NCBI RefSeq assembly: GCF_003285545.1
Contig: NZ_QLNV01000011.1
Coordinates: 1 to 64,000 of the forward strand
Direction of reading: 5' to 3'
Length of the DNA: 64,000 nt
Origin: Sinomicrobium soli
GTDB taxonomy: Bacteria > Bacteroidota > Bacteroidia > Flavobacteriales > Flavobacteriaceae
Numbering within the stretch: position 1 is the first letter of the stretch; every line of letters begins with the position of its first letter. Below, one piece after another: positions 1 to 64,000 of this stretch. The notes under the pieces were generated by a model that worked only from the letters and a program-made list of their open reading frames with translations, searched no databases and was not told where the DNA came from. A program made the position numbers and the translations under genes.

Positions 1-53
1 GCTATCAAAAAACTCCCCAATCGCGATATACAAAGAGTTTCAAAGAACTTAGT

Positions 54-1154
54 TTAATTTTTAGTACCCATTAGTGAATTTGGATATTGATTAATTCCCT
101 TTTCTATAAGAGAAAATTTTATACCAAGGTTTTGTCGTAGGATTTGCGTTGACCAATCGGTCATTCCCGGTATCTTACTTATTAATTTTCCACCTACTCT
201 ATTTGTCATATAAAAACCTGCAGATCTTATTCCCTGACCGTAATTTTGTGTGGCATATGCCTCTATACCACTACCGACAAGAGAAACAGTTCCTCCTACC
301 CCAGACAAAGGGACACCAACACCGGCACCAACACCCGTTGTAGTTAATGCATACCCTCCGTAAGTAAGGTAATCTCCCAGGTCTTGTAGCGTTTTTGAGG
401 TCTCCAGAATAGTCCGTTGCCAGTCCGTTACCCTATACGTTACGGAGAACTCTGCCTGATGCGCCTGAACCCAGTCATTATAAGTGCCTTCGGCATAAAC
501 CACAGGCTCGGGTTTCCTGTTAAGCGCCTTACCCAATAAACCGGCTTTAGCCCCTTCCGTATTCAAATCACTTACTCCTTTTTCGGCTCCGGACCAGAAA
601 CTCTTATGTTCACTAACACTTCTAATCCCGCTGATCGTCCCGTTCACTACTCCTCCTATAGCTCCGCCCATAAGACCTCCCTTTAAACCTGCTCCCAAAC
701 CAGCCCCGAAACTCGCTCCATCCAGCCAGGAATTCCCGGCAGCGCCAATAAAGCCACCGGCAAAACCACCTGCGAACCCGGAAGCAAAACCCTGGGCAAA
801 CCCGATGGTTACGGCTACTTCACTACTAAAAAATGCCCCTCCGGCTACGACATTGCCTACTCCCGCTCCGATAGCTCCCGAAGCAGCGCCAATCAAAGCC
901 CCGCCAAGAATCTTACCGAAATTGGCCCCGGGTTTAATGGCCTGGGTTATGGCCCCGATCGCCGCGCCGATAAGGGCTGCCACAAAGAAAAACTCCCCGT
1001 TCTGGTCTACATACATCAACGGGTTGTTCAGCACATACCCATACCGGTTAAAGTTCTGGGTATTATACGGGTCCTGAACAAAATTGTCCGGCATCAGAAA
1101 ACGGTGCAGTATCGGGTCGCAATACAACAAAACACCTTTCCCGCTTCCTATCAA
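54..1154 (-). CDS. Orphan RHS C-terminal cassette with unrecognised toxin tip
   Basis: The 366-codon frame begins inside an RHS repeat-associated core: from about residue 15 it reads DPILHRFL, then NRYGYVLNNPLMY, the usual end of the RHS shell, followed by DQNG. A Gly/Ala-rich hydrophobic stretch follows (about residues 55-170). Up to about residue 177 the DNA is nearly identical to the cassette at 3387-4568; the last ~189 residues are unrelated to it and form the toxin tip. The tip has a Gly-rich hydrophobic segment (about 265-300) and no catalytic motif I recognise. The first ~12 codons are not RHS and the start is an in-frame TTG, so this is probably a displaced 3' fragment with no promoter of its own. 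In RHS systems such tips are delivered as cleaved C-terminal toxins. Any immunity gene would lie to the left of the window. Confidence 0.75.
   Translation of the reverse strand: MIGSGKGVLLYCDPILHRFLMPDNFVQDPYNTQNFNRYGYVLNNPLMYVDQNGEFFFVAALIGAAIGAITQAIKPGANFGKILGGALIGAASGAIGAGVGNVVAGGAFFSSEVAVTIGFAQGFASGFAGGFAGGFIGAAGNSWLDGASFGAGLGAGLKGGLMGGAIGGVVNGTISGIRSVSEHKSFWSGAEKGVSDLNTEGAKAGLLGKALNRKPEPVVYAEGTYNDWVQAHQAEFSVTYRVTDWQRTILETSKTLQDLGDYLTYGGYALTTTGVGAGVGVPLSGVGGTVSLVGSGIEAYATQNYGQGIRSAGFYMTNRVGGKLISKIPGMTDWSTQILRQNLGIKFSLIEKGINQYPNSLMGTKN
622..1121 (-). repeat. Direct repeat, RHS core copy 1
   Basis: About 500 bp match 4000-4499 with a constant offset of 3378 bp and only scattered substitutions. 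The match ends abruptly on both sides: at the Gly-Thr-Ile-Ser-Gly-Ile-Arg boundary before the toxin tip, and just after the DPxLHRFL block. Confidence 0.9.
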
Positions 1155-1249
1155 AGAGGAAATTTATATATTTCCTGTCACTCACAAAATGAACTGCGAA
1201 GCCGCAGATGTCTGCGCTACATCTTGCTGTTGATTATTTCCCGATAGTA

Positions 1250-1822
1250 CTACAATCCCTTTTCCCGCTCCATTTTTGACATCCACTCCTGCATTTTTTT
1301 ATCTTTCTCTTCCATATTATCGTACATGCCGTATACTACCCTGAACTTTGCCTTTCTTTTATACTTATACTTTCTCGATACTATTATATTGGGAAAAGCA
1401 CTGGCATTCCTGTTGAAAGCTCCGGCTTTTTTATTATAGTCTTCTATATACTGATTACTCCTTGCATCATATCTCCGGATCGTATCCCTGAAACCGGAAA
1501 TACCTTCTGTCTGGTCTATATACATCACAGTATAATTATTGATCCGGCTCTGCCTGTACATATACGGTTTGGTATTGGCATCAGGATAATAATGGACATT
1601 TAGCAAACTATCCATTGTTTCGAACCCCGGCAGACCGGTAAACCGGTTTGTATTTTCTCTTAAAAAAGCGGTCCTTTCCTTATCGGCCTGTATCACCTTC
1701 TCCCAGGCCAATTCCACCTTTTCATTTTCACTTTTTAAGCCTTCCCTTATTCGCATCAGATAAAATCCCAAAAGAAACAGAAGCGCAATTAACAACAAAA
1801 AAAAGACTGCTATTTTTTTCAT
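1250..1822 (-). CDS. LemA-like membrane-anchored protein
   Basis: A 190-residue protein with one N-terminal hydrophobic helix (about residues 4-22) and a long charged, helical remainder. The helix is followed by a segment like the start of LemA proteins (VELAWEKVIQADKER), and near residues 130-147 it has Tyr-Asn...Phe-Asn...Phe-Pro, the pattern of the LemA core. The length also fits LemA (about 190). LemA function is poorly defined. The gene lies between two RHS toxin cassettes on the same strand, so an accessory or immunity-like role is possible but only inferred. The C-terminus is very Lys/Glu/Met-rich. Confidence 0.55.
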   Translation of the reverse strand: MKKIAVFFLLLIALLFLLGFYLMRIREGLKSENEKVELAWEKVIQADKERTAFLRENTNRFTGLPGFETMDSLLNVHYYPDANTKPYMYRQSRINNYTVMYIDQTEGISGFRDTIRRYDARSNQYIEDYNKKAGAFNRNASAFPNIIVSRKYKYKRKAKFRVVYGMYDNMEEKDKKMQEWMSKMEREKGL

Positions 1823-1876
1823 TTATACACTTTAAACAATCATAATCCAGTCACTGTACTCCTTTGAAAAACAACC

Positions 1877-2118
1877 TCACCTCTTGGGATACAAATACCC
1901 TTCAAAAACCTGTGAGAACTCCCCGGCCAGGACTTCGGGGTCGGTAGGGGATTTTTCCTTGAGGGGTGTCTGCCGGTAAAAGGCAATATTACCACGCTCC
2001 CCATCAAAAATGACCGTATGTATCGTAATATTGGCTTTACCGAAGAAGCGAGGTATTTGTTTGCAGCGCAGGAAGCAAGTGCCCCTGCGATCAGTACTAA
2101 AAAAGTAGTTTTTCTCAT
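1877..2118 (-). pseudogene. Small lipoprotein gene broken by a one-base deletion
   Basis: The ATG at 2118 opens a lipoprotein signal (MRKTTFLVLIAGALASC, lipobox Cys17). This frame loses sense after about residue 27. The sense sequence continues in the next frame from Lys-Ala-Asn-Ile-Thr and ends at a stop at 1877, with a plausible C-terminus (VFEGYLYPKR). The shift falls in a short A run at 2033-2040 (gtaaagcc on the coding strand), where one added A would give a single ~80-residue secreted lipoprotein. It is either a real frameshift or a base-calling error. The gene begins 64 bp after the preceding gene on the same strand. No family recognised. Confidence 0.6.
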
Positions 2119-2181
2119 GATATAATCTATTTGGTTGTTCTTTATTCCTTGGCCATAAACAATGTCCGGCCATAGTAGCAT

Positions 2182-2694
2182 TTACATTGGATCTACCACC
2201 ACAATGTTTACTTCTTTTGACATCAGGACACCACATAATTGGTCATACTCCTTTTCTTTTGTGAAATTTCTATACAGATAATGTACTCTCAACTTATTTT
2301 CTCCTTTCTTAAAGAAAGAATCTTCCACTTCCATATCGTACACATCCTCATATCTCTCAAGAGGTTTAAGTTTAATTATTTTCCTTACATCTATGGTGTC
2401 ATTTAAAGGATAACCTGCCGTTCCAAATGTTACAAATGGCCTTATAAGGCGTATCACCCCCTTGGGATAAAATTCTATAGCTTCCGAACTGGTATTTATA
2501 AATTTAACACAACATTCTACCTTCTCTCCCATAGCAATGGTGTCTTGTTGAAAAGCAAGTTCAATGTCCAAAAAACCGGAAATATCACCACAAGGCGGGT
2601 GTTCCTCTGTTTGAGAGTAACCAATAAATCCGAAAAATAAAATTAATATCCCCGCTAAAACCTTCTGGGTATACCATAAATAAAATGTCACCAT
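2182..2694 (-). CDS. Secreted hypothetical protein
   Basis: A 170-residue protein with an N-terminal hydrophobic signal (about residues 10-25, ending Gly-Tyr-Ser-Gln, a common flavobacterial cleavage context). The mature part is beta-rich in appearance, with phrases such as GEKVECCVKFINTSSEAIEF that resemble Ig-like or intracellular-proteinase-inhibitor-like beta domains; I do not recognise a specific family. It follows the likely immunity gene at 2778-3383 in the same direction, 83 bp away. The DNA is AT-rich compared with housekeeping genes further along. A second immunity or envelope protein for the RHS locus is a guess from context. Confidence 0.55.
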   Translation of the reverse strand: MVTFYLWYTQKVLAGILILFFGFIGYSQTEEHPPCGDISGFLDIELAFQQDTIAMGEKVECCVKFINTSSEAIEFYPKGVIRLIRPFVTFGTAGYPLNDTIDVRKIIKLKPLERYEDVYDMEVEDSFFKKGENKLRVHYLYRNFTKEKEYDQLCGVLMSKEVNIVVVDPM

Positions 2695-2777
2695 CTTGTA
2701 TTACATTGGTTCATATAACTTATGAAATTTGAAACATTCAAGTAACCGACAACATTGTATTGTACGGTATCGATGTT

Positions 2778-3383
2778 TTAAGAAATGACATAATTAAATT
2801 TCGAGATAATTACCCATTTGCCATATACTTTTTTCAAAAAATAATCAAACGACTGAAATCCAAATATATAGAACCGGGACACCACAGATACGACACAATG
2901 CTCCTTATTATTATCGAAAACGGGGGTATGCAATGTGAAGATGATAATATCTTTGATTTTTCCTGAAATTCCTGCAATCCTATACTCATGATCATTTCTG
3001 GCTTTTTGTATGTCTTTTGGAGATAGTGTTATACACGTTTTTTGAGGAAAAAGAGAGGGGTTCAAAATGGTATCATAGTTTTTTAGTAGTGTTTTCAGGA
3101 AACCGCTGCACCAAACCTTGGCTTTACCTCCTCTGGCATTGGTTTCCAATTCTTCCAGCACCTCCATTGGAATATCTGATAGTTCTGAATCTGTCAAAAA
3201 TGATTTTTTAGTGAAATGGGTTTCCGGACCCACACACGTTATATAATAATTTGGTTTCAATGAGTAATCTATATTGTCAAAAAGAACTTTAGCCATGACA
3301 TCAAGGGTGTCGTTAGCCATATTCTGAGAATATCCATGACTTACAGTAATTATATGGATTAAAATAATAAACACAAATCTCAT
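2778..3383 (-). CDS. Secreted hypothetical protein, candidate immunity protein
   Basis: A 201-residue protein with a cleavable signal peptide (hydrophobic residues 2-18, then Gly-Tyr-Ser-Gln). The rest has no motif I recognise; it contains four Cys and a C-terminal alternating aromatic/hydrophobic stretch. It starts 3 bp after the stop of the RHS toxin tip at 3387, the position and spacing expected of a cognate immunity gene in polymorphic toxin loci. If so, the signal peptide implies protection in the periplasm rather than the cytoplasm. The coding DNA is AT-rich and unlike the neighbouring core RHS sequence, consistent with acquisition together with the tip. The immunity role is inferred from position only. 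Confidence 0.6.
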   Translation of the reverse strand: MRFVFIILIHIITVSHGYSQNMANDTLDVMAKVLFDNIDYSLKPNYYITCVGPETHFTKKSFLTDSELSDIPMEVLEELETNARGGKAKVWCSGFLKTLLKNYDTILNPSLFPQKTCITLSPKDIQKARNDHEYRIAGISGKIKDIIIFTLHTPVFDNNKEHCVVSVVSRFYIFGFQSFDYFLKKVYGKWVIISKFNYVIS

Positions 3384-3386
3384 AGC

Positions 3387-4568
3387 TTAAAATTTAATAT
3401 TAGTAAAATTGAGTGTTTTAACCCATGAATAATTCTGAGGTTGGAAAGCAGAATAGTATGGATGACTTACAATTTTCGGAATTAAATGACTAAAAGGTCC
3501 TCCAGCACCGTATCCTCCATAATTAGTACTTCCCAAAGAAGACACATGACTATATGCCGTAAACTCCTTTACATGACCAAATAAGGAAGAACTGAAATCA
3601 CTAACCGATAATCCCCTTAAAAGGGCATGTTGAGATACATGGTTGAATTCATGTACCATTGTATAATATAATTCCTTTGCGCTTGAAAAAGCTAAGTTTT
3701 TGTTAAAATACATGTCTGACCTTCCCGTAAAAACGCCTCCTTTTTGAAGCGCAGGAGTAGCAGCCGCCGCACCATTTGAATCCATTAATTTCTGCATATT
3801 TTCCGGTACGTTTTCTGTTGTAAAATTCCTGACATTTTCCATTGGGGCATCTGGTATCCACTCTTCTCTGGCTTTAATTAAATTTGCATCGGTAGGGTCA
3901 ATAGATGAATCAGGATTAAACCCGCTTGCTTTCATAAAACCTATTGTTCTTTTACTTAAACTCTTGCCATCCCAAAAATTTAATCCTGATTTATTTGCTC
4001 TAATCCCGCTAATCGTCCCGTTCACCACTCCTCCTATAGCTCCGCCCATAAGACCTCCCTTTAAACCTGCTCCCAAACCAGCCCCGAAACTCGCTCCATC
4101 CAGCCAGGAATTCCCGGCAGCGCCAATAAAGCCACCGGCAAAACCACCTGCGAACCCGGAAGCAAAACCATGGGCAAACCCGATGGTTACGGCTACCTGA
4201 CTACCAAAAAATGCCCCTCCGGATACGACATTGCCTACTCCCGCTCCGATAGCTCCCGAAGCAGCGCCTATCAAAGCCCCGCCAAGAATCTTACCGAAAT
4301 TGGCCCCGGGTTTAATGGCCTGGGTTATGGCCCCGATCGCCGCGCCGATAAGGGCTGCTACAAAGAAAAACTCCCCGTTCTGGTCTATATACATCAACGG
4401 GTTATTGAGTACATACCCATACCGGTTAAAGTTCTGGGTACTATACGGGTCCTGAACAAAATTGTCCGGCATCAGAAAACGGTGCAGTACCGGATCGTAT
4501 AAACGGCCGTTCATATGCACCAGCCCTACCCCGGCCAGGTGCTCATGGCCGGTATAACCTCTATCCAA
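3387..4568 (-). CDS. RHS C-terminal cassette with HExxH metallopeptidase-like tip
   Basis: The frame carries the end of an RHS core (DRGYTGHEHLAGVGLVHMNG, then LYDPVLHRFL and NRYGYVLNNPLMY), a Gly/Ala-rich hydrophobic linker (about residues 67-180), and from about residue 190 a tip unrelated to the other cassette. The tip has a zincin motif, His306-Glu307-Phe-Asn-His310, and Glu335 in a KEFTAY segment 25 residues later that could be the third zinc ligand as in gluzincins. This suggests a secreted metallopeptidase toxin. No N-terminal RHS shell is present: the frame upstream is broken near 4620 and the 4568 start is an internal TTG. A candidate immunity gene follows after 3 bp. Confidence 0.75.
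   Translation of the reverse strand: MDRGYTGHEHLAGVGLVHMNGRLYDPVLHRFLMPDNFVQDPYSTQNFNRYGYVLNNPLMYIDQNGEFFFVAALIGAAIGAITQAIKPGANFGKILGGALIGAASGAIGAGVGNVVSGGAFFGSQVAVTIGFAHGFASGFAGGFAGGFIGAAGNSWLDGASFGAGLGAGLKGGLMGGAIGGVVNGTISGIRANKSGLNFWDGKSLSKRTIGFMKASGFNPDSSIDPTDANLIKAREEWIPDAPMENVRNFTTENVPENMQKLMDSNGAAAATPALQKGGVFTGRSDMYFNKNLAFSSAKELYYTMVHEFNHVSQHALLRGLSVSDFSSSLFGHVKEFTAYSHVSSLGSTNYGGYGAGGPFSHLIPKIVSHPYYSAFQPQNYSWVKTLNFTNIKF
4000..4499 (-). repeat. Direct repeat, RHS core copy 2
   Basis: Partner of 622-1121, same orientation. Recombination between the two would delete or exchange the ~3.4 kb that carries the immunity-like genes and would swap the toxin tips. Confidence 0.9.
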
Positions 4569-4578
4569 GATAGCAAAA

Positions 4579-4812
4579 TTATTTAAGGCTGTGCCCGAGC
4601 CATCCGTTAATTTTATATGCCCCGCGCCAACTGGCTCCTCCGCTAAAACAGCCCACCGGGCTGTTTCTTAACGCCCGGCCCTCCCACGCATCGAAGTGGC
4701 GTTGTTCTTTAATGTCTCCTGCCGGGGTGGTAATGGCCAGTATACTGCCCAGGTAATCGCGGTGCAGGTAGTAATAATTATGATCATGGATGCATTCTAA
4801 AATGACGGGCAA
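4579..4812 (-). pseudogene. RHS core 5' remnant, frameshifted
   Basis: This 77-codon frame carries a typical RHS segment (YYYLHRDYLGSILAITTPAG, then a RHFDAW block) that should run directly into the cassette at 3387-4568. After the Trp codon (4684-4686) a 61-bp palindromic sequence intervenes, and RHS sense (HIKLTDGSGTALNNFAILDR) resumes at 4622 in another frame. Upstream, sense is lost by about 4830, where an in-frame TGA occurs. The whole N-terminal part of the RHS protein is therefore missing, and this locus is a remnant. Confidence 0.75.
4623..4683. mobile_element. 61-bp palindromic insertion in the RHS gene
   Basis: Removing these 61 bases restores the RHS reading frame exactly (Phe-Asp-Ala-Trp joined to Gly-His-Ile-Lys). 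The insert contains a perfect 9-bp inverted repeat, aaacagccc / gggctgttt, around a 3-base loop. It has no ORF and is too small to be an IS, so it looks like a REP-type or miniature palindromic element. Its length, 3n+1, causes the frameshift. Confidence 0.55.
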
Positions 4813-5172
4813 AGGGCTTAGTCCCGCATATTTCCAACCAATAACTCAGAAGCTATACAAAATTTGTTTTTGGAATTATTTATAGCGTATTATTACCTAC
4901 CGGCAAGTAGATCTTCATCAGGCGAAGGTGTTTTGAGACACATCACCATAGCCACAGATCGAAAAATATAGCCGAAATACGGCGGAGGGACCTAATGTAA
5001 CAGAAACCGCCGTAAGCGTTTTTCATCGTAAAAAACACCATGCCGGAGTCCCCTCAGGAGAGGGGATTGGCATATCGGCCCTTAATCGTATGATAAGCTG
5101 CGAAATAGAAGACATTCAGAGCAGTTTGAAAACTAAGAACTACCAACTAAGAACTAAGAACCAACAAACTCA
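4813..5172. other. Gene-free stretch between the RHS remnant and gpsA
   Basis: No coding sequence is supported here. It contains two small inverted repeats: ACGGCGG/CCGCCGT at 4979-5013, and TCCCCTC/GAGGGGA at 5049-5066. A short A/C/T-rich repeat tract at about 5131-5168 lies just 3' of gpsA and is listed separately. Confidence 0.6.
5131..5168 (-). repeat. Short-repeat tract 3' of gpsA
   Basis: Imperfect repeats of an 'actaagaa' unit. The 21 bases at 5138-5158 recur exactly at 26377-26397, which also lies 3' of a minus-strand gene (pth). Read in gene sense the unit is TTAGTTC. Confidence 0.7.
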
Positions 5173-6171
5173 TCAATCCAGTTTTTCCGACAGCTTCTTA
5201 AATACCTTTTTGGGGTCCTTTCCTTCGTAAAGTATGTTATACACTGCGTCGATAATGGGGGTCCTGATCTTTTTTTCATTCTTTTCATTCAGCAGGCGGG
5301 CGCTCTTTGCCGCGTAGTATCCTTCGGCTACCATACTCATCTCCATCATGGCCGATTTTACGGTATAGCCCTTGCCGATCATATTCCCGAACATCCTGTT
5401 CCTGGAAAACACCGAATAGCCCGTTACCAGCAGGTCGCCCAGGTATGCGGAATTGGTAATATTCCGTTTCATACGGTGCACGCGCTTTATAAACCTCCGC
5501 ATTTCGCGTATGGCATTGCTCATCAGCACACTCTGGAAATTGTCGCCATATCCGAGCCCATGAGCTATTCCCGCCGCTATGGCATAGATGTTTTTCAATA
5601 CCGCCGCATATTCGGTACCGATAATATCATCTGATATTTTAGTCTTTATATAGTCGCTCGAAAGATTGCGGGCTACCATCCGGGCCTTTTTTTCATCGGC
5701 ACAGGCTATGGTGAGATAAGACAGCCGTTCCAGCGCCACTTCCTCGGCATGGCACGGTCCCGTGATCACCCCTATGTTTTCATAGGGGATACCATATTCC
5801 TTGTGAAAGTGCTCCCCGACGATCAGCCCGGTTTCCGGCACTATCCCCTTTATCGCGGAAAATATGATCTTATCCTGCAGCGGCTCCTGTAATTTTTCCA
5901 GTTCGGCCAGGAGAAATGCGGAAGGAATGGCAAAAACAAGCACATCGGCACGGCGAACGGCTTCATTGATATCGTTGGTAAGCCGCAACTGTTCCGGGCG
6001 GAATTCCACCGCACTCAGGTAATTGGGGTTATGGCCCTGGTTCTGTATATGTTCTTTCACAAATACATTTCGCATATACCAGCCCACTTCCTCCAGGTTT
6101 TCCGTCAGCATCTTTACAATAGCCGTTGCCCAGCTTCCTCCCCCGATCACTGCAAATTTCTTATCACTCAT
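5173..6171 (-). CDS. gpsA: Glycerol-3-phosphate dehydrogenase [NAD(P)+]
   Basis: Reduces dihydroxyacetone phosphate to sn-glycerol 3-phosphate for phospholipid synthesis, in the cytoplasm. From the ATG at 6171 the 332-residue protein opens MSDKKFAVIGGGSWATA, a dinucleotide-binding loop with Gly10-x-Gly12-x-x-Ala15. The family's conserved Lys lies in AVLKNIYA, and the substrate-binding segment (GDLLVTGYSVFSRNR) is present. Length is typical (about 330). An upstream in-frame start at 6228 would add 19 Arg-rich residues with no homology, so 6171 is preferred. The gene stands alone: an RHS remnant lies downstream and a long spacer separates it from the divergent pbpC. Confidence 0.95.
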   Translation of the reverse strand: MSDKKFAVIGGGSWATAIVKMLTENLEEVGWYMRNVFVKEHIQNQGHNPNYLSAVEFRPEQLRLTNDINEAVRRADVLVFAIPSAFLLAELEKLQEPLQDKIIFSAIKGIVPETGLIVGEHFHKEYGIPYENIGVITGPCHAEEVALERLSYLTIACADEKKARMVARNLSSDYIKTKISDDIIGTEYAAVLKNIYAIAAGIAHGLGYGDNFQSVLMSNAIREMRRFIKRVHRMKRNITNSAYLGDLLVTGYSVFSRNRMFGNMIGKGYTVKSAMMEMSMVAEGYYAAKSARLLNEKNEKKIRTPIIDAVYNILYEGKDPKKVFKKLSEKLD

Positions 6172-6650
6172 AAATACTGTTTTTTTTCGAATCGGGCGTA
6201 GCATCCTGCCCCATTCCATACGGTTCACAAACGTTTACCAGCCAAAAATAACCAAAAAAATAATGACCGTATCCATACAAGACGCTTCGGGAAGCTGTTT
6301 TGCCACGCACCTACGCCTTTTCTGCAACGAACATCATTTCCTTTAAAATCAACCTCTTAAAGCAGGGGCAATACTATTCTTCAGGGCAGATAGCGTTTCC
6401 GGAGGTAAAATTTTAACATTAGATTATGATATTTCTCACAATGACACCTTGATAATTGCGTTATGGAGACATAAAAAACACATTATTTACATGATAAGTA
6501 CCCTTGAAAAATAACGGTTAGTTGATTTTTGGTTAGTTAGTTTGGAAAGCGCCTTTCTCTGTTCAAAGCGAGGGTGCTTTCCTTTTTTTAACAGCGCCTG
6601 GTTACGCCATCTGGTGAAAAAAGAATAATTTCACCGGAAAAAGCAATACG
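6172..6650. other. Gene-free divergent spacer gpsA/pbpC
   Basis: No ORF of note. The region is AT-rich in its middle and ends with a strong plus-strand terminator-like hairpin (6544-6589) about 60 bp before pbpC, although no plus-strand gene precedes it. A tiny 7-codon frame (ATG at about 6490) occurs 55 bp before the hairpin; its meaning is unknown. Confidence 0.6.
6544..6589 (+). terminator. Intrinsic terminator-like hairpin without an upstream gene
   Basis: GGAAAGCGCC (6544-6553) pairs with GGTGCTTTCC (6573-6582), one G-U pair, and is followed at once by seven T. It would end a plus-strand transcript starting in the gpsA/pbpC spacer, or attenuate pbpC. Confidence 0.6.
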
Positions 6651-8999
6651 TTGAACAGGGTCTGGCACATCATAAAAAAACATCTGGTAAAAACCGTTAT
6701 GGCAGTACTGGTCCTGACCGGTTACTATTTCTGCCTGCCCGATCCGCTCTTTCACGCTCCCTATTCAACGGTCATAGAAAGCCGGAACGGTGAATTGTTA
6801 GGTGCCCGGATCGCCGCAGACGGCCAGTGGCGGTTTCCCGAGAGCGACAGCATTCCCGGAAAATTCGAACAGTGTGTACTGCATTTCGAAGACGAGTATT
6901 TCTATTACCACCCGGGGATCAACCCGGTTTCCGCAATGCGGGCCCTATGGCAGAATATCCGCTCGGGAAAGGTGGTCAGCGGGGGGAGTACCATCACCCA
7001 GCAGGTCATCCGCCTGTCCAGGAAAGGCAGGAAACGCACCTACCTTGAAAAAGGGATCGAGGCTGTACTGGCCACCCGGCTGGAACTGGGATATTCCAAG
7101 AAAAGCATCCTGAACTTCTATGCTTCCCATGCCCCTTTCGGCAGTAATGTCGTAGGGCTGGACGTAGCTGCCTGGCGGTATTTCGGCGTACAGCCCCAAC
7201 AGCTCTCCTGGGCCGAAAGTGCCACTCTTGCCGTATTGCCCAATGCCCCCGCCCTGATCTATCCCGGAAAGAACCAGGAAGAACTGCTGAAAAAACGCAA
7301 TAGGCTGCTGCACAAATTATTCGAAAAGAGAGTGCTCGGCGAAACCTCATACCGGCTGGCGGTCGCCGAGCCGCTGCCGCAGCAGCCGTTTCCGCTGCCC
7401 CGGCATGCCCCTCACCTGCTGCAGTACGGCGGAAACCGGCGCCCCGGAAGAAAAACACGGACCACCATCGATTACAGCCTGCAGCAACGGGTAAACGATA
7501 TCGTAAAGCAACACTACAACGTACTTAAACAGAACGATATCTACAATGCCGCCGTACTGGTTATGGATGTAAAGACCCGGGAAGTACTGGCCTATACGGG
7601 AAACAGCCCTACCGACAAGGCGCATCAGAAAGATGTAGACATCATACATGCCCCGAGAAGTACCGGCAGTATCATGAAACCTTTGCTCTACGCCGCCATG
7701 CTGGATGCCGGAGAGATACTCCCGCAGACCCTTATCCCGGACATCCCCACACAAATATCGGGGTACACGCCCGAGAACTTCGACCCGAAATACGACGGTG
7801 CGGTAGCTGCAGACCATGCCCTGGTCCGCTCCCTGAACATTCCGTTTGTCAGGATGTTACAGGAATACGGCCTGGAGCGCTTCCGCGACAAACTGGAAAG
7901 TTTCAGGCTCAGGGACGTAAACAAACCTGCCGACTATTACGGGCTTACCCTCATCCTCGGAGGGGCCGAGAGCAACCTGTGGGACCTGTGCAAGACCTAT
8001 GCAGCGCTGGCCGGCACCGTAGATCACTATACCGCGACATCCAGCGAGTACTACAGCCGTGAATTTACCGAACCGGTATGGGCAGAAGACCAGGAAGCCG
8101 ATTTCGGAAAACCGGGTACGGAAAAGACCGTTTTTGATGCCGGAAGCATCTATCTCACCCTCAGGGCCATGCAGGAACTCAACCGCCCCGACGGCAACCA
8201 GGCCTGGCGGTACTTCGAGTCGTCGCGCAGCATTTCATGGAAAACGGGCACCAGTTTCGGCAATCGCGATGCCTGGGCCATCGGGGTCACTCCGGACCAT
8301 GTAGTAGGGGTATGGGTAGGGAATGCAGACGGGGAAGGGCGTCCGGGGCTTACCGGGGCCACATCGGCAGCTCCCCTGATGTTTGACGTATTCGGTGCAT
8401 TGCCCCGGTCATCTTCATTTAAAATACCGTATGACGAACTCGCGCAAACCGAGGTATGCCGCAACAGCGGATACCTGGCCACTCCCATGTGCCCCGCGGT
8501 AAAAAGACAGGTCCCCCGAAGCGGTACCCGGACCGCCCCCTGCCCGTACCACCACCTGGTACACCTGGACAGCAAAAGGCAATTCCGGGTAAACTCTTCC
8601 TGCGAAAACATCACCGATATGGTCACGGAACCCTGGTTCAGCCTGCCGCCGGTCATGGAATTCTATTTCAGGAAAAATCATTCGGATTACAAAACCCTGC
8701 CACCGTTCAGGGCAGACTGCTTTACCGAAGACCGCAACAGCATGGATTTCATATATCCCCCCGAAGGCAAAAACATCATTCTTCCCAAAGATTTCGACGG
8801 AAACACCAATCCGCTGGTCGTAAAAATAGCACACTCCAAACCGGGGACCTCCGTATTCTGGTACCTGGACGAAGAATATATCGGGACCACACAGACATTT
8901 CACGAAATGTCCATCCTCCCCGATGCAGGCAAGCACCTGATCACGGTGATCGACAGGAACGGCATGGAACTCCGGAGATGGATAGAGATAGAAAGGTAA
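6651..8999 (+). CDS. pbpC: Penicillin-binding protein 1C, bifunctional
   Basis: Class A PBP that polymerises glycan strands and cross-links peptides at the inner membrane. The 782-residue protein has an N-terminal membrane anchor (about residues 13-30), then a GT51 glycosyltransferase domain with the catalytic Glu80 in HFEDEYFYYHPG and the GGSTITQQ motif. The transpeptidase domain has Ser340-Ile-Met-Lys343 and Lys531-Thr-Gly, and a C-terminal PBP1C-type domain spans about 690-780. The frame opens with a TTG at 6651; an ATG at 6699 would remove most of the anchor's lead, so the TTG is the better choice. The alpha-2-macroglobulin gene that often accompanies pbpC is not adjacent here. Terminator-like DNA upstream may limit expression. 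Confidence 0.92.
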   Translation: MNRVWHIIKKHLVKTVMAVLVLTGYYFCLPDPLFHAPYSTVIESRNGELLGARIAADGQWRFPESDSIPGKFEQCVLHFEDEYFYYHPGINPVSAMRALWQNIRSGKVVSGGSTITQQVIRLSRKGRKRTYLEKGIEAVLATRLELGYSKKSILNFYASHAPFGSNVVGLDVAAWRYFGVQPQQLSWAESATLAVLPNAPALIYPGKNQEELLKKRNRLLHKLFEKRVLGETSYRLAVAEPLPQQPFPLPRHAPHLLQYGGNRRPGRKTRTTIDYSLQQRVNDIVKQHYNVLKQNDIYNAAVLVMDVKTREVLAYTGNSPTDKAHQKDVDIIHAPRSTGSIMKPLLYAAMLDAGEILPQTLIPDIPTQISGYTPENFDPKYDGAVAADHALVRSLNIPFVRMLQEYGLERFRDKLESFRLRDVNKPADYYGLTLILGGAESNLWDLCKTYAALAGTVDHYTATSSEYYSREFTEPVWAEDQEADFGKPGTEKTVFDAGSIYLTLRAMQELNRPDGNQAWRYFESSRSISWKTGTSFGNRDAWAIGVTPDHVVGVWVGNADGEGRPGLTGATSAAPLMFDVFGALPRSSSFKIPYDELAQTEVCRNSGYLATPMCPAVKRQVPRSGTRTAPCPYHHLVHLDSKRQFRVNSSCENITDMVTEPWFSLPPVMEFYFRKNHSDYKTLPPFRADCFTEDRNSMDFIYPPEGKNIILPKDFDGNTNPLVVKIAHSKPGTSVFWYLDEEYIGTTQTFHEMSILPDAGKHLITVIDRNGMELRRWIEIER

Positions 9000-9091
9000 G
9001 TATAAAAACAACCGTTTGTGTATATCCCGTTCTATATATTATTACCTTTCTTTTACCCCGGCCATATTTAACATTTTATTAACTCCTGTTT

Positions 9092-9111
9092 GGTTCGGTA
9101 AAAACCGAACC
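9092..9111. promoter_or_regulatory. Operator-like palindrome
   Basis: Perfect inverted repeat GGTTCGGT-AAAA-ACCGAACC, lying 5-6 bp before the -7 box of the regulator gene. A dimeric MarR/GbsR repressor bound here would block the promoter, so autoregulation of the regulator and control of the RND operon is the natural inference. Confidence 0.65.
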
Positions 9112-9116
9112 TTGTA

Positions 9117-9124
9117 TATATTTG
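9117..9124 (+). promoter_or_regulatory. Bacteroidota -7 box (TATATTTG)
   Basis: Matches the TAnnTTTG consensus 15-19 bp before the regulator's ATG codons (9140, 9144). A TTG at 9090-9092 lies 24 bp upstream, slightly long for the -33 element. The 20-bp palindrome sits between the two. Confidence 0.6.
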
Positions 9125-9143
9125 CCGGAAATTTAAATCATGG

Positions 9144-9659
9144 ATGGCCATGCAGTGTGAAGAGTTAGAAAATGAGAAATGCAGTCTGATAGAAGAAATG
9201 GGCGTTTTCTTTGAAAGAAACGAAACTTTTTCTCCCCTGTCGGCAAGGATTTTTTCCATGCTGGTATTATCGGGAGAGCGGGGAGTTACCTTTGAAGAGC
9301 TTCTGGAACGGCTGGAGGCCAGCAAGAGTTCTGTATCCACCAACCTGCACCTTCTGCAATCTACCGGTAAGATCACCTATTTCACCAAAACCGGGGATCG
9401 GAAGCGCTATTTCAAAACGGCCCCGGACCAGATGCTTGTACGCCTGGACGAAAAGATAGAACAGTGGAAAAAAGAAAAGCAGTTACTGGAAAAAGTACAG
9501 TCTTACAAGCTGAAATGCGTGCAGTATGATCCGGAAAACGATCCGAACCAGGTAAGCATGCAGTTCAACCAGCACTATATCAGGTTTGCGGATACCATGA
9601 TCAACAATCTGCTCGAATTACGGAAAAATATATCGAATACCTTAAACCAATTTAAATAA
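9144..9659 (+). CDS. GbsR/MarR family transcriptional regulator
   Basis: A 171-residue winged-helix protein. The segment from about residue 25 to 95 (SARIFSMLVLSGERGVTFEELLERLEASKSSVSTNLHLL, here in parts) is a typical GbsR-like HTH, with the recognition helix around SKSSVSTNL. It is followed by a wing (ITYFTKTGDRKRYF) and a helical dimerisation tail. It starts 5' of an RND adaptor-pump-channel set with only 5 bp before the next gene, so it is probably the first gene of that operon and its local repressor. ATGs at 9140 (different frame), 9144 and 9150 are close; 9144 or 9150 gives the family's N-terminus. The inducer is unknown. Confidence 0.88.
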   Translation: MAMQCEELENEKCSLIEEMGVFFERNETFSPLSARIFSMLVLSGERGVTFEELLERLEASKSSVSTNLHLLQSTGKITYFTKTGDRKRYFKTAPDQMLVRLDEKIEQWKKEKQLLEKVQSYKLKCVQYDPENDPNQVSMQFNQHYIRFADTMINNLLELRKNISNTLNQFK

Positions 9660-9664
9660 CAGCA

Positions 9665-10798
9665 ATGAGAACAGGAACTATTTTGAAATATATGGCAGCA
9701 ATAGCAGGAATTGCGCCATTACTTATCAGTTGCAACCAGAAGCAGCAACAGGGACAGCAGGCACAACAGGCCCTGCCTTTTCCTGTGACAAAAATAGAAA
9801 GTAAGGAAGTAACCGCCTACCAGGTTTTCCCTACCAGCATAGAAGGTATTATAAACAGTAATGTCCGCGCGAAAGTGGCGGGATATATCAAGGAAGTGCT
9901 GGTAGATGAAGGAGAAAAGGTAAAAAAGGGCCAACCCCTGTTCAGGCTGGAAACCGAATCGCTCTCCCAGGATGCAGAAGCTGCCAGGGCCAGCATCAAT
10001 GTGGCCCAGGTAGAGGTCGACAAACTGAAGCCCCTGGTTGAAAAGGGGATTGTCGGTGAGGTGCAGCTGGAGACTGCCAAGGCAAACCTGGCCCAGGCCA
10101 AGAGCAACTATAACAGTATCGTGGCCAATATCGGCTATGCTACCGTAAAAAGTCCGGTAGACGGTTATGTAGGGGCCATTCCCTTCCGCCTCGGGACTCT
10201 CGTCAGCCCGAGTGACCAGGTGCCCCTGACCACGGTTTCGGATATCAATGAGGTATACGCCTACTTTTCATTTAACGAGAAAGACTATCTGAATTTCCTC
10301 GAGAACACACCCGGGGAAACCCTGAAAGAAAAAATAGGCAACTTCCCGGAAGTAATCCTGCAACTGGCCAACGGCACCATTTACAGCCACAAGGGTAAGA
10401 TACAGACCGTGACCGGGCAGGTAAACCGGAATACGGGTACGGTAAGCATAAGGGCCATATTCGATAACCCGGAACGCCTGATCACCAACGGTAACAGTGG
10501 TAAGATCATGATCCCTACCACCTATGCCGACCAGCCTGTAATACCCCAGGCGGCCACTTTCGAAAGGCAGGGCCAGGTCATGGCGTTTACGGTAGACGGC
10601 GAGGGAATGATAAACCCGGTGATTATCGAGATCAAAGACGATGTCGACAATCTTTATGTAGTAGGATCGGGCCTGAACATCGGAGACCAGATCGTTACCA
10701 GCGGGGTCGGAAAACTCAAGAGCGGAATGAAAATCGCTCCCCAGGAAGTTTCATACGACAGTGTTACCAAGCCCATAAAAGTATCATTCAGAAACTAA
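9665..10798 (+). CDS. RND efflux periplasmic adaptor (AcrA/MexA type)
   Basis: Membrane fusion protein that couples the RND pump to the outer-membrane channel. The 377 residues begin with a lipoprotein signal (LLISC, Cys23). A Gln-rich spacer follows, then a biotinyl-lipoyl-like half (VRAKVAGYIKEVLVDEGEKVKKGQPLF), a short helical hairpin (Gln/Ala-rich, about 100-140), the second lipoyl half (ATVKSPVDGYVGAI) and beta-barrel and membrane-proximal domains. Length and order match HAE1-type adaptors. It lies 5 bp after the regulator and 21 bp before the pump, so one transcript is expected. Confidence 0.95.
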   Translation: MRTGTILKYMAAIAGIAPLLISCNQKQQQGQQAQQALPFPVTKIESKEVTAYQVFPTSIEGIINSNVRAKVAGYIKEVLVDEGEKVKKGQPLFRLETESLSQDAEAARASINVAQVEVDKLKPLVEKGIVGEVQLETAKANLAQAKSNYNSIVANIGYATVKSPVDGYVGAIPFRLGTLVSPSDQVPLTTVSDINEVYAYFSFNEKDYLNFLENTPGETLKEKIGNFPEVILQLANGTIYSHKGKIQTVTGQVNRNTGTVSIRAIFDNPERLITNGNSGKIMIPTTYADQPVIPQAATFERQGQVMAFTVDGEGMINPVIIEIKDDVDNLYVVGSGLNIGDQIVTSGVGKLKSGMKIAPQEVSYDSVTKPIKVSFRN

Positions 10799-10819
10799 AA
10801 GAAGCCTAAAAATTACGAT

Positions 10820-13800
10820 ATGTTAAAGAGATTTATAGAGCGACCCGTTTTATCTACGGTGATCTCGATCCTGATAGTAATCCTGGGGGTTCTGGGTATT
10901 CTTACCCTTCCCATGGAGCAATACCCCGATATCGCTCCGCCGACGGTCCAGGTACAAGCCACCTACCCCGGGGCGAATGCCGAGACCATTATGGAAAGTG
11001 TGGTAATCCCTATCGAAGAGCAGGTAAACGGTGTGGAAGGGATGACCTATATCACCTCCGAGGCTACCAATTCGGGGAGTGCAACCATTACCGTATATTT
11101 TGACCAGGAAATGGATGCCGACATCGCTGCGGTAAACGTACAGAACAGGGTGGCACGTGCCAACCCGTTACTGCCCCAGGAAGTGGTACAGACGGGGGTT
11201 ATCACACAAAAACAGCAAACCAGTGCCCTGATGTTCATGTCGTTCTACTCCACCAATGAGGAGTACGATGCGACATTCCTTCAAAACTACCTGAGTATCA
11301 ACGTAGTACCTGAATTCAAAAGGGTGACGGGAGTTGGAGATGTCAACGTATTCTCCAGCAACGATTACGCCATGCGTATCTGGCTGAAACCGGACAAGCT
11401 CGCGGCATATGATCTCATCCCTTCCGATGTGGCCGCCGCACTCCGGGAACAAAGTCTCGAGGCCGCTGCCGGATCGCTGGGAGAGAACAACGGAGAAGCC
11501 TTCTCCTATGTCATTAAATACAGCGGACGGTTCAAGACCGAACAGCAATACAACGATATCGTGATCAAGGCCCTGGGCAACGGGGAATACCTGCGTCTTA
11601 AAGACGTAGCCGATATAGAATTGAGCGGACAGATGTATTCCGTGAATTCCAATACCAAGGGATACCCAGCGGTAAACATGGCGATATACCAGACCAAGGG
11701 GTCCAACGCCCAGGAGATCATCGAGACCATTCTGAACAGGCTTGACGAACTGGAAGCAGACTTCCCGGAAGGTATTGAACCCTATATCCCGTATAACACC
11801 AACGACTTTCTCGAAGCTTCCATAGACAAGGTGATCCATACCCTTGTAGAAGCCTTTATCCTGGTGTTTCTCGTGGTATTCATTTTCCTGCAGGATGTGA
11901 GGTCTACCCTGATCCCTGCCATCGCCGTACCGGTAGCCATTATCGGGACCTTCTTTTTCCTCAACATCTTTGGCTACTCCATAAACCTGCTTACGCTGTT
12001 TGCCCTGGTCCTGGCCATCGGTATTGTGGTGGACGATGCCATTGTGGTGGTGGAAGCCGTGCATGCCAAGATCGAGGAAGGCCACGCCAAAAGCGCGATG
12101 GATGCCACCGTAAATGCCATGAGCGAAATCTCGGGGGCCATTATATCCATTACCCTCGTGATGTCTGCGGTGTTCGTACCGGTAACCTTTATACAGGGCC
12201 CTACCGGGGTATTTTATGAACAGTTCGGTATCACGCTGGTCGTTGCCATTCTGATCTCGGCGGTAAACGCCCTTACACTGAGCCCGGCCCTGTGTGCCCT
12301 CTTCCTCAAGACACATACGGAGGAGGAAAAGAAGAACACCACCTTCCTGCAACGTTTTTACAACGCGTTCAACAAAGGTTTCAACGCCACTACCGAGCGT
12401 TACGGAAAATCCCTCGGGTTCCTGTACAAACACAAGTGGATCACCCCGGTGGTCATCATCGCTTCCGTGGCAGGTATCTTATGGGCCAACTCCACCACGC
12501 CTTCAGGGTTTATCCCCAATGAAGACCGCGGGATTATCTTTGTAAATGCCGAGCTGCCCCCGGGATCATCGCTGGACAGGACTACCGAAGTAACAAACCA
12601 GCTGTCTGAAAAGGCAAAAGACATCCCCGGAGTGGAAGGGGTCTCCATGATCAACGGTTTCGGTATGCTTAGCGGCCAGGGTAGCAACAACGCTTTCGGT
12701 TTTATCAAGCTGAAAAACTGGGAAGAACGAACCACAGACGATCTTTCGTCGGATGCCATTACCGGACAGCTTTTCGGGATAGCAGCCACCATACCCGGGG
12801 CCAACATCATTTTCTTTGCCCCTCCCAGTGTTCCCGGTTTCGGTAATTCCGCCGGAGTGGAGATCAACCTGCTCGACCGGTCAGGAGGTGATTTCAGGGA
12901 CCTGGACAGTGCCACCCAGGAATATATCATGGGACTGATGTCTCACCCGGAAATACAATACGGACAGACCGCTTTCAGCACCAGTTATCCCCAGTATGAA
13001 CTGGAGGTAAACGTACCTCTGGCCAAGGATAAGGGAGTGGCGATAAGCGACATATTCTCGACCCTGCAGGGGTATATCGGCGGGATATACACGGCCGACT
13101 TTGCCCGGTTCGGTAAACAATATCGCGTATACATGCAATCCCTTCCGGAAGACAGGGCCAACTCTGAAGCTCTCGACCAGCTCTATGTGCGTACCAGCGA
13201 TGGCATGTCACCTATCACACAGTTTGTCAACCTGAACCGGGTATACGGTCCGCAATCCGTAAAACGTTTTAACCTCTTTAACTCGACGACGATCAACGCC
13301 GCCATGAATCCCGGCTTCAGTACCGGTAACGGTATCGGTATCGCAGAAGCGGAAGCGGCAAAACTGGATTCAAACTATTCCATTGCCTACTCCGGGTTAA
13401 CCAGGGAAGAGGTCAATGCAGGAAATCAGACCGTCCTGATATTCATTCTGAGTATCGTATTCGTATACTTCCTGTTAGCGGCGCAGTACGAGAGTTACCT
13501 GTTACCTTTTTCCGTACTTTTCTCGCTTCCCCTGGGGGTATTCGGGGCCTACTTTACCACCAAGATGGTAGGACTGGAAAACAACATCTATTTCCAGATC
13601 GCACTGATCATGCTGCTCGGGCTGCTGGCCAAGAATGCGATCCTTATCGTGGAATTCGCCCTTCAGAGGCGAAGGCGGGGAGAAACACTGGTAGATGCGG
13701 CCATTCACGGTGCAAAGGCGCGTTTACGCCCTATCCTGATGACCTCTTTTGCCTTTATTCTCGGACTGATGCCGCTGGCGCTGGCCGGAGGGGTTGGTGC

Positions 13801-13963
13801 TGTCGGAAATAACTCCATCGGTACCGGTGCCGCAGGAGGGATGCTTATCGGTACCATACTCGGGGTATTCATTATTCCGATACTCTTCATAGCCTTCCAG
13901 TGGCTGCAGGAGCGCATCAGCAGGAAACCGGTAGTACACGCAGAAGAATCACAAGAAAGCTAA
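10820..13963 (+). CDS. RND efflux pump, HAE1 family (AcrB/MexB type)
   Basis: Proton-driven inner-membrane drug exporter of 1047 residues, the usual length. It opens MLKRFIERPVLSTVISILIV, the first membrane helix. The proton-relay pair Asp405-Asp406 in GIVVDDAIVVVEAV lies in helix 4, and the partner Lys in helix 10 is in LLAKNAILIVEFA. Twelve membrane helices and two large periplasmic loops are apparent. The start is clear from the helix 1 sequence. It sits between the adaptor and the outer-membrane channel (15 bp gap to the latter), forming a complete tripartite efflux set under the GbsR-like regulator. Substrates cannot be read from sequence. Confidence 0.97.
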   Translation: MLKRFIERPVLSTVISILIVILGVLGILTLPMEQYPDIAPPTVQVQATYPGANAETIMESVVIPIEEQVNGVEGMTYITSEATNSGSATITVYFDQEMDADIAAVNVQNRVARANPLLPQEVVQTGVITQKQQTSALMFMSFYSTNEEYDATFLQNYLSINVVPEFKRVTGVGDVNVFSSNDYAMRIWLKPDKLAAYDLIPSDVAAALREQSLEAAAGSLGENNGEAFSYVIKYSGRFKTEQQYNDIVIKALGNGEYLRLKDVADIELSGQMYSVNSNTKGYPAVNMAIYQTKGSNAQEIIETILNRLDELEADFPEGIEPYIPYNTNDFLEASIDKVIHTLVEAFILVFLVVFIFLQDVRSTLIPAIAVPVAIIGTFFFLNIFGYSINLLTLFALVLAIGIVVDDAIVVVEAVHAKIEEGHAKSAMDATVNAMSEISGAIISITLVMSAVFVPVTFIQGPTGVFYEQFGITLVVAILISAVNALTLSPALCALFLKTHTEEEKKNTTFLQRFYNAFNKGFNATTERYGKSLGFLYKHKWITPVVIIASVAGILWANSTTPSGFIPNEDRGIIFVNAELPPGSSLDRTTEVTNQLSEKAKDIPGVEGVSMINGFGMLSGQGSNNAFGFIKLKNWEERTTDDLSSDAITGQLFGIAATIPGANIIFFAPPSVPGFGNSAGVEINLLDRSGGDFRDLDSATQEYIMGLMSHPEIQYGQTAFSTSYPQYELEVNVPLAKDKGVAISDIFSTLQGYIGGIYTADFARFGKQYRVYMQSLPEDRANSEALDQLYVRTSDGMSPITQFVNLNRVYGPQSVKRFNLFNSTTINAAMNPGFSTGNGIGIAEAEAAKLDSNYSIAYSGLTREEVNAGNQTVLIFILSIVFVYFLLAAQYESYLLPFSVLFSLPLGVFGAYFTTKMVGLENNIYFQIALIMLLGLLAKNAILIVEFALQRRRRGETLVDAAIHGAKARLRPILMTSFAFILGLMPLALAGGVGAVGNNSIGTGAAGGMLIGTILGVFIIPILFIAFQWLQERISRKPVVHAEESQES

Positions 13964-13978
13964 AATACCATAGGATAT

Positions 13979-15382
13979 ATGAACCATAAGAGAATTTTCA
14001 AAATAACTGCGATAGCGGGATTTGCATTGCTCGTGCAATCCTGCTTCGTAGCCAAAACCTACGATCGTCCGGAGGTTAAGGAAGCCGAGGGCACCTACCG
14101 TACGGATCAACTGCCCCAGGACAGCCTGACCATGGCCGACGTATCCTGGGAAGAACTGTTTACCGATTCCTATCTCCGCGATTACATAAGACAGGGACTG
14201 GAGAACAATCTCGACATCCGTATTGCCATACAGCAGATCACAGCTGCGGAAGCTTATATGAAACAGGGGAAGGCAGGCTATTTCCCTACCTTAAGCGTAG
14301 GTGCTGATGCCAGCCGGCAGTTTCTGGCGAAAAACAGCCAGTTCGGCTCTTTCTTCAGCGGGCATATAGACCAGTTCCAGCTTACCGGTAACCTTTCATG
14401 GGAGGCCGATATCTGGGGCAAGATACGCAGTAACCGGAGGGCCTTCCTGGCTTCCTACCTGCAAACCGTGGCAGCACACAAGGCTGTAAAAACGGAACTT
14501 ATAGCCTCCATCGCCTCTGCGTATTACCAGTTGCTGTCTCTTGACGAACAACGGAAAATTACCGAAGAGACCATTGCCAACAGGAAAAGCAGCCTGGAAA
14601 CCACCAGGGCGTTGAAAGAGGCCGGAACGGTGACCGAAGTCGGGGTAAAACAGACCGAAGCACAGCTGCATACGGCTGAAGCCCTGCTGGTGGATATCAG
14701 GGCCAATATCAAACTGATGGAAAACACCATAAGCATATTGCTCGGTGAAGCACCGCAGAAAATAGAGAGAAGCACTCTCGACAGCCAGCACATCGATACC
14801 GAACTCCGCACCGGGGTCCCTGCACAGCTGCTGCAGAACCGTCCGGATGTCGTGGCTGCCGAGTACGGACTTGTAAATGCCTTTGAGCTGACCAATGTAG
14901 CGAGGAGTAATTTCTATCCTTCGCTTACCCTGTCAGCTACCGGGGGGTTCCAGAGTACTGATTTTCAGAAATGGTTCGATTCGGGCTCCCTTTTCGCTAC
15001 CCTGACCGCAGGACTGGTGCAACCCATATTTAACAAAAGGCAGATAAGGACACAATACGAAGTCTCTGAAGCACAGCAGGAATCCGCGTTGCTGGAATTC
15101 AGGAAAACCCTGCTGAATGCCAGTAAAGAAGTTTCCGATGCCCTGTATACCTATGAGGCGGAGACCGAAAAGATCGATATCAGGGAAAAAGAGTTCAGTG
15201 CCTACAAACTGGCTACTGAATACTCCGAAGAACTGCTCAACAACGGTATGGTCAACTATCTCGAAGTGCTTACCGCCAAAGAACAGGCCCTCAATTCGGA
15301 ACTGAATTACATCGATTCGAAATACAGGCAGCTCAACGCTGTAATATCGCTGTATAAAGCACTTGGCGGGGGCTGGAAATAG
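13979..15382 (+). CDS. RND efflux outer-membrane lipoprotein, TolC/NodT family
   Basis: Outer-membrane channel of the preceding pump. The 467 residues start with a lipoprotein signal (LLVQSC, Cys22). Two OEP repeats follow: the first contains LSWEADIWGKIRSNRRA (about residue 137), the conserved Trp-Asp/Trp-Gly entry of NodT proteins, and the second contains LLQNRPDVVAAEYGLVNAFE (about 280) and a matching FYPSLTLSATGGF strand. Long heptad-rich helices fit the tunnel domain. It ends the operon; a terminator with a T tract starts 25 bp after the stop. Confidence 0.95.
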   Translation: MNHKRIFKITAIAGFALLVQSCFVAKTYDRPEVKEAEGTYRTDQLPQDSLTMADVSWEELFTDSYLRDYIRQGLENNLDIRIAIQQITAAEAYMKQGKAGYFPTLSVGADASRQFLAKNSQFGSFFSGHIDQFQLTGNLSWEADIWGKIRSNRRAFLASYLQTVAAHKAVKTELIASIASAYYQLLSLDEQRKITEETIANRKSSLETTRALKEAGTVTEVGVKQTEAQLHTAEALLVDIRANIKLMENTISILLGEAPQKIERSTLDSQHIDTELRTGVPAQLLQNRPDVVAAEYGLVNAFELTNVARSNFYPSLTLSATGGFQSTDFQKWFDSGSLFATLTAGLVQPIFNKRQIRTQYEVSEAQQESALLEFRKTLLNASKEVSDALYTYEAETEKIDIREKEFSAYKLATEYSEELLNNGMVNYLEVLTAKEQALNSELNYIDSKYRQLNAVISLYKALGGGWK

Positions 15383-15406
15383 TTCCCGGAAGTTTAAAAA
15401 AGAAGG

Positions 15407-15468
15407 CTGTCTTCCCCTTGTGTGTATCCTTCCGGATCATGCATACAGGGAAGGCAGTTTCTTTTTTT
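15407..15468 (+). terminator. Terminator of the RND operon
   Basis: CTGTCTTCCC (15407-15416) pairs with GGGAAGGCAG (15448-15457), one G-U pair, followed by TTTCTTTTTTT. Confidence 0.75.
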
Positions 15469-15470
15469 GG

Positions 15471-15534
15471 TTATTTGGTTATTGAGTTTACAGGTATCGT
15501 CTGAATAACTTAATAACTCAATAACCTAATAACT
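15471..15534. repeat. Inverted repeat of TTATT/AATAA units
   Basis: GGTTATTGAGTT (15477-15488) is the perfect reverse complement of AACTCAATAACC (15515-15526). Each arm lies in a short tract of similar units. The right arm reaches into the last codons of the convergent CYTH gene. A second locus of the same style is at 36719-36793. Confidence 0.7.
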
Positions 15535-16008
15535 ATCACGCCCCCAGTCCTTATAAGGACAACGGCTCAGCTGTGAATTGTAATACCTCGTATCGCCCGT
15601 TACCTCCTGTCCCAGCCAGGAAGGGGCGCGGTACACTTCGTCCGCATCGCCGAGTTCTATCTCTGCAAGTATCAGTCCGTCATTATCTCCCGAAAATTCA
15701 TCGACCTCTATAACGTGGGGTCCGGAGACCACCTCATACCGTATCTTATCGATAACGCCCTTTTCACATAACGGCAACAGCAGTCCGGCTTCTCCGGGGC
15801 TTATTTCCTTCTCCCATTCGAATCTTTCCAGTCCGCGGGCATCAGACCTTCCCTTAACCGTAATAAAGCCCTTATCTCCTTTGATACGCACCCTTACCGT
15901 GCGTTCCGGATCTGTATTCAGGAACCCCTGTACAATGCGGTACGACAAGCGGGCCTCTTTCCTGTATTCCCGCGACCGTACCAGAAATTTTCGCTCTATT
16001 TCCTTCAT
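15526..16008 (-). CDS. CYTH domain protein (triphosphate tunnel metalloenzyme)
   Basis: A 160-residue protein of the CYTH/TTM superfamily, which binds triphosphate-bearing substrates with divalent metal in a beta tunnel. The N-terminus MKEIERKFLV carries the hallmark E-x-E-x-K (Glu3, Glu5, Lys7). Further charged strand motifs follow in order: RTVRVRIKGDKGFITVKG, EKEI, and GLILAEIEL. Length matches the compact bacterial type, where inorganic triphosphatase activity is common. The gene is divergent from dinB, 50 bp apart. Its final codons lie in an inverted-repeat tract, so the last few residues may be lineage-specific. The true substrate is unknown. Confidence 0.88.
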   Translation of the reverse strand: MKEIERKFLVRSREYRKEARLSYRIVQGFLNTDPERTVRVRIKGDKGFITVKGRSDARGLERFEWEKEISPGEAGLLLPLCEKGVIDKIRYEVVSGPHVIEVDEFSGDNDGLILAEIELGDADEVYRAPSWLGQEVTGDTRYYNSQLSRCPYKDWGRDSY

Positions 16009-16058
16009 GGCAGTATAATTGACATAAGTTTCAGACCTTTGCCAAAGTTAAATCATTT

Positions 16059-17141
16059 ATGGACGACCTCTCCGTATATCGCAAAATTATCCATATCGAC
16101 ATGGATGCCTTCTATGCTTCCGTAGAGCAGATGGACCATCCCGAACTCCGGGGGAAGCCGCTGGCCGTAGGAGGCAGCAGCAAGCGCGGGGTGGTCGCAG
16201 CGGCGAGTTACGAAGCCCGGAAATTCGGGGTGCGGAGTGCCATGAGCGGTGCCCTGGCCCGGAAACTGTGTCCCGGACTCCTGTTCGTAAAACCCCGGTT
16301 CGACCGCTACCGCGAAATCTCCCTGCGCATAAGGCAGCTCTTCCGCGAGTATACCGACCTGGTGGAGCCCCTGTCACTGGACGAGGCTTACCTCGACGTG
16401 ACCCGAAACAAGAAAGGAAACCCTTCTGCCACCATGCTGGCCGCCGAAATACGACAACGGATCCTGGAAGAAACGGGGCTTACGGCTTCCGCCGGGATCT
16501 CCATAAACAAGTTTATCGCCAAGATCGCTTCCGACTACAACAAGCCTGACGGACAAAAAACGGTGAACCCTGAGGATGTCATTCCCTTTCTTCATGCCCT
16601 CGATATCAAAAAATTTCACGGTATAGGGAAAGTTACTGCCGAAAAAATGTACAGTCTCGGTATTTTTACCGGAAAGGACCTGAGCCTCAAGCCTATGGAA
16701 TTCCTGCAGGAACAATTCGGCAAGGCCGGAACACATTACTACAACATCGTCAGGGGCATACACCTCAGCCCGGTAAAACCGGACCGTACCCCGAAATCGA
16801 TAGGAGCAGAGCGCACTTTTGCCGAAAACCTGTCGTCTGAGATATTCATGCTCGAACGCCTGGACCATATTGCCACCGAACTTTCCGGACGGCTGAAAGA
16901 GAAGAAAATATCGGGAAAGACCGTAACCCTGAAGATCAAGTACAGCGATTTTACCTTACAGACACGCAGCAGGACCCTTCCTTACTTTATCAGTGACAGA
17001 AGCCTTATTCTCGAAACGGCAAAAGCATTGCTCTACCAGGACAGGCTGCTCAATTCGGTACGCCTGCTGGGAATTTCGGTAAGCAACCTCAATACGCCCA
17101 GGGAAGAACAGGTGGTCGTACAATTGAAATTCGACTTTTAA
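16059..17141 (+). CDS. dinB: DNA polymerase IV
   Basis: Y-family translesion DNA polymerase. The 360 residues contain the catalytic acids in order: Asp14 in IIHIDMDAFYASVEQ, and Asp108-Glu109 in SLDEAYLDVT. A helix-hairpin-helix-like segment (FHGIGKVTAEKMYSLGI, near 185) and a C-terminal little-finger domain follow. The end (VVVQLKFDF) resembles a beta-clamp-binding peptide (QLKFDF). Length is normal. Convergent with pyk, sharing a bidirectional terminator. No LexA-like site was identified in the 50-bp divergent spacer. Confidence 0.95.
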   Translation: MDDLSVYRKIIHIDMDAFYASVEQMDHPELRGKPLAVGGSSKRGVVAAASYEARKFGVRSAMSGALARKLCPGLLFVKPRFDRYREISLRIRQLFREYTDLVEPLSLDEAYLDVTRNKKGNPSATMLAAEIRQRILEETGLTASAGISINKFIAKIASDYNKPDGQKTVNPEDVIPFLHALDIKKFHGIGKVTAEKMYSLGIFTGKDLSLKPMEFLQEQFGKAGTHYYNIVRGIHLSPVKPDRTPKSIGAERTFAENLSSEIFMLERLDHIATELSGRLKEKKISGKTVTLKIKYSDFTLQTRSRTLPYFISDRSLILETAKALLYQDRLLNSVRLLGISVSNLNTPREEQVVVQLKFDF

Positions 17142-17160
17142 CCGTCACCCGGGCAACAAA

Positions 17161-17193
17161 AAAGCGCAGCGGAAATTCTCCCCGCTGCGCTTT
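17161..17193. terminator. Bidirectional terminator dinB/pyk
   Basis: Perfect 12-bp arms AAAGCGCAGCGG (17161-17172) and CCGCTGCGCTTT (17182-17193), with an A-rich run on the left serving as the T tract for the minus strand. Confidence 0.8.
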
Positions 17194-17240
17194 GTCAATA
17201 TACTGCTCCGCCGGTAAATACCGGCCCTCTATATGCCTGA

Positions 17241-18677
17241 TTAATGGATCTCGGTTACCCGCATCGTATTTACCATTCCCTTTTCCTGTATCGGCATGGC
17301 GGCAAGGCTGATCATCATATCCCCTGTTTCCACAAAACCCTTTTCCCTGGCCAGGTTATTTACATCATCTATCGTTTCATCCGTAGTCACATACCTGTCG
17401 TAATAAAAGGCCTTGACCCCCCAGAGCAGGTTGAGCTGGGTAAGCAGCCTCCTGTTCGACGTAAACACGAGAATGTGGGCCTGCGGGCGCCATGAAGAGA
17501 TCTGGAAGGCCGTGTACCCGCTATTGGTAAGGGTAGTGATCACCTTTGCCTTTATCTCGTTGGCCATCAGGGCAGCGTGGTAGCACACCGATTTGGTGAT
17601 ATACCTTCTTGTCCTGATATGCGGCGGTTCCTGGGGCACCTTTACCAGGGGCGAGTGTTCGACACTGGTGACTATGCTCGACATTTTCTCGATCACCTGT
17701 ACCGGATAGCTCCCCACGGAAGTCTCTCCCGAAAGCATCACGGCATCGGCACCGTCCATCACGGAATTGGCCACATCGTTTACCTCGGCCCGGGTAGGGG
17801 TAAGACTGGTGATCATGCTCTCCATCATCTGGGTGGCAATAATCACGGGTATCCTGGCTTTTTTGGCCCTGAGTACAAGCTGTTTCTGGATCAGGGGTAC
17901 CTCCTGTGCAGGCACCTCCACCCCGAGATCGCCCCGGGCTACCATAAGACCGTCACAATACGCCACGATCTTGTCTATGTTTTCAACACCTTCAGGTTTC
18001 TCTATCTTGGCTATAATGGGGATCTTCTTGTCGGAGTGCTCCCTGATCAGCTCCTGCAGGTCTATAAGGTCCTGGCTGTGCCTTACAAAAGACAGGGCTA
18101 TCCAGTCTACCTCTTTCCCTATCGCAAAGATGGCATCCTTGATATCCTTCTCCGTCAGTGCAGGCAGGGATACCTTGGTATTGGGCAGGTTGACCCCCTT
18201 CTTCGACTTTAGTGCTCCTCCCTGTATTACCTTTGCCTTTACCGTACTTTTCTTATCCGTATCCACCACTTCAAAGATCAGTTTGCCATCGTCCAGGAGA
18301 ATACGTTCACCGGGCTGTACATCCCGCGGAAACGCTTCATAATTCATATACACCTTTTCCCGGCTTCCCTTGAATTCCTCTCCTGTAATAAAAGTGATCT
18401 CGTCTCCCTTGTTCACTACCACATCTTCAGCCATTACCCCCACACGAAGCTTGGGCCCCTGCAGGTCGGCAAGGATCGCGGTATTATATCCGAATTCTTC
18501 ATTGAGCTCCCTGATCATACTGATCCGCTCGGCCACATCCTCGTAATTGGCGTGGGAGAAATTGATCCGGAAAACATCAACTCCCGCTTCTATCATGTCC
18601 TTCAGGATTTCCTTCCTGCTGGTAGCAGGTCCCAGAGTAGCGACAATTTTCGTTTTTTTTCTGTTTGGCATTATCAA
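17241..18677 (-). CDS. pyk: Pyruvate kinase
   Basis: Converts phosphoenolpyruvate and ADP to pyruvate and ATP, the last glycolytic step. The 478-residue protein starts with KTKIVATLGPATS and has the substrate Arg in VFRINFSHA. The catalytic Lys/Glu segment (IIAKIEKPEGVENID) and the metal and PEP region (VARGDLGVEVP) follow, then the signature IIATQMMESM...PTRAEVNDVAN. The C-terminal allosteric domain is present but short. Two starts, 18677 and 18671 (MPNRKK), are near; the family favours the second. The stop/start region overlaps the upstream gene by 4 bp (ATGA), implying translational coupling. Confidence 0.97.
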   Translation of the reverse strand: MIMPNRKKTKIVATLGPATSRKEILKDMIEAGVDVFRINFSHANYEDVAERISMIRELNEEFGYNTAILADLQGPKLRVGVMAEDVVVNKGDEITFITGEEFKGSREKVYMNYEAFPRDVQPGERILLDDGKLIFEVVDTDKKSTVKAKVIQGGALKSKKGVNLPNTKVSLPALTEKDIKDAIFAIGKEVDWIALSFVRHSQDLIDLQELIREHSDKKIPIIAKIEKPEGVENIDKIVAYCDGLMVARGDLGVEVPAQEVPLIQKQLVLRAKKARIPVIIATQMMESMITSLTPTRAEVNDVANSVMDGADAVMLSGETSVGSYPVQVIEKMSSIVTSVEHSPLVKVPQEPPHIRTRRYITKSVCYHAALMANEIKAKVITTLTNSGYTAFQISSWRPQAHILVFTSNRRLLTQLNLLWGVKAFYYDRYVTTDETIDDVNNLAREKGFVETGDMMISLAAMPIQEKGMVNTMRVTEIH

Positions 18678-19138
18678 AAAATTAAATTGTGTTTCGATTT
18701 TAGTTGGTTCACATCCACCTCATATGCCGTAGTCACCTGAGGTATTTTATTTATTTTACACACTACGGTACTTCCGTGATCTTCTCCTTCGGCATTGTCT
18801 ATCTTCAGAAAACAGTCTACCTTTTTCAGTTCCGGAACAAGATAACGGGTTACGGTCAGCTGATCCGCGGAAAAGAGATTCTCCCCCGCCAGCGACACTA
18901 CAGACCTGGCCGCATTGACCACCAGAGCCCATACGACTTCGTCCATATCGTTCTCCCATTCGTAATACTCCGACAGCAAATCATTTTCACGCACATCATC
19001 TCTTATCATTCTCTTTAATCTTATTCCCAGGCCGGCATTGAGAAAATAGGCCAGACGGCATGCCTCCGCAGAACAGTGAATAGCGATCAGGGAAAAGGCA
19101 GGCTCGTAAAAATCATCTGACAGTTTGAGTGTAGCCAT
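18674..19138 (-). CDS. IPExxxVDY family protein
   Basis: A 154-residue protein found in Bacteroidota directly upstream of pyk. The C-terminus here reads IPQVTTAYEVDVNQLKSKHNLIF, a variant of the family's IPExxxVDY signature (Gln for Glu, and Val-Asp followed by Val). The N-terminus (LKLSDDFYEPAFSLIAIHC) is also characteristic. No enzymatic motif is visible and the function is unknown. It overlaps pyk by 4 bp and follows rnc by about 100 bp, so co-expression with pyruvate kinase is likely. Confidence 0.8.
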   Translation of the reverse strand: MATLKLSDDFYEPAFSLIAIHCSAEACRLAYFLNAGLGIRLKRMIRDDVRENDLLSEYYEWENDMDEVVWALVVNAARSVVSLAGENLFSADQLTVTRYLVPELKKVDCFLKIDNAEGEDHGSTVVCKINKIPQVTTAYEVDVNQLKSKHNLIF

Positions 19139-19236
19139 ATAAATTTACATGGAAGTGTAAATATAGGGGTATGCAAGCGATTAGGCAACTATATCTGCGA
19201 GGTTTAACCAAATAATAGCACCGAAAACGATTTCGC

Positions 19237-19968
19237 CTACTGCATTTTATCCTGCAGTGCATAATACGCCCTTTTCGACGCCTGTTCCTCTGCTTTTTTC
19301 TTGGAGGTCGCCCTTCCTTTCGATATCACTTTTCCCTCTATAAAAAGCCGTACGGAAAAATGCCTTACACTTTCATTACCGCTATCTTCGTATACCTCAA
19401 AGCTAAATGATTTTTTTTCTTTCTGGCACCATTCTATCACAAAACTCTTATAGCTGATGATCTTCCCTTCGAGCCTTTCGATATCCACATAGGGCTCTAT
19501 GACCCTGCGATAGACAAACTTCTCGCAGTACTTGTAGCCCCGGTCCAGGTATATGGCCCCGAGCAATGCCTCGAAGAGGTTCCCGTGAATATTCTCCCCG
19601 AAACTTTCCCTGGATATCCTCGAGTCTATATGGCGCACCAGTCCCAGCTCCTTCCCGAGCTCGTTCAGGTGTTCCCGGCTTACGACCTTCGATCTCATTT
19701 TGGTAAGATAGCCTTCGTCACCGGCCGGGACCATTTTGAACAGGTAATACGATATAATGGTACTCAGCATGGTATCGCCCAGAAACTCCAGCCGCTCATA
19801 GTTCATGGGGTTTCCGTCCCGGTCTTTACGGTTGGCCGACCTATGGGTGAAAGCCTTCCTGTAAAACCCGAGGTGTTTCGGAGAAAAACCCAGCATTTTT
19901 CTGAGCATCAAAAAAAAATTCCCGTCGTCATCTGAGCGGGAATTTAATATGTTCTGAACGATTTTCAT
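19237..19968 (-). CDS. rnc: Ribonuclease III
   Basis: Double-strand-specific endoribonuclease for rRNA and mRNA processing. The 243 residues contain the RNase III signature ERLEFLGDTMLS (about residues 57-68) with the metal-binding Glu and Asp, and the second acidic motif NLFEALLGAIYLD. A C-terminal dsRNA-binding domain ends with GKGRATSKKKAEEQASKRAYYAL-like sequence. Length is slightly above E. coli Rnc because of an N-terminal extension (about 25 residues), usual in this phylum. It begins 11 bp after fabF, so both are probably on one mRNA. Confidence 0.95.
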   Translation of the reverse strand: MKIVQNILNSRSDDDGNFFLMLRKMLGFSPKHLGFYRKAFTHRSANRKDRDGNPMNYERLEFLGDTMLSTIISYYLFKMVPAGDEGYLTKMRSKVVSREHLNELGKELGLVRHIDSRISRESFGENIHGNLFEALLGAIYLDRGYKYCEKFVYRRVIEPYVDIERLEGKIISYKSFVIEWCQKEKKSFSFEVYEDSGNESVRHFSVRLFIEGKVISKGRATSKKKAEEQASKRAYYALQDKMQ

Positions 19969-19979
19969 TCAAGCTTAAG

Positions 19980-21230
19980 CTAATCCAGTTTTTTAAACAG
20001 TACACAGGCATTATGCCCTCCGAAACCAAAAGTATTGCTCATGGCTACCCTGATATCCCGCTCCTGGGCCTTGTTCAGGGTAAGGTTCAGTTCCGGCGAT
20101 ATCTTTTCATCCGGGGTACTGTGATTAATCGTCGGCGGAACCAGTTTGTGCTCCATGGCCAGTATCGACGCTATGGCCTCTATGGCCCCCGCCGCACCCA
20201 GCAGGTGCCCCGTCATGGATTTGGTCGAATTGATGTTGATATTCCCGGCATGCTCTCCGAACACTTCCGTAATCGCCCTGAGTTCGGCCACATCTCCAAG
20301 CGGTGTAGATGTTCCATGAGTATTGATGGCATCCACATCTTCCGGTTTAAGCCCTGCATTTTCCAGGCAGTTGCGCATTACTGCCTTAACTCCTTTCCCT
20401 TCGGGATGCGGAGCGGTCATGTGGTAGGCATCGGCAGACAGTCCGCCGCCAACCAGTTCGGCATATATTTTGGCCCCTCTCGCTTTGGCGTGTTCGTACT
20501 CTTCGAGGATCAGCGCCCCGGCTCCTTCTCCCAGCACAAAACCATCCCTGTTCTTGTCGAAAGGCCTGGATGCGGTCTGCGGGTCATCATTTCGGGTAGA
20601 AAGCGCATGCATGGCATTAAAACCTCCCATCCCTGCCGCTGTTACGGCTGCTTCCGAACCTCCCGACACAATAACGTCGGCATATCCCAGGCGAATATAG
20701 TTCAGGGCATCTATCATGGCATTGGCCGAAGAAGCACAAGCAGAGACCGTCGTATAGTTAGGCCCCATAAAACCGTGCTTGATCGAGATAAGCCCCGGAG
20801 CCATATCGGCTATCATCTTCGGGATAAAGAAAGGATTAAACCTGGGAGTTCCGTCTCCGTTACTGTAATTGAGCACTTCTTCCTGAAAAGTCTCCAATCC
20901 GCCGATACCCGCTCCCCAGACTACGCCGGTTCTCTCCTTGTCAATGCTGTCCAGTTCAATTCCCGAGTCTGCGATAGCCTCGTCTGCCGCCACCATGGCG
21001 TACTGTGAAAACTTGTCGAGTCTCCTGGCTTCCTTCCGGTCTATAAAATCGGTAACATTGAAATTCTTTACCTCACAAGCAAATTGCGTTTTGAACTTAG
21101 AAGCGTCGAAGTGGGTAATCGGAGCGGCACCGCTAACGCCGTTTTTCAAGCCTTGCCAATATTCCTCCAGGGTATTGCCTATCGGGGTTAAAGCTCCTAA
21201 TCCTGTGACAACAACTCGCCTTAATTTCAT
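19980..21230 (-). CDS. fabF: Beta-ketoacyl-ACP synthase II
   Basis: Elongates acyl-ACP with malonyl-ACP in fatty-acid synthesis. The 416-residue thiolase-fold protein opens RRVVVTGLGALTPIGN and has the nucleophile Cys165 in VSACASSANAMIDA. The catalytic His residues are in INTHGTSTPLGD and STKSMTGHLLGAAG, with the closing GFGGHN loop. Length matches FabF. It lies between acpP (upstream, same strand) and rnc. A long spacer and the acpP terminator separate it from acpP, so it probably has its own promoter. Confidence 0.97.
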   Translation of the reverse strand: MKLRRVVVTGLGALTPIGNTLEEYWQGLKNGVSGAAPITHFDASKFKTQFACEVKNFNVTDFIDRKEARRLDKFSQYAMVAADEAIADSGIELDSIDKERTGVVWGAGIGGLETFQEEVLNYSNGDGTPRFNPFFIPKMIADMAPGLISIKHGFMGPNYTTVSACASSANAMIDALNYIRLGYADVIVSGGSEAAVTAAGMGGFNAMHALSTRNDDPQTASRPFDKNRDGFVLGEGAGALILEEYEHAKARGAKIYAELVGGGLSADAYHMTAPHPEGKGVKAVMRNCLENAGLKPEDVDAINTHGTSTPLGDVAELRAITEVFGEHAGNININSTKSMTGHLLGAAGAIEAIASILAMEHKLVPPTINHSTPDEKISPELNLTLNKAQERDIRVAMSNTFGFGGHNACVLFKKLD

Positions 21231-21625
21231 TCGAATAAATATTAGTCCAAACTGTTTTTTTGTGATATGCTCAGGAAGCGGAAGCTTCGTTCACATGATC
21301 ATGCATCCGCTGGGGATACGTACACATCTCAAAAAGAAGGCACTTGTCCTGAAAACCGGGATAACATCATCCCACAGGCAGGAAAAGTGACAGCCCTATG
21401 GAGATCCAGGTCTATAAACCTTGCAAAATCTATCCCCGGATATGAGGAAAAACAGGGGAGCACTTTAAAGATACCTCCCCTTTTCACTGTTTTTTCTGTT
21501 GAGTCCGGGACCATCAGACATAGCCCGAATACGTGTAGATAAACACAATATATCCGGCATAAAAACAGAATTCCGGGCAAACAGGAATTCTGTTTCATGC
21601 CCTTATTGCTATAATATTCCTATTC
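21231..21625. other. acpP-fabF spacer with terminator and long fabF leader
   Basis: No supported gene. It holds the acpP terminator (21563-21595) and about 330 bp of unassigned leader before fabF. An imperfect -7 box (TAGATTTTG, one base too long) occurs on the minus strand near 21430. I recognise no riboswitch family. Confidence 0.5.
21563..21595 (-). terminator. acpP terminator
   Basis: Perfect 12-bp arms AAACAGAATTCC and GGAATTCTGTTT around a 9-base loop. In gene sense the stem ends in a run of five or more T. Confidence 0.75.
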
Positions 21626-21859
21626 TTATTTTGCCTCTTCGATGTATTTTATGGCCTGCTCTACAGTAGCGATATTTTCTGCCTGATCGTCAGGGATCTG
21701 AATATCGAATTCTTTTTCAAACTCCATAATCAATTCCACTGTGTCCAGGGAGTCTGCACCGAGGTCATTGGTGAAACTTGCTTCCGGTACAACCTCATTC
21801 TCGTCAACACCTAATTTGTCTACGATGATCGCTTTTACTCTTGATGCAATGTCTGACAT
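21626..21859 (-). CDS. acpP: Acyl carrier protein
   Basis: Small acidic carrier of growing acyl chains as a 4'-phosphopantetheine thioester. The 77 residues contain the attachment site Asp36-Ser37-Leu in [18 protein letters not shown] and the canonical helix 3 and 4 sequence ([16 protein letters not shown]). Length is standard. It is transcribed as the first gene of the acpP-fabF-rnc cluster, from a well-formed Bacteroidota promoter just upstream, and followed by its own terminator. That arrangement would give more acpP than fabF mRNA. Confidence 0.97.
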
Positions 21860-21890
21860 AATCTTTTAGTTTTAAAATTTAAATTGATGG

Positions 21891-21919
21891 CAAAAATAAA
21901 AAACTTTGGTTGAAAACAA
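21891..21919 (-). promoter_or_regulatory. acpP promoter (TTG-N18-TATTTTTG)
   Basis: On the minus strand TTG (21919-21917) and TATTTTTG (21898-21891) are spaced by 18 bp, matching the Bacteroidota -33/-7 consensus. The leader to the ATG at 21859 would be about 25 nt. Confidence 0.7.
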
Positions 21920-22104
21920 CATCTAAGTTCCAAAATGTGGCTGTAATTTACTAAAAAATAAAATACCTATTTTACTTTTAATTTCTAATTCTTAATTATT
22001 ATGCGTTCTTTTGCCTCCGTAAACAGGGGCATAGCCGGCCGTCATCGCCGGGGTCAACCAGCTCCCGGAAAGGCGCTCTTTTGCCCTGTAAAAACAAGTA
22101 ACCG

Positions 22105-22674
22105 GTGAAAAAAATTGTCATATTTGCTTCAGGTTCCGGCACCAATGCGGAAAATATTATCCGTTTCTTTTCCGAAAGCGAAAGCGCCAGGGTAGTCCTG
22201 GTACTCTCCAACAAGAGGGAGGCAGGCGTACTGGACAGGGCAGACCGGCAGGATATCGATGCCCTTTATTTTAACCGGAAAGCACTTTACCGTTCCGATC
22301 TGATCGTCAACCTCCTGAAGGACATCGGCCCGGACCTCATCGTACTGGCAGGTTTTCTCTGGAAATTTCCCGACAATATCCTCCGGGCCTTTCCCGGCAG
22401 GGTGATCAACATACACCCCGCATTGCTCCCCAAATACGGCGGCAGGGGCATGTACGGCATGAATGTACACCGGGCCATAACCGAAAACCGGGAAACCGAA
22501 AGCGGTATCACCATACATCATGTAAACGAAAATTACGACGAAGGTGCCGTGATCTTCCAGGCCAGGGTGGCCATACTCCCGTCAGACACCCCTGAAGATG
22601 TTGCCGGAAAAGTACACGCCCTGGAATACGAGCATTTTCCCCGGGTGATAGCACAGCTTTTAACAGAAAACTGA
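22105..22674 (+). CDS. purN: Phosphoribosylglycinamide formyltransferase
   Basis: Transfers formyl from 10-formyl-THF to GAR, the third step of de novo purine synthesis. The 189 residues begin KKIVIFASGSGTNAENI (phosphate-binding loop). The catalytic triad region is in VINIHPALLPKYGGRGMYG (Asn, His), and the Asp lies in NENYDEGAVIFQ. The GTG at 22105 is the only start that keeps the first beta strand. It is divergent from acpP, and 40 bp before rnhA on the same strand. Confidence 0.95.
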   Translation: MKKIVIFASGSGTNAENIIRFFSESESARVVLVLSNKREAGVLDRADRQDIDALYFNRKALYRSDLIVNLLKDIGPDLIVLAGFLWKFPDNILRAFPGRVINIHPALLPKYGGRGMYGMNVHRAITENRETESGITIHHVNENYDEGAVIFQARVAILPSDTPEDVAGKVHALEYEHFPRVIAQLLTEN

Positions 22675-22713
22675 AATACTGCCGGAATATCCTTATCTAA
22701 AACACTTTTAGCT

Positions 22714-23220
22714 TTGAACACTTTCGACGTACATATATATACTGATGGCGCTGCCCGGGGAAACCCCGGTCCCGGCGGATACGGCATTGTCATGGAATGG
22801 GCGGGAAAAAAATACGTGAAGGAGTTTTCGCAGGGTTTCCGCCATACGACCAACAACCGCATGGAACTGCTCGCGGTTATCGAAGCCCTGAAAAAACTGA
22901 AGCACCCCAATACCAATGTCAAGGTCTTTACCGATTCGAGGTATGTTGCCGATGCCGTTGAAAAAAAATGGGTCTTCAACTGGGAACGCAATCATTTCAA
23001 AGGAAAGAAAAACGCCGATCTATGGACCGAATTCCTCCGGGAATACCGCCGGCACCATGTGCGTTTTCACTGGATAAAAGGCCATAACAACCATCCGCAG
23101 AACGAACGCTGCGATTTTCTGGCCGTAGAAGCCTCCAAAAAAACAGACCTTCCGGAAGACACCGGTTTTTCGGAAAAGAAAAACCCGGACATCCTCTCAG
23201 GACAAGGCGAGCCAAAGTAG
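22714..23220 (+). CDS. rnhA: Ribonuclease HI
   Basis: Cleaves RNA in RNA-DNA hybrids. The 168 residues have the catalytic acids in order: Asp11 in IYTDGAARGNPGPGGYG, Glu in NRMELLAVIEAL, Asp in FTDSRYV, and Asp in NERCDFLAV, with the His in the GHNNHPQNE loop. A 20-residue polar tail follows the core. The start appears to be TTG at 22714, since no ATG exists before the first strand. This TTG lies inside a TAGCTTTG match to the -7 promoter box (22709-22716); if that box were used, the start codon would not be transcribed, so expression from the purN transcript is more likely. Confidence 0.92.
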   Translation: MNTFDVHIYTDGAARGNPGPGGYGIVMEWAGKKYVKEFSQGFRHTTNNRMELLAVIEALKKLKHPNTNVKVFTDSRYVADAVEKKWVFNWERNHFKGKKNADLWTEFLREYRRHHVRFHWIKGHNNHPQNERCDFLAVEASKKTDLPEDTGFSEKKNPDILSGQGEPK

Positions 23221-23246
23221 ATGGTTCTAACGTTTTTCGAGACCGA

Positions 23247-23264
23247 TAAATTTGCGTAAGTTTG
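23247..23264 (+). promoter_or_regulatory. Two overlapping-register -7 boxes before the PfkB gene
   Basis: TAAATTTG (23247-23254) and TAAGTTTG (23257-23264) both fit TAnnTTTG, 14 and 24 bp before the ATG at 23279. No clear -33 TTG is at the right distance from either. Confidence 0.5.
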
Positions 23265-23278
23265 CAAAAAATTTCAAT

Positions 23279-24202
23279 ATGAGCAAACTGCTGGCGGTCG
23301 GAAGCACGGCCTTTGATGCTATTGAAACCCCTTTCGGAAAAACAGATAAAATTCTCGGCGGTGCCGCTCCGTATATAGGCCTGGCCGCTTCGCAGTTCGG
23401 GATAGAGGTCGCCATCGTTTCCGTGGTAGGCGAAGACTTCCCCGAGGAATACCTCTCCATGTTGAGAAAACGGAATATAGACACCTCGGCGATCGAGATC
23501 GTAAAGGGAGGAAAGACCTTCTTCTGGAGCGGAAGATATCACAACGACCTCAATTCCAGGGACACCCTGGAAACACAGCTCAATGTACTGGGAGATTTTA
23601 ATCCCGTGATCCCCGAACACCACAAGGACGCGGATGTGGTACTGCTCGGAAACCTGCACCCGCTTACGCAGCTCGGGGTCATCGAGCAGATGGCTTCGCC
23701 GAAACTCATTGTTCTCGACACCATGAATTTCTGGATGGACCATACCTGGGACGAACTCATGCAGGTCATTGCCCGGACCGATGTGATCACCATCAACGAC
23801 GAAGAAGCCCGGCAGCTTACCCGGGAATACTCCCTGGTGAAAGCCGCCCAGAAAATACGGGAAATGGGACCCCGCTACGTGGTGATCAAAAAAGGAGAAC
23901 ACGGTGCCCTGCTCTTTCACGATGACAATATCTTTTTTGCACCGGCCCTGCCCCTGGAAGAGGTGTTCGACCCCACGGGGGCGGGAGACACTTTTGCAGG
24001 AGCCTTCTCCGGATACATTGCGGCAACAGGCGACACCTCTTTCGAGAATATGAAAAATGCTGTCATTTACGGCTCCAACCTCGCCTCGTTCTGCGTCGAA
24101 AAATTCGGCACCGAGCGCATGCAGAAACTCTCGAAAGAAGAAATACGGAAAAGACTGTTACAGTTTAAGGCATTGACACAATTCGAAATAGAACTAACAT
24201 AA
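23279..24202 (+). CDS. PfkB family sugar/nucleoside kinase
   Basis: ATP-dependent kinase of the ribokinase superfamily; the substrate is not readable from sequence. The 307-residue protein starts MSKLLAVGSTAFDAIETPFG with the GGAAPYIGLAASQFG substrate region near residue 30. It ends with the family's catalytic motif DPTGAGDTFAGAFSGYIA (Asp as base). The ATG at 23279 is preferred over an in-frame TTG at 23252, which would overlap the promoter boxes. It lies between rnhA and purF and ends with a strong terminator, so it is probably monocistronic. Adjacent purine genes suggest a nucleoside or ribose role, as a guess. Confidence 0.88.
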   Translation: MSKLLAVGSTAFDAIETPFGKTDKILGGAAPYIGLAASQFGIEVAIVSVVGEDFPEEYLSMLRKRNIDTSAIEIVKGGKTFFWSGRYHNDLNSRDTLETQLNVLGDFNPVIPEHHKDADVVLLGNLHPLTQLGVIEQMASPKLIVLDTMNFWMDHTWDELMQVIARTDVITINDEEARQLTREYSLVKAAQKIREMGPRYVVIKKGEHGALLFHDDNIFFAPALPLEEVFDPTGAGDTFAGAFSGYIAATGDTSFENMKNAVIYGSNLASFCVEKFGTERMQKLSKEEIRKRLLQFKALTQFEIELT

Positions 24203-24210
24203 AATACCAC

Positions 24211-24236
24211 GCCCCGGATTTCCGGGGCCTTTTTTG
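24211..24236 (+). terminator. Terminator after the PfkB gene
   Basis: GCCCCGG-ATTT-CCGGGGC followed by C and a T run. It lies only 24 bp before the purF start. Confidence 0.85.
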
Positions 24237-24259
24237 TTCATACAAACACAACAACACCG

Positions 24260-26158
24260 ATGAGCGACGCTATTAAACACGAATGCGGTATAGCCGTGAT
24301 CAGACTCCTAAAACCTCTCGAATACTACAAGGAAAAGTACGGAAGTGCGTTTTACGGCGTCAACAAGATGTACCTGATGATGGAAAAGCAGCACAACCGC
24401 GGACAGGACGGTGCGGGGTTTGCCAGCATAAAACTGGATGTGGCCCCGGGAGAACGGTACATCAGCAGGGTACGCTCCAACCAGTCGCAGCCCATACAGG
24501 ACATCTTTTCGCAGATAAACGGCCGTATCAGCGGAACGCTGAAAGAACACCCGGAATACGAAAATGATGTGGCATTACAGAAAAAAAACATCCCCTACAT
24601 AGGAGAATTGTTCCTGGGCCATGTGCGTTACGGTACCTACGGGAAGAACAGTATCGAAAATGTTCAGCCCCTGCTGCGGCAAAACAACTGGAAGCACCGC
24701 AACCTCATAGTGGCCGGAAATTTCAACATGACCAATGTCAATGAGCTTTTTGACAATCTCATACGCCTGGGGCAGCATCCCAAGGAAAAAGCCGATACCA
24801 TTACGGTTATGGAAAAAATAGGTCATTTCCTCGACGATGCCGTGGCCAAACTCTACAAAGAGATCAAGCATGAAGGCTACAATAAGATGGAAGCTTCGGC
24901 ACTGATCGCCGAAAGGCTAAATATAGCCAAAATACTGAAGAAATCTGCCAAAAACTGGGACGGGGGCTATGCCATGGCAGGATTGCTGGGGCACGGAGAT
25001 GCCTTTGTGCTGCGCGATCCGGCAGGAATACGTCCCGCGTATTTCTATCACGACGACGAAGTAGTGGTTATCGCTTCGGAACGACCGGTAATACAGACCG
25101 TATTCAACGTCCCTTTTGAAGAGGTACGGGAAATCACCCCGGGCCATGCCGTGATCGTAAAGGCCAGCGGCTCCGTTGTCCATAAAAAGATACTCCCGAA
25201 ACTGGAACGCCGCGCCTGCTCTTTCGAGCGCATATATTTTTCAAGGGGAAGCGATGCGGAAATCTACCGCGAACGCAAGGATCTCGGAAGGCTTCTCATG
25301 CCCAAGGTCCTGGACGCCATCGACCACGACACGGCCAATACGGTCTTTTCGTATATCCCCAATACGGCAGAAACCTCTTTCTACGGACTGGTAGAGGCTG
25401 CCCAGGACGAACTGAACAAAGAGAAGAACAGGCAGATCCTCAAGGAAAGAGACCATCTCACCGACGAACGGCTCACCGAAATACTGTCCCGGCGGCTGCG
25501 TACGGAAAAGATCGCGATCAAGGATGCCAAACTGCGTACCTTTATTACGGAAGACAGCAGCCGGGACGATCTCGTAGCACACGTTTACGACGTCACCTAC
25601 GGTGTCATCAGGCCGGAAGACAACCTGGTGATCATCGACGACAGCATTGTGCGGGGTACTACCCTCAAAAAGAGCATTATCAGAATGATGGACCGGCTCG
25701 ACCCGAAATCCATAGTCGTCGTATCCTCTGCCCCGCAGATCCGTTACCCGGACTGCTACGGCATCGACATGGCGCGCCTCGAGGACCTGGTCGCTTTCCG
25801 TGCCGCACTGGAGTTACACAGGGAAAGGGGGTCATACGATATCGTAGACAAGATATACCGCGAATGCAAGGCACAGGTAGACTACCCCGACAAGGAGGTG
25901 AAAAATGCCGTACAACAGTTCTACACAGCGTTTACCGATGAGGAAATATCAGCTAAAATATCGGAAATGCTGAGTTCGGAAGACATCAGGGCCAGTGTCA
26001 AGATCATTTTCCAATCGGTGGAAAACCTGCATAAAGCCTGCCCGGAAAACCTGGGCGACTGGTATTTCACCGGCAACTATCCTACCCCGGGGGGCAACAG
26101 GGTGGTGAACAAGGCATTTATAAATTTTTACGAAGGAAACAAGGACAGGGCTTATTAA
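24260..26158 (+). CDS. purF: Amidophosphoribosyltransferase-like protein (long PurF)
   Basis: Makes 5-phosphoribosylamine from PRPP and glutamine, the first purine step. The 632 residues have an N-terminal class II glutamine amidotransferase domain: the nucleophile is probably Cys9 in KHECGIAVI, exposed after removal of a short propeptide, followed by QHNRGQDGAGFA. The C-terminal PRTase domain has the PRPP loop LVIIDDSIVRGTT. It is about 130 residues longer than classic PurF (around 500); the extra sequence includes an inserted Lys/Glu-rich segment near 385-445 and a C-terminal extension. This long form is known in Bacteroidota. Expressed alone, with a weak hairpin/T run after the stop. Confidence 0.85.
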   Translation: MSDAIKHECGIAVIRLLKPLEYYKEKYGSAFYGVNKMYLMMEKQHNRGQDGAGFASIKLDVAPGERYISRVRSNQSQPIQDIFSQINGRISGTLKEHPEYENDVALQKKNIPYIGELFLGHVRYGTYGKNSIENVQPLLRQNNWKHRNLIVAGNFNMTNVNELFDNLIRLGQHPKEKADTITVMEKIGHFLDDAVAKLYKEIKHEGYNKMEASALIAERLNIAKILKKSAKNWDGGYAMAGLLGHGDAFVLRDPAGIRPAYFYHDDEVVVIASERPVIQTVFNVPFEEVREITPGHAVIVKASGSVVHKKILPKLERRACSFERIYFSRGSDAEIYRERKDLGRLLMPKVLDAIDHDTANTVFSYIPNTAETSFYGLVEAAQDELNKEKNRQILKERDHLTDERLTEILSRRLRTEKIAIKDAKLRTFITEDSSRDDLVAHVYDVTYGVIRPEDNLVIIDDSIVRGTTLKKSIIRMMDRLDPKSIVVVSSAPQIRYPDCYGIDMARLEDLVAFRAALELHRERGSYDIVDKIYRECKAQVDYPDKEVKNAVQQFYTAFTDEEISAKISEMLSSEDIRASVKIIFQSVENLHKACPENLGDWYFTGNYPTPGGNRVVNKAFINFYEGNKDRAY

Positions 26159-26179
26159 AAAACTTCGCAAAAAGACAAT

Positions 26180-26226
26180 AAAAGGCTTTTATCGGATTTA
26201 TAAGCCTTTTATCGAATATTTTTTTT
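26180..26226 (+). terminator. Probable purF terminator
   Basis: AAAAGGCTT (26180-26188) and AAGCCTTTT (26202-26210), then eight bases and a run of eight T. The gap before the T run makes it a weaker case. Confidence 0.5.
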
Positions 26227-26245
26227 AAATCCACAAAACAAGGCT

Positions 26246-26330
26246 TATATTTGAATCACCATAGCATAAGTAGGTTAAGTTCATGGTAAGATTTGGGGCA
26301 AAAAGGCGGAGTTATACTCCGCCTTTTTAT
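26246..26330 (+). ncRNA. Candidate small RNA unit (promoter box plus terminator, no ORF)
   Basis: TATATTTG at 26246-26253 matches the -7 box. About 48 bp later a perfect 10-bp stem, AAAGGCGGAG-TTATA-CTCCGCCTTT with a T tract (26302-26328), would end a transcript of about 70 nt. No ORF fits between them, and the next gene on this strand is far away (pth and rplY are on the other strand). No -33 TTG at standard spacing was found, which lowers confidence. Confidence 0.4.
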
Positions 26331-26370
26331 TTGGGATCACCCTGCCCCGGCACTTCGACACACCTGCCCA

Positions 26371-26402
26371 AACTACGAACTACCAACTAAGAACTAAACA
26401 AC
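26371..26402 (-). repeat. Short-repeat tract 3' of pth
   Basis: Shares 21 identical bases (26377-26397) with the tract after gpsA at 5138-5158. Gene-sense unit TTAGTTC. Confidence 0.7.
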
Positions 26403-26416
26403 TACACCCCCCCTGT

Positions 26417-26983
26417 TTATTTCCCGTTAAACGCATTCATCGTATTACCAAGCCCGGCAGTAGCAAAAGAGCGTATCAGCTCACAGGATTGCCCGAGGCG
26501 CTCCGGCAGAGCCGCCTCTTCCTCTTCATTCCACGTTCCCAGTACGTAATCTATCTGCCTTCCCCTGGTAAAATCGGCACCGACGCCAAAGCGAAAACGG
26601 CAGTACTGTGAAGTACCCAGCAACTGCTGTATACTCTTCAGGCCGTTGTGCCCCCCGTCACTTCCCTTACCCTTAAGCCTTATGGTACCGAAGGGCAGGT
26701 TGATATCATCGGTGATCACCAGCAGGTTTTCCAGGGGAATATTCTCCTTGTCCATCCAGTATCTTACAGCCTTGCCACTGAGGTTCATGAATGTAGCAGG
26801 CTTCAGCAGTATCAGCACCCTTCCTTTAAACCTGTATACGCAACGGTCGCCGAGCTTCACCGTTTCAAAGGCAAGCGATTCCTTTCCGGCCAGGTGATCG
26901 AGCACCTTAAAACCTATATTATGTCGGGTTTCTTCATATTCCCGGCCAATATTCCCCAGGCCGGCTATCAGGAATTTTTTCAT
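26417..26983 (-). CDS. pth: Peptidyl-tRNA hydrolase
   Basis: Releases tRNA from stalled peptidyl-tRNA. From the ATG at 26983 the 188 residues open MKKFLIAGLGNIGREYEETRHNIGF, with Asn11 and the catalytic His21. The other conserved segments are KPATFMNLSGKAV and VITDDINLPFGTIRLKGKGSDGGHNGLKS. Length is typical. An earlier in-frame ATG at 27028 would add a hydrophobic, Tyr/Phe-rich lead that overlaps the rplY terminator and is not part of the family. It lies 92 bp after rplY, an arrangement common in bacteria (rplY-pth). Confidence 0.95.
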   Translation of the reverse strand: MKKFLIAGLGNIGREYEETRHNIGFKVLDHLAGKESLAFETVKLGDRCVYRFKGRVLILLKPATFMNLSGKAVRYWMDKENIPLENLLVITDDINLPFGTIRLKGKGSDGGHNGLKSIQQLLGTSQYCRFRFGVGADFTRGRQIDYVLGTWNEEEEAALPERLGQSCELIRSFATAGLGNTMNAFNGK

Positions 26984-27011
26984 CGGAGCATTTTTAGTCC
27001 CACTCAGTGGA

Positions 27012-27049
27012 TAAAAATAAAAAAACATCCCGACAGTAGCCGGGATGTT
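27012..27049 (-). terminator. rplY terminator
   Basis: In gene sense AACATCCCG pairs with CGGGATGTT (27024-27049), followed by a TTTTTTTATTTTT tract. It separates rplY from pth. Confidence 0.8.
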
Positions 27050-27074
27050 CCGTATTTAAAAAAGCTGCTGCTTT

Positions 27075-27665
27075 CTATTTCGCTTTTTCTGCCTTGGCAG
27101 CATCCTGGGCAGCTTTCATCGCCGCACGGGAAATCCTCACCTGGCATACCACGGTATTGTCCGGGTGCATGATCTTGTAACTCTCATTTCCCAGGGCCGT
27201 TACATAAAGCTTGTTCCCTATTTCCAGCTCAGAGATATCAGCAGGAATAAAATCGGGAAGATCGGCAGGAAGAGCCTTGACCTTGAGCTTGCGCTTGGTA
27301 AGACGCAGTACCCCACCCTTGATAACACCGGGGGCAGTACCTTCTATCTTCACCGGGATCTCCAGGGTCACTTCCTTGTCGTCCTGCAACTGGTAGAAAT
27401 CGATGTGAAGGATTTCGTCGGTTACCGGGTGGAACTGGATGTCCTGGAGTATCGCATTGTACTTGTCACTCCCGAGGTCAATCACTACCGTGTGTACATC
27501 CGGAGTGTAAACCAACTTTGAAAATGCAAGTACATCAGCTGAAAAGTGTAATGGGTTGTCTCCTCCGTAAAGTACGCAAGGAACCTTTCCAGCATTACGT
27601 AAGGCCTTGGTCGACGCCTTGCCCACGCTTTCTCTTTGAGATCCTTTGATTGTAATTGACTTCAT
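27075..27665 (-). CDS. rplY: 50S ribosomal protein L25/general stress protein Ctc
   Basis: Binds 5S rRNA in the large subunit. The 196-residue form is the longer Ctc type: an N-terminal L25 domain ([29 protein letters not shown]) of about 90 residues and a C-terminal TL5-like beta domain. The tail (about 180-196) is Ala/Lys-rich and likely disordered. The start ATG at 27665 is directly followed by the expected first strand (SITIKGSQR). Encoded upstream of pth and downstream of prs in one direction, with prs 38 bp before it. Confidence 0.95.
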
Positions 27666-27703
27666 TATATAAAAAAATTAAAATGTTTCGTTTTAAAACA
27701 GCC

Positions 27704-28645
27704 CTACATCAGGAACTTGGAACTGATGGAGGTATTACTGTGCACCCTTCGCATCACATCGGCGAACAGGTTGGCACAGGTGAGCACTTTTATCTTGGGG
27801 CTCTCCTTCCTGAGCGGAATGGAATCTGTTACGATCAGCTCTTCCAGCCTGGACTCCTCTATGCGTTCATACGCATTTCCGGAAAGCAGGGCATGTGTTG
27901 TAATGGCCCTCACGCTTATTGCTCCCCGCTCCATCATCAGGTCTGCAGCCCGGGTAAGTGTTCCCGCCGTATCTACCATATCATCAACCAGCACCACATT
28001 TTTACCCTGTACATCCCCGATCAGTTCCATATGATCGATCACGTTGGCCTTTTTGCGTTGCTTGTAACAGATCACTACCTCACTCTCCAGGAACTTGGAA
28101 TACGCATAAGCCCTTTTCGAACCTCCCATATCCGGGGAAGCTATAGTGAGATTATCCAGCTTAAGCGACTCGAGGTAGGGCAGGAATATGGTCGATGCAA
28201 ACAGGTGATCGACAGGTTTTTCGAAAAATCCCTGGATCTGGTCGGCATGCAGGTCCATGGTAATGATCCTGGTTGCCCCTGCGGTTTCCAGCAGCTTGGC
28301 CACAAGTTTCGCTCCTATGGGAACCCTGGGCTTGTCTTTCCTGTCCTGGCGTGCCCACCCGAAATAAGGCATTACTGCGGTAATGTGCCGTGCCGATGCC
28401 CTTTTGGCCGCATCGAGCATAAGCAGCATTTCCATCAGGTTTTCCGTACCGGGATGCGTAGAGCCGATGATAAATACCCTGGACCCTCTTACGGATTCCT
28501 CAAAAGAAGGCTGGAACTCCCCGTCACTGTACTTGGAAAAGGTTACACTTCCCAGTTTTGTCCCGTAAGATTTCGCTATCTTTTCAGCGAGCTCCATACT
28601 TTGCTCACAGGGAAAAACCTTAGGCTCCGGCACTGTATAAGACAT
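27704..28645 (-). CDS. prs: Ribose-phosphate pyrophosphokinase
   Basis: Makes PRPP from ribose 5-phosphate and ATP, feeding purine, pyrimidine, His, Trp and NAD synthesis. From the ATG at 28645 the protein has 313 residues, the usual size. Visible motifs are FSKYSDGEFQPSFEESVRG, the ATP loop region YFGWARQDRKDKPRVPI, and the PRPP-binding loop VVLVDDMVDTAGTL. The first ATG in frame (28720) lies within the promoter region and is rejected. Its -7 box is at 28693-28700. Confidence 0.95.
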   Translation of the reverse strand: MSYTVPEPKVFPCEQSMELAEKIAKSYGTKLGSVTFSKYSDGEFQPSFEESVRGSRVFIIGSTHPGTENLMEMLLMLDAAKRASARHITAVMPYFGWARQDRKDKPRVPIGAKLVAKLLETAGATRIITMDLHADQIQGFFEKPVDHLFASTIFLPYLESLKLDNLTIASPDMGGSKRAYAYSKFLESEVVICYKQRKKANVIDHMELIGDVQGKNVVLVDDMVDTAGTLTRAADLMMERGAISVRAITTHALLSGNAYERIEESRLEELIVTDSIPLRKESPKIKVLTCANLFADVMRRVHSNTSISSKFLM

Positions 28646-28692
28646 TGTTATGCTGTTGTTTAGTGGTTTAGTTGTGTTTTTTAAGCGAGGTG

Positions 28693-28700
28693 CAAATTTA
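28693..28700 (-). promoter_or_regulatory. prs -7 box (TAAATTTG)
   Basis: On the minus strand TAAATTTG, about 47 bp before the prs ATG at 28645. No convincing -33 TTG. Confidence 0.5.
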
Positions 28701-28785
28701 GAAATATTTTTGAAATGCACCTCCTAATTTCCTCTTTTATTGATTTTCACACTATTAACTTTCCCCTATCGTATCGCTGGTCCGG

Positions 28786-30027
28786 CTAACTCAGCATCAG
28801 TTTTGCCTTTTTGACCGCTTCCACCAACACATCCACTTCTTCAATAGTATTGTAAAAAGCGAAACTCGCCCTTACCGTACCCGGAATCCTGTAATAGTCC
28901 ATAACGGGCTGTGCACAGTGATGCCCTGTTCGCACGGCGATACCCAGTTTATCCACTATCGTTCCTACGTCGTAAGGATGTATGCCTTCCAGGTTAAAGG
29001 AAATCACCGAGGTTTTATGTTCCGATGTTCCGTAAATACGCAGCCCCTCTATTTCCAGCAGGCGCCGGGTAGCGTATTCCAGCAATTTGTGTTCATAGGC
29101 CGCGATGGCATCAAAACCTATTCCGTTCAGATAGTCTACGGCCGCCCCGAAGGCTATGCCCCCGCATATATTGGGGGTTCCGGCTTCAAATTTATGGGGC
29201 AGCCCAGCATAGGTCGTTTTCTCGAAAGTCACCTCTTCGATCATTTCTCCCCCGCCCTGGTAAGGAGGCAATTTCTCCAGCCAGCTTTCCTTTCCATAAA
29301 GCACGCCCACCCCGGTAGGGCCGCACATCTTATGTGCAGAAGCCACATAGAAATCGACATCGAGCGCCTGTACGTCGGGCCGGATATGCGGACAGGCCTG
29401 TGCGCCGTCTATCAGCACCGCGGCACCGGCTTTATGTGCCGCAGCAATAATCCTTTCGATCGGGTTTACCGTTCCCAGCGCATTGGAGATATGGTTACAG
29501 AAAACCAGCCTTGTCCGGTCCGAAAGCATTCCTTCATATTCCTCCACAACCAGCTCTCCTGCCTCATTCATGGGGATCACACGAAGTACGGCCCCCGTTT
29601 TTTCACAGAGCATCTGCCAGGGCACTATATTGGAGTGATGTTCCATAGCCGAGACTATGATCTCATCACCTTTTTCGAGAAACGAAGCAAATCCGCTGGC
29701 CACCAGGTTGATCCCGTGAGTGGTCCCGGAAGTAAAGATCATTTCATAAGGCCTGGCTGCATTAAAGTGCTGCTGAAGTTTTATGCGGGCCTTCTCATAG
29801 GCATCGGTAGCCTCCTGTGAAAGCGTATGCACCCCCCGGTGTATATTGGCGTTGTACCGGCTATAATAATCCACTATGGCATCGATCACTACCCCGGGGG
29901 TCTGCGATGTAGCCGCATTGTCGAAATAGACCAGCGGGTGGCCGTTCACCTTTCTCTTCAGTATCGGAAAATCTTCGCGTATACGCTGTATGTCGAACGA
30001 AGTGGTACCGGATATGGATGAAGCCAT
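28786..30027 (-). CDS. sufS: Cysteine desulfurase SufS
   Basis: PLP enzyme that takes sulfur from cysteine for Fe-S assembly. The 413 residues have FDNAATSQTP near the start, the PLP-lysine in VASAHKMCGPTGVGVLYG, and the persulfide Cys in VRTGHHCAQPVM, the group II (SufS/CsdA) form. Length is typical (about 405-415). Last gene of the suf operon, 66 bp after sufD. SufE, its usual activator, is not encoded in the operon or elsewhere in this window. Confidence 0.95.
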   Translation of the reverse strand: MASSISGTTSFDIQRIREDFPILKRKVNGHPLVYFDNAATSQTPGVVIDAIVDYYSRYNANIHRGVHTLSQEATDAYEKARIKLQQHFNAARPYEMIFTSGTTHGINLVASGFASFLEKGDEIIVSAMEHHSNIVPWQMLCEKTGAVLRVIPMNEAGELVVEEYEGMLSDRTRLVFCNHISNALGTVNPIERIIAAAHKAGAAVLIDGAQACPHIRPDVQALDVDFYVASAHKMCGPTGVGVLYGKESWLEKLPPYQGGGEMIEEVTFEKTTYAGLPHKFEAGTPNICGGIAFGAAVDYLNGIGFDAIAAYEHKLLEYATRRLLEIEGLRIYGTSEHKTSVISFNLEGIHPYDVGTIVDKLGIAVRTGHHCAQPVMDYYRIPGTVRASFAFYNTIEEVDVLVEAVKKAKLMLS

Positions 30028-30093
30028 CTTTACGGGCTTTTATAACATTAAACAAAAAATCAAACAGGTACGGACCACAGGTCCGCGGGCCTG

Positions 30094-31416
30094 TCACTCC
30101 TCGGAGGCGAACCCCATACGCACCCCGAGCTTCCTGGCAATAAGCTTGTTGATACGCGCTTGTACCTCGGGTATTTTTACGCTCTCCAGTACGTTATTGG
30201 CAAAAGCATACATCATCAGGGCTTTAGCCTCCCTGGCGGGAATCCCCCGCGAACGCAGGTAGAAAAGGGCATCGTCATCCAGCTGACCTATGGTACACCC
30301 GTGAGAACACTTGACATCATCGGCAAAGATCTCCAGCTGCGGCTTGGTGTTTACCGTGGCCTTATCGTCCAGCAAAATGTTGTTGTTCTGCTGGAAGGCA
30401 TTCGTTTTCTGGGCCTCCTTTTCCACAATAACCTTACCGTTGAACACTCCCGTACTGCGGTCGCCGTATATCCCCTTGTAATCCTGGTGGCTCTCACAAT
30501 CGGGACGGGCGTGATTTACCAGGGTATGATGGTCCACATGCTGCTGCCCCTCCAGAATGGTAACCCCTTTCAGGGTAGACTCCACATATTCTCCCCTGTG
30601 GTAGAAATTCAGGTTATTCCTGGTGAGTTTACCTCCGAATGAAAAGGTATGTACCGAAACATGGCTTTCCCGTTCCTGCGATATATAGGTATTATCGATA
30701 AGCGAAGCCGACAGCTTGTCGTTCTGTATCTTGTAATAATCCACCATAGCCCTCTTGCCGGCAAATATCTCGGTCACCGAATTGGTCAGTACCGGATGGT
30801 CCGAAAGGCTCTGGTGCCGCTCTATAACCTGTACCTGTGCATTCTCCCCGGCCACAATAAGGTTCCTGGGCTGCAGCAGCAGGGCAGGCTCACTGCCGGT
30901 GGAAAAATGCAGTATCTGTACGGGCTTGTCCACCACCTTTCCCTTCGGGACATGCACGAAAACCCCTTCCCTGAGAAAGGCGGTATTCAACGACGTCAGG
31001 CTGTCTTCGGTATTCACGGTACTGTTGAAGTACTTTTCCACCACTTCCCTGTACCCGGGTTTTTCCAGGGCAGTGCTCATCAGGCATATATCAAAACCCT
31101 CATGTGCCATTGCCGAAAGGCCTTCGTCATACCTGCCGTCTACAAACGCTATCCTGTAGGAGTCGATATCGTGTATGAAATAGCGTTTCACCTCTTCGAA
31201 TTCCAGTCCCTTTCCTCCTTCGGGAAACAGGCTGTAATCGGGTTTCAGCAAGGTATTGATAGAAGTATATTTCCACGCCTCTTCCCTTTTGGAAGGAAAT
31301 CCCTTGTGTTCGAACTGCTTCATCGCCTCGGTGCGAATGCGGTGAAGCGGCGAACGGACATCCGTACCACCTTCGTGTGCAGGAAAAGAAGAGACCAGTT
31401 TATCCTTTAATTCCAT
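30094..31416 (-). CDS. sufD: Fe-S cluster assembly protein SufD
   Basis: Scaffold subunit of the SufBC2D complex. From the ATG at 31416 it has 440 residues. It has the SufD/SufB beta-helix core, with the family ending ADDVKCSHGCTIGQLDDDALFYLRSRGI (about 355-385), whose conserved His is the SufD residue implicated in cluster assembly. The upstream in-frame frame to 31515 encodes Pro/Gly-rich sequence without homology and is discarded. It lies between sufC and sufS, about 115 bp from sufC. Confidence 0.93.
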   Translation of the reverse strand: MELKDKLVSSFPAHEGGTDVRSPLHRIRTEAMKQFEHKGFPSKREEAWKYTSINTLLKPDYSLFPEGGKGLEFEEVKRYFIHDIDSYRIAFVDGRYDEGLSAMAHEGFDICLMSTALEKPGYREVVEKYFNSTVNTEDSLTSLNTAFLREGVFVHVPKGKVVDKPVQILHFSTGSEPALLLQPRNLIVAGENAQVQVIERHQSLSDHPVLTNSVTEIFAGKRAMVDYYKIQNDKLSASLIDNTYISQERESHVSVHTFSFGGKLTRNNLNFYHRGEYVESTLKGVTILEGQQHVDHHTLVNHARPDCESHQDYKGIYGDRSTGVFNGKVIVEKEAQKTNAFQQNNNILLDDKATVNTKPQLEIFADDVKCSHGCTIGQLDDDALFYLRSRGIPAREAKALMMYAFANNVLESVKIPEVQARINKLIARKLGVRMGFASEE

Positions 31417-31532
31417 TTCGTTGTAGTTTCTGTTGCTTTCCGGACCCGGGGGAACCCCCGGCGGTTTCCATACCCCCTGTATTGCACCCGGCCGGCATAC
31501 GAAGCCGTCCCGCAATCCGGGGCTAACCGGAA

Positions 31533-32297
31533 CTAATTACTTACTTTTTCCTGTTTTATCCAGTCGTATCCTTTCTCTTCCAGTACATGGGCCAGTTCGG
31601 CCGTACCGGACTTCACGATCTTTCCGTCGAGCAGTACGTGTACAAAATCAGGTACGATATAATCCAGGAGCCTCTGGTAGTGCGTAATCACGATAACGGC
31701 ATTGTCTTTGGATCTCAGCTTGTTCACGCCGTTAGAGACGATCCGCAGGGCATCGATATCCAGTCCGGAATCCGTTTCGTCAAGAATGGCCAGCCTGGGT
31801 TCCAGCATGGCCATCTGGAAGATCTCATTGCGTTTTTTCTCTCCTCCCGAAAAGCCTTCGTTAAGTGATCGCGACAGGAAATTACGGTCTATTTCGAGCA
31901 GTTCCGATTTCTCCCTGATCTTTTTGAGCATTTCACTTGCGGGCATCTCTTCCAGTCCGCGGGCCTTCCGCGTTTCATTGATCGCAGTTCTCATAAAGTT
32001 GGTCACGGAGACCCCGGGAATTTCAACGGGATACTGGAACGACAGGAAAATTCCCTTGTGCGCCCTTTCCTCGGCGGCCAGTTCGTCGACATCTTCACCT
32101 TCAAAGAGGATCTCCCCGCCGGTAACCTCAAACTCTTCCTTTCCCGCTATGACCGAAGAAAGCGTACTCTTGCCGGAACCGTTAGGCCCCATGATGGCAT
32201 GAACTTCACCGGCATTAACCTCAAGATCGATCCCTTTCAGGATTTCCTTTCCCTCTACACCGGCATGTAAATTATTTATTTTTAACATTTTTGTCAT
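31533..32297 (-). CDS. sufC: Fe-S cluster assembly ATPase SufC
   Basis: ABC-type ATPase that drives rearrangement of the SufBD scaffold. The 254 residues contain Walker A (GPNGSGKST, residues 37-45), the SufC version of the signature (LNEGFSGGEKKRNEIFQM), Walker B (LAILDETDSGLDIDAL) and the His switch (VITHYQRLLDYI). All are intact. Start at 32297 or at the Met three codons later (32288). Between sufB (102 bp upstream) and sufD in the operon. Confidence 0.97.
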   Translation of the reverse strand: MTKMLKINNLHAGVEGKEILKGIDLEVNAGEVHAIMGPNGSGKSTLSSVIAGKEEFEVTGGEILFEGEDVDELAAEERAHKGIFLSFQYPVEIPGVSVTNFMRTAINETRKARGLEEMPASEMLKKIREKSELLEIDRNFLSRSLNEGFSGGEKKRNEIFQMAMLEPRLAILDETDSGLDIDALRIVSNGVNKLRSKDNAVIVITHYQRLLDYIVPDFVHVLLDGKIVKSGTAELAHVLEEKGYDWIKQEKVSN

Positions 32298-32398
32298 TTC
32301 TGTTTAAAACAGGGGCCTCCTTATTATCCGGTACGGACACCGACCCCCGCATATTTTATTACTTTTCTCTATAAACCCGGAATTATGCTTACGGAAGT

Positions 32399-33844
32399 TT
32401 ACCCTACAGAACCTTCCAGGGAGATTTCCAGAAGTTTTTGTGCTTCCACGGCAAATTCCATGGGCAGCTTGTTCAGCACTTCCTTGCTGAAACCGTTTAC
32501 GATAAGCGCTATGGCCTTTTCCGTATCTATTCCCCTCTGGTTGCAATAGAATATCTGGTCTTCCCCGATCTTGGAGGTCGTAGCCTCGTGTTCTATCTGG
32601 GCCGTCTTGTTTTTGGCCTCGATATACGGGAAGGTATGCGCCCCGCAGTTGTTTCCCATAAGCAGCGAATCGCACTGTGAAAAATTCCGCGCATTCGCAG
32701 CCCGGCTGTTCACCTGTACCAGTCCGCGATAGCTGTTCTGGGATTTCCCCGCAGAGATCCCCTTGGAAATGATCGTACTTCTGGTGTTTTTCCCCAGGTG
32801 GATCATCTTGGTCCCGGTATCGGCCTGCTGGTAATTATTGGTCACCGCTATGGAGTAAAACTCCCCTACCGAATGATCTCCCTTGAGCACACAGCTGGGA
32901 TACTTCCAGGTTATGGCGCTTCCGGTCTCTACCTGGGTCCAGGAAATCTTGGCATTGGTTTCGCACAACCCTCTTTTGGTCACGAAATTAAACACTCCGC
33001 CCTTGCCATCCTTACCTCCGGGAAACCAGTTCTGCACGGTAGAGTATTTAATCTCCGCATCATCCAGTGCTATGAGCTCCACTACGGCCGCATGCAGCTG
33101 GTTTTCATCCCTCATGGGCGCCGTACATCCTTCCAGGTAACTCACATAACTCCCCTTGTCTGCAATGACCAGGGTACGTTCGAACTGGCCTGTTCCCGCC
33201 TGGTTGATCCTGAAGTAGGTAGAAAGCTCCATCGGGCAGCGTACCCCTTCGGGAATATAGCAGAAAGACCCGTCTGAGAATACGGCAGAATTGAGTGCCG
33301 CATAGAAATTATCCCTTTGGGGCACTACGGTCCCTATATATTTTTTGACCAGCTCCGGGTATTCCCGTATGGCCTCGCTGATGGAACAGAAAATAATCCC
33401 TTTTTCCGCCAGTGTTTCCCTGAACGTAGTAGCTACCGACACCGAGTCCATCACCACGTCTATGGCCACTCCGGCCAGCCGTTTCTGCTCTTCCAGGGAG
33501 ATCCCCAGCTTATTGAAGGTATCCAGCAGCTCCGGGTCTACCTCGTCCAGGCTGTTGTACTTGTCTTTCTTTTTCGGGGCCGAATAATAACTGATCTTCT
33601 GAAAATCCGGTTTTTCGTAATGAATATTGGCCCATTCCGGTTCTTTCATCTGCTCCCAGGCACGAAAAGCCTCCACACGCCATTCGGTCATCCACCCGGG
33701 TTCTTCCTTTTTTTTGGATATGGCCCTGACAATGTCTTCATTGAGGCCTACCGGAAAGGTGTCCGACTCGATATCCGTATAGAAACCGTACTCGTACTCT
33801 TTTGTTTCGAGCTCCTTCTTAAGTTCTTCTTCTGTATATGCCAT
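32399..33844 (-). CDS. sufB: Fe-S cluster assembly protein SufB
   Basis: Scaffold on which the cluster is built. From the ATG at 33844 the 481 residues start [21 protein letters not shown] and include the conserved core segments [28 protein letters not shown] and [23 protein letters not shown]. The latter holds the Cys believed to accept sulfur. The C-terminal [22 protein letters not shown] closes the core. The frame upstream of 33844 has no homology. The 68-bp gap from the A-type carrier gene indicates one operon. Confidence 0.96.
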
Positions 33845-33912
33845 TGCTATGATTTCAAAAATTATCCCGGCCGGTGATATACACAGGCCCAAACCGTCAT
33901 CTGCATCTCCGC

Positions 33913-34242
33913 CTACAGGGAGAAGCTCTCCCCGCATCCGCAGGTTCGCTGCGCGTTGGGGTTGTTAAACACAAACCCCTTTCCGTTGAGCCCTCCCGAA
34001 TATTCCAGGGTGGTCCCTACCAGGTATAAAAAGCTTTTTTTATCTACCAGTATCCGTACGGTGTTATCTTCAAAGAGCTTGTCGTCATCGTTCCGGTCGT
34101 GGTCGAACTTCAGCTCGTAGGACAAGCCGCTGCACCCTCCGCTCCTTACACCGACACGTACAAAATCACTGGCAGCATCAAAACCCTCCTCGGTCATGAG
34201 CTCTACAACCTTTCGCCTCGCTGTGTCTGAAACTTTTATCAT
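33913..34242 (-). CDS. A-type Fe-S carrier (SufA/IscA/HesB family)
   Basis: Carries or transfers Fe-S clusters to apoproteins. The 109 residues have the three invariant cysteines: Cys37 in GGCSGLSY, and Cys101 and Cys103 in the C-terminal CGCGESFSL. Length is standard. First gene of the sufBCDS operon here, which favours a SufA-like role. A TATCTTTG box lies 35 bp upstream. Confidence 0.93.
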
Positions 34243-34276
34243 GATCTTGTTAATGGTTTAATCCTTAATTGCCTGG

Positions 34277-34284
34277 CAAAGATA
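34277..34284 (-). promoter_or_regulatory. suf operon -7 box (TATCTTTG)
   Basis: On the minus strand TATCTTTG, 35 bp before the start of the A-type carrier gene. No TTG at the -33 position, so activation by a regulator is possible. No IscR-like site was recognised. Confidence 0.5.
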
Positions 34285-34424
34285 GTAACTATATTAGACT
34301 TAATAAACTATTTATACAGCAATTACGCTATGCCCTCATAGGCAAAGCTTATGAAAGATCATTCCGGAAAAAATCACGGAAAACAACAGGCCGTTACCTC
34401 CCGGAGGTTTCAAAAAGAGACATT

Positions 34425-34456
34425 TTGCGGATATCCTGTAAAAACCGCTAACTTTG
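34425..34456 (+). promoter_or_regulatory. thiL promoter (TTG-N21-TAACTTTG), leaderless
   Basis: TTG (34425-34427) and TAACTTTG (34449-34456), spaced 21 bp. Only 4 bp separate the -7 box from the ATG at 34461, so transcription should start at or within a base or two of the A of the ATG. Confidence 0.65.
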
Positions 34457-34460
34457 CACT

Positions 34461-35510
34461 ATGTTAGAAGATAAAAACCAAGAGCGCACATCACTGTCGG
34501 AACTGGGGGAGTTCGGGCTTATAGAGCATCTTACCAAAAATTTTACGATTAAGAGGGAATCTACCGTAAAAGGCATTGGCGACGATGCCGCAGTGCTGGA
34601 TTTCAAGGACCGGAAAACAGTGGTGACCAACGACCTGCTTGTCGAGGGGGTACATTTCGATCTCGCCTATATGCCGCTCAGGCACCTGGGGTATAAGGCA
34701 GTAATGGTAAACCTCTCCGACATTTACGCCATGAATGCCACGGCCACACAGATCACCGTTTCCATCGCAGTGTCCAACCGCTTTCCGCTGGAAGCCCTGG
34801 AAGAACTCTATGCGGGTATCTCCCACGCCTGCGAACTGTACCAGGTAGACCTGGTAGGCGGCGACACCACCTCTTCCGGCAAGGGGCTGCTCATTTCCGT
34901 AACCGCCATAGGCGAAGCCGGGGCGGAGGACCTGGTGTACCGCAGCGGTGCAAAGCCCAACGACCTGCTCGTGGTTACCGGAGACCTGGGTGCGGCCTAT
35001 ATGGGATTACAGGTACTGGAACGGGAGAAAGAGGTTTTTAAGGTAAACCCGAACAATCAGCCCGATCTCTCCATGTACACCTATATCGTGGAAAGACAAC
35101 TGAAACCGGAAGCCAGAAAAGACATCCCCGTACTCCTGAAGCAACTGGGCGTAAAACCCACTTCCATGATCGATATTTCGGACGGGCTCTCTTCGGAGAT
35201 CATCCATATCTGTAAACAATCGGCGGTGGGCTGCAACCTTCACGAAGACAAGATCCCCCTGGACCCCCAGGTTATTTCCAGCTGTGAGGAATTTGATATC
35301 AACAGCACCACGGTAGCCCTGAGCGGAGGGGAAGATTACGAGTTGCTCTTTACCATAGACCAGGAAGATTACCCCAGGATAAAGGGAAATCCCAACCTGA
35401 GCATTATCGGCTATATGACCCCGGAGAATGAAGGCAAGCACCTGATTACCCGAGCCAACACCGCAATACCGATTACGGCAAGGGGATGGAATGCCTTAAA
35501 GGACGATTAA
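34461..35510 (+). CDS. thiL: Thiamine-phosphate kinase
   Basis: Phosphorylates thiamine monophosphate to the diphosphate. The 349 residues start with LSELGEFGLIEHL, have the metal/ATP loop GIGDDAAVLDF (about 36-46), the VNLSDIYAMNATATQ segment and the GGDTTSSGKGLLISV loop, then the PurM-type C-terminal half (SMIDISDGLSSEI, LSGGEDYELLFTI). Length is a little above the family average (about 320), because of an insertion around residues 190-215. The N-terminal residues match flavobacterial ThiL, so the ATG at 34461 is secure. Probably monocistronic. Confidence 0.95.
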   Translation: MLEDKNQERTSLSELGEFGLIEHLTKNFTIKRESTVKGIGDDAAVLDFKDRKTVVTNDLLVEGVHFDLAYMPLRHLGYKAVMVNLSDIYAMNATATQITVSIAVSNRFPLEALEELYAGISHACELYQVDLVGGDTTSSGKGLLISVTAIGEAGAEDLVYRSGAKPNDLLVVTGDLGAAYMGLQVLEREKEVFKVNPNNQPDLSMYTYIVERQLKPEARKDIPVLLKQLGVKPTSMIDISDGLSSEIIHICKQSAVGCNLHEDKIPLDPQVISSCEEFDINSTTVALSGGEDYELLFTIDQEDYPRIKGNPNLSIIGYMTPENEGKHLITRANTAIPITARGWNALKDD

Positions 35511-35557
35511 AACGGTACGGGAAAAACACCGGCCGCACTACGCCCCCGGAACCCGCT

Positions 35558-35806
35558 TCAGGCTGCGGAACTGGAATGCCGCTTTTTCTTGTGCAGATCG
35601 GTAAGCGTATCGTTTATTTCCTTGAGTTGTGACGTCAGCGAGGTAATATGCCCCTCGTCGTCAAGGGTTACTTCGGCCCGGCAACAGGTACACCGGTATT
35701 CCTTGATATGGGCGGTGACCTCCCTGCTTACCCGAAAACGGTGCCCGAATACAAAACACAATATCCGCGCCAGTGAAAAGGCAGATTTTTTAGACTTTAT
35801 ACGCAT
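35558..35806 (-). CDS. Small Cys-containing protein (DUF1660-like)
   Basis: An 82-residue protein. The core CFVFGHRFRVSREV...EYRCTCCRAEVT has a Cys/His pair and a later CxCC, like a small zinc ribbon; the CxxFGH...HIKEYxCxxC pattern is that of DUF1660-like proteins common in Bacteroidota. The C-terminus (about 50-82) is a predicted charged coiled coil ending Lys/Arg-His-Ser. Function unknown. Convergent with thiL. Confidence 0.6.
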   Translation of the reverse strand: MRIKSKKSAFSLARILCFVFGHRFRVSREVTAHIKEYRCTCCRAEVTLDDEGHITSLTSQLKEINDTLTDLHKKKRHSSSAA

Positions 35807-35875
35807 AGTTTTGGGGTGTTTCGATTAATGCCCCGAATATAATGCATAATAAACGGAATACCAAAAAAACCAAGC

Positions 35876-36652
35876 CTATTTCTTTAAAAACCAACATATT
35901 GCATTCAAAACCTCCTTTTTATTCTCAATATGGCTCATATGGCCGTCAGAAACTTCAAACAATGCAACATCCGTTCCCTCCGTCTGCCCCAGTAGCGTAT
36001 CAAACGGCAGTACGGGGTCCTTTCTTCCGGCAATGATCATTTTCCGGTACGGAGAGAAATGCAGCAGCACCTCCCGGTCCTCCCTGACCTTCATGCCTTC
36101 AAGGGCAGCCACAATTCCCCGAAGAGGGGTTTTCAGGGCTTCCGCCTTTACACGGGCTATTTCTTCCCTGAACAATTTCCTGTTCTTGGGACGAAAAAGA
36201 TTGGCCACGGCCATCCGCACAAAGTTCCTGTGGTTCTGTTTGACAGCGGCAATGGCCCTGTCCCTGTTCTGCTTCCTGACCTTGTCGTCTGCACGGGCTG
36301 TAGAATTGAGCAACACCAGCCCCTTTACCATATCAGGATGTTTTTCAGCAAAGGCCAGGGCCACATATCCTCCCATCGAATGACCTATCAGCACCGGTTT
36401 CCGGATTTTCAGGTGGCGAAGTACCTCCCTGACCACCCCGGCCATCATTTCCATGGTGTGCACATAACCGAGACACCCGGTCTTCCCGTGGCCCGGAAGG
36501 TCTATGGTCACCACCCTGTACCCGGACGAAAGCACAGGCAAAAACCCGTCCCACATTGTCGTATTCTCCAGGAAACCGTGAAGCAATACCACGGCAGCCC
36601 CCTTGCCTTCTTCCTCAAAGAAAACCGGAATTCCCTTGTATGCTATTTCCAT
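35876..36652 (-). CDS. Alpha/beta-fold hydrolase
   Basis: A 258-residue soluble hydrolase. Motifs in order: the oxyanion-side VVLLHGFLENTTMWDGF, the nucleophile elbow LIGHSMGGYVALAFA (Gly-His-Ser-Met-Gly), an acid in the GRKDPVLPFD strand, and the catalytic His in DGHMSHIENK. The set fits MhpC-like hydrolases and esterases. A variable Lys/Arg-rich cap lies between about 120 and 190. No signal peptide. Substrate unknown. Confidence 0.9.
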   Translation of the reverse strand: MEIAYKGIPVFFEEEGKGAAVVLLHGFLENTTMWDGFLPVLSSGYRVVTIDLPGHGKTGCLGYVHTMEMMAGVVREVLRHLKIRKPVLIGHSMGGYVALAFAEKHPDMVKGLVLLNSTARADDKVRKQNRDRAIAAVKQNHRNFVRMAVANLFRPKNRKLFREEIARVKAEALKTPLRGIVAALEGMKVREDREVLLHFSPYRKMIIAGRKDPVLPFDTLLGQTEGTDVALFEVSDGHMSHIENKKEVLNAICWFLKK

Positions 36653-36718
36653 CTGAAACTTCCTTTTATCGAGATCCGCTCACACCAACATCCGTAAACC
36701 GGGCCGGTAGCTATGATT

Positions 36719-36793
36719 GGGTTATTAAGTTACTAAGTTATCAGGTTATTCAGGCAACACTCATTAACTCATTAACCCAGTAACCTAATAACT
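36719..36793. repeat. TTATT/AATAA unit repeat with inverted symmetry
   Basis: A left tract of GTTATTA...GTTACT...GTTA units is the imperfect reverse complement of the right tract (36763-36793). Same style as 15471-15534. No gene lies inside. Confidence 0.55.
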
Positions 36794-36806
36794 TCATATC
36801 AAATGA

Positions 36807-36867
36807 CAAAGCACCTGTCGTATTTCCGGGCTGTACCGGGGTTCCGACAGGTGCTTTGTGTTTTTTA
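36807..36867 (+). terminator. Terminator-like hairpin
   Basis: CAAAGCACCTGTCG (36807-36820) and CGACAGGTGCTTTG (36845-36858), a perfect 14-bp stem, then TGTTTTTT on the plus strand. No plus-strand gene precedes it. On the minus strand it lies 64 bp beyond the DUF4270 stop and lacks a T run. Confidence 0.6.
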
Positions 36868-36930
36868 CTACAGGCATGCTCAAAGCCTCCCCGAAACAAA
36901 GACCCTTCGAGGTTTTCCCGGAACAGTTTC

Positions 36931-38580
36931 TCAGTCTATCTCGGTATAGTACAATTCCAGTTTCAGACGCTTGTCCTTCTGCGCTTCATCTTCTACATTG
37001 TTCCCGTACAGAATGGTCCCCAGGGGAGTAAGCACGGCAGCTTCCGGCACATGCAGGGAAGAATCCCCCTCCTGGTCCAGGGCAGATACGTTCATGGTAT
37101 TGTTGATACTCGCCGTAAGCGCCAGCCCCAGCCTGACATTGGCAGAATCCTTGTTTACGACCCGGTCTATATGTTCGGTAAGCCTGATCTTGTATTTTAT
37201 CCCTTTATCGTTCTCTTCTTCCAGCACCCCGCCGTATATCAGCCTGGAAAGGTTCTTGTCCTGGTTGGTGGTATAATCCAGCTCCACATCGGCCAGTACA
37301 CTGTTATCGTCCAGGTTATAGACATAGACCCTGGAAGGCTCCCTGCCCACCTGGTAGGCGTCCAGCTTCTCCCGGTCTACGTAAAAGGTAAGGCTTGCAT
37401 CGTTGATCACCCATTGTTTGGCCCTGATATCTGCCAATACCTCACCTTCCCTGTCTTCGTCAAAAAGGCTCAGTTCCACCACGGTTCCCGCCCCTCCCTT
37501 GAGGTACAGGCTGGAAGCATTGGTACCGGTATCGAGCTGGTCGGCGATCTCGGCCGGGTAGGCTTCATTGTGCATTATATTGACCACATTATTTGCCTTC
37601 GACCTCGCACCGTTACTGGAGTTTACCGTATACGCCGCAAGGCTCATGGTAAACGAGGCCTCCGTTTCTACAGTATCGTCATTGTCTGAAGAGGTATCTT
37701 CCCTTTCGTAGGTGTACACCACCTCCACGCTGGCATTATTCCAGTCCAGCAACATCAGCATATCGTCGGAGAGGTCCCCTACGGAAAAGCGGAGCCCCTT
37801 GATAAATTCCTGGAAATTACTTCTGGTCGACAGTACTTCACTGCCTTCCCGGTCCAGTATCTGCTGAAAAAATTCAGGCTCCAGCTCTACCCTTATCCGG
37901 GGGCTCAGCCGGGTATCCACTTCTTCCGATTCGTCTTCATCGGTGTCCGGATCATCTTCTTTCATAACCAGTATCTCCCGGTCATCGATGGTCATCACAT
38001 CATCCCGGAGTACCGCCCCTACGTGAGAGGAAAGTTCTTCGTTATTGGAGAAATATTCCTGCTGCCCGAAGTCGCTTCCCGGATCGAGGTCTCTCAGATA
38101 ATAGGTAAACTCCTCTACCCTGAGCCTGAACTCGGCAGTTTTATTCCCGAAAACGGAATCGATCTCAAACTGGCGGGCCACCGGCTCGCCGTTGTCATTC
38201 GTTTCGGTTTGTCCCTCCTTGACCGTACTGAAAAAAGGAATATTGAGATACACGGTCTTCACCTGCTCATTATTATCTCCCGAAGTTCCGAATACGGTAG
38301 AACTGGGCAGCCCCAACTGCGAGATGATACTGGCCTCGGTTTTTCCGTACACGGGATCATTATACACCCCCAACTGGTACAGGGGCAACCCGTTGGTCTG
38401 CACCCCGGCCAGTTTCCGGTTGTACGCATATACTTCAAAATCCACCTTTTCGGTCTCAAAATTACCTCCGCCTATGATATCGGTACCGATCGTATTGATA
38501 TCATCATTACAGGACACACCAAAAACGCCACTGCCCAGAAGCAGTACTGCCCCGTATAACCGAAAATATGCTTTCCTCAT
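36931..38580 (-). CDS. DUF4270 family lipoprotein
   Basis: A 549-residue lipoprotein (lipobox GVSC, Cys24) of the DUF4270 family, known only from Bacteroidota and typically encoded beside the one-domain glycogen synthase and panC, as here. It opens NDDINTIGTDIIGGGNFETEKVDFEVYAYNRKLAGVQTN-like sequence (in part) and is beta-rich throughout, with acidic stretches (for example VMKEDDPDTDEDESEEVD near residue 207). No catalytic motif. Its function is unknown; a surface or periplasmic role is inferred from the lipid anchor. It lies 105 bp after the glgA-like gene on the same strand. Confidence 0.85.
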   Translation of the reverse strand: MRKAYFRLYGAVLLLGSGVFGVSCNDDINTIGTDIIGGGNFETEKVDFEVYAYNRKLAGVQTNGLPLYQLGVYNDPVYGKTEASIISQLGLPSSTVFGTSGDNNEQVKTVYLNIPFFSTVKEGQTETNDNGEPVARQFEIDSVFGNKTAEFRLRVEEFTYYLRDLDPGSDFGQQEYFSNNEELSSHVGAVLRDDVMTIDDREILVMKEDDPDTDEDESEEVDTRLSPRIRVELEPEFFQQILDREGSEVLSTRSNFQEFIKGLRFSVGDLSDDMLMLLDWNNASVEVVYTYEREDTSSDNDDTVETEASFTMSLAAYTVNSSNGARSKANNVVNIMHNEAYPAEIADQLDTGTNASSLYLKGGAGTVVELSLFDEDREGEVLADIRAKQWVINDASLTFYVDREKLDAYQVGREPSRVYVYNLDDNSVLADVELDYTTNQDKNLSRLIYGGVLEEENDKGIKYKIRLTEHIDRVVNKDSANVRLGLALTASINNTMNVSALDQEGDSSLHVPEAAVLTPLGTILYGNNVEDEAQKDKRLKLELYYTEID

Positions 38581-38685
38581 TCTGTTCTTTTTTTTCCGGA
38601 ACCGTAAACCGGGCGTACTCCCGTATCCCCTCCCAATACAAGGGCTGCCGGAAGTGCTGTACCAGCGGTCCGCAAATTCCTCAAT

Positions 38686-39495
38686 TTAACCTAAAACCTT
38701 TGTTTCGTAGAATTCTTTATAAGCCTCCTCAAATTCATATATGGGGACAAACGGCAATACCGGTTTGTCTGCACTATCCAGATAGGCCTGCAGGTCTTCG
38801 GGAATACGCTCCGAAGCCACAATTACGGCATCAGAATTATCTATGGCCACTTTCATAATTCCCGAATAATCCGGATCTGCCAGGGCATTCACTTCACTTT
38901 CCGCTATGCCGTCGAACTTCACCTTTTCCAGCATCCCCTTGTCCAGTGTTCCCTCAAAATTCCTATCGTATACCGAAGTCACTATCTTACTGTCGGCAAA
39001 CAGGGGCTCGTCGGCATAATACCTCCTGAGGTACAGCGGAAGCATCGAGGCCATCCAGCCATGTACGTGGATAATATCCGGCGACCAGTTGAGTTTCTTT
39101 ACCGTCTCTACAACGCCCTTGGCAAAAAATATCGCCCTTTCGTCATTATCGGGAAAAAGATTTCCCTCTTCATCCGAAAACGTAGCCTTTCTCTTGAAGT
39201 ATTCCTCATTGTCGATAAAATATACCTGAATGCGCTCTTTGGGAATAGACGCTACCTTGATGATCAACGGCATATCCATATCATTGATGACCAGGTTCAT
39301 GCCGGAAAGGCGTATGACTTCATGAAGCTGGTGTCTTCTCTCGTTGATATTACCGAAACGAGGCATAAAAATTCGTATTTGTCCCCCCCTGTCATTAACC
39401 ATCCTCGGATTCTCATAGGCCAGGGATGAAACTTCGTTCTCCGGCAGATAAGGTATCATTTCGGAAGCGACAAATAACACTTTTTTATCAGTCAT
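38686..39495 (-). CDS. Glycogen/starch synthase, N-terminal GT5 domain only
   Basis: A 269-residue protein with the N-terminal fold of ADP-glucose glycogen synthases: KVLFVASEMIPYLPENEVSSLAYENPRMVNDRG. The domain continues with an HVHGWMASMLPLYLRRYY segment (His-Gly-Trp as in GlgA). The C-terminal GT-B lobe with the nucleotide-binding Lys motif (KTGGL-like) is absent; full GlgA is about 475 residues. This short form is widespread in Bacteroidota next to panC and DUF4270, so it is a real gene, not a fragment, but catalytic activity is doubtful. Confidence 0.8.
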   Translation of the reverse strand: MTDKKVLFVASEMIPYLPENEVSSLAYENPRMVNDRGGQIRIFMPRFGNINERRHQLHEVIRLSGMNLVINDMDMPLIIKVASIPKERIQVYFIDNEEYFKRKATFSDEEGNLFPDNDERAIFFAKGVVETVKKLNWSPDIIHVHGWMASMLPLYLRRYYADEPLFADSKIVTSVYDRNFEGTLDKGMLEKVKFDGIAESEVNALADPDYSGIMKVAIDNSDAVIVASERIPEDLQAYLDSADKPVLPFVPIYEFEEAYKEFYETKVLG

Positions 39496-39568
39496 AAATT
39501 CGTTGTGTTTACAATAAAACTTTTATCAGAGAAGCTGTTTGTTTTTTTCAAAAAACTCCCAAAGCATG

Positions 39569-39576
39569 CAAAAATA
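39569..39576 (-). promoter_or_regulatory. -7 box (TATTTTTG) of the GT5-domain gene
   Basis: On the minus strand TATTTTTG, 73 bp before the start at 39495, in the divergent spacer with panC. Confidence 0.45.
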
Positions 39577-39721
39577 CAAAAAATATACCTAACGTACTCA
39601 TTCCTACCTGCCCTATTCTGTATACCTGCCGGCATTCCGCTCCTGCGGCGCGGTCTTGTTTCCGGTATGCGGGCTTTTTAAGGAATATCACATAACCATC
39701 CCCTGTTTCGGTGAAAATACA

Positions 39722-39729
39722 TAGATTTG
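39722..39729 (+). promoter_or_regulatory. panC -7 box (TAGATTTG)
   Basis: TAGATTTG, 22 bp before the panC ATG, giving a leader of about 15-17 nt. Confidence 0.55.
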
Positions 39730-39751
39730 CAGGCTATTAATTCATCACCTT

Positions 39752-40600
39752 ATGGCAGTATACCACCGGAAAGAGGTATTACAAAAGGAAATTTCCGCAC
39801 TAAAAGCAGCAGGTAAGACCATCGGGCTGGTCCCTACCATGGGGGCACTGCACCAGGGGCATCTGTCCCTGGTGGAAGAGGCCACCCGCGAAAACGACAC
39901 GGTTGTGGTAAGCATTTTCGTAAACCCGACACAATTCGACAACAAGGACGACCTGAAAAAATATCCCCGAAGCCTGGAAGCAGATACCGGTATCTTATAT
40001 GCCGTAAACCCGGATGTCCTGGTATTTGCTCCCGATGTAGAAGAGATCTATGACAGCGCCGTGACATCAGATCATTTTGACTTTGACGGACTGGAATTCC
40101 GGATGGAAGGAAAATTCAGGGAAGGGCATTTTGACGGGGTAGGAACCATTGTCAAACGGCTTTTTGAGATCATCAGGCCCGACAATGCCTACTTCGGAGA
40201 GAAAGACTACCAGCAGCTTCAGATCATAAAGACGCTGGTCGGGAAATACGATATCCCGGTAAGCGTTCACGGGTGCCCTGTAAAAAGGGAGGCGAACGGC
40301 CTGGCCATGAGTTCCCGCAACGAACGTCTTCCCGCAGCGCTCCGCAGGGAAGCAGGCTTTATATTCCGGACCCTGCAGGAAGCACGCGAAAACTTCCGGA
40401 CCCGCACCCCCGAATCCGTAAAAGAACTGGTCAGGGAACGATTCGGGGAACACCCGGAATTCAGGCTGGAATATGTGGAAATTGCAGATGCAGGCACTCT
40501 TGAGACTGCCGCGCAAAAGGAAAAAGGCAAAAAATACCGGGCATTCGTAGCAGTGTTTGCAGGAGAAGTGAGGCTTATCGATAATATCGCCCTCAACTGA
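39752..40600 (+). CDS. panC: Pantothenate synthetase
   Basis: Condenses pantoate and beta-alanine using ATP. The 282 residues have the nucleotide-binding HIGH-like site in VPTMGALHQGHLSLVE, the VFVNPTQF pantoate segment, YFGEKDYQQLQIIK, and the KMSKS-like region as MSSRNERL. Length is typical. Divergent from the GT5 gene and 82 bp before panD, which makes the other precursor, beta-alanine; the pair covers adjoining steps of pantothenate synthesis. Confidence 0.97.
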   Translation: MAVYHRKEVLQKEISALKAAGKTIGLVPTMGALHQGHLSLVEEATRENDTVVVSIFVNPTQFDNKDDLKKYPRSLEADTGILYAVNPDVLVFAPDVEEIYDSAVTSDHFDFDGLEFRMEGKFREGHFDGVGTIVKRLFEIIRPDNAYFGEKDYQQLQIIKTLVGKYDIPVSVHGCPVKREANGLAMSSRNERLPAALRREAGFIFRTLQEARENFRTRTPESVKELVRERFGEHPEFRLEYVEIADAGTLETAAQKEKGKKYRAFVAVFAGEVRLIDNIALN

Positions 40601-40669
40601 GCCACGACCATGCCGGAGCATATGCCTTTGCCTTTAACAATACTTAACACATAACTCCCAATTTATAAT

Positions 40670-40677
40670 TACCTTTG
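40670..40677 (+). promoter_or_regulatory. panD -7 box (TACCTTTG), leaderless
   Basis: TACCTTTG ends 4 bp before the panD ATG, the same spacing as at thiL, which predicts a leaderless mRNA. No TTG stands at the -33 position. Confidence 0.5.
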
Positions 40678-40681
40678 CAGC

Positions 40682-41032
40682 ATGCAGATACAAGTAGTAA
40701 AATCCAAAATCCACAGGGTTACCGTTACCGGGGCAGAACTCAACTATATCGGTAGTATAACCGTAGATGAGGCACTCATGGAAGCCGCCAACATCATCGA
40801 GGGAGAAAAGGTGCAGATCGTAAACATCAACAACGGGGAGCGCCTGGAAACCTATGTTATAAAGGGAAACAGGGGCAGTGGTGAAATAACCCTGAACGGC
40901 CCCGCTGCAAGAAAAGTGCAGAAGGGAGATATTGTCATTATCATTTCCTACGCCCTGATGGATTTCGAAGAAGCCAAACAATTCAAGCCATCCCTGGTTT
41001 TTCCGAACACAGAAAACAATGCTATCGGCTAA
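40682..41032 (+). CDS. panD: Aspartate 1-decarboxylase
   Basis: Pyruvoyl enzyme that makes beta-alanine. The 116 residues carry the self-cleavage site Gly24-Ser25 ([14 protein letters not shown]) at exactly the canonical position, giving a pyruvoyl group on the larger chain, and the active-site region [21 protein letters not shown]. Length is standard. It follows panC by 82 bp but also has its own promoter box. Confidence 0.97.
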
Positions 41033-41074
41033 GCGGGAAACCGCCTTAACCAACCTAACAGGCAATTACGGGGT

Positions 41075-42040
41075 GTGAAAAAAAAGCTGTCAAAAATCCT
41101 TCAGATCGTACTTCCGCTGGCACTCGGCCTGTTCCTGATCTGGTATGCCTACTCCAGGTTTACCCCCGAACAGCTCGGCCAGCTCAGGGAAAATTTCCTG
41201 AAGGCAGATTACACCTACATCTGGCTGTCCATGTTCTTCGGGGCATTCAGCCACATCTCCCGTGCATTGCGGTGGAACTACCTGCTGCAACCCCTCGGGC
41301 ACCGTATAAGGACCCCTAACAGCATTATGGCCGTGAGTATCGGTTACCTGCTGAACTTCGCCATTCCCCGCTCCGGGGAAGTGTCCCGCGCGCTGGTGGC
41401 CACCCGGTACGACAAGGTACCTTTCGAAAAAGCCTTCGGGACCATCGTGGCCGAACGCATAGCGGATCTCCTTATCTCGGTGTGTATCCTCTTTACCGCG
41501 CTCTTTCTCCAGTTCGACATTTTGTGGGGGCTTGTGGATACCGGCAATATCAATCCCGGAAAAATAGGCATCATCGCAGGTGCGGGCCTGATCCTGGCAC
41601 TCGTGTGCTACGGGTACCTCAAAAGGACAAAGTCTGCCCCCGGGCAAAAAATAAAGCATTTCATATCCGGGTTAAAGGAAGGCGTTCTCAGCATACTTTC
41701 CATGAAACACAAAGGGCCTTTTATCCTGCACACCCTCTTTATCTGGGCCATGTACGTACTGATGTTCTATATCTGTATCTTTGCCTTTCCCGAAACACAG
41801 CACCTCAGTTTTTCCGAAACCCTGTCGCTCTTTGTCGTCGGCTCTTTTACCATTGCCTTTACCAACGGAGGCTTCGGCACCTATCCCTTCCTCATTGCCG
41901 GTGCCATTGCACTGTACGGAATAGACTATACCATAGGGACTTCTTTCGGATGGATCGTGTGGATCTCCCAGACCGCCGTAATCGTTGCCCTGGGTTCCCT
42001 GTCTTTCCTGATGCTCCCGGTATACAACAAGAGCCGGTAA
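41075..42040 (+). CDS. Lysylphosphatidylglycerol synthase-like membrane protein
   Basis: A 321-residue integral membrane protein with about eight hydrophobic helices, matching the flippase/synthase transmembrane domain (UPF0104/AglD, MprF-like) family. Family-typical segments are HISRALRWNYLLQPLGHRI and IPRSGEVSRALVATRYDKVPFEKAFGTIVAERIADLL. The soluble lysyl-transferase domain of MprF is absent, so aminoacyl-lipid synthesis is not implied. It starts with a GTG (41075), 42 bp after panD. Confidence 0.85.
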   Translation: MKKKLSKILQIVLPLALGLFLIWYAYSRFTPEQLGQLRENFLKADYTYIWLSMFFGAFSHISRALRWNYLLQPLGHRIRTPNSIMAVSIGYLLNFAIPRSGEVSRALVATRYDKVPFEKAFGTIVAERIADLLISVCILFTALFLQFDILWGLVDTGNINPGKIGIIAGAGLILALVCYGYLKRTKSAPGQKIKHFISGLKEGVLSILSMKHKGPFILHTLFIWAMYVLMFYICIFAFPETQHLSFSETLSLFVVGSFTIAFTNGGFGTYPFLIAGAIALYGIDYTIGTSFGWIVWISQTAVIVALGSLSFLMLPVYNKSR

Positions 42041-42095
42041 CCGGGCCTCTTCTCCTTTTTGTGATTTTAACATTCGTATTTTGAGATAATAAGCC

Positions 42096-42103
42096 TATAT
42101 TTG
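42096..42103 (+). promoter_or_regulatory. -7 box (TATATTTG) of the esterase gene
   Basis: TATATTTG, about 160 bp before the ATG at 42263, giving an unusually long leader of ~150 nt that contains a GC-rich hairpin near 42210-42235. Confidence 0.45.
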
Positions 42104-42262
42104 TTATGCTTGATAACCAAACTTCCTGGGCATAAACCCTTAAGGACACCGCAGGATATACCATAGCCACGGCTGTTGTATTCCGGAAGTTCCTTCAAAA
42201 GTACCCGCAGGTTACCCCCGAAACCGGGTGCCGTAACAAACACAACCAAATACGCTTATCTT

Positions 42263-43396
42263 ATGAGACTGCTATGCCTTTGCCTGCTGGGCCTGCTCCC
42301 GTTCCTGCACAATCACGCACAGGTCAGGGAAATATCTTTCGACTCCGAATATCTCGGGGAAACCCGGAACATCAGGGTGTATGTTCCCGAAGATTACGAT
42401 CCCGGTCAGTATTATCCCCTCATCCTGGTGCTGAATGCCGAATACCTCTTTGAGCTGGTGGTCGGGAATTCCAGGTTTTACACTGCAAACGGGCAGATGC
42501 CCCCCAGCATTGTGGTAGGTATAGATCAGCCGGACACACAGGCCGCCATTGACGGCAGCTATGACGCCGAGAGTGGTTTTCCCGCCGGAACGGGAGCCGA
42601 TTTCTTCGAATTCATAGGAATGGAGCTGCTGCCTTCCCTGGAAGATAAATACAGTCTGGCCAACTTTAAAATGATTACAGGGCATCGCTCTTCGGCCAAC
42701 TTTATAAACTACTTCATCTTTAAGGATCAGCCGCTTTTCGACGCTTATATTGCCATACAGCCCGACTTTGCACCCGGCATCAGGCAACACCTGGCCGCAA
42801 GACTTCCCGCGATCGGCACCACTACATTCTACTATCTCGCCGTCGGCGAAGAAGGCGACCGGGAACAGGTGTCCCGCATTCACAACCTCAACACTCCTGT
42901 TGAGGAGATACAGAACGACCGGCTTCATTATTACTTCGACAGCTTTGAAAATACCGACGGTTATGCCGCTGCATCCTGCGCTATTCCCCAGGCCCTGAAC
43001 CGCATATTCGCCATATACCGCCCCATTTCCCCTTATGAGTACAAAAACAATATCCTGGCTTCTCCTGACCCGGTATACGATTACCTCGAAAGAAAATACG
43101 AAAATGCCGAAGCACTCTTCGGTTTCAGCAAACCGGTAAGTCTCAACGACTTTATGGCCATCTACGCAGCCTGCCTGGAAAAAAATGACCTCAATTCACT
43201 GGAGAAACTGGGCAAACTCGCCAGGCAGGAGTTTCCGGATACCATGCTGGGGTATTTTCTCGAAGCCGAATACGCCGAGAAAACAGGAGATATCAAAAAA
43301 GCAACCCGCACCTACAAGAAGGCTTTCGGTATGAAGGAGATCGATTTCATCCACAAAGACCTTATCATGGAGCGGATAGAGGCGCTGAATAACTGA
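42263..43396 (+). CDS. Secreted esterase-like alpha/beta hydrolase with TPR-like tail
   Basis: A 377-residue protein with a signal peptide from the ATG at 42263 (MRLLCLCLLGLLPFLHNHAQ). The core resembles the esterase family of S-formylglutathione-hydrolase/IroE type (RNIRVYVPEDYDPGQYYPLILVLNAEYLF). The nucleophile elbow expected as Gly-x-Ser-x-Gly reads Gly-His-Arg-Ser-Ser (about residue 140), so the serine is displaced. The last ~90 residues form helical repeats (FMAIYAACLEKNDL, YFLEAEYAEKTGDIKKATRTYKKAF) like a TPR. It may be catalytically weak or inactive. It lies between the membrane protein and radA. An upstream frame from 42176 lacks a signal and is rejected. Confidence 0.8.
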   Translation: MRLLCLCLLGLLPFLHNHAQVREISFDSEYLGETRNIRVYVPEDYDPGQYYPLILVLNAEYLFELVVGNSRFYTANGQMPPSIVVGIDQPDTQAAIDGSYDAESGFPAGTGADFFEFIGMELLPSLEDKYSLANFKMITGHRSSANFINYFIFKDQPLFDAYIAIQPDFAPGIRQHLAARLPAIGTTTFYYLAVGEEGDREQVSRIHNLNTPVEEIQNDRLHYYFDSFENTDGYAAASCAIPQALNRIFAIYRPISPYEYKNNILASPDPVYDYLERKYENAEALFGFSKPVSLNDFMAIYAACLEKNDLNSLEKLGKLARQEFPDTMLGYFLEAEYAEKTGDIKKATRTYKKAFGMKEIDFIHKDLIMERIEALNN

Positions 43397-43468
43397 GCGG
43401 TTCCGGCACTATAATTCCGAAAATTATCCCTAATTTAGGCCGCTGAATTCCTTCCCAATACATATGAC

Positions 43469-44833
43469 ATGGCCAAAGTAAAAACCTCCTATTTCTGTCA
43501 GCACTGCGGGGCTCAGTACGCCAAATGGCAGGGACAGTGTACCTCGTGCAGGTCCTGGAACACCATTGTAGAAGAAGTGGTCCGGAAAGAAGAGAAAAGC
43601 CCCTGGGAGCAACAGGAGCAACAGGGGGGCAAAAAGGTATCGAGACCACTAAAGATCAAGGAAATATCACAATCCGAAGAGCACCGGATGCGTTCCGGGA
43701 ATACGGAACTGGACCGTGTACTGGGCGGAGGGATCGTTCCCGGATCGGTGGTGCTGCTGGGAGGTGAACCCGGTATCGGGAAAAGTACCCTGCTGTTGCA
43801 GATCGCTCTCCGCCTGCCGTATAAAACGCTTTATGTATCGGGAGAGGAAAGCCAGTCCCAGATCAGGATGAGGGCAGAACGCATTGCCCCCGACAGCGAA
43901 CACTGCTATATACTCACAGAAACCAAAACCCAGCATATCTTTAAGCAGGTACAAGGGATCGCTCCCGATATCCTGATCGTCGACTCCATACAGACCCTGC
44001 ATTCCGACTACATAGAATCTTCGGCGGGAAGTATTTCCCAGATCAGGGAATGTACCGCCGAGCTGATAAAGTTTGCCAAGGAGACCGGGACCCCGGTCAT
44101 GCTGATAGGGCATATTACCAAGGAAGGAAATATAGCAGGCCCGAAGATACTGGAGCACATGGTAGATACCGTATTGCAGTTCGAAGGCGACAGGAATTAT
44201 GTCTACCGCATCCTGAGGTCGCTCAAGAACCGTTTCGGATCAACGGCCGAACTCGGCATCTACGAAATGCAGGGCAACGGGCTCCGGGAGGTATCCAACC
44301 CTTCGGAGATCCTGATCTCTCAGAGTGACGAGACCCTCAGCGGCACCGCCATTGCCGCCACCCTCGAGGGGATGCGCCCGCTTATGATAGAGATACAGGC
44401 CCTGGTGAGTACTGCCGTTTACGGCACCCCCCAGCGCAGCACTACGGGATATAACGCAAAGCGTCTGAACATGCTGCTCGCCGTCCTGGAGAAAAGGGCG
44501 GGATTCCGCCTGGGTGCCAAAGATGTCTTTCTCAATATCACCGGGGGGATCTCGGTAGACGACCCGGCCATAGACCTGGCCGTAGTAGCTGCCATCCTGT
44601 CGAGCAACGAGGATATCGCCGTGGAAAAAAATATATGCTTTGCCGCAGAGATCGGGCTTGCCGGAGAAATAAGGCCGGTACAGCGCGTGGAACAACGTAT
44701 CCTGGAAGCGGAAAAACTCGGTTTTTCCACCATTTTCATATCCGGGCAGAACAAGATCGTCCCGGAAAACCGCAATATCCGGGTAGTCCTGGTATCCCGT
44801 ATAGAAGACGTTATTTCAGATCTTTTCGGGTAA
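43469..44833 (+). CDS. radA: DNA repair protein RadA
   Basis: RecA-like ATPase with branch-migration helicase activity in recombination repair. The 454 residues start with a C4 zinc finger (FCQHCGAQYAKWQGQCTSCRSWNT). Next come Walker A (GGEPGIGKSTLL, about residue 95), the RadA-specific KNRFG motif (LKNRFGSTAE), and the Lon-like C-terminal domain (TGGISVDDPAIDLAVVAAILSS). All key residues are intact. The start ATG at 43469 lies 72 bp after the esterase gene. Confidence 0.97.
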   Translation: MAKVKTSYFCQHCGAQYAKWQGQCTSCRSWNTIVEEVVRKEEKSPWEQQEQQGGKKVSRPLKIKEISQSEEHRMRSGNTELDRVLGGGIVPGSVVLLGGEPGIGKSTLLLQIALRLPYKTLYVSGEESQSQIRMRAERIAPDSEHCYILTETKTQHIFKQVQGIAPDILIVDSIQTLHSDYIESSAGSISQIRECTAELIKFAKETGTPVMLIGHITKEGNIAGPKILEHMVDTVLQFEGDRNYVYRILRSLKNRFGSTAELGIYEMQGNGLREVSNPSEILISQSDETLSGTAIAATLEGMRPLMIEIQALVSTAVYGTPQRSTTGYNAKRLNMLLAVLEKRAGFRLGAKDVFLNITGGISVDDPAIDLAVVAAILSSNEDIAVEKNICFAAEIGLAGEIRPVQRVEQRILEAEKLGFSTIFISGQNKIVPENRNIRVVLVSRIEDVISDLFG

Positions 44834-44856
44834 AAATACCGTGTGGCATCCTGTTA

Positions 44857-45513
44857 TCACACCAATGCCATCTCGGGGACATCTCCTGCCACCACCAGCC
44901 GTCCTTCCGTGGCCTGCCTGATGGCCTCTACAGATACCCCCGGGGCACGTTCCAGCAGCCTGAAGCCTTCCGCGGTAACTTCCAGCACCGCCATATTGGT
45001 CACAATCTTTTTTACACAGCCCACCCCGGTAAGCGGCAGGGTACAGGATTTCAGCAGCTTAGACTCCCCGGCCCTGTTGGTATGCATCATGGCCACAATA
45101 ATATTTTCCGCGGAAGCGACAAGGTCCATCGCCCCGCCCATGCCCTTGACCATTTTTCCGGGGATCTTCCAGTTGGCTATATCCCCGTTTTCAGCCACCT
45201 CCATAGCCCCCAGGATGGTGAGGTGCACGTGCTGCCCCCGTATCATCCCGAAACTGGTAGCCGAATCGAAGAAAGAGGCCCCCGGAAGCGTGGTTATCGT
45301 CTGCTTCCCGGCATTGATGATATCCGCATCCTCCACTCCTTCATACGGAAAAGGCCCCATTCCCAGTACGCCGTTCTCACTCTGAAACTCCACATCTATC
45401 CCTTCGGGGACATAATTGGCTACCAGCGTAGGTATCCCTATGCCCAGGTTTACGTAATATCCGTCTTTAAGTTCTCTGGCAATACGCCTCGCGATACCGT
45501 CTTTATCCAACAT
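44857..45513 (-). CDS. 3-oxoacid CoA-transferase subunit B
   Basis: Transfers CoA between succinyl-CoA and acetoacetate (SCOT type), linking ketone bodies or acetoacetate to the TCA pool. The 218 residues hold the catalytic Glu in FQSENGVLGMGPFP and the family motifs YYVNLGIGIPTLVANY and GLGGAMDL-like (GMGGAMDLVASAENIIVAM). Pairs with subunit A, 18 bp upstream on the same strand. Convergent with radA. Confidence 0.93.
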   Translation of the reverse strand: MLDKDGIARRIARELKDGYYVNLGIGIPTLVANYVPEGIDVEFQSENGVLGMGPFPYEGVEDADIINAGKQTITTLPGASFFDSATSFGMIRGQHVHLTILGAMEVAENGDIANWKIPGKMVKGMGGAMDLVASAENIIVAMMHTNRAGESKLLKSCTLPLTGVGCVKKIVTNMAVLEVTAEGFRLLERAPGVSVEAIRQATEGRLVVAGDVPEMALV

Positions 45514-45531
45514 AACAGCTATATTGAAAAA

Positions 45532-46236
45532 TTAAACCTCCCGTTTTCTTACGGTTCTCTGCTCGATCCGTTTTTCGTAGTTTTCCCCCTGAAAGATCCG
45601 TTGCACGAAAATCCCGGGAATATGAATGATGTCGGGGTCCAGTGTTCCCGCAGGCACAAGCTCTTCCACCTCGGCCACGGTAATCTGTGCCGCCCCGCAC
45701 ATGCACGGGTTAAAATTCCGGGCGGTGCCCCTGAAAACCAGGTTGCCCACCTCATCACCCCTCCAGGCTTTCACCACGGCAAAATCTGCCCTGAAGGCCT
45801 CTTCCAGCACATACATCTTTCCGTTGAATTCACGGGTTTCCTTGCCTTCGGCCACTTCGGTACCATACCCTGCAGGAGTGTAGAAAGCCGGAATACCGGC
45901 CTGGGCCGCCCTGCATTTTTCGGCCAGCGTACCCTGGGGAGTGAGCTCCACCTCGAGTTCTCCGCTGAGCATCTGGCGTTCAAATTCGTCGTTCTCGCCT
46001 ACATAGGAAGAGATCATTTTCCTGATCTGGTGTTTGTGCAGTAAAAGCCCCAGGCCGAAATCATCAACCCCGGCATTATTGGAGATACAGGTAATATCCT
46101 TAATCCCCAGCCGCACCAGCTCGGCAATACAGTTTTCGGGAATCCCGCACAGCCCGAACCCGCCCAGCATAAAAGTCATGCCATCGCGAACTCCCCGCAG
46201 GGCCTCGGAAACAGAAGCTACCCTTTTATTTATCAT
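45532..46236 (-). CDS. 3-oxoacid CoA-transferase subunit A
   Basis: Partner subunit of the CoA-transferase. From the ATG at 46236 the 234 residues start [19 protein letters not shown], with the Gly-rich loop [14 protein letters not shown] and the [16 protein letters not shown] segment. The [21 protein letters not shown] region is typical of the family. The longer frame (to 46275) begins with a Tyr/Phe-rich lead without homology. Probably bicistronic with subunit B. Confidence 0.93.
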
Positions 46237-46312
46237 TTCCGTATTTTTAGCAGAAAAATACAAATAATAAAACAATAAACACAGGTATAACGGAGTATTT
46301 TATCAGGATTTA

Positions 46313-48637
46313 CTAAAAGTCGATCTCATCGATATTCAGATCAACAGGTGCCTGGCTTTCCTCAAACCTGGAACAATCAATTTCGATAGTCATGTTCTCA
46401 GGCTCCCTGAAATCCTCTTCAGACACGCCGAGCTCTTCATCGGCATAACACTTTTTCATGTACAACCCCCATATGGGGAGCGCCATAGTGGCTCCCTGCC
46501 CGTAATTGAGCCCCGCAAAGTGTGTAGCGCGGTCTTCTCCTCCTACCCATACCCCGGTAACGAGGTTGGGCACCATACCCATAAACCACCCGTCGCTCTG
46601 GTTCTGTGTAGTTCCCGTTTTCCCGGCAATCGGGTTGGTAAACCCGTAAGGATACCCGGTAATGACCTCCTTATACAGTGTATTGTTTACCGCCCACTTG
46701 TGGCGCAGCCTCGCACCGGAACCGGATTCGGTAACCCCTTCCATCAGTTTAACGGTGGTATAGGCCACTTCCTCGCTCATCACATCCCTGGTCTCCGGGA
46801 CGGACTCGAAAAGCACCGTACCGTTCTTATCTTCGATACGGGTCACCATGACCGGTTTCACATATACCCCCTGGTTGGCAAAAGTACTGTAGGCCCCTAC
46901 CATTTCATACACCGTAAAATCGGGAGTCCCGAGCGCAATGGAAGGAACGGCGGGGATATCGGACTCGATCCCCAGGCTGCGCACCAGTTGTGTAACAGGT
47001 TCCGGCCCCACCTTATCGATCAGTGTAGCGGTAATGGTATTCACCGAATTGGCCAGCGCCTCCTTAAGGGTCAGCATCTTTCCGGTATATTTCCCGCTGG
47101 AGTTTTTAGGGCACCACGGATTTATATTGCCGTACTTGCCCGCCTCGATACAGTGCTGCACATCGGGCAGCTTTTCGCAGGGCGACATCCGCAACTGGTC
47201 GATCGCCGTGGCATACACAAAAGGCTTGAAGGTAGAGCCGGACTGCCTTGCCCCCTGTTTTACCTGGTCGTACTGGAAGTGCTTGTAATTGATCCCTCCT
47301 ACCCAGGCACGTACATGCCCGGTCTGGGGCTCCATAGACATCATTCCCGTACGAAGGAAAAACTTGTAATAGCGTATGGAATCCAGCGGGGTCATTACGG
47401 TATCCTTCTCCCCCTCCCAGGTAAACACGGTCATTTCTGTCTTTTTCTCAAACGAACCCAGGATTTCCTCATCCGATTTTCCCAGGTCGTATTTCATCTT
47501 GCGCCAGCGCTCCGACTGCCTCACGGCCCGTCTCATGGTAGCGTCGATCTCCTCCTGGCTCAACCCTATGAACGGTGCCGTTTTATTTCTATCCGGGGTG
47601 TTCTGGTGAAAGAATTCCGCCTGCAGTTTTTTCATGTGTTCGGAAACAGCCTCCTCGGCATACTGCTGCATTCGCGAATCTATGGTGGTATATACCTTGA
47701 GGCCGTCCAGGTAGATATTGTATTTCTCCCCGTCGGGTTTGCGGTTTTCGGGATCGTTGGCCCAATCTTTCATAAAATTCTGAAGATACATCCTGAAATA
47801 GGTAGCAAGTCCCTGTTTATGGGTCTCCGCGGAAAAGTTGAGCTTAATCGGCAGCGCACTCAGCGAATCTCTTTCCTGCCCGGTGATGTATTCGTTTTTC
47901 TCCATCTGCCTGAGCACCACGTTTCGCCTTTTCTGTGTCAGTTCAGGACGTCTTACAGGGTTAAAAAGGGAAGAGTTCTGGCACATTCCGGCCAGCATGG
48001 CCGACTCTTCTATTTTCAGTTCCTGCGGTTCTTTTCCGAAATAGGTTCGCGAAGCAGAACGTATCCCGTCGGCATTATATCCGAAATCATAAATATTGAA
48101 ATACATGGTGATGATCTCGTTTTTGGTATACTGGCGTTCCAGCCGTATCGCAATCACCCACTCCTTGAATTTCTGAAGTATCCTCGCCACGATATTATTG
48201 GCAACTTGCTCCGTAAACAGCTGTTTGGCCAGCTGTTGTGTAATGGTACTGGCCCCTCCTTTTCTACCCAGAAAGGCCACTGCCCTCAAGGTCCCGCGGG
48301 CATCGATACCGGAGTGTTTATAAAACCGTTCGTCTTCCGTGGCCACAAGCGCGTGTACCAGGTCGTCGGGGAGCCCGTCAAAAGACACGGGGGTCCTGTT
48401 ATCGTCGAGGTAATACTTCCCCAGTGTTTTCCCGTCTGCCGAGATGATCTCGGTGGCCAGGTTGGTCTGCGGATTTTCCAGTACCTCAAAGGTAGGCATG
48501 GTCCCGAAAGCCCCCCAGGAGGCCAGCAGGAACACCAGCACAACCAGGAGTATACCTCCGAAAAAAAGTCCCCAGAACCATTTTATATATTTACCAAAAC
48601 CTTGTGTTTCCTTTTTCTTAACAGGTTTATTTCTCAT
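46313..48637 (-). CDS. Penicillin-binding protein 1A, bifunctional
   Basis: Class A PBP. The 774 residues have a short cytoplasmic tail and a membrane anchor (about 18-45), then the GT51 domain with the catalytic Glu in ALVATEDERFYKHSGID and GASTITQQLAKQLF. The transpeptidase domain has Ser-Thr-Phe-Lys in RQSGSTFKPFVYATA, a Ser-x-Asn (SVN) in ALANSVNTIT, and Lys-Thr-Gly in AGKTGTTQNQSDGWFMG. An acidic C-terminus ends in Asp-Phe. First of two PBPs in the window with a different architecture from the 1C type at 6651. Precedes the CoA-transferase genes and follows gldH by 74 bp on the same strand. Confidence 0.94.
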   Translation of the reverse strand: MRNKPVKKKETQGFGKYIKWFWGLFFGGILLVVLVFLLASWGAFGTMPTFEVLENPQTNLATEIISADGKTLGKYYLDDNRTPVSFDGLPDDLVHALVATEDERFYKHSGIDARGTLRAVAFLGRKGGASTITQQLAKQLFTEQVANNIVARILQKFKEWVIAIRLERQYTKNEIITMYFNIYDFGYNADGIRSASRTYFGKEPQELKIEESAMLAGMCQNSSLFNPVRRPELTQKRRNVVLRQMEKNEYITGQERDSLSALPIKLNFSAETHKQGLATYFRMYLQNFMKDWANDPENRKPDGEKYNIYLDGLKVYTTIDSRMQQYAEEAVSEHMKKLQAEFFHQNTPDRNKTAPFIGLSQEEIDATMRRAVRQSERWRKMKYDLGKSDEEILGSFEKKTEMTVFTWEGEKDTVMTPLDSIRYYKFFLRTGMMSMEPQTGHVRAWVGGINYKHFQYDQVKQGARQSGSTFKPFVYATAIDQLRMSPCEKLPDVQHCIEAGKYGNINPWCPKNSSGKYTGKMLTLKEALANSVNTITATLIDKVGPEPVTQLVRSLGIESDIPAVPSIALGTPDFTVYEMVGAYSTFANQGVYVKPVMVTRIEDKNGTVLFESVPETRDVMSEEVAYTTVKLMEGVTESGSGARLRHKWAVNNTLYKEVITGYPYGFTNPIAGKTGTTQNQSDGWFMGMVPNLVTGVWVGGEDRATHFAGLNYGQGATMALPIWGLYMKKCYADEELGVSEEDFREPENMTIEIDCSRFEESQAPVDLNIDEIDF

Positions 48638-48711
48638 GATATTCCGAATATCAAAATTATCTAACTATCTTTTCCCGGTTCCCGGCGCATATACCGCACT
48701 GCCTGCCATGT

Positions 48712-49200
48712 CTATTCCGCTTTCTCTATCTGCAGGCCTACATCCGTAATCCCTTCGAGTTCTTCCAGTCCTTCTTCTTCCCCCACTTTTCTCATGGCCT
48801 GCTCTATACCGACAGCATAGGTGCCCGGTACCGGAAAAACTACCGATTCCTTATACCACAGCCTGTTCTCCTTCAGGTCGGTAAACCCCCGGCCCAGCCA
48901 GGTACCGTCCGGTGCTGCCATTTCGTATTCGAGAGTGTCCGCAATAACCCTGCCATCGGGAAAATCGAGATTTACGATAAGGTAAAGATTGCTGAAAGGA
49001 TAGCGTTCGTCATTTCTCAGGTTGATAAACATGTCATAAACCTGTGTCGTATCGGGTGCCTCGAAGGCAAACTCCACAGCTTTCCCTTTGGGCCAGGCAT
49101 CCTCCAGCGCCCTGTATTCGGAATACACGCCTGAGGCATGATCGCAGGACAGCATCAGCATACATCCCGCAACCGATAACGATCTGCATATATTCGTCAT
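48712..49200 (-). CDS. gldH: Gliding motility lipoprotein GldH
   Basis: Lipoprotein required for gliding in flavobacteria; the exact role is unknown, and it acts with the GldB-N/T9SS system. The 162 residues have a lipobox (LMLSC, Cys19), then the family sequence VYSEYRALEDAWPKGKAVEF and the core YDMFINLRNDERYPFSNLYLIV, and end WYKESVVFPVPGTYAVGIEQAMR. It sits between ricT (upstream) and PBP1A (downstream), the usual order in Flavobacteriia. A MITE-like element separates it from ricT. Confidence 0.9.
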   Translation of the reverse strand: MTNICRSLSVAGCMLMLSCDHASGVYSEYRALEDAWPKGKAVEFAFEAPDTTQVYDMFINLRNDERYPFSNLYLIVNLDFPDGRVIADTLEYEMAAPDGTWLGRGFTDLKENRLWYKESVVFPVPGTYAVGIEQAMRKVGEEEGLEELEGITDVGLQIEKAE

Positions 49201-49246
49201 TGCTTAGAAATTAATTGATACCAACTGCCGTACACCATCAGGCATA

Positions 49247-49407
49247 GAACTCGTCTTGAGTTATTATAATTTGCTGCAAAACCCTCTTTTGCACCCATAT
49301 TTTGTCTTTTTTTCTCCCCATAGCTATGGCTATGTGGCTCAAAAAAGCCTTCATCTGGGCACAAAATAGTGGCTTTTCGCCTAAATGAAACAACCCAAGA
49401 CGAGTTC
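49247..49407. mobile_element. 161-bp MITE-like element with 12-bp terminal inverted repeats
   Basis: GAACTCGTCTTG at 49247-49258 and its perfect reverse complement CAAGACGAGTTC at 49396-49407 bound the element. Weaker symmetry continues inward for another ~12 bp (GTT, TT, TTT match). A perfect palindrome CCATAGCTATGG lies at 49318-49329, almost exactly in the middle, and smaller hairpins (GCAAAA/TTTTGC at 49274-49291) fill the arms. The trinucleotide ATA occurs just outside both ends, a possible 3-bp target duplication. It fills the gldH-ricT gap and contains no ORF of its own. Confidence 0.6.
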
Positions 49408-49416
49408 ATATCCTTT

Positions 49417-50592
49417 TTATTCCTTTTTTCTCGCTGCTTTCCGGGGCGCCCGTTTTTTCCCGTTCTTTCCTCTTCCCTTGGCCCTGCGTTTTTTCCTGGG
49501 CTGATCGAAGCGGGTAAGGCTATCCTGTCCTACAACGTTTTCAAATGCTTTTTTAGTATCTTCTTCCACAATTTCCGAAGCGTATTCCTCCAGGCCGTCT
49601 ACCCTGACATCGTGCTTGTTCTTGTCGATAATATCGTGAACCTGCTCCAGGGTGAGCTTGTGCCAGTTGGCGCCGTTATCTTCATAGGCATACCACAGGA
49701 ACCCCTTGAATATATCTATTTTCTGGCATACCGCCCTTCCCCTGGCGGTGAACAGCTTCACGTCTGTTTTCGGAAATTCGTGCAGCGCATCGAGGTAGGC
49801 GTCGAGCTCGTAATTGAGGCAGCATTTGAGCTTTCCGCACTGTCCTGCGAGTTTCTGAGGATTAAGCGACAGTTGCTGGTACCGTGCCGAAGAAGTATTT
49901 ACAGAGCGAAAATCCGTAAGCCAGGTAGAGCAGCACAATTCCCTTCCGCACGATCCTATCCCCCCGAGACGGGAAGCCTCCTGCCTGAAGCCTATCTGCC
50001 GCATTTCTATACGCACGTTAAAAGCACGGGCCATGTCCTTGATCAGCTGCCTGAAATCCACCCGTTCTTCTGCCGTGTAATAGAAGGTGGCCTTGGAACC
50101 GTCGCCCTGAAATTCTATATCGGAGATCTTCATCTGGAGCCCGAGCGCTATGGCCAGTTCCCGCGATCTCTTTTTCACTTCTTCCTCCTTGTCCCTCACA
50201 CTCGTCCAGATATCGATATCGCGCTGTGTGGCCTTGCGGTATATTTTGGGAAGCGCCGGATCTTTCCAGTCTGTCTTTTTCCGTTTCATCTGCACCCTTA
50301 CCAGCTCCCCGGTAAGGGTAACGATCCCGACATCGTGACCGGAAGCCGCTTCGGTGGCGACGACATCCCCTATGGAAAGGGATATGTTCTGGGTATTCCT
50401 GAAAAACTCCTTACGGCTGTTCTTAAAACGCACTTCCACACAATCAAACGGCTCCTGCCCTGCCGGAAGCGACATATTGGAAAGCCAGTCAAAAACAGTC
50501 AGTTTATTACAGCCATCGGTACCGCATGTTCCGTTATTCTTACATCCCCGTGGCTGTCCTCCCTTTCCGGTAGAACAACTGCTACATCCCAT
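49417..50592 (-). CDS. ricT: RicT/PSP1 family regulatory protein
   Basis: A 391-residue protein with a Cys-rich N-terminus (MGCSSCSTGKGGQPRGCKN, many Cys within 35 residues) and the PSP1 core: CVEVRFKNSRKEFFRN, then GGIGSCGRELCCSTWL, and GQCGKLKCCLNYE with the Cys sets that bind an Fe-S cluster in Bacillus RicT (YaaT). RicT partners with RicA/F in B. subtilis RNA processing; the job in Bacteroidota is undefined. The C-terminal ~40 residues are basic (KKRRAKGRGKNGKKRAPRK). Precedes gldH in the same direction. Confidence 0.9.
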   Translation of the reverse strand: MGCSSCSTGKGGQPRGCKNNGTCGTDGCNKLTVFDWLSNMSLPAGQEPFDCVEVRFKNSRKEFFRNTQNISLSIGDVVATEAASGHDVGIVTLTGELVRVQMKRKKTDWKDPALPKIYRKATQRDIDIWTSVRDKEEEVKKRSRELAIALGLQMKISDIEFQGDGSKATFYYTAEERVDFRQLIKDMARAFNVRIEMRQIGFRQEASRLGGIGSCGRELCCSTWLTDFRSVNTSSARYQQLSLNPQKLAGQCGKLKCCLNYELDAYLDALHEFPKTDVKLFTARGRAVCQKIDIFKGFLWYAYEDNGANWHKLTLEQVHDIIDKNKHDVRVDGLEEYASEIVEEDTKKAFENVVGQDSLTRFDQPRKKRRAKGRGKNGKKRAPRKAARKKE

Positions 50593-50792
50593 AATTGCTT
50601 GTATATTGTAACTGTATGTCCGCTGCCATTCTCAGGCTAAAACACACAGAAAAGGGTTCATAATTAAATTTACAGGCGAGGCACACCTCACCTTACAAAG
50701 GGTAAAGATACGTTTTTTTACATTACCCTTTCTGCATCCCACAGCCATACCCCTTGCGCATAAAACGGGCGTCACCCGCCTCCGCGGAAACG

Positions 50793-51824
50793 CTACGGCT
50801 TGAACTTCAGCACTTCAGACCGCCCTTTCTTGAATATGTTATTGCTTTTGTACCTGCCCTTTCTCAATGCTTTTTGTTCTTCATAGGGCAGGGCCACGAT
50901 ATCCATACAGGCTTCGGAACAGCAGCCGTTCATCTTTTCGGCACACTCTTCACACTGTATGAACAGCAAATGGCACCCCTCGTTGGCACAGTTTACATGA
51001 GTATCGCACGGCTTGCCGCATTGATGGCAATGGGCTATGACATCCTCCGAGATACGTTCTGCCCTGCGTTCATCGAAGACAAAATTCTTCCCGATAAACT
51101 TGTTGTCCAGGTTCTTTGCCTCCACCTGCCGGGTGTATTCGATGATCCCGCCTTCCAGCTGGTACACCTCCTTAAATCCCTTGTGCCTGAAATAGGCACT
51201 GGCCTTTTCACAACGGATGCCCCCGGTACAGTACATCACCAGTTTCTTATCTTCCTTATGTGCTTTCAGGTCGTCTTCGATAATCGGCAAAGAATCCCTG
51301 AACGTATCCACATCAGGGGTTATGGCATTTCTGAAATGACCTATTTCACTCTCGTAATGATTTCGCATATCCACGAGAATGGTATCGGGGTCGTCGAGGA
51401 GTTCGTTAAATTTTTCCGCATTGACATGTACGCCCTTGTCGGTAACGTCGAACGTATCGTCGTCCAGGCCGTCGGCCACGATTTTATGCCTCACCTTTAC
51501 CTTGAGTTTCAGAAAAGACTTGTTGTCCTGCTCAATGGCAATATTCAGCCTTACGTTCTCCAGAAAGCTTATGCTGTCCAGGTGTTCCTTAAAGGCCTTG
51601 AAATTCCCGGCAGGTACCGACAGCTGTGCGTTGATCCCCTCACGGGCGATATAAATACGCCCCAGGACATCCATCTCATTCCAGGACAGGAACATATGGT
51701 TCCGGAACAGTTGCGGGTTCTTGATGTGGTGGTACTTGTAAAAAGAGAGCGTCAGGCGGTCCTGGCCTGCCTTTTCTATCAGTGCTGCCCTCTCTTTAGC
51801 GCTTAAGGTATTGTACAGTTGCAT
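50793..51824 (-). CDS. trhO: tRNA uridine(34) hydroxylase (rhodanese-related)
   Basis: Makes 5-hydroxyuridine at tRNA position 34 in an O2-dependent reaction. The 343 residues have an N-terminal ferredoxin-like domain (TLSFYKYHHIKNPQLFRN), a rhodanese domain with Cys199 in MYCTGGIRCEKASAYFRHKGF (Cys205 follows) and a Cys-rich C-terminal part (CHQCGKPCDTHVNCANEGCH, CEECAEK) that should bind zinc. Length and domains match YceA/TrhO. Its promoter box is at 51868-51875. Divergent from recA. Confidence 0.93.
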   Translation of the reverse strand: MQLYNTLSAKERAALIEKAGQDRLTLSFYKYHHIKNPQLFRNHMFLSWNEMDVLGRIYIAREGINAQLSVPAGNFKAFKEHLDSISFLENVRLNIAIEQDNKSFLKLKVKVRHKIVADGLDDDTFDVTDKGVHVNAEKFNELLDDPDTILVDMRNHYESEIGHFRNAITPDVDTFRDSLPIIEDDLKAHKEDKKLVMYCTGGIRCEKASAYFRHKGFKEVYQLEGGIIEYTRQVEAKNLDNKFIGKNFVFDERRAERISEDVIAHCHQCGKPCDTHVNCANEGCHLLFIQCEECAEKMNGCCSEACMDIVALPYEEQKALRKGRYKSNNIFKKGRSEVLKFKP

Positions 51825-51867
51825 GCTATACGAATATTAAAAGTTAAAGAATCAGGATATTTTTTTG

Positions 51868-51897
51868 CAAAAGTAGTTTTTTTTGCCGGTCCGGCAA
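51868..51897 (-). promoter_or_regulatory. trhO promoter (TTG-N19-TACTTTTG)
   Basis: On the minus strand TTG (51897-51895), a 19-bp spacer and TACTTTTG (51875-51868). The leader is about 40 nt. Confidence 0.65.
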
Positions 51898-52034
51898 AGC
51901 AGGTATTTCCTGCCGGCCGCCTGCTTTTTGTTCCACACGTCCTCCTTCCGGGTACATCTCTTCGATCCCGCCCGTTGCTTCTCTGAAAAAGAAATGGTAT
52001 TTTAGCACGAATTATTTTTTGTAAAAAACGACTA

Positions 52035-53039
52035 ATGAGTTCAGAGAAAGACGCAAAACTTAAAGCCCTGAAGCTTACGCTGGATAAGCTGGACAAGACC
52101 TACGGAAAAGGGGCCGTAATGAAAATGGGAGACCATGTGGTGGAAGATGTCGAAGTGATCCCTACAGGCTCCATCGGACTGGATATTGCACTGGGAGTAG
52201 GCGGTTATCCGCGGGGCCGGGTCATAGAGATCTACGGACCGGAATCTTCGGGGAAGACCACCCTTACCCTTCATGCCATCGCAGAAGCACAGAAAGCAGG
52301 CGGTATCGCTGCCTTTATAGATGCGGAACACGCCTTCGACCGGTTTTATGCCGAAAAACTCGGGGTGGATGTAGATAATCTTATCATTTCCCAGCCCGAC
52401 CACGGGGAGCAGGCCCTGGAAATTGCCGACAACCTCATCCGTTCGGGAGCCATCGATATCGTTATCGTAGACTCGGTAGCGGCACTGACCCCAAAAAGTG
52501 AGATCGAGGGCGAAATGGGCGATTCCAAAATGGGGCTCCACGCCCGCCTGATGTCACAGGCCCTTCGCAAGCTCACGGCGAGTATCAGCAAGACCAAGTG
52601 TACCGTTATATTTATCAACCAGCTCCGGGAGAAGATCGGGGTGATGTTCGGAAACCCGGAAACCACCACAGGGGGTAATGCCCTCAAGTTCTATGCCTCC
52701 GTACGTCTCGACATCAGGAGATCTACCCAGATCAAGGACAGCAACGGGGAAGTGGCCGGGAACAAGACCAAGGTAAAAGTGGTCAAGAACAAGGTAGCCC
52801 CTCCCTTTAAGGCTACCGAATTCGATATCATGTACGGTGAAGGTATCTCGAGGGTAGGTGAGATCCTCGACCTCGGTGTGGAATACGAGATCATCAAGAA
52901 AAGCGGTTCGTGGTTCAGTTACGGCGATACCAAACTGGGCCAGGGAAGGGATGCGGTAAAACTGCTGCTCGAAGACAACCCGGAACTGCTGGAAGAGTTG
53001 GAAGCCAAGATCAAGGAGGCGATCACGGCCATTAAATAA
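52035..53039 (+). CDS. recA: Recombinase RecA
   Basis: Strand-exchange protein and SOS coprotease. The 334 residues include Walker A ([10 protein letters not shown], about residue 69), the DNA-binding L2 loop ([27 protein letters not shown]), and the C-terminal acidic tail, which is short. Length and sequence are canonical. The start at 52035 follows 20 bp of AT-rich leader. No LexA-type box was recognised upstream; a terminator follows. Confidence 0.98.
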
Positions 53040-53066
53040 TTGACCAGCAAACACCTTTTATATCAA

Positions 53067-53100
53067 AATCCGTCCTGTTGAAAAAGGGCGGATTTTTTTT
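53067..53100 (+). terminator. recA terminator
   Basis: AAATCCGTCC (53067-53076) and GGGCGGATTT (53087-53096) with one G-U pair and a run of T to 53100. Confidence 0.85.
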
Positions 53101-53274
53101 ATTCCTGACGCAACCCTTTGCAATATCCCGTATCTTTCTATCAGAAAACAAAGAAAAAAGCGTTTTACAATCAAAAGGGAAACATCACACAACCCCCTGT
53201 AAAACAAAGAATAGCGGAAACAATAATAAATAAATTAACAGCAAAGCAATTAAAATTAACAAACAGAAACGACG

Positions 53275-53745
53275 ATGAAAAAAGTAAGTATTGCAGCAGT
53301 GCTATTAACCTTTGTGGTAGCCGTATCGGGATGTCTGAGTGATGACGGGGCAAATTTTTATGACGAGGCGATTCCCACAGTGTCTATAGACAGTGTTCCG
53401 GATAGCCTGGAAGTCGGGGAAGACTATAAAATAGCCTTTTCCTACCGTATTCCTACGGAATGCCATACCTATATAGGCAACCAGGGGTGGACAGATACCG
53501 AAGCCTCGACAGACTCTATAAGGGTCGTAACATTCGTACCCCTGGCAAGGGTACAGACCAGCAGCAACGATTCCTGCCGGACCGTAAACATAGTCAAGGA
53601 CGACGGTATCACCAACTCGTTCCAGATCGATCCGACAGCAGCAACGCTTCCTTACCTATACAAATTCCAGTTCTGGACAGGAAAAGACAGTAACGGAGAC
53701 GACGAGTTCATATCGCGTTTAGTTCCTGTAAAACGGGAAGAATAA
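53275..53745 (+). CDS. Hypothetical lipoprotein
   Basis: A 156-residue lipoprotein (AVSGC, Cys20). The mature part is beta-rich with SLEVGEDYKIAFSYRIPTECHTYIGNQGW near the middle and two more Cys, and it ends in a charged KREE. It has no recognised domain. It lies between recA and an ECF sigma gene, separate from both (terminator before it, 72 bp after it). A link to the sigma factor is possible but unsupported. Confidence 0.7.
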   Translation: MKKVSIAAVLLTFVVAVSGCLSDDGANFYDEAIPTVSIDSVPDSLEVGEDYKIAFSYRIPTECHTYIGNQGWTDTEASTDSIRVVTFVPLARVQTSSNDSCRTVNIVKDDGITNSFQIDPTAATLPYLYKFQFWTGKDSNGDDEFISRLVPVKREE

Positions 53746-53817
53746 AAAAACAGATTTTTCGGGGGACATAATTCCGTTCCCCGAAAGTTTTAAAACCAAA
53801 ACGAACAAGTTCATTAA

Positions 53818-54360
53818 GTGAGTTTAGAAGAACTCATACACCGGTGCAAAAAACGGGACCGGAAGGCACAGGAACAACTCTATCGCCTGTTTGGCGGCAA
53901 GCTGTACAGTACCTGCCTGAAGTACTCCCGGAACCAGACTGAGGCGGAAGATAATCTGCAGGATAGCTTCATGGCCATTTTCAGCAAAATAGAACAGTAC
54001 CGGTTCAAGGGTTCTTTCGAAGGATGGCTGCGACGGGTCACTGTAAATACCGTGTTGCAGAAATACCGCAAGGAAAAGGTCTTCAGCCTGGTATCGGACG
54101 AAATCGAAGATGAGGCGGAAGTCATACTCGAAGACGAAGATATCAGCCTGGATTACCTCCTGGGGATCATACAGCAATTGCCGGATAAATACAGGCTTAC
54201 GTTCAACCTTTATGTACTGGACGGCTATTCACACAAGGAAATCTCGGAACTTCTGGGTATTTCCGAAGGTACATCAAAGTCTAACCTCTCCCGGGCAAGA
54301 GGCATTCTCAAGGGGATGATAGAAGAAGACCAGCATAAAAAAAAAGTGACGTCTCTATAA
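53818..54360 (+). CDS. ECF-type RNA polymerase sigma factor
   Basis: A 180-residue alternative sigma factor. Region 2 is LYRLFGGKLYSTCLKYSRNQTEAEDNLQDSFMAIFSKIEQYRF, with the aromatic/basic promoter-melting patch. Region 4 is LPDKYRLTFNLYVLDGYSHKEISELLGISEGTSKSNLSRARG, a clear HTH. The start is GTG (53818). The next gene, 4 bp after the stop, encodes a protein with a short cytoplasmic part and a membrane helix that could act as its anti-sigma partner. The genes it controls are unknown. Confidence 0.92.
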   Translation: MSLEELIHRCKKRDRKAQEQLYRLFGGKLYSTCLKYSRNQTEAEDNLQDSFMAIFSKIEQYRFKGSFEGWLRRVTVNTVLQKYRKEKVFSLVSDEIEDEAEVILEDEDISLDYLLGIIQQLPDKYRLTFNLYVLDGYSHKEISELLGISEGTSKSNLSRARGILKGMIEEDQHKKKVTSL

Positions 54361-54364
54361 CCAA

Positions 54365-55801
54365 ATGAGCAACAAAAAGAACATAGACAGACTTTTCCAG
54401 GAAAAATTCAAGGACTTTGAAACTTTTCCCGAAAAGGATTTATGGACCGGTATCGAGGCAAGGCTGGATGAAATACCTGCCACCCGGAAACCCGCTGCCA
54501 TGTGGTGGAAACTGGGAGGCATCGCAGCTACGGTGATACTGCTGCTCTCGCTGGGGCTCAACAGCCTGTTCCATACCCCTTCTGATATCCCTGAAGATCC
54601 CCTGGAAAAAGTCAACACCGTACAGCAAACCGGAACAGACCAGGACCCGCCCGCACAAACGCAGGATGATGATAATACGGCACAGACACAGGATGATGCC
54701 GCGGCACAAACACAGGATGCAGAGACGCAGGATGCGCAATCGAATGATGCAGGGACGCATGATGGTGGTGGTGTAGAGACGCATGATTATGCGTCTCTAC
54801 GGGATGATAACGATAATACCAACGATACCAACAACGACGCCGAAACACAAAATCAACAGGTTTCCGGAAATACGGAGGGGGATACCGTGGTACAGACGCA
54901 GAATGTAAAATCGGATGATGATAATACCGACAATCCCACCACAAGGAAAAATGACCTTACGCCCGCAGATGACGAGGAAGAGGCGGGGAAAAAATCGCTG
55001 CTGACGGCTATTGCGGAAATGGAACAGGAACAGCAGGAGAACGACGAAGACCGCATCAATTCCCGGAAAAACGGAAAAAAATGGAGCCTGAGCCCCAATG
55101 TGGCCCCGGTATACTACAATTCGGTAAGCGGAGGGTCTCCCATCGATCCCGAATTCAGTGGAAATTCGAAATCCGGAAAAGTCAATATCAGCTACGGGGT
55201 GAATGTGGCCTATGAGGTCAATAACCGCCTGAGCTTTCGCTCAGGGGTAAACAAGGTAAACTACGGTTATAATACCAATGACATCTCCTTTAGCCCCAAT
55301 TTCGAGGCCAGGGCTCTGACCAATGTGAATTACGCCAGGCAATCGGACGTGGCTTCCGCTCCCCTGGTATCCAGCAAGAACGATTCCAAATCCCCCCCGA
55401 TGTCGTCAAGGGAGGAGATCGCTGCCACTTTCTCTCCGCAGGAGGGCAACATGCAGCAGGAATTCGGATATATAGAGGTCCCGATGGAATTAAAATACCG
55501 GCTTATAGATCACCGGTTCGGGCTCAATGTCATCGGCGGGATCAGTTCGCTGTTCCTCACCAATAATTCCATACTGCTGAAATCGGATAACCTGGCTACG
55601 GAGCTGGGGGAGGCCAATAATGTCAATGACGTGAATTTCAGCACCAATGTAGGGCTGGGCGTGGATTACCTGTTATCCGACAAACTCAGGTTACAGGTGG
55701 AGCCCATGTTCAAATACCAGTTAAACACATTCTCCGGTGACAGCGGCGGTTTCCGCCCGTACTCATTCGGTGTATATACAGGCTTTAGTTTTAGGTTTTA
55801 G
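54365..55801 (+). CDS. Membrane-anchored protein with C-terminal outer-membrane-type barrel, candidate anti-sigma
   Basis: A 478-residue protein with an N-terminal soluble region (1-45, starting NKKNIDRLFQEKFKDFE) and one hydrophobic helix (about 46-67). A ~165-residue low-complexity linker rich in Thr, Gln, Asp and Asn follows, then from about 235 a beta-barrel-like domain (SGKVNISYGVNVAYEVNNRLSFRSGV, ending GFRPYSFGVYTGFSFRF) of the PorT/outer-membrane barrel type. Encoded 4 bp after an ECF sigma gene, as anti-sigma factors are. The linker carries tandem TQDD-like repeats and a perfect DNA palindrome at 54773-54800. Two envelope addresses in one chain is odd; the topology is inferred, not shown. 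It ends with a strong terminator. Confidence 0.75.
   Translation: MSNKKNIDRLFQEKFKDFETFPEKDLWTGIEARLDEIPATRKPAAMWWKLGGIAATVILLLSLGLNSLFHTPSDIPEDPLEKVNTVQQTGTDQDPPAQTQDDDNTAQTQDDAAAQTQDAETQDAQSNDAGTHDGGGVETHDYASLRDDNDNTNDTNNDAETQNQQVSGNTEGDTVVQTQNVKSDDDNTDNPTTRKNDLTPADDEEEAGKKSLLTAIAEMEQEQQENDEDRINSRKNGKKWSLSPNVAPVYYNSVSGGSPIDPEFSGNSKSGKVNISYGVNVAYEVNNRLSFRSGVNKVNYGYNTNDISFSPNFEARALTNVNYARQSDVASAPLVSSKNDSKSPPMSSREEIAATFSPQEGNMQQEFGYIEVPMELKYRLIDHRFGLNVIGGISSLFLTNNSILLKSDNLATELGEANNVNDVNFSTNVGLGVDYLLSDKLRLQVEPMFKYQLNTFSGDSGGFRPYSFGVYTGFSFRF
54773..54800. repeat. REP-like palindrome inside coding sequence
   Basis: GTAGAGACGCA and its perfect reverse complement TGCGTCTCTAC flank a 6-base centre; read in frame it gives Val-Glu-Thr-His-Asp-Tyr-Ala-Ser-Leu from residue 137. 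Degenerate copies of the left arm (agagacgca, agggacgcat) precede it at 54721-54760. Confidence 0.7.
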
Positions 55802-55842
55802 TTAGGTTAGCTTTACTCAAAAAGCGCGGTTTGATTACCGGA

Positions 55843-55877
55843 AAAAGGTTGCCCCAAAGGACAACCTTTTTTGTTTT
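55843..55877. terminator. Bidirectional terminator after the barrel gene
   Basis: AAAAGGTTG (55843-55851) and CAACCTTTT (55862-55870), with T runs on both strands. It serves the sigma/barrel pair and the convergent enoyl-CoA hydratase gene. Confidence 0.8.
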
Positions 55878-55880
55878 TAA

Positions 55881-56654
55881 TCACTGCTGTTTCCTGAATT
55901 TTTCCAGGGCTTTCCGGGTGAATGCGGAAAGTACCAGGTCTCCCGAAATTTCAGCTTTGGCAGGCAACAGTTCATCCCAGTGCGACGTACCCTCCCAAAG
56001 TGTTTTTTTCATGGCCTCCAGGGCCTTCGGATTACAGGAGGCCAGTTTTGCCGTATATATCTCCAGTTCCCGGTCCAGTTCACCTATCTTATCAAAGACC
56101 CTGGCATACAGTCCCTTTTCCTTAGCCCAGTAGGCATTCTTCCACTGTTCGGGCGCCAGGGCAAGCTCGGCCAGGCCGGCTTTTCCCATTTTGCGCTCTA
56201 CCGCCGGGGCAATGACAAAAGGGCCGATACCGATGGTGAGCTCAGACAGTTTTACAGCCGCTGCCTCAACGGCCATCACATAGTCGCAGGCCGCTGCCAG
56301 CCCTACGCCTCCTCCTACGGTCTTGCCCTGTACCCTGCCCACAATAAGCTTGCTGCATTTCCGCATGGCATTGATCACCCCGGCAAAACCGTTAAAAAAC
56401 CTTGTTCCCTCTTCCTTGTCCCGGACGGCCAGCAATTCGTCAAAAGAGGCCCCGGCACAAAAAGCCTTTTCTCCCTCGCTCTTCAATACAATAACATACA
56501 CGTCGTCGTTATCCGAAAGCGACTCAAATTCTTTCCGGAGGCGTTGCAGCAATTCGAGGGGGAAGGCATTACTCGAAGGATGGCCGAACTCTACAGTGGC
56601 TACGTGATTTTCTATGCTGGTATACAAACTACCATTGGGACGATCTGTTGACAT
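55881..56654 (-). CDS. Enoyl-CoA hydratase/isomerase family protein
   Basis: Crotonase-fold enzyme of 257 residues. The oxyanion-hole segments are KAFCAGASFDEL (about residue 64) and GKTVGGGVGLAAACDY (about 110). A Glu in KLSELTIGIGPFVIAP is positioned like a hydratase acid, as in methylglutaconyl-CoA hydratases. The C-terminal region is typical but the exact substrate is not settled: enoyl-CoA, or 3-methylglutaconyl-CoA of leucine breakdown. It lies between the barrel gene and a MATE gene and is probably transcribed alone. Confidence 0.85.
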   Translation of the reverse strand: MSTDRPNGSLYTSIENHVATVEFGHPSSNAFPLELLQRLRKEFESLSDNDDVYVIVLKSEGEKAFCAGASFDELLAVRDKEEGTRFFNGFAGVINAMRKCSKLIVGRVQGKTVGGGVGLAAACDYVMAVEAAAVKLSELTIGIGPFVIAPAVERKMGKAGLAELALAPEQWKNAYWAKEKGLYARVFDKIGELDRELEIYTAKLASCNPKALEAMKKTLWEGTSHWDELLPAKAEISGDLVLSAFTRKALEKFRKQQ

Positions 56655-56700
56655 TGTTTTTCGGGTTTTACTGGGTTACAGGTTGCCGGTTTGGGCAAAC

Positions 56701-56745
56701 TAAGAGCTAAGAGCTAAGAGCTAAGAGCTAAGAGCTAAGAGCTAA
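56701..56745 (-). repeat. Tandem 7-bp repeat, 6 copies, 3' of the MATE gene
   Basis: Perfect tandem array of the unit taagagc (56701-56742) plus a partial copy, 11 bp past the MATE stop codon. Gene-sense unit TTAGCTC, a close relative of the TTAGTTC units after gpsA and pth. Confidence 0.85.
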
Positions 56746-56755
56746 ATTACAAATA

Positions 56756-58114
56756 TTACCCGACAGCACTGAGATATTTCCGGCGAAATTTAAACACCAG
56801 CGCTCCTCCCCGGATCAGCATCCAGACCGTAAAGGCCATCCAGATCCCGTGGAGTTTCCACTGCAACGCATCGGTAATAAAAAGTACCGGGACAAAGCCG
56901 AGAAAGGTTGCGGTCAGCAATACATTTCTGAGATAGGCGGCCTCCCCGAGCCCCTTGAATATTCCGTCGAACATGAAGGCAACGGCATTCAGCGGCTGCA
57001 TCAGCAATACCATCCAGAATACCGAACCGAAGAGTGCGAGTACCATGGGGTCCTTGTTAAAGACCAGTCCTATGGCATCATAAAAAACACCGCAGACAGC
57101 CATCAGTACCAGGGCTATGGCAATGGCATACTTACAGGTATCCTTGCACAGGTACCACAACCTCCTGTAGTCGCCGGCCCCCAGAAGCCTCCCGGAGATG
57201 GCATTTCCCGCATTGGCATAACCATCTACGAAAAAGGAGAAAAACAGCCAGATATTCATCAGCATACTCTGGGCTGCGATGTAGTTCTTGCCATAGCCGG
57301 TGGCATAGGAATTGGCCATATAAATGGCGATGTTCAGGGCTGCGGCACGGATAAAAAGATTAAAGCTCATCAACAACAATCCTTTTAACCGGGGATTGAC
57401 CCTCAGGCTCAACCGGAATGAAAAGGGCGTATGCCTGCCGTAAAAATACAGCGCAATAAGCAGCATCACCAACTGGGAACACAAACTGGCATATGCCGCT
57501 CCCTGCAGATGCATGGCGGGCAGCAGCCCGTTTATCCCGTATACCAGCGCGTAATCCAGCGCCACATTAACCACAGCCCCGGCAAGGCTGGCCGACATGG
57601 CCCACCAGGTATTCTGCAACCCCCGGAACACCCCGAAAATGGCAAAAGTGACCAGGGTTACGGGATAGCCCAGCGCCCTGATACGGTAATAACCGGTACA
57701 GTATTGCAGTATAAGCCCCTCGGCATTGTAGGCCCTGAAAATAAAACCGGCGAGAAAGGAGGTCACCGCCAGAATAAGCAAACTCAGTAAAAGATTGAAT
57801 GCAATAGCCTGGGGCACCAGGGTTTTTACGGCATTCAGCCTTCCTTCCCCGAGGTGACGGGAAACTGTGGCCGATATGGCGGTCTTGGCCTGTGCCACGA
57901 TCCATATGATGGCCGAAAGAAAAGACCCCACGATCCCCGCCGCGGCAAGGGCCTCCACAGGATGCTCGTCTACGTGCCCTATGACCGCAATATCGGTCAG
58001 GGAAATCAGGGGTTCGGCAATTCCGGCAATAATCGCGGGTATTGCCAGCTTGTTAATCTCACGGAACGACACTTTGTTCTTTGTTTCTCCCGGCATAGTT
58101 TCACCTGTTTGCAC
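56756..58114 (-). CDS. MATE family efflux transporter
   Basis: Multidrug/cation antiporter of 452 residues with about 12 hydrophobic helices in two similar halves. Typical openings are INKLAIPAIIAGIAEPLISLTDIAVIGHV (helix 1 with the Pro/Asp pattern), then AQAKTAISATVSRHLGEGR after helix 2. The second half starts near FIRAAALNIAIYMAN. The start is either 58114 or the second Met (58096). A short-repeat array follows its stop. It lies 25 bp after rsmI on the same strand. Confidence 0.92.
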   Translation of the reverse strand: MQTGETMPGETKNKVSFREINKLAIPAIIAGIAEPLISLTDIAVIGHVDEHPVEALAAAGIVGSFLSAIIWIVAQAKTAISATVSRHLGEGRLNAVKTLVPQAIAFNLLLSLLILAVTSFLAGFIFRAYNAEGLILQYCTGYYRIRALGYPVTLVTFAIFGVFRGLQNTWWAMSASLAGAVVNVALDYALVYGINGLLPAMHLQGAAYASLCSQLVMLLIALYFYGRHTPFSFRLSLRVNPRLKGLLLMSFNLFIRAAALNIAIYMANSYATGYGKNYIAAQSMLMNIWLFFSFFVDGYANAGNAISGRLLGAGDYRRLWYLCKDTCKYAIAIALVLMAVCGVFYDAIGLVFNKDPMVLALFGSVFWMVLLMQPLNAVAFMFDGIFKGLGEAAYLRNVLLTATFLGFVPVLFITDALQWKLHGIWMAFTVWMLIRGGALVFKFRRKYLSAVG

Positions 58115-58139
58115 AAGGCTGCAAAGTTATAAGATCACC

Positions 58140-58814
58140 CTATTCCCTCACTCCTCCAACAACGATCACGATCTCTCCTTTAGGCGGGTTTCCGGTATAA
58201 TGTGCCAGCACTTCTGCGGCCGTACCCCTTATGGTTTCTTCATAGATCTTGGTCAGCTCCCTGGACACGGAAACAGGCCTGTCTGCCCCGAAATACAATA
58301 CGAGATCAGCCAGGGTTTTCAGCAATTTATAGGGAGATTCGTAAAAGATCATCGTCCGCTGTTCGGAAACCAGGGCCTTAAAGCGGGTCTGCCGGCCTTT
58401 TTTAACAGGCAGAAAACCCTCGAACACGAACCGGTCGTTGGGCAGGCCGCTGTTTACCAGCGCAGGTACAAAAGCCGTTGCCCCGGGAAGACATTCCACG
58501 CTTATCCCCGCTTCCACACAGGCCCGTGTAAGCAGGAAACCGGGATCTGATATGGCAGGAGTACCGGCATCCGAGATAAGCGCTATGGTTTCCCCTGCCG
58601 CTATGCGCTTTACGATAGCCGCCACCGTCTTGTGTTCATTGTGCATGTGATGGCTCTGCAAGGGAGTACCGATCCCGAAGTGCCTGAAGAGCTTACTGCT
58701 CGTTCGGGTATCTTCCGCGAGCACGGTATCTGCTTCCTCAAGTACCTTTACCGCCCGGAAGGTCATGTCTTCCAGGTTGCCTATCGGGGTAGGCACAATA
58801 TAGAGTTTAGACAT
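58140..58814 (-). CDS. rsmI: 16S rRNA (cytidine(1402)-2'-O)-methyltransferase
   Basis: SAM-dependent tetrapyrrole-methylase-fold enzyme that modifies C1402 of 16S rRNA. The 224 residues open LYIVPTPIGNLEDMTFRAVKVLEEAD with the LAEDTRTSSKL loop. The SAM loop ALISDAGTPAISDPGFLL is present. The family's longer C-terminal extension is missing or short, typical for Bacteroidota (about 220-230). It lies 5 bp after the upstream hypothetical gene, so they are likely co-transcribed. Confidence 0.95.
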   Translation of the reverse strand: MSKLYIVPTPIGNLEDMTFRAVKVLEEADTVLAEDTRTSSKLFRHFGIGTPLQSHHMHNEHKTVAAIVKRIAAGETIALISDAGTPAISDPGFLLTRACVEAGISVECLPGATAFVPALVNSGLPNDRFVFEGFLPVKKGRQTRFKALVSEQRTMIFYESPYKLLKTLADLVLYFGADRPVSVSRELTKIYEETIRGTAAEVLAHYTGNPPKGEIVIVVGGVRE

Positions 58815-58819
58815 TGAAC

Positions 58820-59497
58820 TCAGTTAAATTTCTTTTCCAGCAAGCTCATAAAACGCTCCTCGTACTTTTCCTTTCCCTCCCAGTTGTTATAATCGGGTTT
58901 TATCATGAGCGTGATAAACTGCCTGGCTTCTTCCTCACTATCTATGGTATTGATCTGCGAGATCACCCGGTTATAATCTTCCGTACTATTGTTAAAGAGG
59001 TGTTTTATAAAGGCCAGTTTGTCATTAAGCCCTATCCCGGCGCCCTCCTTGAGCCTGTCATTGAGCGACTTCGGCCGCAATTCTACCGTTTCTGTCACCG
59101 GCACCTCCTCTTCTTCCACCCTTCGCTCAAAAACGGGTTCGGGCAATATATCGGCAAGGATGTCGTCGAGGGTTTCCTTTTCCGGCATTTCCGCCACCAT
59201 GTCCTTTATGGTATCCATAGCAGGTATGATAATGTCTTCACTGTGCGGGTTATTTTCCGGCACCCTCCTGTTTTCATCGATAACCGCTCCCGCAAGCTGT
59301 TCAAATTTCTGAAGGGCCTCACTTTTGCCCACCGTAGGCTGCATCTCCCCGAAGTGCTGCTCCACAAACTGCAGCAGGGTCAGTTTTTCATACATTTTCC
59401 TGGCCTGTATCTGAAGACCTGCCAGGTCTTCCCTTCCCTTCATCTTCAGGATATCATGTGCTATACTCACAAGTTCTGATTCCAGTTTCTTTTTCAT
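58820..59497 (-). CDS. Conserved hypothetical protein
   Basis: A 225-residue acidic, helical protein with no recognised domain and no signal or membrane segment. The N-terminus (KKKLESELVSIAHDILKMKGREDLAGLQIQARKMYEKLTLLQFVE) and C-terminus (LAFIKHLFNNSTEDYNRVISQINTIDSEEEARQFITLMIKPDYNNWEGKEKYEERFM) are highly regular and look conserved among flavobacteria. The centre (about 80-135) is variable and Glu/Pro-rich. Encoded directly 5' of rsmI, 5 bp apart. Role unknown; the link to rsmI is by position only. Confidence 0.75.
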   Translation of the reverse strand: MKKKLESELVSIAHDILKMKGREDLAGLQIQARKMYEKLTLLQFVEQHFGEMQPTVGKSEALQKFEQLAGAVIDENRRVPENNPHSEDIIIPAMDTIKDMVAEMPEKETLDDILADILPEPVFERRVEEEEVPVTETVELRPKSLNDRLKEGAGIGLNDKLAFIKHLFNNSTEDYNRVISQINTIDSEEEARQFITLMIKPDYNNWEGKEKYEERFMSLLEKKFN

Positions 59498-59962
59498 CGC
59501 TTTTTATTTTAACAATTATTTATGGCGTCACTCCCGGGGTATTACTTCCAGTACTACCTGCAATAAAGAAGCACAACGTTTTATTTTCAAAAGATAGGTT
59601 TTTCCCGTAAGAGATACAAATATATTAGTATTATTATAACTATAGGCACCCAGTGTTCCTTCCGTTCCTTTACAACACACCCGATCCCGTTTCAATGCGC
59701 CCTGTTCTGCCCGGAGCAAGCCCCCCTGCGAATATCCCGGACAAATTCCGGAGCGTAGTCGGGGCTGCAAAAAAGAGCCGTTTATACGCCCCCGGCATCA
59801 CGTTTTTTTCCTTAGCTTTGCATGACAGGTATCACCGCCGGTCTTTCCGGAGGCCACGGTTACCGGATCAGGGCAGGCACGGGTGAAAAACGATCGGAAT
59901 ACTCCCTGATAAAATCCGTGCAAGCGGTTTTTCCATAATTTTTCCGACTTGAAAAATACAAA
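59498..59962. other. Gene-free spacer with tdk promoter and structured leader
   Basis: No supported gene in about 465 bp. A -7 box TAGCTTTG is at 59813-59820, so the tdk leader would be about 135 nt. In it, ATCAGGG/CCCTGAT (59867-59873 / 59904-59910) and GCACGGGT/ATCCGTGC (59877-59884 / 59914-59921, one G-U) interleave in an H-type pseudoknot pattern. No known riboswitch family was recognised. Confidence 0.5.
59813..59820 (+). promoter_or_regulatory. tdk -7 box (TAGCTTTG)
   Basis: Match to TAnnTTTG 142 bp before the tdk ATG. No -33 TTG was identified at standard spacing. Confidence 0.5.
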
Positions 59963-60613
59963 ATGTTTCTCGAAAATACAGTTAATCATAAAGAACAGTT
60001 TGGCTGGATAGAAGTCATCTGCGGTTCCATGTTTTCCGGCAAGACCGAGGAACTGATCCGCAGGCTGCGCCGCGCCCGTATTGCCCGTCAGAAAGTGGAG
60101 ATCTTCAAACCTTCTGTCGACATCCGCCACAGCGAGGAAATGGTTGTTTCCCACGATGCGAACGAGATCCGCTCCACCCCGGTACCGGCAGCGGCAAACA
60201 TCCGCATTCTGGCCGATGGCTGTGATGTGGTGGGTATCGATGAGGCCCAGTTCTTTGACGATGAGATCGTTTCGGTATGCAACGACCTTGCCAACAGGGG
60301 GATACGTGTTATTGTAGCCGGGCTGGACATGGACTTCAAGGGCAATCCTTTCGGCCCCATGCCGGCCCTTATGGCCACTGCCGAGTATGTTACCAAAGTA
60401 CATGCCATATGTACCCGGACCGGGAATCTCGCACATTACAGCTTCCGGAAAGCCGACGACGACAAACTGGTGTTACTCGGGGAAACGGAGGAATACGAAC
60501 CCCTGAGCAGGGGAGCTTTTTACAAGGCCATGCTCCGGGAAAAAGTCCGGAACATGGATGTTAAGGACCCTAAAGATATTTCAGCACCGGGTCCCGGAAA
60601 AAACTCCGGGTGA
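59963..60613 (+). CDS. tdk: Thymidine kinase
   Basis: Salvages thymidine to dTMP. The 216 residues have the P-loop [17 protein letters not shown] (about residues 22-30) and the DEAQFF motif. In type II thymidine kinases a zinc site uses four Cys in the C-terminal lasso domain; here only the first is left ([17 protein letters not shown]), with Arg-Thr in place of the usual Lys-Cys, and no Cys follows. The fold is otherwise intact and the length is normal. It has a long leader and precedes alr on the same strand (65 bp gap). Confidence 0.93.
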
Positions 60614-60678
60614 TTTCCGGAACCCACAGACTATCCCGCCAGTAGTACCGAGTATTGTTTATGCCATATACCTTATTT

Positions 60679-61785
60679 ATGTCAACAGTTGGAGAAACGG
60701 TTTTCGAAGTCGACCTCAATGCACTTCGGCACAATTATGAATACCTGAGATCGGAATTACGGCCCGGGACAAAATTCCTTGCGGTAGTCAAGGCATATGC
60801 ATACGGACACGGCGCTCCGCCCATAGCCCTTTTCCTGGAAAAACTGGGGGTCGACTATTTTGCGGTGGCCTATACCGGAGAAGGGGTCGAACTCCGCGAA
60901 GCAGGGGTGCAGGCCCCTATCATTGTGCTGCACCCCCAGCCTGTTCACTTTGAAGAGATCATAGCGCACCGGCTGGAACCTTCCCTGTATTCGGAAGAGG
61001 TCTTACAGCGTTTTGCCGTCACCGCCGGGAACGGGGGACTGCGTGAGTACCCCGTTCACCTCAAATTCAATACCGGCCTCAACCGGCTGGGGTTCGATGC
61101 CGGGGATGTGGACAAGGTGGTCTCTTTCCTGGAGCAGCACCAGGCTGTAAAACCGGTATCCCTGTTCTCTCACCTGGCAGCTTCAGAAGACCCCGAAGAA
61201 CGCGATTTTTCCCGTGTACAGATCTCGGCTTTTAAACAGATCGCCGACCGTTTCGAACACCTGGCAGGATTTCGTCCTTTGCTCCATCAATGCAACACTT
61301 CCGGGATACTTTGCTATCCCGAAGCTCATTTCGACATGGTGCGAAGTGGTATCGGCCTTTACGGATACGGGAATGATGCCATTCACAGTGCCCGTCTGCG
61401 GCCCATAGGCACCCTCAAATCGGTAATATCACAATTACACCGGCTCGAAAAGGGAGAAAGCCTGGGCTACAACCGCGGTTTTATCGCCGAAAGGCCCACG
61501 ATAACCGCCACCCTGCCCCTCGGGCATGCCGACGGGATAGGAAGACCATACGGAAAAGGGAAAAGCCATGTCTCGGTAAACGGACAACCCGCACGTATAC
61601 TGGGCAATGTATGTATGGATATGCTGATGATAGATGTAACGGGTATCGACTGCAGCGAAGGCGATGAAGTCATCATCTTCGGCAAAGACCCGTCTGCGGA
61701 AGAACTCGCCGCTACGGCCGGGACCATCTCCTACGAACTCGTTACAGCGATCTCCCGCCGGGTAAAACGGAGCTACAAGGAATAG
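60679..61785 (+). CDS. alr: Alanine racemase
   Basis: PLP enzyme making D-alanine for the cell wall. From the ATG at 60679 the 368 residues have the PLP-Lys38 in FLAVVKAYAYGHG, the MVRSGIGLYGYGN motif, and the catalytic Tyr in SLGYNRGFIAERPT. The C-terminal beta domain (SVNGQPARILGNVCMDMLMIDVTGI) is complete. Alternative starts are ATG 60661 and TTG 60655; the family's N-terminus agrees best with 60679. It lies between tdk and the S41 protease gene (convergent). Confidence 0.93.
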   Translation: MSTVGETVFEVDLNALRHNYEYLRSELRPGTKFLAVVKAYAYGHGAPPIALFLEKLGVDYFAVAYTGEGVELREAGVQAPIIVLHPQPVHFEEIIAHRLEPSLYSEEVLQRFAVTAGNGGLREYPVHLKFNTGLNRLGFDAGDVDKVVSFLEQHQAVKPVSLFSHLAASEDPEERDFSRVQISAFKQIADRFEHLAGFRPLLHQCNTSGILCYPEAHFDMVRSGIGLYGYGNDAIHSARLRPIGTLKSVISQLHRLEKGESLGYNRGFIAERPTITATLPLGHADGIGRPYGKGKSHVSVNGQPARILGNVCMDMLMIDVTGIDCSEGDEVIIFGKDPSAEELAATAGTISYELVTAISRRVKRSYKE

Positions 61786-61797
61786 GCAGAACGCAAC

Positions 61798-63435
61798 TCA
61801 CGATTTCAGCAAAGCCTTATAGCGGCCGGTATTTTTCAGAAGGCCGGCCGCAGCCATGATACTCTCGTCATGGGTAAGGTAATAGCTGTAAAGCCCTTCC
61901 CGGTAGAAATAGCGCTTAATGATCTCATCCTCTATCTCCTTGGTCAGCTCCGCCCGGTAGGTGTCCAGGGCAGTGAGCTTGCTCTCGGCTATATCGTCCA
62001 GCAGCTTGTCGTAATCCTGCTTTACTTCCTGCCCGAACAGCTCCATTTCTTCATGGTCCGCAGCCTGCTTAAGCAACTTCTCTACTTCCGTTTCATAGTG
62101 AAAACCCCTGTCCACCACATATTTCCTGAAGTCGGCATAATCGCTTTCGCCAAAGGAAAAGCCGGCATAATCCGCAAGCTGATGCGAAAAATAGTATTTT
62201 GTCACATAATCAAAAACCACGTGGTTGTCCAGTAATTCCTGTACCAGCTTGTTCTGTCTCAGCACTTTCACCTCCAGGTCCGGGGCGATCCCTCCCCCGT
62301 CGTATACTGTCCTTCCGCTCCTGGTCTTAAAGGCCTTGTACACAGATGCATCGTGCCTTACGGCATTGCCGTTTTCATCGCGATGCGCGTAATCCATAGC
62401 CTGTATACACCTGCCGCTGGGCGTGTAATACCTGGATATGGTCACCTTCAGCTGGGTGCCGTACGTCAGCTTCAGCGGTCGCTGTACCAGCCCCTTTCCA
62501 AAGCTCCTTGCCCCGACAATAACGGCCCGGTCCAGATCCTGCAGGGCCCCGGAGACTATCTCACTGGCCGATGCACTACGCCCGTTGACCAGTACCACGA
62601 GGGGGATCTCCGTATCCATAGGTTGTTTCCGGGTACGGAATTCCTGGTTGAACTTTTTCACTTTCGACCGGGTGGTCACTATCGTCTCTCCTTTGGGCAC
62701 GAAGAGATTGGTAACGTCTATCGCCTCGGTAAGCAATCCTCCCGGATTTCCCCGGAGGTCCAGTACCATACGGGTAACCCCCTGCGATTTCAGGTCCTTA
62801 AGGGCAGCCCCGGTTTGTGCCGAAGCCTTTCTGTTGAAGCGGGAAAGGACGATATAACCGGTCTGATCGTCGATCTTCCCGTAGAAGGGAACAGCATCGA
62901 CTTCTATTTCTTCTCTCTTAAGTGTTGTTTTACGGGTCTCTCCCGTTCTGCGGTATACCATCTCTACCGAGCTGTTTACGGCGCCTTTCAGCAGTTCTCC
63001 CGCATCATCCTTGAAATCAGCGATACGGATATCGCCTATCTGTACGATCTCATCTCCCGCTTTCAGGCCTGCCTTATCTGCGGGGTAGCCCTTATAAGGT
63101 TCCACAATAAGCAGTTTATCCCGGTAGCTGCGCACTACCGCACCGATCCCGGAGTATTCCCCGCTGTTCTTGATCCTGTATTCTTCCACGTCCTGTTCGT
63201 TCATATACACCGTATACGGATCGAGCTTACCGAGCATCTCCTTAATGGCCCCGTCCATCAATCCCGCAGGGTTTATCTCGTCTACATAATTCATGTTCAG
63301 CTCCTTGAACAGGGTCGTAAAGATCTCTATCTGCTTGGCGATCTCAAAGAAATCGTTCCTGAACGAACTCGTCCCTGCCAGCACAGCCAGGGCGAGAACA
63401 GGTATTACAAGGCGTTTTTTAAGTATCTTCTTCAT
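61798..63435 (-). CDS. S41 family carboxy-terminal processing peptidase
   Basis: Periplasmic serine peptidase with a PDZ domain. The 545 residues start with a signal/anchor (MKKILKKRLVIPVLALAVLAGTSSF). The PDZ domain spans about 85-165 (GIGAVVRSYRDKLLIVEPYKGYPADKAGLKAGDEI), and the catalytic Ser is in VLVNGRSASASEIVSGAL with the Lys in SFGKGLVQ. A helical C-terminal domain (about 380-545) is present. The overlap of 4 bp with pncA (63432-63435) suggests co-translation. Specific substrates are unknown. Confidence 0.94.
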   Translation of the reverse strand: MKKILKKRLVIPVLALAVLAGTSSFRNDFFEIAKQIEIFTTLFKELNMNYVDEINPAGLMDGAIKEMLGKLDPYTVYMNEQDVEEYRIKNSGEYSGIGAVVRSYRDKLLIVEPYKGYPADKAGLKAGDEIVQIGDIRIADFKDDAGELLKGAVNSSVEMVYRRTGETRKTTLKREEIEVDAVPFYGKIDDQTGYIVLSRFNRKASAQTGAALKDLKSQGVTRMVLDLRGNPGGLLTEAIDVTNLFVPKGETIVTTRSKVKKFNQEFRTRKQPMDTEIPLVVLVNGRSASASEIVSGALQDLDRAVIVGARSFGKGLVQRPLKLTYGTQLKVTISRYYTPSGRCIQAMDYAHRDENGNAVRHDASVYKAFKTRSGRTVYDGGGIAPDLEVKVLRQNKLVQELLDNHVVFDYVTKYYFSHQLADYAGFSFGESDYADFRKYVVDRGFHYETEVEKLLKQAADHEEMELFGQEVKQDYDKLLDDIAESKLTALDTYRAELTKEIEDEIIKRYFYREGLYSYYLTHDESIMAAAGLLKNTGRYKALLKS

Positions 63436-64000
63436 AGTTTGTTAGTTTGTAGTTCATCCGAAGCTATCATATGCACCCCGATATCACTGAGATCGGAAAC
63501 AGCCTTGTCATAGGTATCACTGGCAATAAACCTGGTGGCATCGGTAATGTAATAGGTTTCGAAACCACTGGTCTTCGCGTCTTTTGCCGTGTAATACACA
63601 CAATAATCCGCAGCGAGGCCACATACATATACATCTCTCACTCCCATTTCCCGGAGGTAGGAGGTAAGCCCCGTGGTATATTTCTTCCCATTGTCATAAA
63701 AACCGCTGTAACTATCCGTTTCCCGGTGCGTTCCCTTTCTGAATATGGCGGCAATACGGTTCTGGTGAAGCAGATCCGACAATGCGGCCCCTCCTGTTCC
63801 CTGCACACAATGGTCGGGCCACAGGACCTGTTCCATCCCCTTGAGGTCTATCACATCAAAAGGTTTCCGGTCCGGGTGGGAAGAGGCAAAACTGAGATGC
63901 CCTGCCGGGTGCCAGTCCTGTGTGGCCACTACGAGGTCAAAATCCGGTTGCAGGGCATTGATTACCGGGATCACCTCATCTCCGCCGGGCACAGCCAGTT
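63432..64000 (-). CDS. pncA: Nicotinamidase, N-terminus beyond window
   Basis: Deamidates nicotinamide to nicotinate in NAD salvage. The frame is open to the window edge; the N-terminal strand with the catalytic Asp lies outside. Visible: the first in-frame residues Leu-Ala-Val-Pro-Gly-Gly-Asp, the metal site in ATQDWHPAGHLSFAS (Asp, His, His), the Lys region WPDHCVQGT, and the nucleophile Cys in VYVCGLAADYCVYYTA. The rest matches the isochorismatase-like family. Overlaps the S41 protease by 4 bp and is the upstream gene of that pair. Confidence 0.93.
   Translation of the reverse strand, partial: LAVPGGDEVIPVINALQPDFDLVVATQDWHPAGHLSFASSHPDRKPFDVIDLKGMEQVLWPDHCVQGTGGAALSDLLHQNRIAAIFRKGTHRETDSYSGFYDNGKKYTTGLTSYLREMGVRDVYVCGLAADYCVYYTAKDAKTSGFETYYITDATRFIASDTYDKAVSDLSDIGVHMIASDELQTNKL

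Follow-up and report, generated by a model that had tools for sequence, protein, structure and literature searches.

What a 161-bp sequence with perfect inverted repeats at its ends is doing between ricT and gldH is the question raised by this locus, which lies in a window (the whole stretch of DNA that was analysed) of 64,000 nucleotides from Sinomicrobium soli. A sequence-only reading had taken it for a non-autonomous transposable element. This proposal is borne out here by dispersed copies, 3-bp target duplications, an empty site in relatives and the closely related ends of an IS family. The 161-bp unit is very probably a MITE, and from the comparison of its ends we infer that it would be moved in trans by an ISBf6-like IS5 transposase. 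The features of the locus are these:

49247..49407, minus strand: MITE, 161 bp; minus is the strand of the model, with the stronger hairpin and in sense with ricT and gldH, based on genome copies, model match and folds
49247..49258, plus strand: left terminal inverted repeat GAACTCGTCTTG, read from the sequence
49396..49407, minus strand: right terminal inverted repeat GAACTCGTCTTG, perfect reverse complement of the left end
49244..49246, no strand: target duplication ATA, 3 bp, left copy, abutting the element end
49408..49410, no strand: target duplication ATA, 3 bp, right copy, abutting the element end
49389..49407, minus strand: terminal helix of 19 pairs, 5' side, partner 49247-49265; minus-strand reading of the predicted fold
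49318..49329, no strand: palindrome CCATAGCTATGG, 12 bp, inside the hairpin apex; broken in two of the seven own copies
49417..50592, minus strand: ricT (PSP1 family, PF04468), upstream neighbour in the reading direction
48712..49200, minus strand: gldH (GldH, PF14109), downstream neighbour in the reading direction

The symmetry that had been noticed from the letters is present at both scales. The terminal inverted repeats comprise 12 perfect pairs, or 19 pairs including G-U on the minus strand, and ATA flanks the unit on either side. Beyond the repeats, the element matches its own reverse complement at 70% over its full length and its end arms of 37 nt are 73% complementary, in agreement with the weaker extended symmetry described earlier. 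The central 12-bp palindrome exists as claimed, but its centre (49323.5) is 3.5 bases away from that of the element, and because CTAAGG replaces the required CTATGG in two of the seven own-genome copies, it is the hairpin apex and not the palindrome as such that is conserved. Domain matches to GldH and PSP1 confirm that the unit separates gldH from ricT. As both genes are read on the minus strand, the element lies in line with them, with 9 nt separating it from the ricT stop and 46 nt from the gldH start. The unit is short and carries no transposase gene; two ORFs of at least 60 aa overlap it and neither lies wholly inside, one being a 70-aa frame on the minus strand (49197-49409) that passes through the element and the other a 423-aa frame on the plus strand that begins inside it and runs antisense to ricT.

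The window holds a single copy, and further copies are spread over the host genome (4.61 Mb, 43 contigs). Seven full 161-bp copies, including that of the window, are 96-100% identical, and six of them have an exact 3-bp direct repeat outside their ends. With four additional variants of 215-216 bp in the same genome, the element is far above chance, and the high identity of the full copies suggests that they are probably recent. The unit also recurs in related genomes, where a search had been proposed: by DNA similarity, 7 of 60 genomes match, the host's own included. A search for GldH was positive in 38 of 40 genomes, and 30 gldH loci were returned, one of which was the host's own, leaving 29 relatives for comparison. 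In 29 of 29 relatives read, ricT precedes gldH, as expected of a conserved gene order, and the gap between the two genes is without the element, which provides the anticipated empty site, in relatives and not in strains. In the closest relative (G004, GldH 80% identical) this gap measures 52 bp against 216 bp in the window, exactly the remainder after subtraction of the element and 3 bp (216 - 161 - 3 = 52). When the two flanks are joined and set against the G004 gap, 22 of 52 positions are identical, a value that 13 of 2000 shuffles also reach; the flanks have diverged. Dispersed copies and an empty site, both expected of a MITE, are found together here, and the opposite picture, one copy kept at this site throughout the relatives, was looked for and is not what these genomes hold.

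Several other forms occur beside the full-length copies. In a long variant of 213-216 bp, a GC-richer segment (GGGCGGAGCGTTACG...) replaces about element positions 118-129. Its loci are:

C11:360561-360776, C1:48084-48299, C22:254045-254260 and C22:406715-406929, host genome G000: long variant (L035-L038)
C33:189332-189544, congener G001: long variant (L050)

Its occurrence in two species indicates that this variant is probably an old subtype. A sister type, with four copies in the host genome, has GAGC(T/C)TGTTTAAA-like ends and the core in common. Over the loci L039-L042, L051-L054 and L059 its ends read GAGC(T/C/A)TGTTTAAA with mostly TNA 3-bp duplications, and compared by sequence the two types look as if ends had been swapped around a common core. 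L060 (24852-24969 of G003:C105) and L065 (G001:C51) have ends that stand between those of the two types (GAACTCATCTTAACTTTT, GAACTCGTTTAAAC). Remnants shorter than the full copies are present in the host genome too, including a 76-bp one that lacks the core. Such core-less 76-bp copies (G000:C40:130851-130926, L043, and G003:C67:1298-1373, L058) have their break at CAAAA and are nearly identical in sequence in two species; they are the product of a deletion or else a form that still moves without a core. A diverged copy at G000:C41:228569-228728 (L045) has a C-rich insertion of roughly 50 bases within the core.

A covariance model built from nine elements, which matches the window's copy with 187.9 bits on the minus strand and 89.2 bits on the plus strand, recovers members from 26 of 149 host-family genomes, corresponding to 25 of 148 genera. 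A class-wide draw of 296 genomes had members in 8: the host's own, G152 and six that belong to five further families. Six families, with more than 30 genomes between them, contain the fold of about 160 bp. The numbers of copies are minimum values, with strict filters and at most 19 candidates scored per genome in the family scan and at most 10 in the class draw; the E-values of the model are rough. In named genomes, an extended pattern of the ends matched seven stretches, four in Sinomicrobium pectinilyticum and one each in MAGs of Pricia (74 bp), Allomuricauda (160 bp) and a Bacteroidia bacterium (161 bp). Among 97 members from the family and named relatives, 87 measure 159-161 bp, and 19 members of other families measure 159-164 bp; this even length is partly selection, as both sets were drawn from full-length model matches. 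The 97 elements were kept from 201 model matches in 100 sources, one per source on the better strand, leaving out L067, L157 and L163, which repeat L229, L065 and L061, together with the secondary matches found in L067, L170 and L196. For the other families, 19 of 27 listed matches in six genomes were read; the remainder comprised one full-length match, a 176-bp match, two 195-bp matches and several that were shorter. Pairing of ends in G152, made independently of the model, gave 31 of 38 pairs at 159-162 bp among the matches listed, along with five at 911-929 bp, one at 174 bp and one at 315 bp.

The duplications have a fixed length in the wider family as well. Exact 3-bp repeats flank 68 of 116 family members, compared with a shuffled mean of 10.3 and a maximum of 22, and are absent in the other 48. 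In a further 60 loci, 24 of the 54 that matched the profile over about 120 bp have exact 3-bp repeats at the match ends. Single end matches, found in 48 of 397 genomes, are largely at chance level because a backwards control also matches many genomes, and only pairs were therefore used. Plasmid and phage records gave no blastn match to the element, and 35 viral stretches with an exact 16-base end held no element by the model at E 0.01.

Which transposase might act on these ends is suggested by G152, a genome of the host family assembled in one contig. Here, end-like sites pair at about 160 bp and, at least five times, at 911-929 bp. Each of the five long loci contains a DDE transposase gene (three uninterrupted, two broken). 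The transposase matches DUF4096, DDE_Tnp_1 and NCBIfam NF033580 (IS5; 119.8 bits, cut-off 110) and is 61.9% identical to the plasmid-annotated transposase of ISBf6, its nearest annotated relative among plasmid records. ISBf6 itself has ends GAAGTGATTTAAACTT with 950 bp between them. A 927-bp IS with an open 303-aa frame and ends GAACTCGTTTAAACTTTTT / GAAGTGATTTAAACTTTTT is present in the congener G001, decayed IS copies occur in G003 and G005, and a more distant relative of the transposase (46.4% identity) was found in Bernardetia. These ISs make duplications of the same length as the MITE, i.e., exact 3-bp repeats at four of the five long G152 loci, TAT in G001 and CAT in Bernardetia, the exception being the ISBf6 copy read, whose flanks AAT and TTT hold no exact 3-bp repeat. 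As a side observation, the ISBf6 copy L290 on the Bacteroides fragilis plasmid NZ_CP036548 directly adjoins the nitroimidazole-resistance gene nimE, as annotated.

Several end variants of the superfamily match ISBf6-like ISs. The TCTTGAC variant is common to MITEs and IS copies in G152 and G100, and a GAACTCGTTTAAAC-type end is found on an IS of the host genus. The sequence-only reading had suggested a search for an IS with exactly GAACTCGTCTTGAGTT ends; the variant was on no IS found, and no IS-size pair of GAACTCGTCTTGAGTT ends was present among the matches listed. Searched with a single query at E 0.001, the transposase matched in 11 of 99 genomes and in none of the host assembly, G002 and G004; in a further 17 genome handles it matched in 4 and not in 13, while the model or paired ends detect family members in 15 of the 17. 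One query may overlook distant transposases, and absence from the host assembly is weak evidence since a draft assembly can lose repeated ISs. With no IS found to carry the exact end variant and no such transposase matched in the host assembly, we can only infer the mover of the window's own copy, and judging from the related ends it is likely an ISBf6-like IS5 transposase. Two own-genome DDE_Tnp_1 loci were rejected as mover, as they have no convincing ends of this kind. An end-like pair 1.78 kb apart on the host contig C22 was set aside, the sequence behind its ends being unlike that of the family and its flanks without a repeat, and two G165 pairs (1.1 and 2.1 kb apart) enclose frames that look by eye like ordinary genes, none of them transposase-like. 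Briefly, an IS5-family, ISBf6-like DDE transposase would recognise the GAACTC... ends in trans, transposition of the unit would make 3-bp, mostly A/T, target duplications, and the interior is a conserved hairpin core of about 120 bp and nearly constant length, with compensatory changes across many genera.

This core bears no visible relation to the interior of the candidate ISs. When two MITE cores were compared with four ISBf6-like ISs, between 19 and 132 of 200 letter shuffles scored at least as high, and since the interior scores no better than shuffles, descent by deletion from the ISs tested is not visible in the element. We therefore rejected an origin as internally deleted IS; by these comparisons the element looks like an independent hairpin with IS-like ends. 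On the gene strand it is predicted to fold from end to end with -69.7 kcal/mol, compared with a shuffled mean of -34.1 (z -9.5), and on the opposite strand with -49.2 kcal/mol (z -6.4). In the presumed ricT-gldH transcript, the computed fold would make the element a long stem-loop. The long hairpin suggested earlier for this mRNA is, in this sense, a prediction from computed folding. A consensus scan from 49000 to 49600 gave no promoter-like or terminator-like site, and no Rfam family reached its gathering score in 49000-49700, the sole match being MIR2670 with 23.1 bits against a cut-off of 117.

Conservation of the hairpin is apparent in an alignment of 34 related members from 32 genomes, which was made without structure and from whose consensus the structure was derived. 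Among the 44 pairs kept, 33 have changes on both sides, and 93.7% of cells pair. The covariation score is 0.509, compared with 0.191 when shuffled (0 of 500 as high) and 0.110-0.162 with partners slid. Changes on both sides affect 15 of the 19 pairs of helix 1, and compensatory changes run from the ends to near the tip. The aligned sequences indicate that the hairpin is kept by compensatory change. The two strands of the element are not equivalent. In 113 of 116 copies the better fold is that of the model strand, and a sequence-only profile, built on the same nine sequences as the covariance model, gave the model's orientation in 116 of 116 members. Of the further 60 loci, 54 match the profile over about 120 bp, and in 50 of these the profile strand folds better. 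A wobble-blind self-alignment counted 626 G.T against 391 A.C mismatches, with an excess of G.T in 26 of 32 genomes and of A.C in 4.

Orientation relative to genes points in the same direction as the strand that folds better. A crude ORF caller, which classified 111 of the 116 loci and picked the antisense ORF at the window's own locus, placed elements in co-directional gaps 42 times in the same and 27 times in the opposite direction. The low-GC subset (64 of 116 loci) gave 26 same versus 12 opposite (p 0.034), with a GC filter that was chosen after all loci of this first half were seen. The pre-stated replication on 60 further loci, 53 of them low-GC, gave 18 versus 8 (p 0.076), i.e., the same direction and not significant alone. 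Pooled over 63 low-GC, complete, co-directional loci out of 175 (L324 omitted as a repeat), sense exceeds antisense by 43 to 20 (p 0.005), where copies within one genome are not independent; by genome, the pooled counts are 4 versus 4 in G100 and 12 versus 8 in G152. The window's own copy lies in sense, and its locus exceeds the GC limit and was not counted. The sense excess hints at selection on, or an insertion bias for, the RNA-folding strand.

Three other explanations have to be weighed against a MITE served by an ISBf6-like transposase. A non-mobile, site-specific regulatory RNA or attenuator of the ricT-gldH operon could appeal to the strong fold between genes that are neighbours in 29 of 29 relatives, but with the element absent from this place in all 29, many copies elsewhere and no terminator-like site we give such an RNA next to no probability and rejected it as the sole reading. 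The element could also be mobile and owe its movement to another transposase, the IS of which has been lost or is unassembled here, with the resemblance of ends being a case of convergence. This would explain why the host assembly is without an ISBf6-like gene though its copies are 96-100% identical, and 13 of 17 genome handles searched are likewise without one. However, the duplication length is equal, MITE end variants are found on ISBf6-like ISs in G152 and G100, and a GAACTCGTTTAAAC-type end sits on an IS of the same genus, which makes another mover unlikely.

The third explanation, that the core is kept for an RNA-level function as a stem-loop shaping mRNA processing or stability and that copies are partly domesticated components of transcripts as well as parasites, is compatible with a MITE and in our view possible without being probable. 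It is favoured by the double changes in 33 of 44 pairs with a covariation well above the shuffled value (0.509 versus 0.191), by the better folding of the model strand in 113 of 116 copies, by the preference of G.T over A.C (626 to 391) and by the sense excess of 43 to 20, including the pre-stated replication of 18 to 8. Yet the hairpin could be maintained for transposition alone, strand asymmetry could be inherited among copies that are not independent, and the insertion at ricT-gldH is lineage-specific. In addition, G100 (4 to 4) and G152 (12 to 8), the crude gene caller and the post-hoc GC filter weigh against a function in transcripts, and no Rfam family fits. We thus retain a MITE moved in trans as the preferred reading. 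It is intriguing, and at present speculative, to propose a class-wide lineage of about 160 bp in which the covarying RNA hairpin is the conserved unit and not an IS remnant, with ends that would adapt to the resident ISBf6-like transposase and a core that would be selected on one strand as RNA, settle in sense in operons and act on mRNA. If true, the result would be a two-part parasite whose ends are swappable and whose cargo is a functional RNA, each half being separable from the other.

In bacteria, a MITE is commonly portrayed as what one IS has recently left behind in a single species. MITECca01 of Cardinium is one example of this single-IS, single-species picture, as it is presented in PMC9769881. 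The part of interest here is the wider family, with a hairpin interior that covaries and has no relation to the ISs tested, and with a strand preference, and the unit's membership in a class-wide superfamily with conserved structure is beyond what the single window shows. With the superfamily at hand it becomes testable whether a non-coding element persists across a class by transposition alone or through what its hairpin does in transcripts, and the practical use of the superfamily is as a model for annotators of repeats between genes of one operon, e.g., before gldH. The part of the published MITE literature covered by our search gave no account of a hairpin family of about 160 bp across Bacteroidia.

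Among known systems, ISBf6 (IS5 family; B. fragilis plasmid NZ_CP036548) has ends, GAAGTGATTTAAACTT, close to the GAACTCGTTTAAAC and GAAGTGGTTTAAAC of family members, but it carries a transposase, unlike the MITE, and the interior of four relatives of ISBf6 that were compared is without similarity to the MITE core. Non-autonomous elements with IS5-type ends, as here, are described from Porphyromonas gingivalis, where the ends of the MITEs BrickBuilt and MITE239 match the IS5-family elements ISPg1, ISPg3, ISPg4 and ISPg9; BrickBuilt has no transposase remnant and holds 23-nt tandem repeats (PMC4596501). The P. gingivalis elements differ in their ends (GAGACC..., ACGTGAG...) and duplications (GAAA, AAAA), a distinction that follows the description in PMC4596501. 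ERIC resembles the present element as a many-copy element spread across families, in its case of enterobacteria and vibrios, and Correia elements in transcripts are, by the same source, cut by RNase III at their ends (PMC10969869). ERIC and Correia elements belong to other lineages and were compared through their description in PMC10969869, a review that covers what both do in transcripts. MITECca01, as described in PMC9769881, is about 240 bp long, belongs to the IS982 family, derives from its parent IS and is known from one strain, where an IS is proposed to maintain its many copies in trans; the 161-bp element differs in having an interior unrelated to the ISs tested and in being found in many genera.
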